Source of the DNA: Bacteroidales bacterium
GTDB taxonomy: Bacteria; Bacteroidota; Bacteroidia; Bacteroidales; P3
Reading direction: 5' to 3'
Assembly (NCBI GenBank): GCA_017455205.1
Contig: JAFTBM010000031.1
Location: forward strand, 1 to 48,000
DNA: 48,000 nt
In this document: piece after piece, positions 1-48,000 of the stretch
How positions within the stretch are numbered: position 1 is the first letter of the stretch
How the letters are laid out: every line of letters starts with the position of its first letter
Program-made: the position numbers and the translations under genes
Notes under the pieces: generated by a model
Told to the model about the DNA's origin: nothing
Database searches by the model: none
Seen by the model: only the letters and a program-made list of their open reading frames with translations

Positions 1-316
1 CGGTCCCTTCTTCATCGAGCCCGGCGACAAGGTCTATGCCGGCGAGGTCATCGGCGAGAGCCTGCGCCCCGGCAACGACATCGTCATCAACGTTGTGACC
101 GCGAAGAACCTGACCAACATGCGCAGCAAGAGCGCCGACGATAAGTCCACCTGCGCCCCCGCCATCAAGTTCAGCCTCGAGGAGGCGATGGAGTACATCC
201 GCGAGGACGAGTACCTCGAGATTACCCCCAGCAACCTCCGCATCCGCAAAATCATCCTCGACGAAATCGAGCGCAAACGCGCCCGCATCGCCGCCGGAGA
301 TGCGAGTGTTTCCTAA
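1..316 (+). CDS. typA: Ribosome-associated GTPase TypA/BipA, C-terminal fragment
   Basis: The reading frame is open from the window edge to the TAA at 314-316 and gives about 104 residues of the C-terminal part of TypA/BipA, a translational GTPase that binds the 70S ribosome and helps growth under stress. Recognisable family segments are EPGDKVYAGEVIGE, then NLTNMRSKSADDK, then the terminal LEEAMEYIREDEYLEITP and the RKIILDEIERKR helix. The GTPase domain lies outside the window. The last codons and the stop fall inside a 35-bp tandem duplication (285-354), so the gene end has been locally duplicated without changing the frame before the stop. Confidence 0.95.
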   Translation, partial: GPFFIEPGDKVYAGEVIGESLRPGNDIVINVVTAKNLTNMRSKSADDKSTCAPAIKFSLEEAMEYIREDEYLEITPSNLRIRKIILDEIERKRARIAAGDASVS

Positions 317-378
317 ACTGCATCGCCGCCGGAGATACGAGTGTTTCCTAAACCGCATCGCCACAGGGGATGCTGGCA
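285..378. repeat. 35-bp tandem duplication at the typA 3' end
   Basis: Unit 1 (285-319) and unit 2 (320-354) are 35 bp each and differ at only two positions; both start GCATCGCCGCCGGAGAT and contain GAGTGTTTCCTAAAC. A third, partial and more diverged copy begins at 355 (GCATCGCCACAGGGGATG). Unit 1 carries the last typA codons and its stop, so units 2 and 3 are duplicated coding DNA that is now untranslated spacer before the next gene. Confidence 0.85.
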
Positions 379-394
379 CTTCATAAATACAACT

Positions 395-1159
395 ATGAAT
401 CCACTCACCGAACAAATCCAAGCACTCCACGACCCCGACCAGGCCGCTATCCTTGCACGCTTCTTCAAATGCGGAAAAGGGCAGTACGGCGAGGGCGACC
501 GATTTCTCGGCGTGAAGGTACCGCAGACCCGTGCCGTGGTGAAACACCTTTGGAGGGAATGCACCCCATCCTACCTCGACCAATGCCTCGCCTCGCCCTA
601 CCACGAGGTGCGCTTGGCAGCACTGCTGGTGCTGGTTGAGCAATACCAGCACGCACGCCACACCCCATCCCAGCAGCAACGCTACATTGATTTCTACCTC
701 GCCCACCTCGCGGCCGTCAACAACTGGGACCTCGTCGACCTCTCCTGCTACCCGCTCCTCGGCGACTACCTGCTCAACAAAGATGCCACCTTGCTCTACA
801 ACCTGGCACGCGACGGTCGTACTCTCTGGGAACAACGCATCGGTATCGTCAGTACCATGCAGTTTCTCCGCCACGGACGACTTGACGACACCTACGCCAT
901 CGCCGACCTTCTGCTCCACCACCCCCACGACCTTATCCACAAAGCCACTGGCTGGCTGCTCCGCGAAGCTGGCAAACGCGATGCCGACCGACTTCGCACC
1001 TATTTGAAACCTCGATATTCCTCCATGCCACGCACTATGCTTCGCTACGCAATCGAGAAGTTCCCACCAGCCGAGCGACAAGCTTGGCTGCACGGCAGTG
1101 CCACCGCCCTCGCCCTCACTACTGCCCCTTCAGGCAGTGCACAATCCGCTGCTCGCTAA
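395..1159 (+). CDS. AlkD-like DNA alkylation repair protein (HEAT-repeat glycosylase family)
   Basis: The 254-residue product fits the DNA_alkylation/AlkD family: all-helical HEAT-like repeats that wrap damaged DNA and remove alkylated bases. Visible family features are GDRFLGVKVPQTR near the N-terminus, VNNWDLVDLSCYPLLG in the middle and the IHKATGWLLREAGKRD and MPRTMLRYAIEKF segments. I chose the ATG at 395 because the upstream frame runs through the 35-bp duplication and has no homologous look. The last 41 bases overlap the convergent MauE/thioredoxin gene, so the low-complexity C-terminal tail (about 15 residues) is probably not functional. Confidence 0.88.
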   Translation: MNPLTEQIQALHDPDQAAILARFFKCGKGQYGEGDRFLGVKVPQTRAVVKHLWRECTPSYLDQCLASPYHEVRLAALLVLVEQYQHARHTPSQQQRYIDFYLAHLAAVNNWDLVDLSCYPLLGDYLLNKDATLLYNLARDGRTLWEQRIGIVSTMQFLRHGRLDDTYAIADLLLHHPHDLIHKATGWLLREAGKRDADRLRTYLKPRYSSMPRTMLRYAIEKFPPAERQAWLHGSATALALTTAPSGSAQSAAR

Positions 1160-2051
1160 TGTTGCGATAGTGGAACGTCAGAGTCGCTTGGCCATTCTCT
1201 ACCAGTACGATATAGGGTCGCCGACCATGCGTCAGGTGCATGAACTGACTGGCTGGAAGAAGCCAAGTGCCATCGGCACGCCGCTCCAGCTCTTCGCCAT
1301 CTGCTTTTGGCTCCACATAGACAATAGCCTCCGCTGGTAACTCATTGCGTTCTGCAATCGAGCCGAGCTTCTGCCGAGCCAATCTGCAATAGGGACACCC
1401 CGGCGTTACAAAGGCCACCACACGATTGCCCTCCCACGCACCCAGTGCCGACAGGCTACCCTGCTCCGCAAACTGCTCTGATAGCCCACTATCACCCTTC
1501 ACTGCCTCGCCGCTAACATACATCCAATTATCTGGCACCGAAATGCAAAACACACCCACCAACACCGCACCACAAGTGCTAACCGCTACCCATCGCTTCC
1601 ATCTTTTCTCCAAATGCCACTCATTCATCCCCTGCAACCGATAGTATACCAGCACCAACACCACCAGCACAGCATTCTTCAGCAGCGATTGTGCTGGCGA
1701 GAAGTCTACCAACCGCCCAAAGCATTGGCAGGACTCATTGCGACCAACCAGCAGTGCGTAGCAAAGAAACAGAGAGAAGCCTACCAGTACCCATACCGCA
1801 GTCAAACGTGCCACCTTTGGCCACCAGCCTACTGCTATCCACAATCCAAGCCCCAGCTCCATAGCGATGCAAAGCCTCGCCACCACATAGGCCACCCCAA
1901 GCGGCATCCACCCGTAGGAAAACACATAAAGCTCGAAATCGTCAATCGCCAACAATTTGGCCACGCCTGAAAGGAGAAACACTCCTAAAAGCAGCACCCT
2001 CAACCCCAGTGCCACCCACCGATGCCAGCCCTCCGCATGCCTACTCTCCAT
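1119..2051 (-). CDS. MauE/DoxX-like membrane protein fused to a thioredoxin-like domain
   Basis: A 310-residue fusion. Residues 10-175 carry about five membrane segments with a CQCFG motif (C108, C110), typical of MauE-type redox-associated membrane proteins. Residues 205-310 form an exported thioredoxin-like domain with TPGCPYC (C219, C222). The family moves reducing equivalents to periplasmic thiols. It is the last gene of a minus-strand run, overlapping the upstream small lipoprotein by 11 bases and the convergent alkD-like gene by 41 bases. The two preceding Cys-rich lipoproteins are plausible partners, but this is inference from context. Confidence 0.85.
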   Translation of the reverse strand: MESRHAEGWHRWVALGLRVLLLGVFLLSGVAKLLAIDDFELYVFSYGWMPLGVAYVVARLCIAMELGLGLWIAVGWWPKVARLTAVWVLVGFSLFLCYALLVGRNESCQCFGRLVDFSPAQSLLKNAVLVVLVLVYYRLQGMNEWHLEKRWKRWVAVSTCGAVLVGVFCISVPDNWMYVSGEAVKGDSGLSEQFAEQGSLSALGAWEGNRVVAFVTPGCPYCRLARQKLGSIAERNELPAEAIVYVEPKADGEELERRADGTWLLPASQFMHLTHGRRPYIVLVENGQATLTFHYRNISEQRIVHCLKGQ

Positions 2052-2304
2052 ACTCGCGGCACTTCACCGTGTGCGTCTCGCGCCGTGCAAGCGAATGCGA
2101 CCTTGCAGCCGAATCCACCACCTGAATCTCGTAGGCCCACTCCGTGATGTCATCGCATCCTGTTCCTCCACCCACTGTTATCAGTTTCAATGCACCATCG
2201 TCATTTACATCGGTGGTAACACACTTGCATTGATGACTCTTCGAGCATCCCACCGCCAGCAGTATGGCCACCGCCAACCCCATCGCCGTATACAGTCTCC
2301 TCAT
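2041..2304 (-). CDS. Small Cys-rich lipoprotein (paralogue of the upstream gene)
   Basis: An 87-residue protein with a lipoprotein signal ending AVGC|SKS. After the lipidated Cys come four cysteines in the order CKC, C, C. The neighbouring gene at 2310-2576 has the same order and similar spacing, so the two are paralogues. No enzymatic motif is visible. The gene lies 5 bases after the paralogue and overlaps the MauE/thioredoxin gene by 11 bases, suggesting translation coupling and a link to thiol chemistry. Function unknown. Confidence 0.75.
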   Translation of the reverse strand: MRRLYTAMGLAVAILLAVGCSKSHQCKCVTTDVNDDGALKLITVGGGTGCDDITEWAYEIQVVDSAARSHSLARRETHTVKCREYGE

Positions 2305-2309
2305 AGCTT

Positions 2310-2576
2310 CTAATCGTTAAATATGCTGTCGATTGCAAACTCATGTCCCGTGCAGTAGAGCGTATCCACCGAGAGCGAATCCAAGTTGTCGTGATAGGAA
2401 TAGGTGGTGATTTGCTCACACTCCCCTTTTTCTATCTTTATGATGCGTACCACCGATGAACCCTTCACCGCACAGCGGCAATCTTTCTGCTTGCTACATC
2501 CCACCGCCGTCAGCAGCAGCACACCCATCGCCAAACCTGCCATTTGCACCCTTTTCATACGCTTTCCACTTTTCAT
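2310..2576 (-). CDS. Small Cys-rich lipoprotein
   Basis: An 88-residue protein with a lipoprotein signal ending AVGC|SKQ, then CRC, then single cysteines in KGECEQ and LYCTG. A second possible start (MKRVQMAG, 2558) gives a more usual signal peptide; the longer frame is reported. It follows ftsK by 6 bases and precedes its paralogue by 5 bases, so all are probably one transcript. I do not recognise the family; the conserved four-Cys pattern is the only clue. Confidence 0.72.
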   Translation of the reverse strand: MKSGKRMKRVQMAGLAMGVLLLTAVGCSKQKDCRCAVKGSSVVRIIKIEKGECEQITTYSYHDNLDSLSVDTLYCTGHEFAIDSIFND

Positions 2577-2582
2577 TATTTC

Positions 2583-5168
2583 CTACAAGTTTTTTAGCAA
2601 TTCCTCGAGTGCCACCTCGTCGTGAATCAGCACATCGCGCGGTTTCGACCCGTTGCTTGGCCCAACGATGCCCGCCGCCTCCAGCTGGTCGATGATGCGG
2701 CCTGCACGGTTGTAGCCCAACTGCAACTTGCGCTGCAACAGCGAGGTGCTGCCAAACTGGCTGCTCACCACCAGCCGTGCCGCATCATTGAAGAACTCGT
2801 CCTTGCTCTTGGCATCGAACTCCTTATTGGGCTCTTCGTTCTCGTCGAGGTACTCGGGCAGTTCAAATCCATCTGGGTAGCCACGCTGTTCGCCAATGAA
2901 GGTCATAAGCTTCTCAATCTCGGGCGTGTCGATGAGGGCACATTGCAGACGTATCATATCCTTGCCTGCCAGCGAGATGAGCATATCGCCCCGACCGATA
3001 AGCTGCTGCGCCCCGCCAGTGTCGAGGATGGTTTTGCTATCGATTCCGCTCGTAACCCTGAAGGCCACACGTGCGGGGAAGTTGGCCTTGATGGTGCCAG
3101 TGATAATGTTGGTCGTCGGACGCTGGGTGGCGATAATCAAGTGGATGCCCACCGCGCGTGCCAACTGCGCCAGGCGGGCTATTGGCAGCTCCACCTCCTT
3201 GCCCGCAGTCATGATAAGGTCGCCGAACTCGTCGATGACCACCACGATGTAGGGCAGGTAGCGATGCCCATGCTCGGGATTGAGCATCCGCTTGCAGAAC
3301 TTTTCGTTGTACTCCGTTATCTTGCGCACCTTGGCCTGTTTCAGCAGGTCGTAGCGGGTGTCCATCTCTATGCAGAGCGAGTTGAGCGTCCGCACCACCT
3401 TCTTGACGTCGGTAATCACCGCCTCTGCTTCATCAGGCATCTTGGCCAGGTAGTGGCGAGTGATGGCTGAATAGAGGCTGAACTCCACCTTCTTCGGGTC
3501 TACCAGCACCAGCTTCAGCTCCGAGGGATGCTTCTTGTAGAGCAACGATGCCAGCACGGCATTGAGCCCTACCGACTTACCCGTACCCGTGGCACCTGCC
3601 ATCAGCAAGTGGGGCATCTTGGCCAAGTCGGTAACAAAGCACTCGTTGCTGATGGTCTTGCCGAAGGCTATCGGCAACTCCATCTTGGCGTTGCGGAAGG
3701 CATCGCTCTCAAGCATCGTCTTCATGGCCACTATCTGCGGCTTGGCGTTGGGCACCTCGATGCCAATATTGCTCTCGCCTGGTATGGGGGCAATGATGCG
3801 GATACCGAGGGCTGCAAGCGAGAGGGCTATATCGTTCTCCAACCCTTTGATCTTGCTGATGCGAATACCCGGGGCAGGCTTGATCTTGTAGAGCGTTACC
3901 GTCGGACCAGGCGTGGCCGTGATTTCGGTGATTTCTATGCCATAGTCCCGCAGGGTCTGCACAATCCTGTCCTTGTTGGCCACCAGCTCCTCGCGCGTTA
4001 CCTTGACGTTGCGCACCTCGCTATCCTCCAGCAGATCGGTGCTTGGCATCTGGTAGTCGCGCAGGTCAAGGTGCGGGTCGTAAGGCTCATCCAGCCCGTA
4101 GTGCCGCCGATAGTCGTCGGGGTCAAGCGGTTCTCCGTTCTCATCGAACTCAATATCCACCCCCTCCGAGGCTTCATCGCCCACCGCTCCGCTTTCCGCC
4201 ACTGGCGAAGTCTCCTCAATGGTGAACGACACCTCGTCATCACCTCCTCCCTGTGCCACGCGGTTGATGCGCTCAAACTCGGCGTCTATATCCAACGCCT
4301 GTTCAGCATTCGCTCCACCCTCCATCTCCTCCACGCCTGCCGCCGCCTCTTCACCTTCTTGCTCTTCACCCTCGCCGTGGCTATTGAACAGCTTTTGCGC
4401 CTCCTCATCAAAGCTGCTGCTAATCACGCCTTGTGGCTCATCATCGCCCTCGGCCTCATCTGCCGCAACCGCTCCCATCCCACTTGCAGCCGCTTTCTTT
4501 TTCTTCTCTTTCCGCTCCTCGTGCTCGGTGGCCACCTCTGCTATCTCGTGCTCCACCTTTTTGGCTATCCGCCCCACCTCTATCTTGGGCAACTCCATCC
4601 CATGCACCAGCACCAAGAAGAGCACCGCCACAAAGAGCAGCACCACCAGCGTCCACCACCCTATCCAATGGTCGAGCCGTCCCGCCATAATCAGCCCCAC
4701 ACCGGCAAAGTGGTCAAATGTGCCATCGCGCACCCACGCCCCACCGATATAGCCCAGCAGCAGCGATATCCAAAGCATCCAAAACAGCGTGCTACCCAGC
4801 GTCTTCCACCACGGCAGCACCTGCACCTTCCACAGTCTCATGCCGTAGACGAAGAAGAGCAGTGCAAAGCCGAATGCACCGATGCCGAACATCTTGTCGG
4901 CAAAGAATTGCGCCACGCTCCAGCCCACCGATCCCAGCCAGTAGCCCCGCGTGCCAGTGGAGAAATAGCCCACCAGCGCTATCGTCAGGAAGAAGGCAAA
5001 CAGCACATAGACCGCACCGCGGATGTGTGCAAACCGCTCACTCTTCAGAAATGCCTTCAAGCTGCCCGAGCGCTTCCTCCCGCCCGCAGCCGCTGCCTTC
5101 GCCTTGCCTCCCTTTTTCCCTTTCTTGCCTGCCACTTTGCCTGACTCTTTTTCCCTGTTAGTTATCAC
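2583..5168 (-). CDS. ftsK: DNA translocase FtsK
   Basis: An 861-residue septal DNA pump that resolves and segregates chromosome termini during division. The N-terminus is Lys/Gly/Ala-rich and basic (1-45), followed by about four membrane segments (50-190), an acidic Glu/Asp/Gly linker (about 235-350), the alpha/beta motor and a C-terminal winged-helix gamma domain (about 795-861, with SLLQRKLQLGYNRAGRI). The Walker A GATGTGKS is at 525-532 and the Walker B region ends DEFGD (646-650). The start is a GTG at 5168 that overlaps the stop of the upstream gene as GTGA, consistent with coupled translation. Confidence 0.97.
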   Translation of the reverse strand: MITNREKESGKVAGKKGKKGGKAKAAAAGGRKRSGSLKAFLKSERFAHIRGAVYVLFAFFLTIALVGYFSTGTRGYWLGSVGWSVAQFFADKMFGIGAFGFALLFFVYGMRLWKVQVLPWWKTLGSTLFWMLWISLLLGYIGGAWVRDGTFDHFAGVGLIMAGRLDHWIGWWTLVVLLFVAVLFLVLVHGMELPKIEVGRIAKKVEHEIAEVATEHEERKEKKKKAAASGMGAVAADEAEGDDEPQGVISSSFDEEAQKLFNSHGEGEEQEGEEAAAGVEEMEGGANAEQALDIDAEFERINRVAQGGGDDEVSFTIEETSPVAESGAVGDEASEGVDIEFDENGEPLDPDDYRRHYGLDEPYDPHLDLRDYQMPSTDLLEDSEVRNVKVTREELVANKDRIVQTLRDYGIEITEITATPGPTVTLYKIKPAPGIRISKIKGLENDIALSLAALGIRIIAPIPGESNIGIEVPNAKPQIVAMKTMLESDAFRNAKMELPIAFGKTISNECFVTDLAKMPHLLMAGATGTGKSVGLNAVLASLLYKKHPSELKLVLVDPKKVEFSLYSAITRHYLAKMPDEAEAVITDVKKVVRTLNSLCIEMDTRYDLLKQAKVRKITEYNEKFCKRMLNPEHGHRYLPYIVVVIDEFGDLIMTAGKEVELPIARLAQLARAVGIHLIIATQRPTTNIITGTIKANFPARVAFRVTSGIDSKTILDTGGAQQLIGRGDMLISLAGKDMIRLQCALIDTPEIEKLMTFIGEQRGYPDGFELPEYLDENEEPNKEFDAKSKDEFFNDAARLVVSSQFGSTSLLQRKLQLGYNRAGRIIDQLEAAGIVGPSNGSKPRDVLIHDEVALEELLKNL

Positions 5169-5914
5169 TCACCTTGCAGCAATTCCAGCTCCTCCCGTAT
5201 CTCGCTCCCCAGCTGCTCCATCTCTTCTCTCGAAAGCTCCTCATAGCCATCGGGCAGCAGGAAGTCGGCCTCCTTCACCTTGCCCTTCACCACCTCGGTG
5301 GCGATGTAGGTGATGGCCTTGCCCTCGCCCATATCCATTGTGCACTGCAGCGGCATCCCCTTGATACCGTTGAACAGCATGTTGTACTTCGGCCCTATGC
5401 CCTCGCCCACCCACATCTCGACGGGGTGGTCGGTCCCCTCGTCATTGTACTGATGCCGCACCACCTTGCGCGCCTGCACCCCCACTATCTCGCGCGTCTC
5501 CGACGTGTACTCCAAGTAGAAGTGCCCTGGTTCAGTGTCCACAATCTCCAAACTGTCCAGCATCGACTGATTGACTTCCTCCCTGACGAGGATCTTCCCA
5601 TCGCCCTGATAGGTAAATTCCGACCCCTGGCCACGCAAAAAGCCCAGCAGGGGGGCAAAATTGACGCAATGCGTCGACTTCAACCCATTCACCACCACAC
5701 ACTCCTCCATCATCTCCATAAATATGGCACTCTTGGTGAACAAATCCTCGCCCATCACCTTGATTTCCGCCACCGCAGCCTCGGCGGGGATAGTCATATC
5801 CACCTGCCCCGTCGACTCCACTTTGTACTTTATCACCCCCTTAAACGCATTCTGCGCCATTGCACCAGTGGCTACCATCCCCACCAGCAGCATTCCAACT
5901 ATGCACTTTTTCAT
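5165..5914 (-). CDS. Secreted DUF4412-like protein
   Basis: A 249-residue protein with a clear signal peptide (MKKCIVGM...GAMAQ) and a mature part starting NAFKGVIKYKVES, which resembles the DUF4412 exported proteins of Bacteroidota. It contains repeated beta-strand-like segments (FYLEYTSETREIVGVQARKV; VEMWVGEGIGP) and an acidic helical tail. No catalytic residues are recognisable. It is the first gene of the run leading into ftsK and overlaps it by 4 bases. The role is unknown and the link to ftsK may be only transcriptional. Confidence 0.75.
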   Translation of the reverse strand: MKKCIVGMLLVGMVATGAMAQNAFKGVIKYKVESTGQVDMTIPAEAAVAEIKVMGEDLFTKSAIFMEMMEECVVVNGLKSTHCVNFAPLLGFLRGQGSEFTYQGDGKILVREEVNQSMLDSLEIVDTEPGHFYLEYTSETREIVGVQARKVVRHQYNDEGTDHPVEMWVGEGIGPKYNMLFNGIKGMPLQCTMDMGEGKAITYIATEVVKGKVKEADFLLPDGYEELSREEMEQLGSEIREELELLQGE

Positions 5915-6031
5915 CCCGTTTCGCTTTTTGGGTTACTTTTAATCTAACACCATTATAACACCCTCCGCCCCCTTTTATTGCCCGAACCGAAAAAAAAGTA
6001 TCCCTCTCGCCTCCCGAGCCATCGCCGAGTA

Positions 6032-6153
6032 GGGACTTCCCCCGTGCTTAATCCGTGTTTGGCCCGTGTTTGATCCGTGTTAAGTCCGACTCGAGTCGGA
6101 GGTGACACGGACCTGACACGGAGATGACACGGAGATGACACGGACCAAGTCCC
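6032..6153. repeat. 11-bp-period inverted array, copy A
   Basis: Ends are GGGACTT (6032-6038) and AAGTCCC (6147-6153), exactly symmetric about 6092.5. The left arm holds four 11-mers of the type CCGTGTTTGAT (6042-6085), the centre is the perfect 16-bp palindrome TCCGACTCGAGTCGGA (6085-6100), and the right arm holds four 11-mers of the type GATGACACGGA (6101-6144). The whole can fold into one long hairpin. It lies between the bacterioferritin-like gene and the DUF4412 gene, both on the minus strand. A near-identical copy is at 43111-43231. The rest of this 293-base gap holds nothing else I recognise. Confidence 0.9.
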
Positions 6154-6207
6154 TCTGTCGATGCGGGCGATTGGGGAGGGAGAGGGATGCCCGTTGGAAG
6201 AAAAATC

Positions 6208-6663
6208 CTACAGCTGCCTGACCAGCCAGTTTTGGACACCTATCTTCTCAATCATCTCCAGCTGCTCTTCGTCCCAGTAGAGGTCTTCTTCCTCGTCGGC
6301 GAGGTAGGCCTTGGTGATGTCGTAGGTGGTGGGGTCGGTGGCCAGGGCAGGCATGATTTTGTAGAGCGATTCCACGCCCTCGCGCTGCAGCTTGAGGTCG
6401 GCCTTGATGTACTCCACGGGGTCTTCGATGAGCCGGCTCTCCTGGTTGAGTTTCACCTGCGGCACGCATCCGAGGTCGATCATACGGTTGGCGTACTTCT
6501 CCACCCACTCCATCTCCTCGGCATAGTGGTCGAGGTACTTCTGCCCCAGCTTCTCCAGGCCGCGTGATTTGAACAGCAATCCTTGCATCTTGTGCACGAA
6601 GGCACTTCCCGAAAGTTCGCTCACAATCATCTGCGAGACTTGCAATGTCTGTGTGAAATCCAT
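6208..6663 (-). CDS. Bacterioferritin-like protein, ferroxidase ligands apparently lost
   Basis: A 151-residue four-helix protein whose ends match bacterioferritin well (EEQLEMIEKIGVQNWL resembles the family C-terminus). Aligned from memory to E. coli Bfr, E16, E50 and E124 match ligands E18, E51 and E127, and M51 matches haem ligand M52. The two His ligands are W53 and D127, and the E94 equivalent is Q93. The di-iron site therefore looks non-functional. It may act as a scaffold, haem-binding or DNA-binding relative. It is monocistronic between array A and a long AT-rich promoter region. Confidence 0.8.
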   Translation of the reverse strand: MDFTQTLQVSQMIVSELSGSAFVHKMQGLLFKSRGLEKLGQKYLDHYAEEMEWVEKYANRMIDLGCVPQVKLNQESRLIEDPVEYIKADLKLQREGVESLYKIMPALATDPTTYDITKAYLADEEEDLYWDEEQLEMIEKIGVQNWLVRQL

Positions 6664-7003
6664 AATGTGTAATTTTTTGTGTGGTTAATACAACTTTGAA
6701 AACGAGGTATTGGATTTCATATTGCCCGATGTAACGCATTTTTTCAAAGACAGACAATGATAGCATTGCACCAGCCTATGGAGGGGGAACGTCTGCAGAA
6801 TGGGGAGCGTCGTGTGGCTGATGAGAGGGATGGTAGGGTCGGTAGAAAATAGTCTGAATACAGATTGCCAGTGTATTATATGCAGATGGTGGGAAAATAT
6901 TGAAAAAATGTTGAAAAAATTGCAGGGCGGGGACTGCAAAAGTGGATTTTTTTTCTTAATTTTGCAGCAGATTAGAAAAAGAAAACACTATAATCCATAA
7001 AAA
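6664..7003. other. AT-rich divergent intergenic region
   Basis: These 340 bases separate the bacterioferritin-like gene (minus) from butyrate kinase (plus) and should hold both promoters. A plus-strand TAATTTTG box is at 6957-6964. Two TTGAAAAAAT copies lie at about 6900-6920. I found no clear minus-strand TAnnTTTG box, no RNA gene and no open frame that looks coding. Confidence 0.6.
6957..6964 (+). promoter_or_regulatory. Predicted -7 box (TAATTTTG) for the buk operon
   Basis: TAATTTTG matches the Bacteroidota -7 consensus TAnnTTTG and lies 40 bases before the butyrate kinase ATG. A good -33 TTTG at normal spacing is not evident. Confidence 0.55.
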
Positions 7004-8095
7004 ATGAGTGCAAGAAAGTACACTTTGGTGATTAATCCTGGGGCCACATCGACCAAGGCCGCCATTTACGAAGGGGAGAACGAGGTGTTCACCGAGAACC
7101 TGTCGCATCCAATCGATGAGATACAGCAGTTTCACGAGGTGGCCGACCAGTTTGAATACCGCAAGGCTGCGATATTGGATATGGTGAAGCGGCACGGGGT
7201 GAGCACCGATGAGATAGCGGTGGTGATGGGTCGCGGGGGGCTGACGCGCCCGTGCGAGAGCGGCTGCTACCGCGTGAACGAGTTGATGAAGGAGGAGTGC
7301 CACGCAGGCATTCAGGGCAAGCACGCTTGCAACCTGGGTGCATTGATTAGCGATGCCATTGCGAAGGAGATAGGGCTTGGTAGTGCCTACATTGCCGACC
7401 CTGGCATAGTGGACGAGCGACCCGACTACGCCAAAATCAGCGGGCATCCGGTGTTTGATATGGATCCCACGCGCGAGGGCGTGATCTGGCACTGCTTGAA
7501 CCAGAAGATGACCGCCAAGCTGTATGCCCGCGAGCTGGGCAAGCGCTACGAGGACCTCAACTTGATCATTGCCCACATGGGCGGCGGCGTGAGCGTGGGC
7601 ATCCACAACCACGGCCGCGTGGTGGAGGTGAACCGTGCGTTGTGCGGCTTGGGAGCTTTTTCGCCGACGCGCTGCGGAAGCATCAACGCCTCGAAACTGA
7701 TTGAGGTGGCGTGCAGCGGGAAGTATACCGAAGCCCAGCTGAAGAAGATGGTAACAGCCGAGGGCGGCTTTGTGGCCTACCTCGGGACCAACGATGCCTA
7801 CGAAGTGGAGAAGCGGGCGCTGGCGGGCGATGAGAAATGCCAGCTGCTGGTGGATGCGTTCTGCTACCAAGTGTCGATGGAAATCAGCCGCTTGGCCGCT
7901 GTGGTCAACGGCAAAGTGGATGCCATCCTGCTGACGGGTGGCATAGCCTACAGCAAGCCGTGGATGGCACAGATCACCGAGAAGGTGGAGTGGATTGCCC
8001 CAGTGAAGGTCTACAAAGGCGAGAACGAGATGCTGGCCTTGGCCATCTGCGGCAAAGAGGTGCTCGACGGCGTAGAAGTGAAAGAATACAAATAA
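7004..8095 (+). CDS. buk: Butyrate kinase
   Basis: A 363-residue acetokinase-superfamily enzyme that interconverts butyryl phosphate and butyrate with ATP, the last step of the phosphotransbutyrylase route. Family features are the N-terminal VINPGATSTKAAIYE, VMGRGGLTRP, the LIIAHMGGGVSVGIH phosphate-binding loop, and the C-terminal ILLTGGIAYS. Length is normal for Buk. No phosphotransbutyrylase gene lies beside it in this window, so the enzyme may draw acyl phosphate from a remote ptb or act on another branched or short acyl chain. First gene of a four-gene run. Confidence 0.95.
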   Translation: MSARKYTLVINPGATSTKAAIYEGENEVFTENLSHPIDEIQQFHEVADQFEYRKAAILDMVKRHGVSTDEIAVVMGRGGLTRPCESGCYRVNELMKEECHAGIQGKHACNLGALISDAIAKEIGLGSAYIADPGIVDERPDYAKISGHPVFDMDPTREGVIWHCLNQKMTAKLYARELGKRYEDLNLIIAHMGGGVSVGIHNHGRVVEVNRALCGLGAFSPTRCGSINASKLIEVACSGKYTEAQLKKMVTAEGGFVAYLGTNDAYEVEKRALAGDEKCQLLVDAFCYQVSMEISRLAAVVNGKVDAILLTGGIAYSKPWMAQITEKVEWIAPVKVYKGENEMLALAICGKEVLDGVEVKEYK

Positions 8096-8106
8096 GGAGA
8101 AACGCG

Positions 8107-8916
8107 ATGAGACAACAGACGATAGCACTGGCGGCAGCGGCTGCTATGCTGTGTGCGGGGCTGACGGCCACGGCACAGGAGGTGACGATTAAGAAAGGGA
8201 AAGTTACGATGAGCGAGGCGCAATACAACGCCCTGCTGACCAAGGCCAAAGGCTTCGAGAGCGCCTCGGAGGCACTTCAAGCACTGCGCGAGGCTGGCGA
8301 GGGCGAGGCTATGGTAAGCTTCAACGATTCGGCTTCCTACGCCATCGGGCGCGATATCTACCGCCAGTGGAACAGCCAGAACCTCGGCATCAATGCCGCC
8401 ATGGCCGGGCAGGCGATGATAGACCTGACTGGCGGCAAGCAGGTGCTGACCGACGAGCAGGCGATGCAACTGCTGCAACGCTTCCAGGAGCAGTTTGAGC
8501 AGCGGCAGATGGAGGGGGTGCAGAAGAACATTGAGGCTGGGGAGAAATTCATGGCCGAAATAAGCAACAACAAGTCGGTATACACCACCGAGAGCGGTTT
8601 GAAATACCGCCGCCTAACCGAGGGCAACGGCAAGCACCCAGCGGCCACCGACCGCGTGAAGGTGCACTACACAGGGACGCTGATTGACGGTACGAAGTTC
8701 GACAGCAGCGTAGACCGTGGCGAGCCCCTCACGTTCCCACTCAACCAGGTCATTCCTGGCTGGACAGAAGGGTTGCAGCTGATGGATGAGGGGTCGAAAT
8801 TCCTCCTCTACATCCCCTATCAGCTGGGCTACGGTGAGCAGCCTGTGGGCAGCATTCCGCCGGGTTCGACACTGATATTCGAAGTGGAGCTGCTGGAAAT
8901 CAACCCCGAGGAATAG
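8107..8916 (+). CDS. FKBP-type peptidyl-prolyl isomerase, exported (Mip/FkpA-like)
   Basis: A 269-residue protein with a signal peptide (residues 1-22, ending ATAQ), an N-terminal helical dimerisation region (about 60-160) and a C-terminal FKBP domain (about 175-269, with VKVHYTGTLIDGTKFDSS, VIPGWTEGLQLM and STLIFEVELLEI). It catalyses proline isomerisation during folding of envelope proteins. The ATG at 8107 follows buk by 11 bases; longer upstream frames overlap buk and are not used. Its TAG shares one base with the GTG of aroC. Confidence 0.93.
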   Translation: MRQQTIALAAAAAMLCAGLTATAQEVTIKKGKVTMSEAQYNALLTKAKGFESASEALQALREAGEGEAMVSFNDSASYAIGRDIYRQWNSQNLGINAAMAGQAMIDLTGGKQVLTDEQAMQLLQRFQEQFEQRQMEGVQKNIEAGEKFMAEISNNKSVYTTESGLKYRRLTEGNGKHPAATDRVKVHYTGTLIDGTKFDSSVDRGEPLTFPLNQVIPGWTEGLQLMDEGSKFLLYIPYQLGYGEQPVGSIPPGSTLIFEVELLEINPEE

Positions 8917-9824
8917 TGAACAGCTACGGCGAGAGGTTTCGATTGACCACCTACGGCGAGTCGCATGGGCTCGCCGTAGGTGCTATAATCGATGGCTGCC
9001 CAGCGGGAGTGGCCATCGATTTTGATGCCATAGCTACGGCGTTGGCTCACCGGCGGCTTGGTGCTCCACGGCAGGAGGCCGACGAGGTGGAATGGCTTTC
9101 GGGGATTATCGATGGCGTTACGCTGGGAACCCCGTTGGCTTTCGCCATCAGAAATCGCGATGCCCGACCGCAAGACTATGCCCACTTGGAGCACCTGTAC
9201 CGCCCAGGTCATGCCGACTACACATACGAGCAGCGCTACGGTCTGCGCGACTACCGCGGTGGCGGCAGGGCATCGGCGAGGGAAACGGCAGCCAGGGTGG
9301 TGGCAGGCGCGATTGCACGACAGCTGATGCCCGAGGTGGCGATAATCACCTCGGCACAGATAGCCCATGCCCCCACCGAAGGCGATACCGCTGGCGGCAC
9401 GGTGGAATGCACAATCAATGGAGTACCCGCAGGCATCGGAACACCGATATTCGGCAAACTCAACGCCCAGCTGGCAGCCGCCATGATGAGCATCCCCTCG
9501 GCCATAGGCTTTGAGATGGGTGCAGGCTTTGCCGCCGCACAGATGAAGGGCAGCGAGTATATCGACCGCTGGCGGGAGGGCGGCAGTACACTGACCAACC
9601 ATTGCGGAGGCGTGCAGGGAGGTATCAGCAACGGGATGCCTATCACCTTCCGCGTGGCGTTCCACCCTGTGGTGAGCCTGCTGGGCGAGGTGGAATGCCT
9701 GCACGAGGACGGACACTTGGAGATGGCTACCATCGGAGGCCGACACGACCGATGCCATGTGGAGCGTGCGGCTGTCGTGGTGGAGGCCATGGCAGCGCTA
9801 TGTCTAATCAATCAGATGATGTAA
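8916..9824 (+). CDS. aroC: Chorismate synthase, compact form
   Basis: A 302-residue enzyme converting EPSP to chorismate with reduced FMN, the end of the shikimate pathway. Motifs seen: GESHG, GGRASARETAARV, HCGGVQGGISNG and the C-terminal GRHDRCHVERAAVVVE. Most AroC proteins are about 350-360 residues, so this one lacks about 50; the deficit lies mainly between the GGRASARET block and the GGTVECTINGVPAG block. Start is a GTG overlapping the fkp stop by one base. All motifs are intact, so it is probably active. Confidence 0.93.
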   Translation: MNSYGERFRLTTYGESHGLAVGAIIDGCPAGVAIDFDAIATALAHRRLGAPRQEADEVEWLSGIIDGVTLGTPLAFAIRNRDARPQDYAHLEHLYRPGHADYTYEQRYGLRDYRGGGRASARETAARVVAGAIARQLMPEVAIITSAQIAHAPTEGDTAGGTVECTINGVPAGIGTPIFGKLNAQLAAAMMSIPSAIGFEMGAGFAAAQMKGSEYIDRWREGGSTLTNHCGGVQGGISNGMPITFRVAFHPVVSLLGEVECLHEDGHLEMATIGGRHDRCHVERAAVVVEAMAALCLINQMM

Positions 9825-9825
9825 G

Positions 9826-10581
9826 ATGAGAAAGAGGCTATGGGGTGCAGCCGCGGTGCTGCTGGGATTGACTGCGTGCCACAACGAAAGTTTCACCTTG
9901 GAGGGCACCATTGAAGGGGGCGCGGGGAAGAGCCTCTACTTGGAAGAGATGACACCTGCGGGCAGTGCATTTGCGGATTCGATTGCCGTGGATGCTGGCG
10001 GCCATTTCAAATATAAGCATCCCCTACCCTACCAGTCGCTTTACAGCCTCCACACCTCGGCGGAGAACTACATTGTGCTGCTGCCCGACGAGGGTGAGAC
10101 CATCGTGGTGGAGGGGGATTGGGCAAACCTATCAATGACTTACACGGTAAGCGGCTCGGAAGGTAGCCAGCTGCTTTGGGAGTTGCAGCAGCAGTCCAAC
10201 GCCAGCGAGGGGGTTGTGATGCAGCTGGTGGACACTACAGAGCGTTACGCCCGCTTGCTGCAGGAGGGTGTGGTGAGCGAGGCGACAGTAAGGGACAAGA
10301 AGCAGACCACCGATTCCATCTTTAGGCAGACGAGGCAGGAATTTAGGGACTACGTCTGCCGCTTCCTGGAGGATAACCAAGGATCAATAGCCACATTGAT
10401 AGCCCTATACAAGCCGTTCAATAGTCGGCCACTGATTGATAGTCGGGACTCGGCCTGCGCGGTGTGGTACCAGCTGGTGGCCGAGGGACTGGAGCGGGAA
10501 CATCCCAATAATCCCCACACGCTGCATTTCAGTGCGGTGGCCAACCAAGTAGTGGAAGCCTACGCTCCGCACGATAAATGA
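9826..10581 (+). CDS. DUF4369-type lipoprotein
   Basis: A 251-residue lipoprotein (signal ending LTAC|HNE). Residues 20-115 fit the DUF4369 beta domain (FTLEGTIEGGAGKSLYLEE), which in Bacteroidota usually precedes a C-terminal thioredoxin domain. Here the C-terminal part is helical and has no CxxC, so the protein is the sensor or binding half without the redox half. It starts two bases after aroC and ends 22 bases from a convergent gene, closing the buk operon. Function unknown. Confidence 0.8.
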   Translation: MRKRLWGAAAVLLGLTACHNESFTLEGTIEGGAGKSLYLEEMTPAGSAFADSIAVDAGGHFKYKHPLPYQSLYSLHTSAENYIVLLPDEGETIVVEGDWANLSMTYTVSGSEGSQLLWELQQQSNASEGVVMQLVDTTERYARLLQEGVVSEATVRDKKQTTDSIFRQTRQEFRDYVCRFLEDNQGSIATLIALYKPFNSRPLIDSRDSACAVWYQLVAEGLEREHPNNPHTLHFSAVANQVVEAYAPHDK

Positions 10582-10603
10582 CAACGAAGGCAAGGGCAGA
10601 CGA

Positions 10604-11023
10604 TTAGCGGCGGGGGCGACGGTGCTTATTATCGGCCGAGGCTTTGCGAAGCTCGGCGCGCTGCTCGGCAGTCAGGAGGCTGTCTATCTTCACCTTGCCA
10701 GCATACATCTCGCGGTTGATGGCCACTTGAAGGGATGCCTCGCGGTCGAAGAGGGGGTAGAGGTCGGCGGAGTGGTCGCCATCGGTGTCCATAAAGAGGT
10801 GAATGCTGTCGCGTACAGATTGTTGCTGCTTGCGAAGTGCAGCCACCCGAGCCGAGGTTGCTTTTCCGATGGCCTCAATTTCCTGCTTCTGCGAGGCGGA
10901 GAGGTTGCTGACCAGCTCGGAGATATTCTTATGTTTGTGCTGTTTCTCGGCATCATTTGGGCGTTGCCCCCAAGCTGTTGCCGCCAGCAGCATGATGAGG
11001 CAGAGGTTGGTTATGTATTTCAT
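10604..11023 (-). CDS. Periplasmic Spy/CpxP-like protein
   Basis: A 139-residue exported protein: signal peptide ending AWGQ, then a Lys/His-rich start and two helices with an LSASQKQEIEAIGKA segment and a C-terminal LLTAEQRAELRK, similar to the LTxxQ motifs of Spy/CpxP periplasmic chaperones. It overlaps the anti-sigma-like gene by 4 bases (ATGA). The setting suggests an envelope-stress output or a feedback partner of the sigma/anti-sigma pair. The family call is from motif and architecture only. Confidence 0.72.
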   Translation of the reverse strand: MKYITNLCLIMLLAATAWGQRPNDAEKQHKHKNISELVSNLSASQKQEIEAIGKATSARVAALRKQQQSVRDSIHLFMDTDGDHSADLYPLFDREASLQVAINREMYAGKVKIDSLLTAEQRAELRKASADNKHRRPRR

Positions 11024-11349
11024 AGGTCGGCGTTGTTTTCGTCAAAGATGTCGGCAAGGGGGTTGGCAGCCTCCTCGATGGTGTTCCATGAGGAGAAGTC
11101 GTTGTATTGAACGAGCATGGTTTCGAGGGCTTCCTCGCTGGCGGTCTTGGGGACAAGAAAATAGATGCCCGTGCCGACTGCCAAGGCAAGCATGGCGGCT
11201 GCCGATAGGATACGCCAGCGGTGGGCAGCCGCAGAGAGCGGATGCAGCTTTGGGTGGGTAGCTATGCGGCTCATCACACCGTCCACCACATTGACCTGCC
11301 GAGGGTATTGCATACGGGCTATATTGTTGAGTGCTTGGTCGAGGGTCAT
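11020..11349 (-). CDS. Small single-span protein, putative anti-sigma factor
   Basis: From the ATG at 11349 the product is 109 residues: a cytoplasmic helix (MTLDQALNNIARMQYPRQV), one membrane segment at about 45-65 (ILSAAAMLALAVGTGIYFLV) and a short acidic external tail. This N-in, one-helix layout and the ATGA overlap with the ECF sigma gene fit a small anti-sigma factor, although no zinc-binding HxxxCxxC motif is present. A longer frame reaches 11418 but would overlap the sigma gene by 73 bases and is less likely. Confidence 0.7.
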   Translation of the reverse strand: MTLDQALNNIARMQYPRQVNVVDGVMSRIATHPKLHPLSAAAHRWRILSAAAMLALAVGTGIYFLVPKTASEEALETMLVQYNDFSSWNTIEEAANPLADIFDENNADL

Positions 11350-11894
11350 GGTTGTATCAATTTTGCAAGGTTTTTCTTGGCTCTGAATATTAGGCTTTCC
11401 ACTTTGCTCAAGCTGCATCCCATCACGTTGGCAATGTCCTGATAGCTGAAGTCTTCGAAGGTGAATAGCACAAGGGCAGTGCGCTGCTCCGACTTGAGGT
11501 TACCTATTGCGGTGCGGAGCTGGTCGAGTTGCTCGTTGCGGATAAGCTGCTGCTGTGCGTTGAGGTCGAGGCTTGGCTGGTCGGGGAAAAGGTCATCGGC
11601 ATCGGCAGAGACTATGCGTTTGGCTTTACCCATCATCTTGCAGACTACATTGATTGTGATGCGATAAATGAAAGAGCTCAATTTCGAGGCGAACTGGAAG
11701 CGTGGCAGAGCGGTGTAGAGTTCAACGAACACTTGCTGCGTAACCTCTTCGACGTCCAACTTGTTACCGCAAAGCTTATAAGTCAAATTGGCCACCAACT
11801 GCTGGTAGCGTTCTACCAACAGGGCGTACTTTGAGGTGTCGCCTGCAAGGATTGCTTCCACTATCTGACTGTCATCCACCTGTTCGTCCTGCAT
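11346..11894 (-). CDS. ECF-type RNA polymerase sigma factor
   Basis: A 182-residue sigma factor. Region 2 lies at about 10-85 (LVERYQQLVANLTYKLCGN, DVEEVTQQVFVELYTALPRF) and region 4 at about 120-180, with a helix-turn-helix DFSYQDIANVMGCSLSKVESLIFRAKKNL. It should direct RNA polymerase to a stress or envelope regulon. It heads a three-gene run in which every junction is an ATGA overlap, so the sigma, the membrane protein and the Spy-like protein are tightly co-expressed. Confidence 0.93.
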   Translation of the reverse strand: MQDEQVDDSQIVEAILAGDTSKYALLVERYQQLVANLTYKLCGNKLDVEEVTQQVFVELYTALPRFQFASKLSSFIYRITINVVCKMMGKAKRIVSADADDLFPDQPSLDLNAQQQLIRNEQLDQLRTAIGNLKSEQRTALVLFTFEDFSYQDIANVMGCSLSKVESLIFRAKKNLAKLIQP

Positions 11895-11955
11895 ATAAGT
11901 ACTTCAAGCAGCCCGATTATTGCACTTTTTGTGAAAAATGTTCAAAAAAGGACGG

Positions 11956-12327
11956 TTATTTATATTTGAAGTCTTCGATTTCGCGGCGTTCGCGCTTGGT
12001 GGGACGGCCAACGCCTCGGTCGCGCACCTCGTAAGCATAGCGGCGGGTCAGTTGGATACGCTCATATTCCTCTGGTGGGGTATGGTCAATCATAAAGCCT
12101 TGCACCAGCGGTGCCCCCACACGGTTGGGGGGAATTGAGAGAACCTCTACTTCCTTATGCAATTGGTCAATATTGAGTGTGAACCGTTCCCCTATTTTCA
12201 CTTCGTGAGAGGGTTTAAGCTCCCGATTTTCTGCTGTGAGCTTCACTCTGCCACTGGCACAAGCCTCGGCGGCCAAGGCACGCGTCTTGTAGAGGCGAAC
12301 AGCCCAGAGGTATTTGTCGAGCCTCAT
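11956..12327 (-). CDS. hslR: S4-domain RNA-binding protein, Hsp15-like
   Basis: A 123-residue protein with an N-terminal S4 domain (MRLDKYLWAVRLYKTRALAAEACASGRV) and a basic tail (RGVGRPTKRERREIEDFKYK), matching Hsp15. That protein binds stalled 50S subunits carrying nascent chain and returns them to use. It overlaps the tonB-like gene by 4 bases and ends the long parA-to-hslR gene run. Confidence 0.92.
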   Translation of the reverse strand: MRLDKYLWAVRLYKTRALAAEACASGRVKLTAENRELKPSHEVKIGERFTLNIDQLHKEVEVLSIPPNRVGAPLVQGFMIDHTPPEEYERIQLTRRYAYEVRDRGVGRPTKRERREIEDFKYK

Positions 12328-13067
12328 ATCTTGAAGATATAAGTGATAGTGCCTGTCTGCTCCTCGGTGGCCTTTGGGTCGGCATTGAAGCGGGCCTGAC
12401 GTGCTGCCTCCACCGCCTTATCGCGCAAGGAGCTTCCTGGGATGGTAGAGCCTTTGGGCTCGTATTCTGCACGCACTACCTTCCCTTGCCTGTTGACCCA
12501 CACGCGCACCACCACAGTCCCCTGCTCGTTGCTCTTATAGTCGGGCTTGGCTATATTGACAGCCGAGCGGCCAGTGAGGTTCCAGTTGTATCCATCGCCT
12601 TTGCCTTGACCGACGTAGTTGTTGCTGTTGGGGTTGCCATTGGACTTGCCTTGGTCGCCTTGCCCTTGAGAAATGCCTTGGCTACCAGTGCTGCTATTGT
12701 TGTCGCGGTTGCGCATACCGGGGAAAATGGCCTTGTCGTTGATTTCGGGTTGCTTTTCCTCGGGCTGTGTTTGCGGCTGTGCCTCGGGATTGACCACACC
12801 GCCCTGCTGCTGGGTTGAGGGCATAGCTATGCTGTGGTCGGTCTGCTGCGTAGCCACCTGTTCCTGTGCTGCTGGTGGGGCATTGTTGGGCGTGGATGCG
12901 GGGTGCATAGCTGCACCGAGACCGTAGTCAGAGTCGCCGAGGTTCACCTCCACCCCTTCTTCGGGTATCGGCGGGTCGGGCGGATTGTAGCCAAAGGCAA
13001 GCAATATACCTACCACAAGGGTAACAAATACTGCCGTAGCAATGCCTGATATAGTCTGGTTGCTCAT
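12324..13067 (-). CDS. TonB/TolA-like energy transducer
   Basis: A 247-residue inner-membrane-anchored protein: one N-terminal membrane helix (about 7-27), a Pro/Gln/Asn/Gly-rich periplasmic linker (30-165), and a C-terminal TonB-like domain (SNEQGTVVVRVWVNRQGKVVRAEYEP, then AVEAARQARFNADPKA, then GTITYIFKI). With the adjacent ExbB and ExbD proteins it should couple proton flow to outer membrane processes. It overlaps exbD and hslR by 4 bases each. Whether it serves receptors (TonB) or division (Tol-Pal) is not settled; no tolB or pal is present here. Confidence 0.88.
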   Translation of the reverse strand: MSNQTISGIATAVFVTLVVGILLAFGYNPPDPPIPEEGVEVNLGDSDYGLGAAMHPASTPNNAPPAAQEQVATQQTDHSIAMPSTQQQGGVVNPEAQPQTQPEEKQPEINDKAIFPGMRNRDNNSSTGSQGISQGQGDQGKSNGNPNSNNYVGQGKGDGYNWNLTGRSAVNIAKPDYKSNEQGTVVVRVWVNRQGKVVRAEYEPKGSTIPGSSLRDKAVEAARQARFNADPKATEEQTGTITYIFKI

Positions 13068-13477
13068 TGTTTTGGCGAGGTTGCCAATATCACCTTATGC
13101 TTGGTGGCATGGGTGGCATTGATGTTATTGACTGCATCGATGACGCTGACCACATACTGCACTGGCACGGTCTTATCGGCTCGCAGCACGACGCAGGCAT
13201 CATCTATCCCCTTTTCAATGCCATTGCTGATGTAGCCTTCGAGCTCGGCTGGTTGCACGGCGGTCTCTCCGACATAGAAATTGTAGTTGTCGTCGATATA
13301 GACGGTGAGGTTTTGCTTAGCCATCGTCTTGCTGCTGCTTTCGGGTAGCAGCAACTTGACGGCATTGGGACTAATTAGGGTAGAGGTTATCATGAAGAAG
13401 ATGAGGAGCAGAAACACAAGGTCGCTCATGCTTGAGGTGTTGCCCTCAATCTTTATCTGGTTCTGACTGCGTATCAT
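13064..13477 (-). CDS. exbD: Biopolymer transporter ExbD/TolR
   Basis: A 137-residue protein with a cytoplasmic N-terminus (KIEGNTSSMSDLVFLLLIFFMIT) whose single membrane helix carries the conserved Asp (D20) of the proton channel, followed by a periplasmic ExbD/TolR domain. It starts 12 bases after exbB and overlaps the tonB-like gene by 4 bases. Confidence 0.94.
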   Translation of the reverse strand: MIRSQNQIKIEGNTSSMSDLVFLLLIFFMITSTLISPNAVKLLLPESSSKTMAKQNLTVYIDDNYNFYVGETAVQPAELEGYISNGIEKGIDDACVVLRADKTVPVQYVVSVIDAVNNINATHATKHKVILATSPKQ

Positions 13478-13489
13478 AGCCGAATGGGA

Positions 13490-14212
13490 TTATGCGGGTT
13501 CGTGGAGGAGGTCCATAAATTCGTTGGCTCTGACTTCCAGTTCAAAGACCACCTTGTTGATGCGGGTGACCAGCAGGTTGTGGAGGAAATAGCAGATAAT
13601 GCCCACTATCAAGCCGCCGACGGTGGTAACCATGGCCTCATAGATACCTGTGGAGAGGAGCTGAATATCAATATTGTTGCCCGCATGAGCCATATCTTGG
13701 AAGGCGGTAATCATACCCGTTACCGTCCCCAGGAAGCCGAGCATCGGACCAAGCGAGGCCACTGTGGCCACCAGCGAGACGCGTTTTTCGAGATTGGCCA
13801 CCTCCAGCTGGCCTTCATTCTCAATAGCCGCCTGGATGTCGGGCAGGGGGCGTCCCAGCCGAGAGAAGCCCTTGCTTATCATACGGCCAAGCGGAGTGTC
13901 GGTCTGCTTGCTGAGCGAGCGGGCGGCTTCAATGTTACCTTCGTGTACATGCTGACGGACTTTGTCCATAAACTGCGAATCCTCCTCGCCGCGGAGTGCA
14001 CCGTTGAGCGTCAGGTAGCGCTCAATAAAGATATAGATGGCCAACACCAGCAGCAAAGCCAGCAGGAGCATAATCCAGCCGCCATTGACGGCCATATCCC
14101 ACAAGGTGATTCGTTCGGGAGCGGATGCCACATGTTGCAACGTGTCGATGCCAGCAGCCGCTTCAGCCACTTGGTCGGCCTGTCCTAAAATCATCAAAAG
14201 TCCATTCATCAT
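13490..14212 (-). CDS. exbB: MotA/TolQ/ExbB proton channel protein
   Basis: A 240-residue protein with three membrane segments (about 33-52, 122-145, 165-185) and the conserved SLVATVASLGPMLGFLGTVTGMI and TTVGGLIVGI signatures of ExbB/TolQ. It forms the pentameric channel around an ExbD dimer. It follows the DUF5683 gene by 40 bases on the same strand. Confidence 0.95.
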   Translation of the reverse strand: MMNGLLMILGQADQVAEAAAGIDTLQHVASAPERITLWDMAVNGGWIMLLLALLLVLAIYIFIERYLTLNGALRGEEDSQFMDKVRQHVHEGNIEAARSLSKQTDTPLGRMISKGFSRLGRPLPDIQAAIENEGQLEVANLEKRVSLVATVASLGPMLGFLGTVTGMITAFQDMAHAGNNIDIQLLSTGIYEAMVTTVGGLIVGIICYFLHNLLVTRINKVVFELEVRANEFMDLLHEPA

Positions 14213-14252
14213 TGTTCTATTGGTTAAATGTTAGCATTCTGTTATTTTCGGG

Positions 14253-14813
14253 TCAAAACCTTATGCCTACGCTTAATGCTGGTAGAGCCATTTGGGGTTG
14301 CCAGACAAGTGAAGGCGCAATGGCCATCGATAGGTTCTCGTCAATTTGGAAATCAAAAAGGTGTCCAAAGACGTAAGCGTCTATCAGATTGAGGGCATAA
14401 ATGCCCGCTGTGATGATTATCATCAACTGGAAGTTGCGGTTATAGCTGTTGTAGAGTTCGTAGATGTTGCTCGTAGGATATGAGGCATAGTCTTCAAGCG
14501 AGGGGGTGTCGTTGTGATTCACCCGATAGAGGTACTCATCCTTGAAGAGTTTCATGTTGGTATAGTTATTGTAGACAAAGTACCCCACACCAGCAAATGC
14601 ACCATAGATGATGGGGACTTTCCACGCTTGGTGGTTGTATATCTGACCTGCACCTGGCAAGAAGGAAAGGCGAAGTGCTTTGTCGGCAGAATGTTCTAAC
14701 GGCATCGCTTCCTGTGCTGACACTGGTCGGCTGCAAAAAAGCCCTGCGAACAGCACCAAAGCTATGCACACGCTGCACTTCTTGCAACCGCTTATCAGCA
14801 CTCCCGCTGCCAT
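14253..14813 (-). CDS. DUF5683 membrane protein
   Basis: A 186-residue protein with a signal-like N-terminus, the segment ALRLSFLPGAGQIYNHQAWKVPIIYG and two further hydrophobic stretches (including LMIIITAGIYALNLIDAYVFGHLF). This matches DUF5683 proteins, which in Bacteroidota commonly follow parB, as here (20 bases). The function is unknown; the constant position suggests a link between the cell envelope and chromosome partition genes, which is inference. Confidence 0.85.
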   Translation of the reverse strand: MAAGVLISGCKKCSVCIALVLFAGLFCSRPVSAQEAMPLEHSADKALRLSFLPGAGQIYNHQAWKVPIIYGAFAGVGYFVYNNYTNMKLFKDEYLYRVNHNDTPSLEDYASYPTSNIYELYNSYNRNFQLMIIITAGIYALNLIDAYVFGHLFDFQIDENLSMAIAPSLVWQPQMALPALSVGIRF

Positions 14814-14833
14814 AGTTAGTTACCCATTACTTC

Positions 14834-15718
14834 TCATTCCGCTGCCTTGCTTCCCTCAAGCAGTGCCACTATGCGCTCGAAATCTTTATCGGAGGTGAAA
14901 CTGATGGTGAGTGTTCCTTTCCCCCGCTGTGTGCGTTTCACCTCCACCACCGACTGCAAGTAGTTCCGAAGCCCTTCGCGGGCGGCCACATGCGATGCGG
15001 GCAACTCTCCCTTCTTCTTCACTCTCGGCTGTGGACGTTCCTTCTCTGCCTTGACCATCTGTTCTACTTCCCTCACCGAGAGGTGCTTCTCCTTGATAGC
15101 ATGAAGCAGCTCTAAATGGCGGTCAGTGTCCTCTACATTGATGAGCGCACGCGCATGTGCCATGCTGATTTCCTCCTTGCTGAGGGCAAGTTGCGTCTCG
15201 GCTGGCAAGTTGAGTAGCCGCAAGTAGTTGGTGATGGAACTGCGGCTTTTTCCAACCTTCTCGCTCAATTCCTCATGGGTGAGGCTGCATTCTTCCACAA
15301 GTGCTTTGTAGGCTAAAGCCACCTCCATTGCATTAAGGTTCTCGCGCTGGATATTCTCCACCAGCGCCATCTCCATCATCTGCGTGTCGGTAACCGCGCG
15401 GATATAGGCAGGAACCTCGCCCAAGCCTGCTATTTGCGAAGCCCGAAACCGTCGCTCACCTGCTATCAACTGATACCTGCCGTCCTCCATTTGACGCACC
15501 GTGATGGGGGTAATCAAGCCTTGCTGCTTAATTGATTGTGCCAACTCGGCCAATGCCTCACCATCGAACTCTTTTCGAGGCTGATACGGATTAGCCACTA
15601 TGCTGTCCAACGCCACCATACTGATGGTGTCGGCCACTGGCCTGCCGTGGGTCAAGTCAGCATCAATCAATATCGACCCCAGCCCGCGACCCAATCCTCC
15701 ACTCTTCTGTTTTGCCAT
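14834..15718 (-). CDS. parB: Chromosome partitioning protein ParB (Spo0J)
   Basis: A 294-residue CTP-dependent DNA clamp that loads at parS sites. The N-terminal domain has the arginine-rich box GERRFRASQIAGLGEVPAYI (about 94-113), the middle has a helix-turn-helix (LTHEELSEKVGKSRSSITNYLRLL), and the C-terminal dimerisation helix ends the protein. The N-terminus KQKSGGLGRGLGSIL is the usual ParA-contacting peptide. It follows parA by 41 bases. I found no canonical parS in this window by eye. Confidence 0.96.
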   Translation of the reverse strand: MAKQKSGGLGRGLGSILIDADLTHGRPVADTISMVALDSIVANPYQPRKEFDGEALAELAQSIKQQGLITPITVRQMEDGRYQLIAGERRFRASQIAGLGEVPAYIRAVTDTQMMEMALVENIQRENLNAMEVALAYKALVEECSLTHEELSEKVGKSRSSITNYLRLLNLPAETQLALSKEEISMAHARALINVEDTDRHLELLHAIKEKHLSVREVEQMVKAEKERPQPRVKKKGELPASHVAAREGLRNYLQSVVEVKRTQRGKGTLTISFTSDKDFERIVALLEGSKAAE

Positions 15719-15759
15719 ATAGCCTTTCCCTTGTTTTACACTTCCCTTTCCCTTGGGGA

Positions 15760-16533
15760 CTATGAATGCATCTTGTTTCGCCTCAATATCTCCTCGGCCA
15801 AGCTCAAGTAGTTCATGGCTCCTTTCGATGAGGCATCGTGCATAATGATGCTCTTGCCATACGATGGGGCTTCGGCCAACTTCGTGTTGCGGTAGATGAT
15901 AGTATCGAACACCATCTGCCCGAAGTGATTCCTCACATCGTCCACCACCTGACGAGCCAGCCGCAACCGCTCGTCGTACATCGTTATCAGCAGCCCCTCA
16001 ATTCCGAGCTTGGGGTTGAGGCGCGTCTGCACGATGCGCACCGTGTTGAGCAGCTTCCCGAGCCCCTCAAGGGCAAAATATTCACTCTGAATGGGAATTA
16101 TCACCGAGTCGGATGCCGTCAGTGCATTGATGGTTATCAATCCGAGTGAAGGTGAGCAGTCAATGATGATAAAATCGTACCTATCCTTCAGCGGAGCCAA
16201 TGCCCTGCTGAGGAAGTACTCGCGCCCTTTCTCGTTGATGAGCTCTACCTCGGCTCCCACCAGGTCTATCCTCGTGGGCAGGAGGTCAAGGTTGGGCGTA
16301 TCGGTCTGTGCAACCACATCAGCCGCTGCAGCTTGCCCCAGTATGCACTCATAGACGCTTTGCTCCAGCCCTTCGGGGTCAATTCCGAGCCCCGAAGTGG
16401 CGTTGGCCTGTGGGTCGCAATCCACAAGCAGCACCTTTTTCTCCAACACCGCCAACGAAGCACTGAGGTTCACCGCTGTTGTGGTCTTCCCCACGCCACC
16501 TTTCTGATTGGCTATGGCTATTATCTTTGCCAT
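15760..16533 (-). CDS. parA: Chromosome partitioning ATPase ParA (Soj)
   Basis: A 257-residue deviant Walker ATPase that binds DNA nonspecifically and moves ParB-parS complexes. The P-loop KGGVGKTT is at residues 11-18, and the DCDPQANATSGLG and FIIIDCSPSLGLITINAL motifs follow. The ATG at 16533 gives the family N-terminus MAKIIAIANQ; a frame extending to 16560 runs into the upstream terminator hairpin and is not used. First gene of the parA-parB-DUF5683-exbB-exbD-tonB-hslR run. Confidence 0.97.
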   Translation of the reverse strand: MAKIIAIANQKGGVGKTTTAVNLSASLAVLEKKVLLVDCDPQANATSGLGIDPEGLEQSVYECILGQAAAADVVAQTDTPNLDLLPTRIDLVGAEVELINEKGREYFLSRALAPLKDRYDFIIIDCSPSLGLITINALTASDSVIIPIQSEYFALEGLGKLLNTVRIVQTRLNPKLGIEGLLITMYDERLRLARQVVDDVRNHFGQMVFDTIIYRNTKLAEAPSYGKSIIMHDASSKGAMNYLSLAEEILRRNKMHS

Positions 16534-16546
16534 ACATCTGCATATA

Positions 16547-16576
16547 AATCGGGGGGACACTTGCTGTCCCCCGATT
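16547..16576 (-). terminator. Hairpin terminator after the DUF3276 gene
   Basis: AATCGGGGGGACA (16547-16559) pairs with TGTCCCCCGATT (16565-16576) through 12 base pairs with one bulged G and a 5-base loop. Read on the minus strand it follows the DUF3276 stop by 6 bases and ends in TTTATATG. It separates that gene from parA. Confidence 0.75.
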
Positions 16577-16581
16577 CATCG

Positions 16582-16920
16582 TTAGAACTTGAAGTCAATA
16601 TCGTCCAACTTGCTGTCGGTATCGCCACCGCGATAGTTGTCCTCCACCACCACTGGCGGCGGCTCTATACCCGTCTGGATAAACGAGAATGCATTCTCCA
16701 GCCCCTGACGGAACTTGTCGAAATCCTCTTTATACAGGAACATCTTGTTCTTCTCATAGTAGACCTCGCCCGTGTTGTTGTCAAACAGCTTGCGACTCTC
16801 CGTGATGGTGATGAACTTGTCGCCCCCACGGGTCTCCTTCACATCGAAGAAATACTTGCGCTTACCCGCTGGAATAGCTTGGCTGTACAGCTCTTCCTTT
16901 CTTTGCTCTTTGCTTTCCAT
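16582..16920 (-). CDS. DUF3276 / PUR-alpha-like nucleic acid binding protein
   Basis: A 112-residue protein starting MESKEQRKEELYSQAIPAGKR, with the conserved RKYFFDVKETRGGDKFITITESRK core and an acidic tail. It belongs to the DUF3276 family, whose fold resembles the PUR-alpha single-stranded nucleic acid binding repeat and which is almost confined to Bacteroidota and spirochaetes. It stands alone, with a TATCTTTG promoter box upstream and a strong hairpin downstream. Confidence 0.92.
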   Translation of the reverse strand: MESKEQRKEELYSQAIPAGKRKYFFDVKETRGGDKFITITESRKLFDNNTGEVYYEKNKMFLYKEDFDKFRQGLENAFSFIQTGIEPPPVVVEDNYRGGDTDSKLDDIDFKF

Positions 16921-16962
16921 TGCTCTTTTTGTGTAATGTTTGTTATGTTGTATTTCGGAGTG

Positions 16963-16970
16963 CAAAGATA
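16963..16970 (-). promoter_or_regulatory. Predicted -7 box (TATCTTTG) for the DUF3276 gene
   Basis: On the minus strand TATCTTTG fits the Bacteroidota -7 consensus and lies 42 bases before the ATG at 16920. A GTTG about 23 bases further upstream could be a weak -33 element. Confidence 0.6.
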
Positions 16971-17079
16971 CTTATTTTTTCCTTAACCTCAAGCAACATT
17001 ATGCAAAAAGTTTTCAACAGCACACCTTTAACACCCAATCATTCACATTCATCTCCCCGAATATCTGCACATAAAACTG

Positions 17080-17124
17080 AATGGCAACGGCAGTTGGAAC
17101 ACTCCCCAATCTGCCGTTGCCATT
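17080..17124 (-). terminator. Strong intrinsic terminator of the lipoprotein/beta-barrel operon
   Basis: AATGGCAACGGCAG (17080-17093) and CTGCCGTTGCCATT (17111-17124) form a perfect 14-bp stem with a 17-base loop. On the minus strand it starts 23 bases after the beta-barrel stop and is followed by CAGTTTTATG, so it fits a terminator for that operon. Confidence 0.8.
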
Positions 17125-17146
17125 CGCCAATTTCCACAATCCAAAG

Positions 17147-17752
17147 TCAGAACTTGGTGCCTATCACAAACATCAATCCATATCCAAACACTCCGTTGTC
17201 CATACGCGGATTTGCCGACAGCCCTGCAGGCAATTTCGGCTTCCCACCCAGCGGGACACCCACATCCAATAGATTCACCTTCAACCCGCCATAAAGAGTC
17301 TCATTAATCTTGTAGTTTACCCCGACCGAGAGCAGTCCCGCCATTCCATAACGTGTGAATGAATAGTCTTCTCCCTTATAGCTAAACATATTGCTCATCA
17401 TCAGCAGACCTATCTCCACTGCATAACTAAGCTCAAAATGCTTGCCAATATCCACCCTATCGTCCAGACCAATCATCGCCATTGCTCTGCCGCCCCTTTC
17501 GTTGAGGCTATCCACCTGCGTCTGAAGCACATTTGCCCCGAGCGAAAGTGTCCAGCCTTTATAGCCAAAACGAGCTGATACCGCAGGAGTATTTGCATAT
17601 TTACCATCGCCGCCTGCCAGCAGCGAAGCATTGCAGTAGCTAAACGAAGTCAATCCATATCCTGCTTCTGCAAACCCTTTATGCTCCGATTCCTGTGCGA
17701 CAGCAACTACCCCCATTGCCACCGCCATCATCATAACAATTATCTTCTTCAT
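17147..17752 (-). CDS. Small outer membrane beta-barrel protein, family not recognised
   Basis: A 201-residue protein with a signal peptide (ending AVAQ), then alternating amphipathic strands, several ending in aromatic residues, and a final strand GYGLMFVIGTKF with the C-terminal Phe typical of outer membrane barrels. It probably has 8 strands. It follows the lipoprotein gene by 32 bases on the same strand and precedes a strong terminator, so the two form an operon. Codon use is AT-richer than in the flanking housekeeping genes. Ligand or function cannot be read from the sequence. Confidence 0.75.
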   Translation of the reverse strand: MKKIIVMMMAVAMGVVAVAQESEHKGFAEAGYGLTSFSYCNASLLAGGDGKYANTPAVSARFGYKGWTLSLGANVLQTQVDSLNERGGRAMAMIGLDDRVDIGKHFELSYAVEIGLLMMSNMFSYKGEDYSFTRYGMAGLLSVGVNYKINETLYGGLKVNLLDVGVPLGGKPKLPAGLSANPRMDNGVFGYGLMFVIGTKF

Positions 17753-17784
17753 TATAGCAAAATTATCAGTTGAACAATAATACG

Positions 17785-18702
17785 CTATTTAACAAGAAAC
17801 GGGCCTATCGCAGAACTTGCAACTGCACTAATTAATATACTTGAACCTAACGTAGCAGGTGTCAACATTCCCCAAGCAAAACCACCTATGGCACCTTGTG
17901 CGTCGCAATACGCCACCTTTCTGACCGTCTTATTACTTACAACAGCATGAAAAGCATTTGAAATTCCTTGACCTATGTTATGGAAAATATCACCAAGAAA
18001 TGATCTTTCTCCATCTTCACCTTCTGGATTAAATCCTAAACAATCTTCACAATCGTTATCCACCCAGTTCAAGAAAGAGTACCACGGATTACTCGAACTG
18101 GAGATTGCATTATTCCAATAATACAGACTATACTGATGCACCGTAAGCGTAATAGCCCTCATGGTATCCTCACTTGTACTTAAGTTTTGGCATATCCGCG
18201 TAATCCAAGCTCCCATTGTATCAATAAGAGCATACACATCAGCGTTGTTTGGCATTCTCAATTCTATCGTATCCCATGTGGCTTGAATATTCTCGGGTAT
18301 GTAAAACAAATCTCCAGATTCGTTTTCTACCATGTTTTGAATGTTATCTACGATTGAGTCAACTTTAGATGCACTACAATTTGCTGCTGTATAGAGTCGC
18401 CTTCTCGTTACATTAAGCATGCTATCGTATACTGCTGCATAATCATCGTAAGTAACATAAGACAAGTCCGCCACAGAATCCATCATGTCTTTCATTTGCC
18501 AACCTATAGCAGTCAGACTACTGTTGTGTTGCTGCCCAATATAGGCAAATGGGTTACCATATCCTAATTTTGCTGACGCTTCAAGAGCCCTTTCTTCTAT
18601 TGAATAGGATTCTTTGTTGCAGGAAATTACAACTACTCCAGCAATAACCATCAATACAGACGCGAACACAATGCGTTTCGTCAATGAACTTAAATTTTTC
18701 AT
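17785..18702 (-). CDS. AT-rich lipoprotein with a hydrophobic Gly/Ala C-terminus (bacteriocin-like tail)
   Basis: A 305-residue lipoprotein (signal ending VVISC|NKES). The body (30-245) is helical and polar with no family I recognise. The last 43 residues (from AYCDAQGAIGG) form a Gly/Ala/Ser-rich hydrophobic stretch with GxxGG-like packing, reminiscent of class II bacteriocin or pore-forming peptides, and end LVK. Base composition is markedly AT-rich, unlike neighbours. It is divergent from an AraC regulator, with operator-like repeats just upstream of its promoter. A toxin, a surface signal or a colonisation factor are all possible; none is proven. Confidence 0.65.
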   Translation of the reverse strand: MKNLSSLTKRIVFASVLMVIAGVVVISCNKESYSIEERALEASAKLGYGNPFAYIGQQHNSSLTAIGWQMKDMMDSVADLSYVTYDDYAAVYDSMLNVTRRRLYTAANCSASKVDSIVDNIQNMVENESGDLFYIPENIQATWDTIELRMPNNADVYALIDTMGAWITRICQNLSTSEDTMRAITLTVHQYSLYYWNNAISSSSNPWYSFLNWVDNDCEDCLGFNPEGEDGERSFLGDIFHNIGQGISNAFHAVVSNKTVRKVAYCDAQGAIGGFAWGMLTPATLGSSILISAVASSAIGPFLVK

Positions 18703-18832
18703 AATAACTCTCTTTTTTATTAATCTATTTTATTTAACTTACATTTAGCAACTTATTTTCCCGTTGCCAATAAACTTTATTAGAATAATTTATCTTACAT
18801 TTTCCTTTACCTCCTTTCTAAAAAATCAAATG

Positions 18833-18840
18833 CAAAGGTA
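18833..18840 (-). promoter_or_regulatory. Predicted -7 box (TACCTTTG) for the lipoprotein operon
   Basis: On the minus strand TACCTTTG matches TAnnTTTG. It lies about 130 bases before the lipoprotein ATG, implying a long leader, and the first operator-like repeat (18858-18867) begins 17 bases upstream of the box, where a -33 element would normally lie. Confidence 0.6.
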
Positions 18841-18857
18841 CGCACTTTCTGTAATAT

Positions 18858-18923
18858 ATAATTACCATTTTCTTTGCAATAATTACCACTTTCGTGTAAA
18901 ACCACCAAGGAACTGGTAATTAT
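18858..18923. promoter_or_regulatory. AraC operator candidates: ATAATTACCA x2 direct, x1 inverted
   Basis: ATAATTACCA occurs at 18858-18867 and again at 18879-18888, exactly 21 bp apart, which is two helical turns. Its exact reverse complement TGGTAATTAT is at 18914-18923, 13 bases before the regulator's own -7 box. Direct half-sites 21 bp apart beside a promoter are typical of AraC-family activators, and the inverted copy could give autoregulation. Confidence 0.7.
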
Positions 18924-18936
18924 CCGAAAATATTTT

Positions 18937-18944
18937 TATATTTG
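18937..18944 (+). promoter_or_regulatory. Predicted -7 box (TATATTTG) for the AraC regulator
   Basis: TATATTTG fits the Bacteroidota -7 consensus and lies 24 bases before the ATG at 18969. It follows the inverted operator copy by 13 bases, so binding there could repress this promoter. Confidence 0.65.
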
Positions 18945-18968
18945 CATCGTCAAAAGCCAATACAACAC

Positions 18969-19898
18969 ATGAAAAAGGAGGCTTCGGTTAATATCCATGA
19001 AATTGATAATCGCATTATTGGACATTTCCAAATGCTAAACACCTCGGACAAAAACGTCATCCGAGAGGACATCATTTTGATAATGGAAGATCCTCCCCTG
19101 TTCAAAAGCTACCTTGCCAATATGCCGCATCATTTGCCTATGCATCGCATCGTGGTTACCATTAAAGGAACTGCACATATAACAGTCAATTTTATTGATT
19201 ATACTCTACAAGAAGGAGACTTGATTGTAATTCCTGCCAATTATATTGTGCAATACAATCACCAATCGCCCGATTTCTCTGTGCGTGCTTTGGCATTTAA
19301 TTTTAATACGGAGGAAGAGAATCTTCTTATGCCTACCGACACGATTAAGGCAAGCACTGACAATCGAGACCTCAATATTTTCGACAATTATTTCTCGCTA
19401 CTACAACGACTTTTGCATGAGGAAGCTAATAATAAACTGGAGATAACCTCTCTTGTCATTGCCCTGCTGCACAGAGTGCAAACCGTCATTAGCTATTACC
19501 ACACTCTAAGACAGCCTTCTTGCAATAGCGCCACCAAGAAGCTCTGCTCTGCTTTCATCAAACTCGTCATGCAGCAAGCCAACCCCAACCAGCCTGTATC
19601 ATTCTATGCCGACCAGCTCTGCACATCAGCTAACTATTTGGATACCGTTGTGAAAACACATACCAATAGGACTCCCCGACAATGGATTGCTCAACGCGTC
19701 TTTGCCCATATATGCCAGCTGCTACTCTCGCCCGACAATATTCCTATCAAAGAAATTGCCTATCAAACCGGCTATTCCTCACCGACGCAGCTTATCCGCT
19801 TCTTCAAACAGCACGCTTCAGGCCACTCTCCCAGTAAGTTCAGGAAGTTGTATCAACACCAGACTATTAGGCTTCAACTTTCAGAGCGAGACTGTTAG
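18969..19898 (+). CDS. AraC-family transcriptional regulator
   Basis: A 309-residue regulator. Residues 1-160 form a cupin-like sensing domain (IVVTIKGTAHITVNFIDYTLQEGDLIVIPANYIVQY). The C-terminal 100 residues carry two helix-turn-helix motifs (SFYADQLCTSANYLDTVVKTHTNRTPRQWI and PIKEIAYQTGYSSPTQLIRFFKQHASGHSPSKFR). ATG 18969 is used; a TTG-started longer frame begins inside the promoter. It is AT-rich, divergent from the lipoprotein gene, and overlaps the convergent receptor gene by 18 bases. It probably controls the lipoprotein/barrel operon; the inducer is unknown. Confidence 0.93.
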   Translation: MKKEASVNIHEIDNRIIGHFQMLNTSDKNVIREDIILIMEDPPLFKSYLANMPHHLPMHRIVVTIKGTAHITVNFIDYTLQEGDLIVIPANYIVQYNHQSPDFSVRALAFNFNTEEENLLMPTDTIKASTDNRDLNIFDNYFSLLQRLLHEEANNKLEITSLVIALLHRVQTVISYYHTLRQPSCNSATKKLCSAFIKLVMQQANPNQPVSFYADQLCTSANYLDTVVKTHTNRTPRQWIAQRVFAHICQLLLSPDNIPIKEIAYQTGYSSPTQLIRFFKQHASGHSPSKFRKLYQHQTIRLQLSERDC

Positions 19899-22367
19899 TC
19901 TCACGTTAAGCTGGCGGGCGGTCAGGTAGCTGGGCACGCGGTAGGGGCGACCATCATAGTCGGCTACCCACAGGTAGGACGAGACATTTTTCTGGTCGAA
20001 CAAGTTGAACACCAGCAGCGAAAGCTGCACGTCGTCGATATGCCATCGGCTGAGTCTGCGCTTGACTGCACCAAAGCGCGAGAGCTGCACCGTGTTGCCC
20101 CAGTCAATGCGGAAGTAGGCGGGGAAACGCAACGGCTCTTCGCGGGGAGCATAGTTGGAGGCCAGCGGTGCCCCAGTGGCATAGACCAGCGTCAAGCTCA
20201 TCCGCCACCACGGGAAGCGTGGCACATAGTCCTGCACAAACACCTTCAGCGAGAGCCGCTGGTCGGTCGGCCTCGGATACCACCCCATCCCGTCGCCTTC
20301 CACCTCCTGGCGCGACTGCATGAGGTGCAGGCTCACCCACGACTCGAGGCTGTCCACCAGTTCGGCATTCACCCTCAGGCAGAAGCCTGTGGCGTAGGCT
20401 CGAGCGTGGGCATCAGGGTCGTAGACAAGGCTGAGGTTGTCCACCACATAGGGTACTATCTGCGGCATATATTTCCCGTAGAGGTCGCCCGTGATGCGCA
20501 TCGGCATTGCCCCGAGGTGCAGACTCCAGTCGGCAGTGGCCGCCACCTGCCACGACCGCTGCGGCTTAACAGAGGCAGCCAACGTCCCATCGGCACGCCG
20601 ATATTCCCTATACACCGCTGGCTGCGTATACCCACCCGCCGAGAGGCGAAAGCGCATCGCAGTCTCCCAACCGGGGTTGAAGGTGGCACTCAATCGCGGG
20701 TCGGCGTAGGCCCCCACGGGAAGCACCTGTTGCTCATCGTACCACGTCTGCCGTGCGCGATAGGCTCCACCCCTCACCCCCGCCAGCAGTTGCAGCTCTC
20801 GCCTCGCGCCGAGGCTGAAGTTTAGCTCGCGCTGCACGAAGGCCACGCCCCGCAGGGTGGCGACCCCGCCCGAGGAGTTGGAAAAGTCCTGCAGCATAGG
20901 CACCGAGGGCATATTGGCCGAGTCGCCCGCCACGGGAATGACCGCTGGCATGGCGTAGCCTGCCGAGTCCATCCAAAGCCAATGGCGGCGACGGTCGGCG
21001 GCTGCCTCGTATTGCACCCTCCCTCCTACCTGCCACTGCCCGAGGGCTGCATCGCGCGAAGCAGCGAGGTTGGCCGAGAGAATATCGGTCTGCAACCGCC
21101 CACGCGAATGCTCGAGGAAGGTGCCCACGCCGCGGTCGAAACGCTCCACGTCGCCCCCAGCCTCGCCCATGCCGAGCTCGTAGAGCCAATACTGGCTTTG
21201 CACGTGGTATTCCTCGCTCTCGGCCACGCGCTGCGCCGCAAGGTTGGCTTTCAGCTGCCAAAGCTCGCCCGGGCGATAGTTGAGCGTCAGCGCACCGAGC
21301 AGCGTGCGGTAGCGATCCTGCTCAGCTCCATCGAAGTAGACATCCAGCTCCATCGAGCGCTGGCTGAAGGCCGTGGTGCGACTTTCGGGCACCAGCCCAT
21401 AGCTGTTGGCCGAACCGATGAGCAGCAGGCCGAGGTCGAGCCGCTCCGAGGCTCGATAGTGGAGCAGCGACTGCCAGTCGGCGTAGGCCGAGGTGTAAGC
21501 CCCCTCGGTCTCCATCGACCGCAGCAGGTAGCTGTTGGAATGGTAGCGGAGCGAAGTAGCCAGCGAAAGCCGCTCCGAGAAGGGCATCAGCCAGGTGGCC
21601 GACCCTCCGAGCAGCGAGGCCGAGAGCGTCAGCCGCCGAGCAGCAGGGCGATGGTAGGCAATGTCGAGCACCGACGACATCTTGTCGCCAAACGAGGCAT
21701 CAAATCCCCCAGGCGAGAACTGCACGGCACCGACCAAGTCGGGATTGATGATGCTCATGCCCTCCTGCTGGCCACTGCGGACAAGCATCGGGCGGAAGAC
21801 CTCCACCCCGTTGATATACACCAGGTTTTCGTCAAACGAACCTCCCCTAACCGAATACTGCGACGACATCTCGTTGGAGGAATTGACATCGGGCAGCGTC
21901 TTCACCAAGTCCTCCACCCCACCGCTGGGACCATCGCTCGCCTGCAAATGCTCAAGCTTGATGCCGCGAAAGCCATCATCGGTCGGGCGCTGGCCGCTGA
22001 CCTGCACTTCGCCGAGCGTTTTGGCCGCTGGCACCAACAGCACATCGAGCCTAATCTCGCCCGCAGTGTCGCTTCCCAACGCTATTCGCCGCGGGCGGTA
22101 GCCTGTGTGGGAAAAGCGCAGCACCACTTCGCCCCCTCGTGGCAACGACAAGCGATAGCGGCCAGCGGCATCGGTGGCCGTCCCCTCGGTCCGACCCTCC
22201 ACACCCACATTGGCAAACTCCACTACCTGCCCCGAAGCGCTATCCTTCACCACTCCCTTCACCACACACTGCCCCTCCACCGCCATGGCGGAGACCAGCA
22301 GCAGCATTATGGCTATCCATCTTTTCACAACCCTCTGTAACGCTCCACACCGCCTTTTATTGCCCAC
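19881..22367 (-). CDS. TonB-dependent receptor with CarboxypepD_reg-like N-domain
   Basis: An 828-residue outer membrane receptor: signal peptide (hydrophobic stretch 17-32), a carboxypeptidase regulatory-like beta domain (about 34-112), a plug (about 115-235; SSQYSVRGGSFDENLVYINGVEVFRP) and a large barrel ending in LTVSL. It imports a ligand using TonB energy. No SusD partner is nearby, so a siderophore, metal or cofactor is more likely than a glycan; this is inference. The start is uncertain by some 15 residues. It overlaps the end of the convergent araC-like gene by 18 bases. Confidence 0.92.
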   Translation of the reverse strand: MGNKRRCGALQRVVKRWIAIMLLLVSAMAVEGQCVVKGVVKDSASGQVVEFANVGVEGRTEGTATDAAGRYRLSLPRGGEVVLRFSHTGYRPRRIALGSDTAGEIRLDVLLVPAAKTLGEVQVSGQRPTDDGFRGIKLEHLQASDGPSGGVEDLVKTLPDVNSSNEMSSQYSVRGGSFDENLVYINGVEVFRPMLVRSGQQEGMSIINPDLVGAVQFSPGGFDASFGDKMSSVLDIAYHRPAARRLTLSASLLGGSATWLMPFSERLSLATSLRYHSNSYLLRSMETEGAYTSAYADWQSLLHYRASERLDLGLLLIGSANSYGLVPESRTTAFSQRSMELDVYFDGAEQDRYRTLLGALTLNYRPGELWQLKANLAAQRVAESEEYHVQSQYWLYELGMGEAGGDVERFDRGVGTFLEHSRGRLQTDILSANLAASRDAALGQWQVGGRVQYEAAADRRRHWLWMDSAGYAMPAVIPVAGDSANMPSVPMLQDFSNSSGGVATLRGVAFVQRELNFSLGARRELQLLAGVRGGAYRARQTWYDEQQVLPVGAYADPRLSATFNPGWETAMRFRLSAGGYTQPAVYREYRRADGTLAASVKPQRSWQVAATADWSLHLGAMPMRITGDLYGKYMPQIVPYVVDNLSLVYDPDAHARAYATGFCLRVNAELVDSLESWVSLHLMQSRQEVEGDGMGWYPRPTDQRLSLKVFVQDYVPRFPWWRMSLTLVYATGAPLASNYAPREEPLRFPAYFRIDWGNTVQLSRFGAVKRRLSRWHIDDVQLSLLVFNLFDQKNVSSYLWVADYDGRPYRVPSYLTARQLNVRLTVSL

Positions 22368-22454
22368 CTATCGGCCCACGACGCATTTTTTCTCTCCACA
22401 GCCAAATTTTCTCGGCTTTTCGAAGTGCATTTGCAACCGCCTCATTGTTAGCTT

Positions 22455-22545
22455 CTTAACCAATCGTTCTTCAATCGTTCTTCAATCGTTCTTCAATAGC
22501 CGATTGAAGAACTATTGAAGAACTATTGAAGAACTATTGAAGAAC
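22455..22545. repeat. 11-bp-period inverted array, copy C
   Basis: The left arm has three GTTCTTCAATC/A units (22466-22498) preceded by a degenerate fourth (22455-22465). A 3-base centre (GCC, 22499-22501) follows, then four GATTGAAGAAC/TATTGAAGAAC units (22502-22545). Symmetry is centred on 22500. The period and four-plus-four design match arrays A and B, although the unit sequence differs. It lies between the terminator of the upstream receptor gene and the start of the next. Confidence 0.9.
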
Positions 22546-22552
22546 TGACGGT

Positions 22553-22602
22553 AAAAAGCCCTCCCCATAGGCCACCCGAATGAGGCTGCCGACGGGGAGG
22601 GG
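22553..22602 (-). terminator. Intrinsic terminator of the second TonB-dependent receptor gene
   Basis: CCCTCCCC (22559-22566) pairs with GGGGAGGG (22594-22601). On the minus strand the hairpin begins about 22 bases after the receptor stop and its 3' arm is followed directly by CTTTTTACC, a normal U-tract. It separates this gene from array C and the next receptor. Confidence 0.75.
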
Positions 22603-22623
22603 ATAGAGTGTGTTTCCTGGGGT

Positions 22624-24627
22624 CTATAGGCGGAGGCGAAGGCCAAGGCGGAAGGTACGCCCTGGCATGGGGATGCCCCCGTGGTCGCGGTAGGAGGCTC
22701 CGCCGAGGTTGTGCCCTTCGGCATAGAGGGCGGCTGCTCCGAGGCTGTACTCCGCCGAGGCATCGAGCAGCAGGGCATCGCCGTAGGGGTTCACCTGCCC
22801 GTCGGCATCCACCCACGAGCCTTCGCGGAGGCGGTAGCAGAGGCCAGTGCCGAGGGTAAGGCGCGGCAGGAGATGGTAGGTGAGGCGAAGCTCGGCACGG
22901 TGGCGGAGGTAGTCGAGGGCGTAGGCACTGATCCAGCCGTCGGCCTCGGAAGCCACGTTGCAATAGGAGTAGGCGGCGCGGAGGGAGAGCGAATCGATGC
23001 GGCAGAGGAGCGAGGCGTCGATGCCGAGGGTGGAGGTGGAGGTGAGGTTCTGGGCATACCACATCTCGGTGTCGGTGCGGCGGAGCCAGTCGATGATGTT
23101 GCTTCCCGAGCGGTAGTAGGCGGTGAGGGCGAATGTCAGCGGGCGGAGGGCGAGGGTGAGGCCGAGGTCGGCTGCGAGCGAGTGTTCGGCTTCGAGGTCG
23201 GGGTTGGCCTGCTGGGTGGCGGAGTGGTAGTAGCGGTCGGTGAACGAGGGTAGGCGGTAGGTGCGTGCGAGGGTGGCGTGGAGCGAGGTGCGGGTGGAGA
23301 GTCGGCATTCGGCTTCGGCGGCGAGGCCATAGTCGAAGCCGAACTGGCTGTGGCCGAGTGCGAGGCCGACGGCCTGCATGTTCCAGCGTCCAGTGGCAAG
23401 GTGGTAGCCAGCGAAGGCGGTGGCACCGAGGCGGCTGTCGCTGTGGGTGTAGGGGTCGGGGAGGGTGCTATCGGGGCGGCCGAGGACGTTGCTGCGGATG
23501 CCTTCGCGGCGCAGTTCGGCTCCGACCAGCAGTTCGCCCCGCCCGAGTGGGACTACCATGCGCGAGCGGAGGCCACCGAGCGAAGCGAGGTGACGGTTGT
23601 GGCCAGTGTACCAGGTGGGAGGCGTGGTGTAGCCGTCGCGGAAGAGCTCGAAGCGGTCGCTGTGGAGGCGGCCATAGAGCGAATGGTGGAATGTGAGGCT
23701 GCGGCGGCGGGCGGTGTATTCCGCCGAGGCACAGAGGGTGCGGGTGGCTTCGTACTGGTCGGGGTATTTCGTGGAATAGAAGCTGTTGCTCCCGAAGCCT
23801 TTCATCTGTCCACCAAGCTGGAGGTGGAGGTTGTCGCGCGAGCCGTAGCGGATGGCTTGGAGGAAGAGGCTGCCGTGGCGGTAGCCGGTGTTGGGGCGGT
23901 AGCCGTCGGAGCGGTGGTAGGCCGTGGCGGCGGTGAGGCTCCAGGGGCCGACCTGGCGGGTGGCCAGGAGCGAGGCATCGGCGGTGCCATAGCTGCCACC
24001 ACTAATGTCGGCTCGCAGCTGGTCGGCATATTCCTCCACCACGACGATGTTCACCGCTGCCGCGAAGGCCACTATTCCGCGGGCCATCAGCTGTGCGGGC
24101 GAGAGGAGCTCGATGCGCTGCACCATGGCGAGGTCGATGGGCAGGTCGAGGGCAAAGTGGCCGGTCTGGGCATCGGTGAAGTTGATGCCGTTGAGGAGGA
24201 TGACCGTCTGGTCGAAGGTGCCACCACGCAAAGCGAGGTCGGCCTGTGCATCGCCTACGCCGCGCACACGGACGTCTACCCCGGGCAGCAGGCTGACGAG
24301 GTCGGCAAGGGAATGAATGTTGGATTGACGGATTTCGCTGGCGGTGATGACCGCAGCAGGCTCGGGCGAGCCAGTGAGGCTGTCAGCTGGCAGGCTGATT
24401 TGCACCTCGGCGAGGGTGCGCGTCTCGGTTTCACGGTCGGTTTGCGCATAGGAAGCGGCAGGCGACAGAAGCAGCAGGGCACCCACGGTGGCACTCTTGA
24501 CGAGGCTGCAGTCGGCCACCCTCACATCGAGGCGACCTATGGTTACTTCGCGGTGGAGCGAGTGGAAGGCTGCCCAGCCGGCGCGCGCAAAGCGGCGGAA
24601 GCGAAACGCTGAATTTCGTTTTGGCAT
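22624..24627 (-). CDS. TonB-dependent receptor, BtuB-like, with extended signal region
   Basis: A 667-residue receptor of the vitamin/metal type: plug at about 70-190 (EVQISLPADSL..., DLALRGGTFDQTVILLNGINFTDAQTGHF) and a 22-strand-type barrel ending FRLGLRLRL. The N-terminus is unusual: residues 1-45 (KRNSAFRFRRFARAGWAAF, then SLHREVTIG) are basic and polar before the real hydrophobic signal (about 45-61, ending SYAQ). Similar extensions occur on some Bacteroidales receptors, and their role is unclear. No cobalamin riboswitch fits in the 76-base gap to queG. Confidence 0.9.
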   Translation of the reverse strand: MPKRNSAFRFRRFARAGWAAFHSLHREVTIGRLDVRVADCSLVKSATVGALLLLSPAASYAQTDRETETRTLAEVQISLPADSLTGSPEPAAVITASEIRQSNIHSLADLVSLLPGVDVRVRGVGDAQADLALRGGTFDQTVILLNGINFTDAQTGHFALDLPIDLAMVQRIELLSPAQLMARGIVAFAAAVNIVVVEEYADQLRADISGGSYGTADASLLATRQVGPWSLTAATAYHRSDGYRPNTGYRHGSLFLQAIRYGSRDNLHLQLGGQMKGFGSNSFYSTKYPDQYEATRTLCASAEYTARRRSLTFHHSLYGRLHSDRFELFRDGYTTPPTWYTGHNRHLASLGGLRSRMVVPLGRGELLVGAELRREGIRSNVLGRPDSTLPDPYTHSDSRLGATAFAGYHLATGRWNMQAVGLALGHSQFGFDYGLAAEAECRLSTRTSLHATLARTYRLPSFTDRYYHSATQQANPDLEAEHSLAADLGLTLALRPLTFALTAYYRSGSNIIDWLRRTDTEMWYAQNLTSTSTLGIDASLLCRIDSLSLRAAYSYCNVASEADGWISAYALDYLRHRAELRLTYHLLPRLTLGTGLCYRLREGSWVDADGQVNPYGDALLLDASAEYSLGAAALYAEGHNLGGASYRDHGGIPMPGRTFRLGLRLRL

Positions 24628-24703
24628 AATGTTTGTTGGTTTGAAAATGGGTTAATAAATGTGTTTCATAAGAAGGGGGTTGTTTGTTGTTTTCGTTGGC
24701 TTT

Positions 24704-25444
24704 CTATTGTTTATCGCCAGTCAGATACTTCTGGTTGTGCGGACAGGCCAGCTGGCAGAGGTCGCAGCCGAGGGTGTAGCCACTGGGGTTGAGCGTGGTG
24801 GGCATCGGACGTGGGTGGTGGGTGGTGTAGTAGGCGGTGCAGCGGGTGGCGTCGAAGAGCGAGTCGAGGGCATGGTTGGGGCAGGCATCTACGCAGCGGT
24901 GGCAACTGCCGCAATGGGCAGCTCGCTGGGCGGTGGCTTGGGAGTAGGCGGTGCACTGCTCGGTGGTTACGATTTCGCCCAGATTGACCCATGTCCCCCA
25001 GCGGGGGGTAATCAGGAGCGAGTGGCGCCCAATCCAGCCCAGGCCGGCGTGGGATGCCCAGAGCTTGTCGCTGATGGGGACTGTGTCGCAGCAGAGCTTG
25101 CCCTCGATGCCCAGCCGCTGTTGCAGGCTTCTGAGCATGGATTTGATGGCCGTGTGGTAGTCGCGCTGGCGAGCATAGGCCGCAATGCCTCCGCACTCGC
25201 CTCGGCTGGGCGGCGGATAGGCACTGACCACACAGATGACGCTCTTCGCCCCAGGCAGCAGCAGCCGTGGGTCGCGCCGCATCGCAGCGTTGCGCTCCAT
25301 ATAGTGCAACTCTCCATGATGCCCTTCGGAGAGCCAGTGATCCAAAGGGAATTCCTCCTCGCCGAGGGCATCGGCACGGGCGATACCGCAGTCGTCGAAA
25401 CCGACGGCGAGGGCGACTTGCTTCACCTCGCTGCTGTCAAGCAT
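24704..25444 (-). CDS. queG: Epoxyqueuosine reductase, short form
   Basis: A 246-residue enzyme that reduces epoxyqueuosine in tRNA anticodons using cobalamin and two 4Fe-4S clusters. Cluster motifs: CGSCHRCVDACPN (C178, C181, C184, C188) and GCDLCQLACPHN (C227, C230, C234) with C202 between. D120 in CDTVPI matches the usual catalytic-region DT/DxxP. It ends 12 residues after the last cluster Cys, whereas relatives usually run to about 310 or more, so the C-terminal region is missing. It overlaps the methyltransferase gene by 8 bases. Confidence 0.9.
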   Translation of the reverse strand: MLDSSEVKQVALAVGFDDCGIARADALGEEEFPLDHWLSEGHHGELHYMERNAAMRRDPRLLLPGAKSVICVVSAYPPPSRGECGGIAAYARQRDYHTAIKSMLRSLQQRLGIEGKLCCDTVPISDKLWASHAGLGWIGRHSLLITPRWGTWVNLGEIVTTEQCTAYSQATAQRAAHCGSCHRCVDACPNHALDSLFDATRCTAYYTTHHPRPMPTTLNPSGYTLGCDLCQLACPHNQKYLTGDKQ

Positions 25445-26711
25445 CGGCCTGGTATTTCGCCTTGCGAGAGCCTTCGTAGAGTTCGAACTTGAGGAAGCGG
25501 CAGTCGAGGGCTCCGTTCTGCAGGGGAATCTTGCGCGAGGGGTGGAGGCCGATGTGCTTCATGGCGTTGAAGTCGCTGGTGATGAGCCACACCTCGCAGT
25601 CCTTGCCGTAGCGCTGCTTGAAGGTGTCGCCCAGCTTGGTGTAGAGGGCATTGAGGTCGTCCACCTTGATGCGCTCGCCGTAGGGAGGATTGGTAACGAT
25701 GAGGGTTGGTCCCTCGGGGGGCTGCTGGTCGGCAAAATCGCCGATGTGGAGCATCACGTCGTGGTGGAGGCGGGCGTATTCAAGGTTCTTCTCGCATTGG
25801 TTGATGACCTGCTCGTCGATGTCGTTGCCCCAGATTTCGCCCTCGAAGCCGAGGCTGCCAATCTTGTGGTCTTCCTCGGCCTTGATGCTTTTCCATTCGC
25901 CAAGGTTGAACTCCTTCCAGCGCATAAAGCCGAAGTTGTTGCCGCGATAGTATTGTGCTGGAATGGCGTTGGCCATCATGGCAGCTTCGATGAGCAGGGT
26001 GCCCGAGCCACACATAGGGTCGTAGAAGTTGGTGAATTGAGGATTAGCAGCAGCCATGTTTGGGGTTGCTTTTTCCCCACTGGTGGGTTTCATCCAGCCA
26101 GCGAGCTTGAGCATTCCGGCGGCGAGCACCTCATTGATGGGGGCTACGCCCACGGCCTGACGGTAGCCACGCTTGTGGAGTGAGTCGCCGCTGGAATTGA
26201 GCAGAAGGGTTACATGCGTGTCGCGGATGTGGAGGTTGAGCTTATAGTCGGCCTGCTCGGTGTCTATGGTGGGGCGCTTGCCAAAGTTGCGACGGAAGCG
26301 GTCGACGATGGCATCCTTGCTCTTCAAGGCTGCATAGTAGCTGTGGGTGAAGATGTCGCCGCTGGTAGTGGAGTCAATCATGAAGGTGCAGTCGCAGTCC
26401 ATAATTTTCTCCCACTGGATGCGGTAGACTTGGTCGTAGAGTTCCTGGTCGTTGCTGGCTTCAAACTCGGCGAAAGGGCGCAGAATGGCCAAGGCGGTGC
26501 GGCAGCAGTAATTGGCACGATAGAGCAACCGCATGTCGCCCTCGAAGGCCACGGCACGGGTAAGGATTTCTATATTCTCGGCTCCAAGTTCGTGCAGCTC
26601 GTCGGCCAGCACCTCCTCGAGGCTGACCATCGTCTTGGCCACCATCTTAAACTTCTCTCTCGGTGCGGCACTATCGGCCACCACCTTTCCTTTGCTTTTC
26701 TGTATAATCAT
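25437..26711 (-). CDS. THUMP-domain rRNA guanine-N2 methyltransferase (RlmL-like)
   Basis: About 424 residues: a THUMP RNA-binding domain (about 25-150; MVAKTMVSLEEVLADELHELGAENIEI) and an N6/N2 methylase domain with the SAM motif FYDPMCGSGTLLIEAAM and the catalytic TNPPYGERI. This matches the RlmL N-terminal methyltransferase family that modifies 23S rRNA. Start is uncertain: ATG 26756, 26711 and 26645 are in frame; homologous sequence begins near 26645. The 26711 choice overlaps the upstream YihY gene by 41 bases. Confidence 0.9.
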   Translation of the reverse strand: MIIQKSKGKVVADSAAPREKFKMVAKTMVSLEEVLADELHELGAENIEILTRAVAFEGDMRLLYRANYCCRTALAILRPFAEFEASNDQELYDQVYRIQWEKIMDCDCTFMIDSTTSGDIFTHSYYAALKSKDAIVDRFRRNFGKRPTIDTEQADYKLNLHIRDTHVTLLLNSSGDSLHKRGYRQAVGVAPINEVLAAGMLKLAGWMKPTSGEKATPNMAAANPQFTNFYDPMCGSGTLLIEAAMMANAIPAQYYRGNNFGFMRWKEFNLGEWKSIKAEEDHKIGSLGFEGEIWGNDIDEQVINQCEKNLEYARLHHDVMLHIGDFADQQPPEGPTLIVTNPPYGERIKVDDLNALYTKLGDTFKQRYGKDCEVWLITSDFNAMKHIGLHPSRKIPLQNGALDCRFLKFELYEGSRKAKYQADA

Positions 26712-27726
26712 TTCGCAGGTTTTGTATTCGCCCCCGGATTTGCCGACGGCTTTCACGGTTTTTGGTTACAAGCGACCCATTGTAGATGCTGATGTTCAGG
26801 TCGTAGCCCACAAGCAGCACGATGCAGTTGAAACGCACCCAGAACATCAGCAGGAGCAACGTTCCGATGGAGCCGTAGATAAGGTTGTAGTTGTTGAAAT
26901 GGTTGATGTAGACTCCAAGCCCCCAGCTGAGGACGATAAACATGGCCGTGGCCAGCACTCCCCCCGCCGATAAGAATCCAACGCGCTGCCGCTTGGCGGG
27001 TGCCCAATAGTAGATGAGGCTCACTGCTATCAGAATGGATAGCACCAGCAGCACCCAACGCCCGATGTTGAACCAGAGGACGTTGGCCTTGGTGTCGGTG
27101 AACCATCCGAGATTGTATAGCAATTGCAGCAGTTGCTTGTGCCCTACGAGGAGCAGCAAAGTGAGCACAATGAGGATATAGAGCACAAAGACCAGCATGA
27201 TACTCAACAGGTAGCGCTGGACGAATGGTCGCTTCTCAATGCTTCGGTTGGCGAAGTTAAGACTTGAAATCACCCCAAGTATACCATTGGCTGCCAGCAC
27301 CACCGACCCAACAAAGCCGATGGAAAGCAGGGTGCCGTGGCGATGGCCCATGATGTCGTTGATGGTATCGGCCATAGGGTCGAGTATCTTGGAGGGTATG
27401 ATACCTCCGAGGTTGGCCAAAAGTTCGTCCTGCAAGCCATCCACAGGCAGGTAGGCCACTAGGGTGAAGAAGAAGATGAGCAACGGAGGAAGTGCCGTGA
27501 GGAAGCTAAATGCCAAGCCTTTGGCACGTTGGTTCAGCTCACCATTGAAACTACCCACAAAGAAGAACCGCAGCACATCGTAGAGCGGAGCGCCGTGGCC
27601 TCCGGGAAGAGAGAAGTGCTGCAGGAAGTAGAGCGTGGAACGCACTGGCCGCCAATATAGCACCTTACGGCGAAGCTGCATCAGCTTCACTCTCCACAGG
27701 CGTGTGTATGCTTTCTTGGCGTGCAT
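26671..27726 (-). CDS. YihY/BrkB-family inner membrane protein
   Basis: A 351-residue protein with six membrane segments in the YihY/UPF0761 pattern, including KGLAFSFLTALPPLLIFFFTL and the terminal NYNLIYGSIGTLLLLMFWVRFNCIVLLVG signature. Both ends are basic and cytoplasmic. The family was once annotated as ribonuclease BN in error; transport is suspected but not established. It starts 12 bases after nadC on the same strand. Confidence 0.92.
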   Translation of the reverse strand: MHAKKAYTRLWRVKLMQLRRKVLYWRPVRSTLYFLQHFSLPGGHGAPLYDVLRFFFVGSFNGELNQRAKGLAFSFLTALPPLLIFFFTLVAYLPVDGLQDELLANLGGIIPSKILDPMADTINDIMGHRHGTLLSIGFVGSVVLAANGILGVISSLNFANRSIEKRPFVQRYLLSIMLVFVLYILIVLTLLLLVGHKQLLQLLYNLGWFTDTKANVLWFNIGRWVLLVLSILIAVSLIYYWAPAKRQRVGFLSAGGVLATAMFIVLSWGLGVYINHFNNYNLIYGSIGTLLLLMFWVRFNCIVLLVGYDLNISIYNGSLVTKNRESRRQIRGRIQNLRNDYTEKQRKGGGR

Positions 27727-27738
27727 TGGGATGCCAGA

Positions 27739-28584
27739 TTATTGCTTCACCAATGAGAGGTCGAGGCTCTTAATGTGGTGGGTCAGTGCACCGACCGAGA
27801 TAAAGTCCACCCCCGTCTCGGCATAACTGCGGAGGGTTGCCTCGGTGATGCCACCGCTGGCCTCTGTCTCATAGCGGTGGCCAATCATACGCACCGCTTC
27901 GCGAAGGGTATCGACACTGAAATTGTCGAGCATGATTCTGTCCACTCCACCATGTGCAAGCACCTGACGCAATTCATCAAGGTTGCGCACTTCGATTTCT
28001 ATCTTCAGCTGCTTACCTTTGGCTGCGAGGTAGGCATGGGTGCGGTCAATGGCCTGCGCGATACCGCCAGCGAAGTCGATATGGTTGTCCTTGAGCATCA
28101 CCATGTCGTAGAGGCCAATGCGGTGGTTGGTACCTCCGCCGCAGGCTACAGCATACTTTTCCAGCAGACGCATGTTGGGCGTGGTCTTCCGCGTGTCGAG
28201 CAGGCGAGTGTGCAACCCCTCAAGCAGGCCGACCATGCGGCGCGTCTCGGTGGCTATGCCCGACAGGCGCTGCATGAAGTTGAGTGCCGTGCGCTCGGCA
28301 GTGAGTATCGAAGCACAGCGTCCCTCGACGGTCAGCACCACATCGCCCACGTGCAGCTCATCACCATCGGCCTTGAGTAATTCCACATGCAACCCGCTAT
28401 CTACCAGCTGAAACACCCTCTCGCCTACCCTTGCCCCACAAAGCACTCCCGCCTGCTTGGCTACCATTTTGGCCACGCCATGAGCATCGGGCGGAATACA
28501 TGCCAAGGTGGAATGGTCGCCGTCGCCAAGATCCTCGGCCAAGGCCGACCTTATCAAGCTGTCAAGATTGTCAATTTCTGCCAT
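27739..28584 (-). CDS. nadC: Nicotinate-nucleotide pyrophosphorylase (quinolinate phosphoribosyltransferase)
   Basis: A 281-residue enzyme making nicotinate mononucleotide from quinolinate and PRPP in de novo NAD synthesis. Visible motifs: LNFMQRLSGIATETRRMV, LDTRKTTPNMRLLEKYAV and GGGTNHRIGLYDMVMLKDNHI, and the C-terminal VDRIMLDN and ASGGITEATLRSYAETGVDFISVGALTH. Length is normal. It heads the minus-strand run nadC-yihY-rlmL-queG and has a TAAATTTG promoter box upstream. Confidence 0.97.
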   Translation of the reverse strand: MAEIDNLDSLIRSALAEDLGDGDHSTLACIPPDAHGVAKMVAKQAGVLCGARVGERVFQLVDSGLHVELLKADGDELHVGDVVLTVEGRCASILTAERTALNFMQRLSGIATETRRMVGLLEGLHTRLLDTRKTTPNMRLLEKYAVACGGGTNHRIGLYDMVMLKDNHIDFAGGIAQAIDRTHAYLAAKGKQLKIEIEVRNLDELRQVLAHGGVDRIMLDNFSVDTLREAVRMIGHRYETEASGGITEATLRSYAETGVDFISVGALTHHIKSLDLSLVKQ

Positions 28585-28638
28585 AACGCATTGATTTCAA
28601 ACTTGCACACCCTCATCCAAGGATATGCTACCACGCTG

Positions 28639-28646
28639 CAAATTTA
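28639..28646 (-). promoter_or_regulatory. Predicted -7 box (TAAATTTG) for nadC
   Basis: On the minus strand TAAATTTG matches TAnnTTTG and lies 54 bases before the nadC ATG. The -33 element is weak. Confidence 0.55.
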
Positions 28647-28732
28647 CACAAAAATATCCAATCCCTCACCAATCACCCAAAATATCGCTGGGCTGCCGCA
28701 AAAAAATAGTGCCGCCATCGGGATTTTTTTGC

Positions 28733-28740
28733 TAACTTTG
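28733..28740 (+). promoter_or_regulatory. Predicted -7 box (TAACTTTG) for the Thr-rich exported protein gene
   Basis: TAACTTTG fits the consensus and lies 39 bases before the ATG at 28780, on the opposite side of the intergenic region from the nadC box. Confidence 0.6.
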
Positions 28741-28779
28741 CCCATTGCAACGGGGTACGCCCCACACAACACCAATGCC

Positions 28780-29643
28780 ATGAAACGATTTGCTTTTATT
28801 GCCCTTATGATGCTGTCCGTGCTGTCGGCAAATGCCGTCCCAGTGCACTATTTCACCCGCAGCCAAGCCCACCGCGCCGCCTCTTTCCTCAACCGCCAGG
28901 CGGAACTGATGATTTATTGCGGCTATGACTATGAGCTGCCCACCTACGTGCTGCTCAACGAGGCTTGGGCAGAACCCGTCAATGCCACCTACTACGAACT
29001 CTGGCTCTACGGCTACGATGCCTATACGGGCGAGGAGGTGATGATGCCCGTCGACCTGCAGTGCGTCTGGCTACAGCACGGCGGCGACATCTACAACGCA
29101 GCCCAGCACCTGCACTTCCGCACCACCAACCTTCACACGCCACCTTTCGCTTGGGCGATACCCGAATACCTGCCCTACGTGCGGACACCTCACCCCCACG
29201 ACTACACCCGCACCTACCACTACACCGTCCACACCTACGGCTGGATGCCCCCTGCCTACACCGCACCCCATCCCGCTGCCGCCCCCCAGATGCACCCCTA
29301 CTACATGCGTCCGCCCAGCCATCCCGCACCACGACCCACCGAGGCTTGGCAACCAGGCAGCAGCCGTCCGCACATCGTAGCCCCCGACCCCACTGGCCAT
29401 ACCCCCACCCGCCGCACCACCACCACCGCCACACCTACCCAACGCCCGACCAGCAGCAATCCCCCACAACAACGCACCACCACGACCACCGCTCCTCGCA
29501 GCCGCTCCACCACCACCACCACGACGACCACCACCACCCGCCAAACCACCAACACTACCACCCGCCAAACCACCAACAACAACCGAAGCCGAGGCAGCAG
29601 CAGCACCTCCACCCGCCGAAGCAACACCCAACGAAGCAGATAA
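28780..29643 (+). CDS. Exported protein with Pro/His-rich middle and Thr/Asn/Arg-rich low-complexity tail
   Basis: A 287-residue protein with a clean signal peptide (MKRFAFIALMMLSVLSANA). Residues 20-130 form a conserved-looking domain (YFTRSQAHRAASFLNRQAELMIYCGYDYELPTYVLLNEAWAEP) resembling small Bacteroidales secreted domains of unknown function. Residues 130-195 are Pro/His/Tyr-rich. The last 85 are almost only Thr, Arg, Asn and Ser, encoded by ACC-rich repeats. The tail may be a spacer, an O-glycosylation target or polyanion-binding. ATG 28780 is chosen because the upstream frame runs into the nadC promoter. It precedes the phosphorylase gene by 11 bases. Confidence 0.75.
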   Translation: MKRFAFIALMMLSVLSANAVPVHYFTRSQAHRAASFLNRQAELMIYCGYDYELPTYVLLNEAWAEPVNATYYELWLYGYDAYTGEEVMMPVDLQCVWLQHGGDIYNAAQHLHFRTTNLHTPPFAWAIPEYLPYVRTPHPHDYTRTYHYTVHTYGWMPPAYTAPHPAAAPQMHPYYMRPPSHPAPRPTEAWQPGSSRPHIVAPDPTGHTPTRRTTTTATPTQRPTSSNPPQQRTTTTTAPRSRSTTTTTTTTTTRQTTNTTTRQTTNNNRSRGSSSTSTRRSNTQRSR

Positions 29644-29654
29644 CACCCAACGCC

Positions 29655-30509
29655 ATGAAAGCAAGCGAACTGGTACTGGCCACAGACGGCAGCCTCTACC
29701 ACATCCGACTGACCGCCGACACCTTGGCCGACCGCGTCATCCTGGTCGGCGACCCCGAAAGGGTCAATATGTTCAAGTCCATCTTTGAAAGCATCGAGCA
29801 CGAGAGCCTCAACCGCGAACTCCACGCCCTGACAGGCCGCTACCACGGCTGCCGGCTCACCGTCCTCTCCACTGGCATGGGATGCGACAATATCGACATC
29901 GTGATGACCGAGCTCGATGCAGCAGCCAACATCGCCGATGGCAACATCCGCACCGACCGAAGGCACCTGCAGGTGGTACGCATCGGCACCTGCGGCTCGC
30001 TGCAAGCCGACGTCGACTGCGGCAGCCACGTGGCCTCACGCTACGCCGTGGGCATGGACGGCTTGATGCACTCCTACCGCGAATGGGACGCACCGCTGCC
30101 CGATATGGATCGCCTCTTCGCCACCCATACAGGCATCGCCCCTCCATTGGCCACCCCCTACTGCGTGGAATGCAGCCCACGGCTGATGGCCGCCATCGGC
30201 CAAGGCATGGTGCAGGGCATCACCGCCACCGCCCCAGGATTCTACGGTCCCCAGGGGCGCACCATCAGGCTTCACCCCGCCCTACCCGACCTGAACCTCC
30301 GCCTCGCCTCCTTCAGCTACGGCGGCCTGCCGCTGACCAACCTCGAAATGGAGACCTCGGCCATCTACGGCTTCAGCCACCTCCTCGGCCACGAAGCCCT
30401 GACCGCCTGCCTCGTCATCGCCAACCGCCAGCGTGGCACCTTCCTCAGCGACTACCACGAGCCTATGCGCCAGCTGGTAGCCTCCGTGGTGGAGCGGCTA
30501 TCCGCTTGA
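29655..30509 (+). CDS. udp: Nucleoside phosphorylase (uridine phosphorylase type)
   Basis: A 284-residue PNP/UDP-family enzyme that splits nucleosides with phosphate. Motifs: VILVGDPERVNMFKSIF near the N-terminus, GMGCDNIDIVMTEL, the substrate-site stretch VVRIGTCGSLQADVD, and TNLEMETSAIYGF with the ribose-binding EMET. The pattern suits uridine phosphorylase, though the exact base is not certain. It is the second gene of a short plus-strand run and is followed by a hairpin. Confidence 0.88.
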   Translation: MKASELVLATDGSLYHIRLTADTLADRVILVGDPERVNMFKSIFESIEHESLNRELHALTGRYHGCRLTVLSTGMGCDNIDIVMTELDAAANIADGNIRTDRRHLQVVRIGTCGSLQADVDCGSHVASRYAVGMDGLMHSYREWDAPLPDMDRLFATHTGIAPPLATPYCVECSPRLMAAIGQGMVQGITATAPGFYGPQGRTIRLHPALPDLNLRLASFSYGGLPLTNLEMETSAIYGFSHLLGHEALTACLVIANRQRGTFLSDYHEPMRQLVASVVERLSA

Positions 30510-30533
30510 CCCCTCCTGCCACTGAAAACAGCA

Positions 30534-30558
30534 GGGCTGCCACATCAAGCGGCAGCCC
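30534..30558. terminator. GC-rich hairpin between convergent genes
   Basis: GGGCTGCC (30534-30541) and GGCAGCCC (30551-30558) form a perfect 8-bp stem with a 9-base loop, 25 bases after the phosphorylase stop and 33 bases after the stop of the convergent gene. The T-tracts are poor on both sides, so it may stop transcription from either direction only partly. Confidence 0.6.
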
Positions 30559-30591
30559 TTACTGCAATCATGAGAAAGCATTTTTCTTTGC

Positions 30592-31566
30592 TTACCTGGC
30601 GTAATCCGCCACCAGCCGCACCGATAGACCATACTGCCTATCCATAGGCAGCACCTTATGCTCCGCCGAGAGGCTCACGGCATAGGCCGAAGCATCGGTG
30701 GCCGCAGTAGACGACCAATAGTAGCCATCGGTGATGCCGATGTAAGTCGAGCTGACCACCCCCCATGCATTGATGCTATTGTTGCGCAATTGTGCTGCGG
30801 GGAGGAAGACCACGCCACAACGCTCCAGCCGCTCCCACTGCTCGCCGCTGTAGACATTGGTGCTCCAGCCGCCAGCCTGCCCCTCCGTAAACCGAACATC
30901 CGATGGCAGCCGCCAGAGGTAGACCTGCCCATCGGCACCAACCCTGCGGTTGGGCAGCAGCAGCAATCCGGGAACACCCTCCACCGTGGCCGCAGCCCAA
31001 CGCCCAGCACGCCCGTAGGCTTCGCTCTCCGAACTGCCGAGCAGGTAGTTCCACTCCGCCTGCGTCAGCGTGCGCCAAAGCCCCTCCTGTCCGCCACCAT
31101 TGACTATGGCCACAGCACGCCCCCAGTCGGCAAGCGTGGTGTCGATATTAGCCCGTGTATCGCCATGCGGCGCGTAACCCCGCGAGTCGGGATGGTTGTC
31201 GAACGGGCGATAGTAGGCCGCACCACTATTCCAGCCGCTGGTGCCCCAGCCGAAAAGGTCTATCCACTCTGCCGTAGTGGCCGAAAGGCGCGCGTTGGCT
31301 TCACCAACTACCTGGTACTGCTGCGGTGCAAAACGCCACATGGCCGACGAAGCTTGATACTGCAAGTTTCCGCGCGAGAAGCGGACGTAATGCCGCTCGC
31401 CCACGGCAAAGAGGCCATTCGTCGCCCCCTCACCAGTGAACGCCACCGCACGTGCTTCGTTGGTTGGCACCCCGCTGTCAGCATCGCTCTCGCTGTCGGC
31501 ACAACCCACCAAGGCAAACGCCATCAAAAGCCAGACGGGGAGGAGGTGGTGTAGCGTGGATTTCAT
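30592..31566 (-). CDS. Lipoprotein resembling the FISUMP/major paralogous domain surface proteins
   Basis: From the ATG at 31566 the product is 324 residues with a lipoprotein signal ending LVGC|ADSE. The mature part has GERHYVRFSRGNLQYQASSAMWRFAPQQYQVVG, IDLFGWGTSGWNSGA, RTLTQAEWNYLLGS and GYYWSSTAATDASAYAVSLS, a pattern seen in abundant Bacteroidales/Fibrobacter paralogous surface lipoproteins. The role of the family is unknown. It follows the 31600-32904 gene by 33 bases and may share its transcript. Confidence 0.78.
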   Translation of the reverse strand: MKSTLHHLLPVWLLMAFALVGCADSESDADSGVPTNEARAVAFTGEGATNGLFAVGERHYVRFSRGNLQYQASSAMWRFAPQQYQVVGEANARLSATTAEWIDLFGWGTSGWNSGAAYYRPFDNHPDSRGYAPHGDTRANIDTTLADWGRAVAIVNGGGQEGLWRTLTQAEWNYLLGSSESEAYGRAGRWAAATVEGVPGLLLLPNRRVGADGQVYLWRLPSDVRFTEGQAGGWSTNVYSGEQWERLERCGVVFLPAAQLRNNSINAWGVVSSTYIGITDGYYWSSTAATDASAYAVSLSAEHKVLPMDRQYGLSVRLVADYAR

Positions 31567-31599
31567 CTCGAAGCTGTCTTTAATCATTAAACACTGCGT

Positions 31600-32904
31600 C
31601 TACTGCTGGATGAGCGAGAGGTTGTAGGCCACCTTGAGGCCGAAGAAGAGCAGCGTGGCTTTGTTGTCGTAGGCCGTCTGACCAATCTGGTGCTGCTGCT
31701 CGAAGATGTCCACCACCTTCAGCTCCACCTCGCTTGTGCCCACCTTGGCCGCAGGCTGCACCTGCAGCGTCAGCCCCAAGTCGAAGTTGCCTTTTCGATA
31801 GCCGAAACCCAGCGAGCCGAAGAAGGCCGAAGGGCGCACGGTCAGCTCTTGGTCGGCATAGACGAGGTCGCCGTAGGCATCCAGCGACTGGTCGCGGTGC
31901 GAGTAGTGGCGGCTCTGAAGCGGAAGAGCATAACCCGCAGCAGCCTCCACGTAGAGGTCGCTGTTGAGGAGGTAGCGTGCGCCGAGGGTTATGGGTAGCG
32001 TGGCGATGGCCACCGCCGAGGGACCGCCAAGGCTGAAGCTATACGGGTAATAGGCTCCTGCCTCCGAGGCGATAGTCCCCATCGGCTCCCATCGTGCTGC
32101 CTGGCTCAAATAGCCCACGCCTACACCCAGCACGAGGTAGGGCGTTACGGTGTAGCCACACTCCACCTTGGGCGAAAAACCAAAGGTTATATCATCGGTT
32201 ACCCCCGCAGCGAAGCTGCCCGTGAGGATAAACCCCTTCTGCGGCGGAAGCATCATGTAGGTGGTATCGTCCCCCGATGCCCAAGGCTCGCTGTCGCTAC
32301 GCATAACCAGCCCACGCACAAACTCATCGTAGAGCCGCTCGGCACTTTTGATTCCCGACGCCGTCGCAGTCAGCTCCTTGGCCGGCACCGACCGCGAGTA
32401 GAGAAACCTCTCGCCCGTGCGCCCCTGGAAGGTGAGGTAGGCTCGTGCACCTCCTTCTTCAATATAGTTATATTCCAAGATGAGGTCGGCCTGGTCGCGC
32501 GTGGCCACCAGTCGCCAATAGTCGTCGCGGATAATCAGCTCCGTCAGCCGACGGCCTCCCCACGCCTGCTGCACTCCCCGCTTTCCCATCGGGACGTAGA
32601 CCCGCAAGCCCTCCGACCCTATGAGGTCGGTCGCCCCGTTGGGGAACGCCTTCGGCGGGGCAGCCATCAGGGCCTCTGGGTGCAACACCACAGTCTCCCC
32701 CGCCATATCCTCCACCGCAGCCACCCGCGAGGTGGGAACATACACCGAAGCCATCCCCTCGAAACCTACCGTCAGCAGCGAATCGGCTTCGAGGCTCGAA
32801 AGCGTCCAGTAGCACGCCCCATCGGTGGTCTGCACCAGCCGCTGTGCACCAGCCGTCGCTGCACACGCCACGAGTGCCATCACTATGGAGAGGCGTTTCT
32901 TCAT
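31600..32904 (-). CDS. Exported protein with C-terminal beta-barrel-like domain, family unknown
   Basis: A 434-residue protein with a signal peptide (ending AGAQ). Residues 20-210 form a mixed domain (ADLILEYNYIEEGGARAYLTFQGRTGERF recalls small outer-surface beta domains). Residues 225-434 show alternating strands (GFILTGSFAAGVTDDITFGFSPKVECGY ... LGLTLQVQPAAKVG ... FFGLKVAYNLSLIQQ) like an outer membrane barrel. It is transcribed from a TATATTTG box and lies upstream of the FISUMP-like lipoprotein. Confidence 0.7.
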   Translation of the reverse strand: MKKRLSIVMALVACAATAGAQRLVQTTDGACYWTLSSLEADSLLTVGFEGMASVYVPTSRVAAVEDMAGETVVLHPEALMAAPPKAFPNGATDLIGSEGLRVYVPMGKRGVQQAWGGRRLTELIIRDDYWRLVATRDQADLILEYNYIEEGGARAYLTFQGRTGERFLYSRSVPAKELTATASGIKSAERLYDEFVRGLVMRSDSEPWASGDDTTYMMLPPQKGFILTGSFAAGVTDDITFGFSPKVECGYTVTPYLVLGVGVGYLSQAARWEPMGTIASEAGAYYPYSFSLGGPSAVAIATLPITLGARYLLNSDLYVEAAAGYALPLQSRHYSHRDQSLDAYGDLVYADQELTVRPSAFFGSLGFGYRKGNFDLGLTLQVQPAAKVGTSEVELKVVDIFEQQHQIGQTAYDNKATLLFFGLKVAYNLSLIQQ

Positions 32905-32979
32905 CTGCGGTTGCTGTTGCCGTACATGATTTCGTTGCTTTATCTACGCTGCCCGCTTGACTGCCAGCGTTTGAAAGTG

Positions 32980-32987
32980 CAAATATA
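32980..32987 (-). promoter_or_regulatory. Predicted promoter (TATATTTG) for the 31600-32904 gene
   Basis: On the minus strand TATATTTG fits the -7 consensus, 76 bases before the ATG. A CTTG at 33008-33011 (minus strand), 20 bases upstream, could serve as -33. Confidence 0.6.
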
Positions 32988-33283
32988 CGATGTTTTTCTC
33001 AATTCTGCAAGAAAAAATTGCAACCATCCCATTTTTTCCGCACCGCCAGCCATCGCTGCCGCTCTTGTTCTCCCCTTTTCGGAGGGGAGGCTGGGATCAA
33101 TTCCAGCAATTTCATCTTCACTTTCTGCAGCCATCCGCCCTTCCATCCCAGCGCTCCCTCCACCCCACCCCACCACTCCCACCGCCCGCCTCTCCCGTCG
33201 CCTTTTCAGCATCCTTTTCTCGTCCATTTCCGCCCGTCCAGGAGCCTCTTTTCAGCCCCCTGCTCTCCACCCCGTTTTTTGAA

Positions 33284-33307
33284 ACTATTTCGCGCACGAA
33301 CTAATTT
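33284..33307. repeat. 24-bp palindrome, degenerate copy
   Basis: AACTATTTCG (33284-33293), a 4-base loop and CGAACTAATT (33298-33307) pair at 8 of 10 positions. The sequence is the same as the perfect palindrome at 33571-33594 in its right arm. Both copies end in TAATTTTG, which also matches a -7 box. Confidence 0.7.
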
Positions 33308-33348
33308 TGCCCTCCTGCCACCCGCCCTGCTACCCCTCCCCATCCTCT

Positions 33349-33424
33349 CCGTATTTTCTCCGCCCGGATACGGACTTGATACGGAGCGGATACGGAGGGG
33401 ATACGGAGGGGATACGGAGGGGAT
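33349..33424. repeat. 11-bp-period array D
   Basis: Five head-to-tail 11-mers of the type TACGGAGGGGA fill 33370-33424; the last three are identical. They are preceded by CTCCGTATTTT and CTCCGCCCGGA (33349-33369), which supply inverted half-units. The phase-shifted unit ATACGGAGGGG matches ACACGGAGATG of arrays A and B at 8 of 11 positions, so D looks like a lop-sided member of the same family. Confidence 0.85.
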
Positions 33425-33570
33425 GCCTACCGACGAGTATCAGGATACTGACAATGAAGTAGTTGCATTTTTACAAAATCTTATTACGGCTGTATTTCAG
33501 TCGTTTGGAGGTAATTTCCGCTGGCTAAAAAGAGGCATCCGCGGAGGGTTGCCGATAGGGGCAAATTTGC

Positions 33571-33594
33571 AATTAGTTCGTGCGCGAACTAATT
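33571..33594. repeat. 24-bp perfect palindrome
   Basis: AATTAGTTCG (33571-33580), loop TGCG, CGAACTAATT (33585-33594) is a perfect 10-bp inverted repeat. It lies 45 bases from the djlA-like stop and could be a protein-binding dyad or part of a terminator for a minus-strand transcript. Confidence 0.8.
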
Positions 33595-33638
33595 TTGGGG
33601 GCTTTTCGAGGGTGTTTTTCTGCTGCCTGCCGAGGGGG

Positions 33639-34466
33639 CTATTTGAGGCTTTGGCGGCGGGATTTGATCACCTCGTAGGCTTGGTTGATTTCCTGCATCT
33701 GCTGGGCAGCGTTGCGCTGGATTTCCTCGCTCATGCCAGCCACGCGGTCGGGGTGGTATTTCATGGCCATGCGGCGGTAGGCGCGGCGCACTTCGTCGTC
33801 GGTGGCCGAGCTATCGATGCCGAGCACTCGGTAGGGGTCTTTGTTGTAGGCAGCGGTGGAGGAACGGTTGCTGCCCTGCTGATGGCTTTGGCTGCGCTGG
33901 CTCTGGCTGCCAGTGGCGGCGGCGTGGCGGGCGTGCATGGAGAGGTAGTCGGTGGTGGCGATGCCGAGGCGGGATGCGATGCGGTGGAGGGTGTTGATTT
34001 CGGCGGGGTGGAGCTCGGCATCGGCGGCAGCTATGGCGAAGAGGAAGTCGAGCATGTGGTAGCGGGTGTCGTAGGCGGTATTGACCTTGATTTGTTGGCA
34101 GACTTGGTCGAGGGGGATGTCGGCATCGACCATCTGGCGGAGGATGCCCAGCATTTCTTTGCCTCGCTGTTCGCCGTAGTTGGTCAGCAGGAATTGCTTG
34201 ACGAGGGTCAGTTCGCTGCGTTTGACCACTCCGTCGGCCTTCATGACGGCGGCGATAAGAACCATGAGTGCGGCATTGAAGTCGGCCTGCGAGCCGCTGT
34301 CGCGGTAGGGGGAGTGTGGGGTGTGGAGGGGTGGTGCATCAGGGGTGTCGGTGGGGTTTTTGTCGGGCGCGATGGATTTGCCCAGCACGTAGCCGAGCAG
34401 TGCGCCAATGGGGCCTGCGATGGCCCAGCCGAGGCCAGCGAAGAGGTAGCGGGTGAATTTTGCCAT
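33639..34466 (-). CDS. TerB/DnaJ-domain protein, DjlA-like
   Basis: A 275-residue co-chaperone-like protein: an N-terminal Gly-rich membrane segment (about 5-32), a TerB-like helical domain (about 60-180; AALMVLIAAVMKADGVVKRSEL, FAIAAADAELHPAEI), a Ser/Gln linker and a C-terminal J domain (210-275) with the HPD motif at 238-240. The J domain should recruit a DnaK-type Hsp70 near the membrane. It follows the GH3/beta-lactamase gene by 12 bases. Confidence 0.92.
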   Translation of the reverse strand: MAKFTRYLFAGLGWAIAGPIGALLGYVLGKSIAPDKNPTDTPDAPPLHTPHSPYRDSGSQADFNAALMVLIAAVMKADGVVKRSELTLVKQFLLTNYGEQRGKEMLGILRQMVDADIPLDQVCQQIKVNTAYDTRYHMLDFLFAIAAADAELHPAEINTLHRIASRLGIATTDYLSMHARHAAATGSQSQRSQSHQQGSNRSSTAAYNKDPYRVLGIDSSATDDEVRRAYRRMAMKYHPDRVAGMSEEIQRNAAQQMQEINQAYEVIKSRRQSLK

Positions 34467-34478
34467 GGTGGGACGGGG

Positions 34479-36746
34479 TTATTTGACTATGTCGTTGTAG
34501 ATAAGAGATTGGATTTCGGTGCGGACGTTGAGGCGGGCGAGGAGGTTGGGGGTGGCGGTGGGGTGGACGCGGTTGGAGAGGAAGACGTAGACCAGTTCGT
34601 GCTCGGGGTCGACCCAGAGCATGGTGCCGGTGAAGCCGGTGTGGCCGTAGGAGGAGGGGGATACTTCGGGAGCGGTCTGGCTGGTAGTCGAGGGGGTGAG
34701 CAGCGGGCGGTCGAAACCGAGGGCGCGGCGGTTGCCCTGCTTTTCGAAGTGGCGGGCGGTGAAGGTGCGGACGGTTTTGGCTTTGAGGTAGCGGTGGCCT
34801 CCGTATTGGCCTTCGGCGAGGAGCATTTGCATGAGGGTGGCGATGTCGCGTGCGTTGGAGAAGAGGCCGGCGTGACCCGCAATGCCACCGAATGCGAAGG
34901 CGTTGGGGTCGTGGACCGAGCCGTGGATGAGGCCGCGGCGGTCGTCCTGCTCGGTGGGGGCGATGCTGTCGAGGGGGTGGGCGTGGGCGAGGGGGTGAAA
35001 GCCGGTGTGGGTCAGGCCGAGGGGCTTGTAGAAGTGGAGGGCGAGGTATTGGTCGAGGTTCAATCCGCTGACGCGGCCGACGAGGTCGCCAAGGAGGATA
35101 AATCCGAAGTCGCTGTAGCAGTAGGGCTTGGCGGGGTTGACGGGACTTTGGGCAATGAGGAGGAGGAGGCTGTCGGGCGAGGTGGTGCGCCGCCAGAGGG
35201 CGTCGTAGGCAACGAGGCCAGTGCAGTGGCTGAGGGTTTCGAGGATGGTGATGGACTGTTTGTCGCTGTTTTTGAGGTAGGGCAGGTAGCGGCTGAGTGG
35301 GTGGTCGAGGTCGATTTGGCCTGTTTCGTAGAGTTTCATCACGGCGAGGGTGGTGGCGCAGACTTTGGTGAGGGAGGCGAGGTCGTAGAGGGTGTGGGGG
35401 GCGACGGTGTCGGCATCGGAGTCGTAGGTGAGGTGGCCATAGGTTTTCTCGAAGACGAGCCGTCCGCGGTGCATGACGGCTATTTGGCAGCCTGGCATAG
35501 CACGGGCGGCGATGACTGATTGGACGAGGGAGTCGATGCGGCGGTCGGTGTTGAGGTTGAGGGCGGAGACGAGGGCGTCGGAGGCGCGGTGGCGTTGCTC
35601 ATCGGGCAGGCGGAGCGGTTCGCCAAGGCGGGGAAGGATGATGCGCTCTTTGAGTTGCAGCACTCGGCGGCAGTGGTAGTCTATCAGCTGGCGGATGGCC
35701 TGGCTGCTGTCGGCGGCGGCGCGGATAGTGGCGATGGCCAGGGGAATGTCGACGGGGAGGAGGAGGAGGTCGTTGCCAGCGAGCAGGGCAGCGAGTTCGG
35801 CTTGGCCAGCAGGGTAGCTGCTGGTAACGCCCTTCATGTCGAGGCCGTCGGTGATGATGATGCCGCCAAAGGCGAGTTTTTCCCGTAGGAGGGTGGTTAC
35901 GATGGCGGGACTGAGGGAGGAGGGATGGAGGCTGTCGAGGCTGTTCACTTGGAGGTGTGCCACCATGATGCCACCCACGCCTTCGGCGATGAGGCGGCGG
36001 AAGGGGAAGAGGTCGACGGTGTCGATATAGTCGGGAGTGTGGCGGATGACGGGCAGGCTGAAGTGGGAATCCTTGTCGGTGTCGCCATGGCCTGGAAAGT
36101 GTTTGCCGACGGCCATGACGCCTTGGCTTTGCATTCCGCGCACAAAGAGTGCCGATAGGTGAGCCACCTGCTCGCGGTCGGCACCATAGGCGCGAGTGCC
36201 GATGACGGGGTTGAGGGGGTTGGAGTTGATGTCGGCCACAGGGGCGAAGTTGATATGGATGCCCATATCGCGGCATTGGCGGCCGATTTCCTCGCCGAGT
36301 TGCAGCACGAGGCTGTCGGCTTCGGGAGGCAGTTGGCCAAAACAGGAGGCGCGAGGGAAGGAGTACTGGTCCTTGAGGCGCATACCGAGACCCCACTCGG
36401 CATCGATGGTGATGAGCATCGGCACTTGGGAGTTGCGTTGCAGGCGGTTGGTCAGCTCAAGCTGCGAAGGTCCATCGCCAGCGAAGAAGCAGACACCGCC
36501 GATGCCGAGGGCGTTCATCTGCTCGGCGAAGGCTTTGGCTTCGTGGCCATTCATCCGTGTGGGTACGCGAGCGATGAGGAGCTGGGCGATGCGCTGGTCG
36601 AGGGTGAGGGTTTGCATGACCGAATCGGCCCAGGCGAGACGGGGGGACTTGTAGGTAAGCCCACGGGCAGAGAAGTGCTGTGCATGGGTAGGCATTCCCA
36701 CTGTGGCGAGGAGAACGAGGAGGAGGAGGGAGGTTATACGCTTCAT
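34479..36746 (-). CDS. GH3 beta-N-acetylhexosaminidase fused to a serine beta-lactamase-like domain
   Basis: A 755-residue exported fusion. After a signal peptide (1-22) comes a NagZ-like GH3 domain (about 35-370) with KHFPGHGD at 215-222 and the nucleophile Asp in ITDGLDMKG (D300). Residues 400-755 are a class C/penicillin-binding-like serine hydrolase with SLTK (458-461), YSD (544-546) and HTG (about 702-704). Such fusions in Bacteroidota are often near 1000 residues; here the GH3 C-terminal domain appears absent. It probably trims muropeptides or amidated glycan. It overlaps coaE by 4 bases. Confidence 0.9.
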   Translation of the reverse strand: MKRITSLLLLVLLATVGMPTHAQHFSARGLTYKSPRLAWADSVMQTLTLDQRIAQLLIARVPTRMNGHEAKAFAEQMNALGIGGVCFFAGDGPSQLELTNRLQRNSQVPMLITIDAEWGLGMRLKDQYSFPRASCFGQLPPEADSLVLQLGEEIGRQCRDMGIHINFAPVADINSNPLNPVIGTRAYGADREQVAHLSALFVRGMQSQGVMAVGKHFPGHGDTDKDSHFSLPVIRHTPDYIDTVDLFPFRRLIAEGVGGIMVAHLQVNSLDSLHPSSLSPAIVTTLLREKLAFGGIIITDGLDMKGVTSSYPAGQAELAALLAGNDLLLLPVDIPLAIATIRAAADSSQAIRQLIDYHCRRVLQLKERIILPRLGEPLRLPDEQRHRASDALVSALNLNTDRRIDSLVQSVIAARAMPGCQIAVMHRGRLVFEKTYGHLTYDSDADTVAPHTLYDLASLTKVCATTLAVMKLYETGQIDLDHPLSRYLPYLKNSDKQSITILETLSHCTGLVAYDALWRRTTSPDSLLLLIAQSPVNPAKPYCYSDFGFILLGDLVGRVSGLNLDQYLALHFYKPLGLTHTGFHPLAHAHPLDSIAPTEQDDRRGLIHGSVHDPNAFAFGGIAGHAGLFSNARDIATLMQMLLAEGQYGGHRYLKAKTVRTFTARHFEKQGNRRALGFDRPLLTPSTTSQTAPEVSPSSYGHTGFTGTMLWVDPEHELVYVFLSNRVHPTATPNLLARLNVRTEIQSLIYNDIVK

Positions 36747-37324
36747 TGTTTCAGTATTTTATCGATATATGCCACCTGGCGGGCTCGGGGGTTGCCCTCG
36801 TAGTTGAGGACGACGTAGTCGGCACGGTCCATGACCTGCTCGGCTGGGAGCTGGGCGGCTATGCGGGCGGCTATGTGCTGGTCGGTGGTGTGGTCGCGCT
36901 CGCGCAGGCGTTGCATCCGCTCGGCGAGGCTGAGGTAGACACAGATAACTTTGTCCATCTGCCGAAAGATGCCACTTTCGTAGAGGATAGCACTTTCAAA
37001 GAGAACGTAAGGGGCGGCTTGGTGCTGAAGGCAGAATGCTTCGAAGTCGGCCATCACTCGGGGGTGAACCAGCGAATTGAGGCGCGACAAAGCGTCCGCG
37101 TCGGCGAAGACGAGGTCGGCCAAGCGGCGCTTGTCGGCTTTGCCGTCGGGGGTAAAGATTTCATCGCCAAAGAGGGCTCGGAGCTGGCCGAGAAAAGCGG
37201 GGTCGCGGTAGTAGGCTGCCGCCACCTCGTCGGCCACAAAGCAGTCCACGCCCAACTGCCGAAAGGCTGCCACCACGGTAGTCTTCCCGCAGCCTATGCC
37301 TCCTGTTATGCCTACGCGCTTCAC
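36743..37324 (-). CDS. coaE: Dephospho-CoA kinase
   Basis: A 193-residue P-loop kinase for the final step of CoA synthesis. GGIGCGKTT forms the P-loop at residues 7-15, and the LVHPRVMADF and LFESAILYESG segments follow. I prefer the GTG at 37324, which overlaps the ybbR stop as GTGA and gives the usual VKRVGITGG start; an ATG at 37339 would add five residues. The stop overlaps the GH3 ATG as ATGA. Confidence 0.93.
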   Translation of the reverse strand: MKRVGITGGIGCGKTTVVAAFRQLGVDCFVADEVAAAYYRDPAFLGQLRALFGDEIFTPDGKADKRRLADLVFADADALSRLNSLVHPRVMADFEAFCLQHQAAPYVLFESAILYESGIFRQMDKVICVYLSLAERMQRLRERDHTTDQHIAARIAAQLPAEQVMDRADYVVLNYEGNPRARQVAYIDKILKQ

Positions 37325-38226
37325 TTGATGATTACGCATTGCACCTCCGCTGGCTCAATGCTCCGCAGGCGGAGGTAGGAGGGAAACTGCACCAACTGGG
37401 GGGTGAGGTGGTCGGGGTGCTGCTCGATGTCGGCATAATTGACGGCCACTTTCAGCTGGGGGCGATTGTGGACGGCATGCTGTGCCACCCAGGCTCGGAC
37501 GGTTACCTGCGGGGGGTAGAATCGCAGTTGGGTTAAAGTATCAGCGTGGCTGACCGTTATCGGCACCTGGTATTGATGCTCAACATAGGCTTCCACTGGG
37601 ACGTAGACCCTCACCTCGCTGCAAGTGGTCTTCACCTCCGCCCCGCTTCCCCACCGCTGGGCAACCGGCAGAGTGTACCAACCCGAGGCTCGGATGCCAG
37701 CTATCGTGGTGTCCACCACTCCCACAGCATCAATTTGCGAAAGCACCTCTTCGGCACCGTAGAGCGTCAGCTCAGAGGGTTCGACTCGAGGCTCACCATA
37801 AAGACCATAGGAGTCGGCAAAGAGGAAATGGGCATTCTTTATCTGTACGGCGTAGGTACGACTGGCTCGTGCTGCCAATCGCACCCTGACAGAATCGCGG
37901 TCAGCATCGAGCAGCTGTGCTCCGCTCATGCGGCGGCTTACCTCCCCCGAGAGTTGCCCTATGGCCACCGCCTGGCATCCTTCGCCATCGGCAACTGCCA
38001 ACTGTAGCCGAAGTGGCTGGGAGGAAATGCTTTGCAGGAATGCAGCGTAGCCACTGGCACGGACCTTCAAGGTGAGTGCCGTATCGGTTCGGACGATGCT
38101 GTAGTGCAAGGTGTCATATCCCACCACCTCGACCTGCGCAGGGATGCTGTACTCCCCCTCCTCCGACATGGCCAATCCCAACCACACCAGTGCCGTGATA
38201 CCTAATATAGCCAATAGCTGCCTCAT
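37321..38226 (-). CDS. YbbR-domain protein
   Basis: A 301-residue protein with a single N-terminal membrane helix and about three YbbR-like repeats (IPAQVEVVGYDTLHYSIVRTDTALTLKVRASGY and similar). In other phyla YbbR proteins (CdaR) modulate the c-di-AMP cyclase. No cyclase lies nearby here, so the role is open. It sits in the nusB-DUF1573-yajC-ybbR-coaE order common in Bacteroidota. Confidence 0.88.
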   Translation of the reverse strand: MRQLLAILGITALVWLGLAMSEEGEYSIPAQVEVVGYDTLHYSIVRTDTALTLKVRASGYAAFLQSISSQPLRLQLAVADGEGCQAVAIGQLSGEVSRRMSGAQLLDADRDSVRVRLAARASRTYAVQIKNAHFLFADSYGLYGEPRVEPSELTLYGAEEVLSQIDAVGVVDTTIAGIRASGWYTLPVAQRWGSGAEVKTTCSEVRVYVPVEAYVEHQYQVPITVSHADTLTQLRFYPPQVTVRAWVAQHAVHNRPQLKVAVNYADIEQHPDHLTPQLVQFPSYLRLRSIEPAEVQCVIIK

Positions 38227-38247
38227 GCACTCCCCCGTTGGCTGCTG

Positions 38248-38559
38248 CTACTGCTTCTTCTCCTCGGGTGCGGGTTGTATCATGCTCTTTTCCACAGTGA
38301 GCAACACGCCGTTGGAGACTTCTACCTCCACCGTCGTCTCTCCCACCGTGTGCACTTTGCCATAGATACCGCCCGAGAAGAGGACTCGGTCGCCCTTCTT
38401 CAAGCCACTGCGGAACTCGCGTTCCTGCTTTTCTTTCTTTCTCTGGGGGCGGAGCATCAGAATCCACATCACCACGAGGATGACTATCATCCATATCCAC
38501 ATGCTTCCACCGCCACCCTGTCCTTGCTGCGCCTGCAGCAACATCATGTTCAGTTCCAT
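38248..38559 (-). CDS. yajC: Preprotein translocase subunit YajC
   Basis: A 103-residue protein with one membrane helix (about 20-38), then RPQRKKEKQEREFRSGLKKGDRVLFSGGIYGKV, the standard YajC signature. It assists the SecDF part of the Sec pathway. ATG 38559 gives the short cytoplasmic N-terminus MELNMMLLQAQQ. It is 21 bases from ybbR. Confidence 0.95.
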   Translation of the reverse strand: MELNMMLLQAQQGQGGGGSMWIWMIVILVVMWILMLRPQRKKEKQEREFRSGLKKGDRVLFSGGIYGKVHTVGETTVEVEVSNGVLLTVEKSMIQPAPEEKKQ

Positions 38560-38596
38560 ATTGTCTGTTGGTTTAGGTATGTTACTTTTGCCGCTG

Positions 38597-39049
38597 CTAT
38601 CGCCCCACCTGTGCTGTGATGTGGAGCTTGGAGATGGAGGGCTGGGCATTACTGACCACAGTTACCTCCTGGTATTGCTGACCTGCTTTGCCTGCGCTTT
38701 TGAATGTTACCGTTACGTATCCCTCATCCCCCGGAGCTATGCGTCCCTTCGGGTAGTCGGCCACGGTGCAGCCACAGGTGGCCGAGGTGGAGCTTATCAC
38801 GAGGTCGGCATTGCCCGTGTTGCGGAAGTGGAAGCTGTAGCTTATCACCTCGCCCGAGGAGAGCCGTCCGAAGTCGTGTGCCTCGCTGTCGAAGGTTAGT
38901 ATGGGCATCGGCTCTTGGTTGTCGTAGCCTTGCGCACTGCGCGGATTGTGTATGAGGTCGATGTCAGCTCCATCGGTTTTGCTGCGGCAAGCGGTCAGAG
39001 ACAACATGGCAACCAGCACCAATGCCGCATATTTCATGCCTCGCTTCAT
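38597..39049 (-). CDS. DUF1573 lipoprotein
   Basis: A 150-residue lipoprotein (signal ending LTAC|RSK). The mature part is one immunoglobulin-like DUF1573 domain: HDFGRLSSGEVISYSFHFRNTGNADLVISS, the TSATCGCTVADYPKG signature and VTVTFKSAGKAGQQYQEVTVVSN. Its ATG overlaps the nusB stop by 4 bases. Function unknown; probably periplasmic. Confidence 0.92.
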   Translation of the reverse strand: MKRGMKYAALVLVAMLSLTACRSKTDGADIDLIHNPRSAQGYDNQEPMPILTFDSEAHDFGRLSSGEVISYSFHFRNTGNADLVISSTSATCGCTVADYPKGRIAPGDEGYVTVTFKSAGKAGQQYQEVTVVSNAQPSISKLHITAQVGR

Positions 39050-40026
39050 GCCTGTACCTCCTCTCCTCCTGCCCCGAGCAGTCCGCGACCCGACTTCTTC
39101 ACCTTTCCTTGCGACCGCAGTTCGAGGAGAAGTTTCTCCAATATCCCATTGACGAAGAGGTGGCTTCGCTCGGAGCTGAACTCCTTGGCCAGCTCGATAT
39201 ACTCATCGACCGTAACGCGCTCGGGTATCGAGGGGCAATGCATCAACTCGGTGAGTGCCATATCAATCAGCAGGACATCAATCATCGCCACCCGCTCGAA
39301 CTCCCAGCCCTGCAGGCGCGACTTTATCAACTCGTTGCACTCCTGGCGACCAGCGAAGGTGTCGCGCAGCAGCTCGCGGGCAAATTCCATATCGGCCCTG
39401 TCCTTCTCCAGACGGACATCGTACATCACAGGCCAGGGCATAGCCTCGTTGAGCGTCTCCTCTTCGAGGGTTTTGAGCATCATGAAGTTGTATTGCGCTA
39501 TCTGCTCAAAGTCGTCCTCCCAAAGAAGGCTGCGCCCACCCATGGCCTCGACCAGTGCCTCTCGGTTCATCAAGAAGCGAAAGAGGGCAATAGCTACTTC
39601 CTTATCCTCCTGGAAGCTGCGTTCGGGATGTGAGAGGTATTGGCAGTAGACATCCTGGCGGCGGAACTCGATGAATGCCTCGCGCACCAGGTCTTCGTGG
39701 GTCTGCCAGCAGCCACCGTGTTCGTCCACAAGCTTTTTCAGCTCATAGTTGTCGGCCATCCGCAGGAGAAATCCGTTGCCGAGGAACTTGCGGTTGGGGC
39801 TCTTCTCCTCCGCCGTGGGGCGGAACTTCTTTTTGCCAGCCTCTATCACAGCCTCGCCCACCTCAAGCATCTTCACCATCAGTGCCACCTGCAGCACCCC
39901 GAGCTCATTCAAGTGCTGCACATGATAGTCAAACGAGTGAATGGCCTCCGCCTCACTTTTCTCTCCCAGTTGGCAGGAGTAGAGCTCTTGAAGCACTTTG
40001 CATCTTAAGAAATGTCTGCTTAACAT
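39046..40026 (-). CDS. nusB: Transcription antitermination factor NusB, long form
   Basis: A 326-residue protein. The C-terminal 140 residues match NusB (FARELLRDTFAGRQECNELIKSRLQGWEFERVAMIDVLLIDMALTELMH), which binds boxA RNA with NusE. The N-terminal 180 residues are a helical extension found in Bacteroidota NusB proteins and absent from E. coli NusB (139 residues). It follows leuS by 16 bases and heads the nusB-to-djlA run. Confidence 0.93.
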   Translation of the reverse strand: MLSRHFLRCKVLQELYSCQLGEKSEAEAIHSFDYHVQHLNELGVLQVALMVKMLEVGEAVIEAGKKKFRPTAEEKSPNRKFLGNGFLLRMADNYELKKLVDEHGGCWQTHEDLVREAFIEFRRQDVYCQYLSHPERSFQEDKEVAIALFRFLMNREALVEAMGGRSLLWEDDFEQIAQYNFMMLKTLEEETLNEAMPWPVMYDVRLEKDRADMEFARELLRDTFAGRQECNELIKSRLQGWEFERVAMIDVLLIDMALTELMHCPSIPERVTVDEYIELAKEFSSERSHLFVNGILEKLLLELRSQGKVKKSGRGLLGAGGEEVQA

Positions 40027-40042
40027 GGTTTCGGTTTCTACA

Positions 40043-42883
40043 CTAACACACTATGTTGATAATCTTTTTCGGCACGAATATCACTTTCTTCGGCTCGGCA
40101 CCACCCAGCCATTTCTGCCCTTCGGGCATGGACTTGATGATGTCGAGGGCTTGCTGCTGCGTGCAGTCGGCGGCGAGTTCCACCGTGAAGCGCATCTTGC
40201 CATTGAACTGGACGGGGTATTTCACCTTGCTTTCCACCAGCCAACGCCCGTCGAACTGGGGCCACCGTGCGTCGCACACCGACCCATCGTGTCCCAGCCT
40301 GTGCCACAATTCCTCGGCTATATGCGGAGCCAGCGGTGCAATCAGCACTGCCAACGGCTCCAACACCTCCAAGTGGCGGCACCGCAGCTCGCCCAGCTGG
40401 TTGGCACATATCATAAAGGTGGAGACCACCGTGTTGAACGAGAAGCGCTCCACATCGTCGGTAACGCGCTTGATGGTCTGGTGCAGCACCTTCATCTCCT
40501 CCGCGCTTGGCTCTCCTTCGGCGGGAGATTCCAATGCGCTGTCGAACAGCCTCCAGAACTTCTTCAGGAAGCGATGCACCCCCTCGATGCCATTGGTGTC
40601 CCACGGCTTGGCTTGCTCCACTGGCCCAAGAAACATCTCGTAGAGGCGCAGTGTGTCGGCACCATAGCGGTCTACCAAGTCGTCGGGATTTTGCACGTTG
40701 AACATGCTCTTGCTCATCTTCTCCACCTCCCATCCGCAGACGTACTTTCCCTCCTCCAGCTCGAACCTCGCCTCGGCAAACTCGGGGCGCCAACGGCGGA
40801 AACGCTCGATGTCGAGCACGTCGTTGTCCACCATGTTGATGTCCACATGGATGGGGGTTACCTCCTCCATGTTCTTTATCCGCCCCTTCGAGATGAAGAG
40901 GCCGTTGTCCTGCTTCGAGCGGTAGACGAAGTTGCTCCGCCCCTGTATCATGCCTTGGTTGATGAGCTTTTTGAAGGGTTCGTCCTTGACGGCGAGGCCG
41001 AGGTCGAAGAGGAACTTGTTCCAGAAGCGAGCATAGATGAGATGCCCTGTGCCATGTTCGGCACCGCCTACGTAGAGGTCGACGTTCTGCCAGTAGCCCA
41101 CTGCCTCGGGCGAGAAGTAGGCCTCGTCGTTGTGTGCATCCATGTAGCGGAGGTAGTAGCCACTGCTGCCCGCAAAGCCTGGCATAGTGCTCAACTCGAG
41201 TGGGAAGACCGTGGCCTCATCCACCAGGCTTTTGTCCACCACGCACCGCTTGACCTCGTCCCAAGCCCACCGCTTCGCATGACCCAGCGGTGGTTCGCCG
41301 CTGGCCGTGGGCTTGAAGTCGTCCACCTCGGGCAATTCCAGTGGCAAGCACTCCTCGGGCAGGGTGTAGGCCACGCCTTGCTTATAGTAGACTGGGAACG
41401 GCTCTCCCCAGTAGCGCTGACGGCTGAAGATGGCATCGCGCAGGCGGTAGTTCACCGTGCGCCGACCGATGCCCATTTCCTCTATCTTGTCGATGACGGC
41501 CTTCATGGCCTCCTTGACCTTCATGCCGGTGGCGAAACCACTATTGACCGCCCAGCCCGACTTGCTGTCGAGGCTCTCGGTCCAAGTCGAGGGGTCGCTG
41601 ACGGCATCCTTCTCGGCAGCCACCACCTGGCGTATCGGCAAGCCGAAATGGCGTGCAAAGGCAAAGTCGCGGCTGTCGTGCGCTGGCACCGCCATGATGG
41701 CTCCAGTGCCGTAGCCAGCCAGCACATAGTCGCTCACCCAGATAGGTATCTTCTCCTCGGTCAGCGGATTGACGGCGTAGGCACCGCTAAACACGCCGCT
41801 CACCCGCTTCACCTCGGCCTGCCGCTCACGTTCCGAGCGGTTCTTGGCCCAAGCCACATAGTCGGCCACCTGCTGCCGCTGCGCCTCGGTGGTGATAGTC
41901 GCAATCAGCTCATGTTCTGGGCAGAGCACCATGAAGGTTACGCCGAAGATGGTGTCGGGTCGGGTGGTGAATATCTCAAACGAGAGGCCATCCTCCCTCC
42001 CACTGACGGGGAACCACACCGCAGCTCCCTCCGAGCGGCCAATCCAGTTGCGCTGTATCTCCTTGAGCGAGTCGGTCCAATCCACCTGCTCCAGCCCGTC
42101 GACCAGCCTCTGGGCGTAGGCCGAGATGCGCAGGCTCCACTGCCGCATCAGTTTGCGCTCCACGGGGTAGCCGCCGCGCACGCTCAAGCCGCCCACCACC
42201 TCGTCGTTGGCCAGCACCGTGCCAAGCTCTGGACACCAGTTCACCGCCGTGTCGGCCAAGTAGGCCAGCCGGTAGTTCATCAGCACCTGTCGCCGACGCG
42301 GCTCATCCCACGCGTTCCACTCCGCTGCCGTGAAGGCCATCGGCTCGGTGCAAGCGGCCTCAAGCCCCTCGGTGCCCTGGCGGGCGAAACGCTCCTCGAG
42401 CGCAGCTATGGGCAGCGCCTTGTCGGCAGCGCGGTCGTAGTAGTGGCCAAAGAGCTGGATGAAGGTCCACTGCGTCCACTTGTAGTAGCGCGGGTCGCAC
42501 GTCCTCACCTCGCGGCTCCAATCGAAGCTGAAGCCTATCTTGTCCAGCTGCTCACGGTAGCGGCGGATGTTCTGCTCGGTGGTCAAGGCGGGGTGCTGCC
42601 CCGTCTGGATAGCATACTGCTCGGCGGGCAGCCCGTAGGCATCATAGCCCATCGGATGCAGCACGTTGAAGCCTTGCAAACGCTTGTAGCGGCTGAATAT
42701 GTCGCTGGCAATGTAGCCCAGCGGATGCCCCACATGCAGCCCCGCCCCCGAGGGGTAAGGAAACATGTCGAGCACATAGTAGTGTGGACGGTCGCCGCCG
42801 TTCTCCACACGATAAATTCCCTCCTCGCGCCAGCTCTTCTGCCAACGCGACTCTATGGCTCTGAAATCATATTCCATTTTCAC
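40043..42883 (-). CDS. leuS: Leucyl-tRNA synthetase
   Basis: A 946-residue class I synthetase charging tRNA-Leu. HVGH is at residues 50-53 and KMSKS at 722-726; the editing domain (about 230-430; [28 protein letters not shown]) and the anticodon-binding C-terminus are present. The first Met may be M3 (42877). A TATCTTTG box is about 41 bases upstream. The complementary strand has a very long open frame caused only by codon bias. Confidence 0.97.
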
Positions 42884-42923
42884 TCAATGTTTTGCGCCAG
42901 TTCTCCACTCGAACCGACCTTTG

Positions 42924-42931
42924 CAAAGATA
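42924..42931 (-). promoter_or_regulatory. Predicted -7 box (TATCTTTG) for leuS
   Basis: On the minus strand TATCTTTG matches the consensus exactly, 41-47 bases before the candidate ATGs. A CTTG about 20 bases further upstream could be a weak -33. Confidence 0.6.
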
Positions 42932-43110
42932 CACAAATAATTCCACACCGCCAAGTCCAGTTGCACAAAAACTGCATTTCGCACCTCCCAGCCCACCTTT
43001 CTGCCCCCCTCGGCTTGCCCGCCACACCTCCTCTCCCCTACCCCAGCCTCCTCGCCCAACACCGCTGTCCGCCTCCAAATTTCCACCCCCTCGAGGGCTG
43101 TGGGCGGGTA

Positions 43111-43231
43111 GGGACTTGGGGCGTGTTTGCTCCGTGCATGATCCGTGTTTGATCCGTGTTAGGTCCGTATCGAGTCGGAGGTGACACGGACCTGACACGG
43201 AGTTGACACGGAGATGACACGGACCAAGTCC
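43111..43231. repeat. 11-bp-period inverted array, copy B
   Basis: GGACTTGG (43112-43119) and CCAAGTCC (43224-43231) close the array, symmetric about 43171.5. Four left units (43121-43164; CCGTGTTTGAT type) face four right units (43180-43223; GATGACACGGA type). The centre CCGTATCGAGTCGGA is an eroded version of the perfect palindrome in copy A. The same unit order, length and orientation as copy A at 6032-6153. Confidence 0.9.
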
Positions 43232-43233
43232 TA

Positions 43234-43266
43234 ATTGAAAATTGAGAATTGAGAATTGAAAATTGG
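43234..43266. repeat. 7-bp-period AT-rich repeat
   Basis: About four and a half copies of ATTGAGA/ATTGAAA in tandem follow array B directly. AATTGAGAATTGAGAATTG tracts of this kind are seen in intergenic DNA of many Bacteroidota. No function is evident. Confidence 0.7.
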
Positions 43267-43369
43267 GTCGGCTACCCCTCTCCTATCACAATTCACAGGT
43301 CATAGTTCACTTCAAATTTGTGGGAAGTTCCGACTGATGGTTGCCGCGAAAGGTGGGAGACGGTAGGCG

Positions 43370-44131
43370 TCAGCCTTCGAAGGTGAAGCTCAAGAGGAAG
43401 GTGCGGGTGCGGAGGCCGTCGAAGGAGCGGATGTAGATGTCGGGGTCCTCCACCTTGATATCAACCAGGCCGAAGTTCATTTTCAGTTCGATGGCGAATT
43501 TGACGTAGTGGAGGAAGAAGTCGAAGCCGACGCCGAGCGAGTAGCGGAGGTCGGAGGGTTCGAGGCGGATGATGGCTTGGTCGGTCTGGTTGCGATTTTT
43601 GCGGAGGGAGGCGAAGTCGAAGCCATAGGAGGCGCCAGCGGTGAGGTAGGGTCGGAAGTCGCCCCAGCGCATGGCGCGGAACTTGACCTCGAGGGGGATG
43701 TCGCCATAGACGGATTCTACGGTGCGGCTTTGCTCGGCGAGGCGATGGGTGGCGAGGTAGCCTTGCTCCCAGGAGTAGGCTACGCTGCGCGAGACGAGGG
43801 TTACGCCTGGCAGCAGGCGGAGGTTGAACCAGGAGCCGAGGCGGAGGTCGCCGATGACGGCGATGTGGAAGCCTGGGGCATAGTAGGAGGTTACGCCTTG
43901 GAGGGTCTGACGGATAGAGTCGCTTTGGGTGAAGCCGAGGTCGAACTTGGACTGGGTATAGCCCACTTGGATGCCGTAGTGGAGCAGGTGGCGGTCGAAC
44001 TGGCCGAGGTTGCCCGTCTGCCCATGGAGCGTACGGCACGGGAGGAGGAAGAGGGGTAGGAGCATGCAAAGAAGCCCCCTACGGGAGATGTAGGCATGGC
44101 GATGATGCCGTGGGCTGGAGGCGGCGAGCAT
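43370..44131 (-). CDS. PorT-family outer membrane beta-barrel protein
   Basis: A 253-residue protein with a hydrophobic signal (about 19-38, ending TLHGQ) and a barrel whose first strands read HLLHYGIQVGYTQSKFDLGF, with SYYAPGFHIAVIGDLRLGSWFNLRLLPGVTLV next. This layout matches PorT-like proteins, some of which act in type IX secretion and gliding. No other secretion genes are nearby, so the link to that system is only by family. It follows the asparaginase gene by 16 bases. Start may be the Met at about residue 23. Confidence 0.82.
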   Translation of the reverse strand: MLAASSPRHHRHAYISRRGLLCMLLPLFLLPCRTLHGQTGNLGQFDRHLLHYGIQVGYTQSKFDLGFTQSDSIRQTLQGVTSYYAPGFHIAVIGDLRLGSWFNLRLLPGVTLVSRSVAYSWEQGYLATHRLAEQSRTVESVYGDIPLEVKFRAMRWGDFRPYLTAGASYGFDFASLRKNRNQTDQAIIRLEPSDLRYSLGVGFDFFLHYVKFAIELKMNFGLVDIKVEDPDIYIRSFDGLRTRTFLLSFTFEG

Positions 44132-44147
44132 AGCGGCAGGCTATAGG

Positions 44148-45161
44148 TTAGAGGCTGATTTCGCCTCGGAGCGACTGCCCGAGGCGCTGGCGGATGTGCT
44201 CACGGTCGCCGGGGAAGTTGCCAAGGAGGTACATCAGCTTGGTGATGGCGGCCTCGAGGGTGATGTCGCCCGCACCGACCACCCCGATGCGGTCCATGTC
44301 GCACGAGGCCTCGTATTGCCGCATCTTCACTGCCCCAGCTTTGCACTGGGTTACGTTGAGGATGATGATGCCGCGGCTGATGGCCTCTTCGAGGGCGGAG
44401 ATAAACCAAGGGTCGGTGGGGGCATTGCCCGAACCATAGGTTTCGATGACCACCCCTTGCAGGCCAGGCGTAGAGAGCAGTGCACCCACCACCTCGGGGC
44501 CGATACCTGGGAAGAGCTTGAGGATGGCCACGCGGGTGTCGAACCGCTTGCGAACAGTTAGCGGCTCGGTGGGCTTGGGGAGGAAGAGGTGGTTGCGGAA
44601 GCTCAGGCTGATGCCCGCCTTGGCCAGCGAGGGGTAGTTGAAGCTCTCGAAAGCATCGAAGTTTTCGGCACTGATTTTGGTGCTTCGGTTGCCTCGGTAG
44701 AGGTGGCTCTCGAAGAAGATGCAGACCTCGGGGATGGCGGCCATGCGAGCCGAGGCTATCTCGAGGGCACAGATGATATTCTCGCGCCCATCGCTGCGGA
44801 GCATACCCAGCGGAAGCTGGCTGCCAGTGAGGACGATGGGCTTGGCCAGGTTTTTGAACATAAAGCTCAAGGCCGAGGCGGTGTAGGCCATCGTGTCGGT
44901 ACCATGGAGAACCACAAAGCCGTCGTAGCGGTCGTATTCGCGCTCGATGATGGAGGCGATGTCCACCCAGAGCGAGGGGGTCATGTTGGAGGAGTCGATA
45001 ATGTGGTCGAGGGTAACGGAATCGATGCCGTAGCTGCAATGCTTGAGCTGCGGAACAGCATCGTAGATGCGATCAAGGGCAAAGGGGTGGAGCGAGCCGC
45101 CCTCGTCCTGCACCATGCCGATGGTGCCGCCGGTGTAGATAATAAGCACTTTGTTTTCCAT
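44148..45161 (-). CDS. ansA: Type I L-asparaginase
   Basis: A 337-residue cytoplasmic asparaginase that hydrolyses asparagine to aspartate. The N-terminal IIYTGGTIGMVQDE carries the catalytic Thr (T13), and DGFVVLHGTDTMAYTASALSFM holds the second catalytic Thr-Asp pair. ATG 45161 gives the family start MENKVLIIYTGG; a longer frame to 45218 runs into the shared promoter region. It is divergent from the restriction-modification genes. Confidence 0.93.
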   Translation of the reverse strand: MENKVLIIYTGGTIGMVQDEGGSLHPFALDRIYDAVPQLKHCSYGIDSVTLDHIIDSSNMTPSLWVDIASIIEREYDRYDGFVVLHGTDTMAYTASALSFMFKNLAKPIVLTGSQLPLGMLRSDGRENIICALEIASARMAAIPEVCIFFESHLYRGNRSTKISAENFDAFESFNYPSLAKAGISLSFRNHLFLPKPTEPLTVRKRFDTRVAILKLFPGIGPEVVGALLSTPGLQGVVIETYGSGNAPTDPWFISALEEAISRGIIILNVTQCKAGAVKMRQYEASCDMDRIGVVGAGDITLEAAITKLMYLLGNFPGDREHIRQRLGQSLRGEISL

Positions 45162-45234
45162 GCCCGTAAAACGCCAAGCTGGGGTGTAATATTGTGCAAA
45201 GGAAAATAATGCAGGCAATGTGGATTTTTATTTG

Positions 45235-45242
45235 TATCTTTG
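45235..45242 (+). promoter_or_regulatory. Predicted -7 box (TATCTTTG) for the restriction-modification operon
   Basis: TATCTTTG matches the consensus and lies about 142 bases before the methylase ATG, implying a long leader (45250-45384). No C-protein gene or obvious C-box is present in it. Confidence 0.55.
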
Positions 45243-45384
45243 CACACGCAAATCGCCCTACCCAGCCGCTGGACATAACGGGGATATTTGCGATGCAACT
45301 CCACGAAATCAAATGCCCGGGCAAGGTCGATGCTGGTGCCACAAGTTCCGATAGCGTGAAGTCTAAAAAACTGATAGACAAGGG

Positions 45385-46641
45385 ATGAACAGAGAAGAGA
45401 AAAAAGACAGAACTGCGTCGTTTATGAACGCCATCTCCAACGAGCCACCGCTGGAGGAGGTTCTCTCTTCGCTGCACCATGACATGGTATACGCTCCCGA
45501 TTCCCTCACCTCAATAGACCTCTTCTCGGGGTGCGGAGGGCTGACGCTGGGGTTCCGCATGGCGGGTGTGAGGTCTATCTTGGCATCAGATATTGACGAG
45601 AACTGCGAAAAGACATTCCGCCGCAACTTCCCCGACGTGCCGTTTATCTGCAAGGATATCACCGACATTACCCCCGATGATGTAAGAAGTGTTATCGGCG
45701 ATGCTGTGCCAGACATTATCATCGGAGGTCCCCCGTGCCAAGGATTCAGCCTTGCCAACAAACGCAGGGGTAAGATTGCCGACGACCCGCGCAACCGATT
45801 GTTCTATGGATTCGTGAAGTTTGTCAACTGGTATTCGCCAAAAGCGTTTGTAATGGAGAACGTGAAAGGGCTGCTCTCTATGCAGGGGGGAGAAGTGATT
45901 AAGACTATCGTCGAAGAGTTCAGCAACGCTGGCGAGTATGGCTACCACGTGTCGTATAGAATACTGAAAGCATCAGACTATGGGGTGCCACAGAACCGTG
46001 AACGGGTAGTACTCATCGGCATACGCAAGGACATTGACGCGGAGCCTCGCTTTCCTGCTCCCCTGCAACAAGACCACTACTTGACGGTTGATGAGGCAAT
46101 TTCTGACCTACCGCAGTTGGAAGCAGGACAAGGGTGCGAGGTACAGGAATACCTTTGTGAGCCGAAAAACGACTACCAAAGAATGATGAGGGCCGCGTCG
46201 CGATATGTACTGAATCATATTGCCATGAGGCACACGCCCCGCCTGGTGGAACGCTTCAAGGCCATCAAGCCCGGGCAGTCGCTGGTGGACGTATGGGAGA
46301 CGCACGGGTCGGTGAAACGTGGTGCACCTACAGAGAAATCGGACATCAAATTCAGTCAGAATAACCAAAGACTACATGGCGACCAACCGGCACCCACCAT
46401 AGCCGCCTCGTTCCAGTCTAACTTCATCCACCCGCATCTGAACCGCAACTTCACGGCACGTGAAGGGGCACGCCTCCAGTCGTTCCCAGATGACTTTGTT
46501 TTTGAAGGCATGCGCACCAAGATGTCGTGGGAGAAAGGCTTGAGCCAGTACCAACAGATTGGCAACGCCGTGCCGGTGCTGATGGCGAAAGCCATAGCAG
46601 AATGTATAACCGAACAACTGTCAGGCTTATGCAGCAGATAG
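45385..46641 (+). CDS. DNA (cytosine-5) methyltransferase of a Type II system
   Basis: A 418-residue enzyme. Motif I DLFSGCGG at 45-52, catalytic motif IV PPCQG at 116-120 (Cys118), motif VI ENV at 158-160, motif VIII QNRERV at 203-208 and motif X QIGNAVP at 391-397 are all intact. The target-recognition region lies at about 230-345. It protects host DNA from the nuclease encoded next, whose start it overlaps by 13 bases. Codon use is slightly AT-richer than the flanking asnS and ansA. Confidence 0.95.
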   Translation: MNREEKKDRTASFMNAISNEPPLEEVLSSLHHDMVYAPDSLTSIDLFSGCGGLTLGFRMAGVRSILASDIDENCEKTFRRNFPDVPFICKDITDITPDDVRSVIGDAVPDIIIGGPPCQGFSLANKRRGKIADDPRNRLFYGFVKFVNWYSPKAFVMENVKGLLSMQGGEVIKTIVEEFSNAGEYGYHVSYRILKASDYGVPQNRERVVLIGIRKDIDAEPRFPAPLQQDHYLTVDEAISDLPQLEAGQGCEVQEYLCEPKNDYQRMMRAASRYVLNHIAMRHTPRLVERFKAIKPGQSLVDVWETHGSVKRGAPTEKSDIKFSQNNQRLHGDQPAPTIAASFQSNFIHPHLNRNFTAREGARLQSFPDDFVFEGMRTKMSWEKGLSQYQQIGNAVPVLMAKAIAECITEQLSGLCSR

Positions 46642-47489
46642 ACACAATAAGAGGTTTGATTCAGTCGCATCCGCAACTATGCCACGCTTCAAACATTATT
46701 GTCAAGTACGACGGCTCATTAAGCCCGTCGTTGCGCAAGGCACTGGACAATATCATCAATGCCTATGGCAAATACATCAAGTCGATGATGGCTGCCGAAG
46801 AGTATACGGACGAAGCAGTCAGGCAAAAAGTGGCAGTCCTCAATGAATACTACAACTTCATCCATGACCAAGGATACGACAACCTCTTCTCGTCGCAGGG
46901 CAAATTCAGGCCGACCATACTGGAAGAGTTCCTCTACCTGCTGTTCAAGGATGTCGTGGAAGAAAAGCGGAAGCTGTATGACAGCACTGACGTGCTGTCA
47001 AGTGGCAGCGTGAAAGCTTATACCAACATATACTTCAGGGCAAAAGACTTTGAAGACTTCGTCAAATCACCAGAGATAGACATCAATGAGAAAGACCAGG
47101 ACTTCGCCATCTACAGGACGTTTGATGTGTCTATCAACAACAGTCCAGCCAAAAGGATACAGATACCTGCCGTCGCCATCGAGGCGAAAACTTACATAGA
47201 CAAGACCATGCTCGACGGCATAATAGCCACGGCCGAGAAGCTCAAAAACGGCAACCCCTACACTCGGTTCATCGCTGTATCGGAGAGATACGACGTAAGC
47301 CTGTCAGTGGATCCGTCATACTCCCCTATAGACCAAATATACATACTGCGCAAAGGCATGCGCAAGGGTGAATGGCGAGATATTGACGCCAATGTGGTGC
47401 TGCGCATGTTCCATGAAACACTGCAACATCTGAACCGTCCTTGGTCGAATGTACAAAAGCGGTTGGAAGAAGAGGGTGTGATACTATGA
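46629..47489 (+). CDS. Bpu10I-like Type II restriction endonuclease
   Basis: From the ATG at 46629 the product is 286 residues. [18 protein letters not shown] (about 93-110) and [19 protein letters not shown] (about 179-197) match what I recall of the Bpu10I family; E99 and E185-x-K187 are likely PD-(D/E)XK metal ligands. Its position after a C5 methylase, with a 13-base overlap, supports a restriction role. Only one nuclease and one methylase gene are present. Recognition sequence cannot be read from this. Confidence 0.82.
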
Positions 47490-47514
47490 CAAAATTAAAA
47501 AACATAATATACCA

Positions 47515-48000
47515 ATGAAACGTTACGAGATCAAATACCTCCTGAAGGAGGATGTAAAGGGACTGATTGGCACGCAGATTTGTGTCAAAGGGTGGGTGCG
47601 CACCAAGCGCGGCAACAAGAACGTGGCTTTCCTGGCCCTCAACGACGGCAGCATCATCCACAATATGCAGGTTGTCGCCGACCCGACGAAGTTCGAGGAA
47701 GAGCTGAAGCACATCACCACCGGCGCCTGCGTCGGCGTGGAGGGGCGGCTGGTGGAAAGCCAGGGAAGCGGTCAGGCCGTCGAGGTGCAGGCCGAGAAGA
47801 TCATTGTCTACGGCGAGGCCGACCCCGAGACCTACCCCCTGCAAAAGAAAGGTCACTCGATGGAGTTCCTGCGCGAGATAGGCCACCTGCGCCTGCGCAC
47901 CAACACCTTCGGCGCCGTCATGCGTCTGCGCCACAACATGGCCATGGCCATCCACACCTTCTTCCACGAGCGCGGCTTCTTCTACTTCCACACGCCGCTC
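47515..48000 (+). CDS. asnS: Asparaginyl-tRNA synthetase, N-terminal part
   Basis: The frame from the ATG at 47515 is open to the window edge (162 residues). The N-terminal OB-fold anticodon-binding domain is clear ([57 protein letters not shown]), followed by [38 protein letters not shown], typical of AsnS motif 1. The catalytic domain lies beyond the window. It starts 25 bases after the nuclease gene. Confidence 0.95.

Follow-up and report, generated by a model that had tools for sequence, protein, structure and literature searches.

Operators of the OmpR/PhoB type, built of tandem 11-bp direct repeats, and iterons offer helically phased direct sites to a DNA-binding protein. Dispersed repeats of another build are on record in Bacteroidetes, where CGTC-tagged REPs are reported as dispersed palindromes without a dedicated transposase (PMC3733652). 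The arrays considered here appear to be DNA binding arrays, or else mobile repeats, of a kind not yet described, and titles and opening lines of abstracts in the literature held no description of such 11-nt arrays. They are found in a 48,000-nt stretch of a Bacteroidales genome, the whole of which is called the window, and they present the feature of a phased operator, namely conserved cores at a helical step.

Arrays in the window

Two copies of the main family, A (6032-6153) and B (43111-43231), lie on the minus strand, and their sequence agrees with the coordinates and ends given in a first-pass annotation. Read on the minus strand, copy A runs GGGACTTGG-(TCCGTGTCANN)x4-TCCGACTCGAGTCGGA-(degenerate complementary arm x4)-AAGTCCC. 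The layout shared by A and B on this strand opens with (A)GGACTTGG and four TCCGTGTCANN units; a centre of 16 nt (TCCG at its start, CGGA at its end) follows, then four degenerate AACACGGNNCA-type units and finally AAGTCCC. The closing ends of copy A, GGGACTT (6032-6038) and AAGTCCC (6147-6153), enclose four left 11-mers, which form the variable second arm (6041-6084, minus strand, from the sequence and the arm comparison), the centre and the right units. The centre, TCCGACTCGAGTCGGA (6085-6100), is indeed the perfect 16-bp palindrome that had been reported. The conserved arm (6103-6144, minus strand) holds four TCCGTGTCA cores at an 11-nt step, visible on the plus strand as TGACACGGA units starting at 6103, 6114, 6125 and 6136. 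In copy B, the closing ends are GGGACTT (43111-43117) and CCAAGTCC (43224-43231), the four TCCGTGTCA cores occupy 43182-43223 on the minus strand (TGACACGGA starting at 43182, 43193, 43204 and 43215), and the central dyad, TCCGTATCGAGTCGGA (43164-43179), is an imperfect palindrome. The proposed arrangement of four plus four reverse-complement units thus holds as a layout; the implied equality of the arms does not, because the TGACACGGA arm is near-invariant, the CCGTGTTTG arm is variable and the two pair imperfectly.

Copy B lies about 230 bp upstream of leuS (40043-42877, minus strand), identified by Pfam as leucyl-tRNA synthetase. Between the two is TATCTTTGCA (42922-42931, minus strand), a match to TANNTTTGC, which we take to be the Bacteroidetes promoter motif (-7). 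An array of 7-nt units (AATTGAA) adjoins copy B at 43233-43265. Besides A and B, the window contains two further 11-nt arrays. One, at 22461-22546, is a hairpin array of a second family (CAATCGTTCTT / ATTGAAGAACT) with exact repeats on both arms, about 150 bp upstream of a called gene (19881-22307, minus strand). The other, at 33366-33424 on the minus strand, belongs to a third, TCCG-type family with units TCCGTATCCCC and sits in the gap 32904-33639. The four arrays of these three families follow one another at distances of 16.4, 10.9 and 9.8 kb. Palindromes of the TTAGTTCGTGCGCGAACTAA type flank the 33366 array on either side (within 33270-33590), and a similar palindrome, TATATCGTGCGCGAT, stands beside an array in the genome G012 (L047).

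Copies, arms and ends in the source genome

The main family comprises 79 places plus one decayed copy (L262) in the 2.17-Mb source genome (93% complete); the 80 detections of our tables correspond to 79 places, since L223 is counted in both orientations. The pair that had been presented as a 37-kb duplication is therefore not special, A and B being two of about 80 copies. A blastn search of the source genome returned at least 40 places on the query's strand (best 40 of 80 candidates scored). The 20-mer TGACACGGA-NN-TGACACGGA, with up to two mismatches, has 260 genome matches and its reversed control none, so the array is not a product of chance, and a centre-junction pattern identified 77 exact places. 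The extracted loci contain 259 of the 260 genome-wide 20-mer matches, and all but one of these 259 fall in recognised copies, the sole exception being the decayed copy L262. Neither observation named at the outset as refuting, a lack of further copies or an assembly duplication, applies.

With one mismatch per core tolerated, the conserved arm has four units in 76 of the 79 places, five in two and six in one. Among 74 distinct full-length four-unit copies, pairwise diversity is 0.0044 over the 36 core positions, compared with 0.326 in the dinucleotide spacers, 0.331 in the second arm and 0.158 in the centre. The TCCGTGTCA arm is thus about 75 times less diverse than the other arm, which has a loose consensus of its own, AAACACGGACC or near it, and pairs imperfectly with the TGACACGGA arm. 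Copying of the whole element followed by ageing would leave both arms equally aged. Since the observed arms differ, either strong selection acts on the TCCGTGTCA arm at almost all places, or this arm is refreshed independently. Over 0.49 Mb of loci, a profile built from the second arm and the right flank recovered one place without an intact first arm (L262); strongly decayed copies elsewhere would escape this profile. The earlier suggestion that the element is mobile or selected accords with some 80 dispersed copies in which one arm is almost frozen.

About 20 main-family copies share a decaying right extension of around 95 nt, and many have 7-nt arrays, (CAATTYT)n or (ATAACCY)n, at their left flank. 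Over about 177 bp, the right flanks of L232, L254 and L256 are 89-97% identical, which hints that a longer segment was duplicated or is mobile. GTAG stands beside one end in most copies (GGTAGGGACTT; per-base 32 to 36 of 40); inspection by eye did not show it to be shared by the other 11-nt families. The element has inverted ends (copy A). Across 78 flank pairs, two of the 15 best offsets for a target duplication of at least 4 nt exceed their 50 shuffles by one count, which is expected from so many offsets; there is no clear duplication of this length to speak for MITE-type insertion. Orientation is unbiased with respect to GC skew (40 of 80 with positive skew) and to the local coding majority (48 of 80 along it). 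Copy A has no match in the phage and plasmid collections, and a phage or plasmid origin was discarded on these grounds. The exact 20-mer pattern occurs in two viral contigs, one of which (L304, part read) shows three tandem units, and the loose TCCG pattern described below matches 74 viral contigs. By a hand count, 16 of the 138 contig ends of the source genome have an element within about 600 bp, where three or four would be expected (contigs C9, C13, C23, C26, C34, C52, C56 and C57 of G000 are among them); the elements or neighbouring DNA may break the assembly.

Mobilisation by a RAYT-like enzyme was also considered and rejected, because Y1_Tnp does not follow array abundance and the Y1 genes of the source genome lie near other palindromes. 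Y1_Tnp is present in 40 of 59 genus genomes, source included. Seven genomes (G009, G014, G026, G065, G074, G075 and G081) have at least 10 array matches and no Y1 match, and G001 has seven Y1 matches and no array. The three source Y1 loci (L049, L050 and L051, on C62, C39 and C6 of G000) carry no array in their extracted flanks. Each appears by eye to lie near a palindromic repeat of its own (CCCAGGGC..., GCGTGCC... and GGCGAAG..., respectively), and the Y1 match of L051 falls within a long open frame that itself carries the repeats.

These observations bear on the main rival of the interpretation favoured below, a purely selfish, non-autonomous repeat (REP- or MITE-like) that brings the host no gain. 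Its array would be the recognition end of a transposase, and its copies would settle in long intergenic gaps as the only ones tolerated. We regard this as a serious, if rather doubtful, possibility. The roughly 80 dispersed copies with common ends, the decayed right extension in about 20 of them and a copy number that depends on the species, with pattern matches ranging from 0 to 295 per genome, are what such a repeat would produce; position conservation mostly accounted for by gap length and the lack of an evident regulon also fit. However, equal ageing of the arms would then be expected, whereas their diversity differs about 75-fold, and one decayed copy was found in 0.49 Mb of loci. The absence of a target duplication of at least 4 nt, the missing link to a Y1 transposase and the even spacing of the copies argue in the same direction.

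Gene context and spacing

Genes were called with a simple codon-usage caller rather than a standard annotator, and by these calls no detection lies inside a gene, the edge overlaps being 29 nt (L238) and 1 nt (L239). This bears out the first-pass view that the element is not coding. Both neighbouring genes were called for 66 detections, of which 24 sit in divergent, 22 and 13 in tandem (one count per orientation) and 7 in convergent gaps. In these loci, the 58 gaps that lack an array and measure at least 150 bp are distributed as 42 tandem, 11 divergent and 5 convergent, and divergent gaps are thus in excess among those with arrays (24/66 versus 11/58, P 0.025 by counts). The distance to the gene start is at least 100 nt in 84 of 89 cases. 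Of 70 5' gaps, 39 have TANNTTTGC in the direction of the gene between element and gene, none has it within the element and 2 have it beyond (in the 300 nt past the element). On the opposite strand it stands between element and gene in 1 gap and beyond in 23, the latter as expected of divergent neighbours. The elements hence lie upstream of promoter motifs. Of 72 5' gaps, 31 are without the promoter motif; a looser form, TANNTTTG, gave 43 matches compared with 10 in its control. The downstream genes, 20 in addition to leuS, are of mixed function (two of the 20 without a family at the cut-off), so there is no evident regulon, and a reading of the arrays as the sites of one was rejected.

The arrays are spaced more evenly than chance in the source genome and in four of five contiguous segments of relatives. 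In the source genome, 38 within-contig distances range from 5.9 to 46.9 kb with a CV of 0.56 against a null mean of 0.97, and none of 2000 null draws reached so low a value; this null was not restricted to gaps, the position list was compiled by hand, and contig ends near elements could mask short distances. With all 11-nt families pooled, the five segments have CVs of 0.43, 0.73, 0.45, 0.46 and 0.52 (P 0.0085, 0.16, 0.018, 0.03 and 0.012, respectively; combined 5.5e-5) under a null of random picks among gaps of at least 150 bp, with 6 of the 67 arrays outside those gaps. The evenness is not significant in G012 (P 0.16), and counts of distances below 4 kb alone, with gaps taken as equally likely, are significant in none of the five segments (P 0.05 to 0.29).

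The gene context also bears on a possible role in RNA. The hairpin might act in a transcript as a terminator, a stability element, an RNase III substrate or a one-arm small RNA, with 11 nt corresponding to one turn of an A-form stem. Folding of both strands, proposed in the first-pass annotation, yielded strong structures: either strand of A and B reaches -66 to -75 kcal/mol (z -7.3 to -10.6 versus shuffles), and both strands of the 22461 array fold strongly as well. Moreover, a conserved arm facing one that merely pairs resembles a precursor hairpin. In a family of G012, six copies have perfectly paired arms of 48-55 nt with changes matched in both arms, the single exception being one outer mismatch in L272, which points to pairing or arm-to-arm copying there. 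Against this, of the 80 detections, one on one strand and none on the other has a T5 tract no more than 12 nt after the hairpin, and an intrinsic terminator was rejected on this ground, in line with the earlier remark that the element is no ordinary terminator. Rfam 15 covariance models had no match in positions 5600-6600 of the window up to E 1. Base counts opposite the cores favour neither RNA strand, and strand-specific G-U pairing was therefore discarded. Of 67 arrays from five other species, 23 form a good hairpin, with 18 or more of 22 positions paired, and 30 do not surpass the best of their shuffles; the second arm is optional. The long RNA stem, one of two roles originally proposed, becomes less likely given the 24 of 66 detections between divergent genes, the position of TANNTTTGC (39 versus 2 of 70) and these 23 of 67 hairpins, and we consider an RNA element improbable.

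The wider 11-nt class

The exact word is nearly private to the source genome, as a DNA search matched 3 of 61 genomes, source included. A looser TCCG-N4-A-N2 array, (TCCGNNNNANN)3-TCCG with up to two mismatches, is present in 64 of 119 same-genus genomes (source included) and at least 10 times in 29 of the 119, with 0 to 295 matches per genome and a top count of 198 outside the source genome. Its reversed control matches 19 of the 119 genomes, mostly once or a few times. The control has 213 matches in G093, suggesting another abundant 11-nt array family there, and 16 in G108. At one mismatch, the loose pattern occurs in 9 of 295 genomes across the order (source included; reversed control 2) and in none of three genomes of the sister genus. 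Among the matches listed from a collection of named sequences are MAGs of Bacteroidales from rumen and horse gut (one bearing the title Candidatus Colimorpha), scattered other bacteria, and two-armed forms in a Verrucomicrobia MAG and a Prevotella MAG. The inner letters of the TCCG arrays vary between the species read.

The word changes between species at a constant step. A leuS query matched all 119 genus genomes, some weakly, and several of 26 leuS upstream regions (source included) carry 11-nt arrays of quite different words, for example TGCTTAGGTAA x8, GTTGTACTATC and GGGAGCGGACT. An array scan flagged 6 of 29 other leuS loci (L197, L206, L207, L216, L217 and L220). Several 11-nt words coexist within one genome, and words are homogeneous within a family. 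Pooled intergenic TRF rows from eight relatives number 63, 15, 28, 7, 79, 0 and 0 for unit lengths 7 to 13, which makes 11 the most frequent period and 7 the second, and intergenic lag counts give a similar picture. This sample consists of 100-472-kb segments of eight species, in which one hairpin can yield two rows; species and contigs of the four array-rich segments were chosen for arrays seen before, and the other four segments come from species with 0 to 2 loose-pattern matches. Rows of 7 nt exceed those of 11 nt in G139 (44 to 20) and G117 (11 to 10), and G016, G027 and G125 have 1, 2 and 0 rows of 11 nt. The favoured pooled unit lengths are 7, 9 and 11, most 7-nt and 9-nt rows coming from G139. 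In 20 other families of the order, sampled over 259 kb, the scan revealed no 11-nt array.

Orthologous 5' gaps are occupied in 8 of 41 cases compared with 3 of 78 (P 0.008), and in 8 of 26 compared with 1 of 9 once gap length is controlled (P 0.24). Among array-flanking genes with a relative in the source genome, 21 of 27 hit an array-flanking gene, versus 47 of 169 other genes, a comparison that includes the source-genome locus L063 and leuS-selected loci. Positional conservation, suggestive at leuS but not significant at controlled gap length, was hence not accepted as functional proof.

Many words at one step, homogeneous within a family, might also arise if the arrays were made and refreshed by a polymerase with an 11-nt step, be it a reverse transcriptase of the telomerase-like kind or one that slips at hairpins, so that the word would mirror a template instead of site selection. 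A precedent is given by DRT10 enzymes, which synthesise 9-nt tandem repeats on a template loop with little conservation among homologues (PMC12632851). We find templated or slippage-born arrays highly improbable: 259 of the 260 20-mer matches lie in known loci, so that no separate long template is seen, the arrays have a usual length of four units, and the sole RVT_1 match in the source genome (93% complete) lies beside template/variable-repeat-like sequence, as judged by eye. That locus (L240:1130-2516 and L374, G000:C31:1857-2570), with the reverse transcriptase preceded by this sequence, looks like a diversity-generating retroelement; a main-family array follows the reverse transcriptase frame by about 550 bp, probably by chance. 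A DNA-shape element, in which 11 bp would be the helical repeat of negatively supercoiled DNA and a repeated 11-mer would bend coherently and pin supercoils, fits the 11-bp step, the divergent-promoter placement, the even spacing and the link commonly drawn between a periodicity of about 11 bp and the pitch of supercoiled DNA (PMC4132750; disputed, according to the summary of PMC7537859), but is scarcely credible, because 30 family units are no more curved than shuffled units (mean percentile 0.43 in a wedge model), by which curved DNA was rejected, the main family is nearly straight, and near-invariant cores point to sequence rather than shape.

One site per turn on one face is the simplest DNA-level reason for an 11-nt step, and a phased binding array is favoured on this account. 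What is kept across families is the step, unlike the word, the second arm or curvature; within the main family the cores are kept as well. Hence, the helically phased binding platform, the other role suggested at the outset, is still the best reading, since the 11-nt step persists across families and the second arm and the word do not. We propose, with slightly less than even confidence, that the element is an intergenic repeat, dispersed and non-autonomous, in which the conserved arm forms a putative binding array acting at the DNA level. A DNA-binding protein could seat four protomers side by side on one DNA face, at four TCCGTGTCA sites one helical turn (11 bp) apart, and the central dyad and the weaker inverted sites on the other arm might complete the platform. 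Protein binding would then account for the constraint on the cores, and the arrays would have spread by copying. Once bound, the array may play an architectural role or mark a boundary where transcription units meet, above all between divergent promoters. In favour of this interpretation stand the near-invariance of one arm alone, the usual number of four units, the position upstream of promoter motifs, the excess of divergent gaps, the even spacing and the frequency of period 11 in relatives. Several results weigh against it, among them the lack of an evident regulon, the non-significant occupancy of orthologous 5' gaps at controlled gap length, the non-significant evenness in G012, the 31 of 72 5' gaps without a promoter motif, the matched changes in paired arms of the G012 family, and the surplus of 7-nt rows in G139 and G117 with no 11-nt row in G125.

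A bolder and less probable version is a categorically new class of chromosomal element in which the 11-bp step is conserved and the sequence is free. Each species would have its own 11-mers, refreshed genome-wide at evenly spaced transcription-unit borders, which would imply that the binding protein evolves fast or that some copying machinery measures out 11 nt. If confirmed, the arrays would make up a class of repeats that is set by the length of the step instead of by sequence, with words that differ between species of one genus. How dispersed bacterial repeats stay homogeneous without a visible transposase, and whether evenly spaced binding arrays mark bacterial transcription-unit borders, would become testable, the more than 100 species of the genus serving as natural replicates.

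Among known systems, REP/BIME repeats with RAYT (Y1) enzymes are likewise high-copy, intergenic, palindromic and lineage-specific, and GTAG near one end of most main-family copies adds to the resemblance. However, they are hairpins of 20-40 bp, whereas the element is a 122-nt tandem 11-nt array; array-rich genomes exist without any Y1 match, and in the other 11-nt families no common GTAG was seen. CGTC-tagged REPs are similar as dispersed palindromes without a dedicated transposase but consist of 8-9-bp stems and a CGTC tag in place of tandem 11-nt arms (PMC3733652). The element resembles MITEs in being short, non-coding and dispersed with inverted arms, and differs in that no target duplication of at least 4 nt was seen, one arm is frozen and the other variable, and the tandem step is fixed. 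Heptameric and other short prokaryotic tandem repeats also form short-unit intergenic arrays, and 7-nt arrays adjoin many copies here, but the element usually has four units, a second arm with a central dyad, and dispersed copies of one word. OmpR/PhoB-type operators and iterons differ from an element with about 80 copies per genome, no evident regulon, several words per genome and a word that changes between species. What the arrays have in common with them is the set of helically phased direct sites, with protein binding putative here, and it is like a phased operator array that the element, on the best reading, would work.
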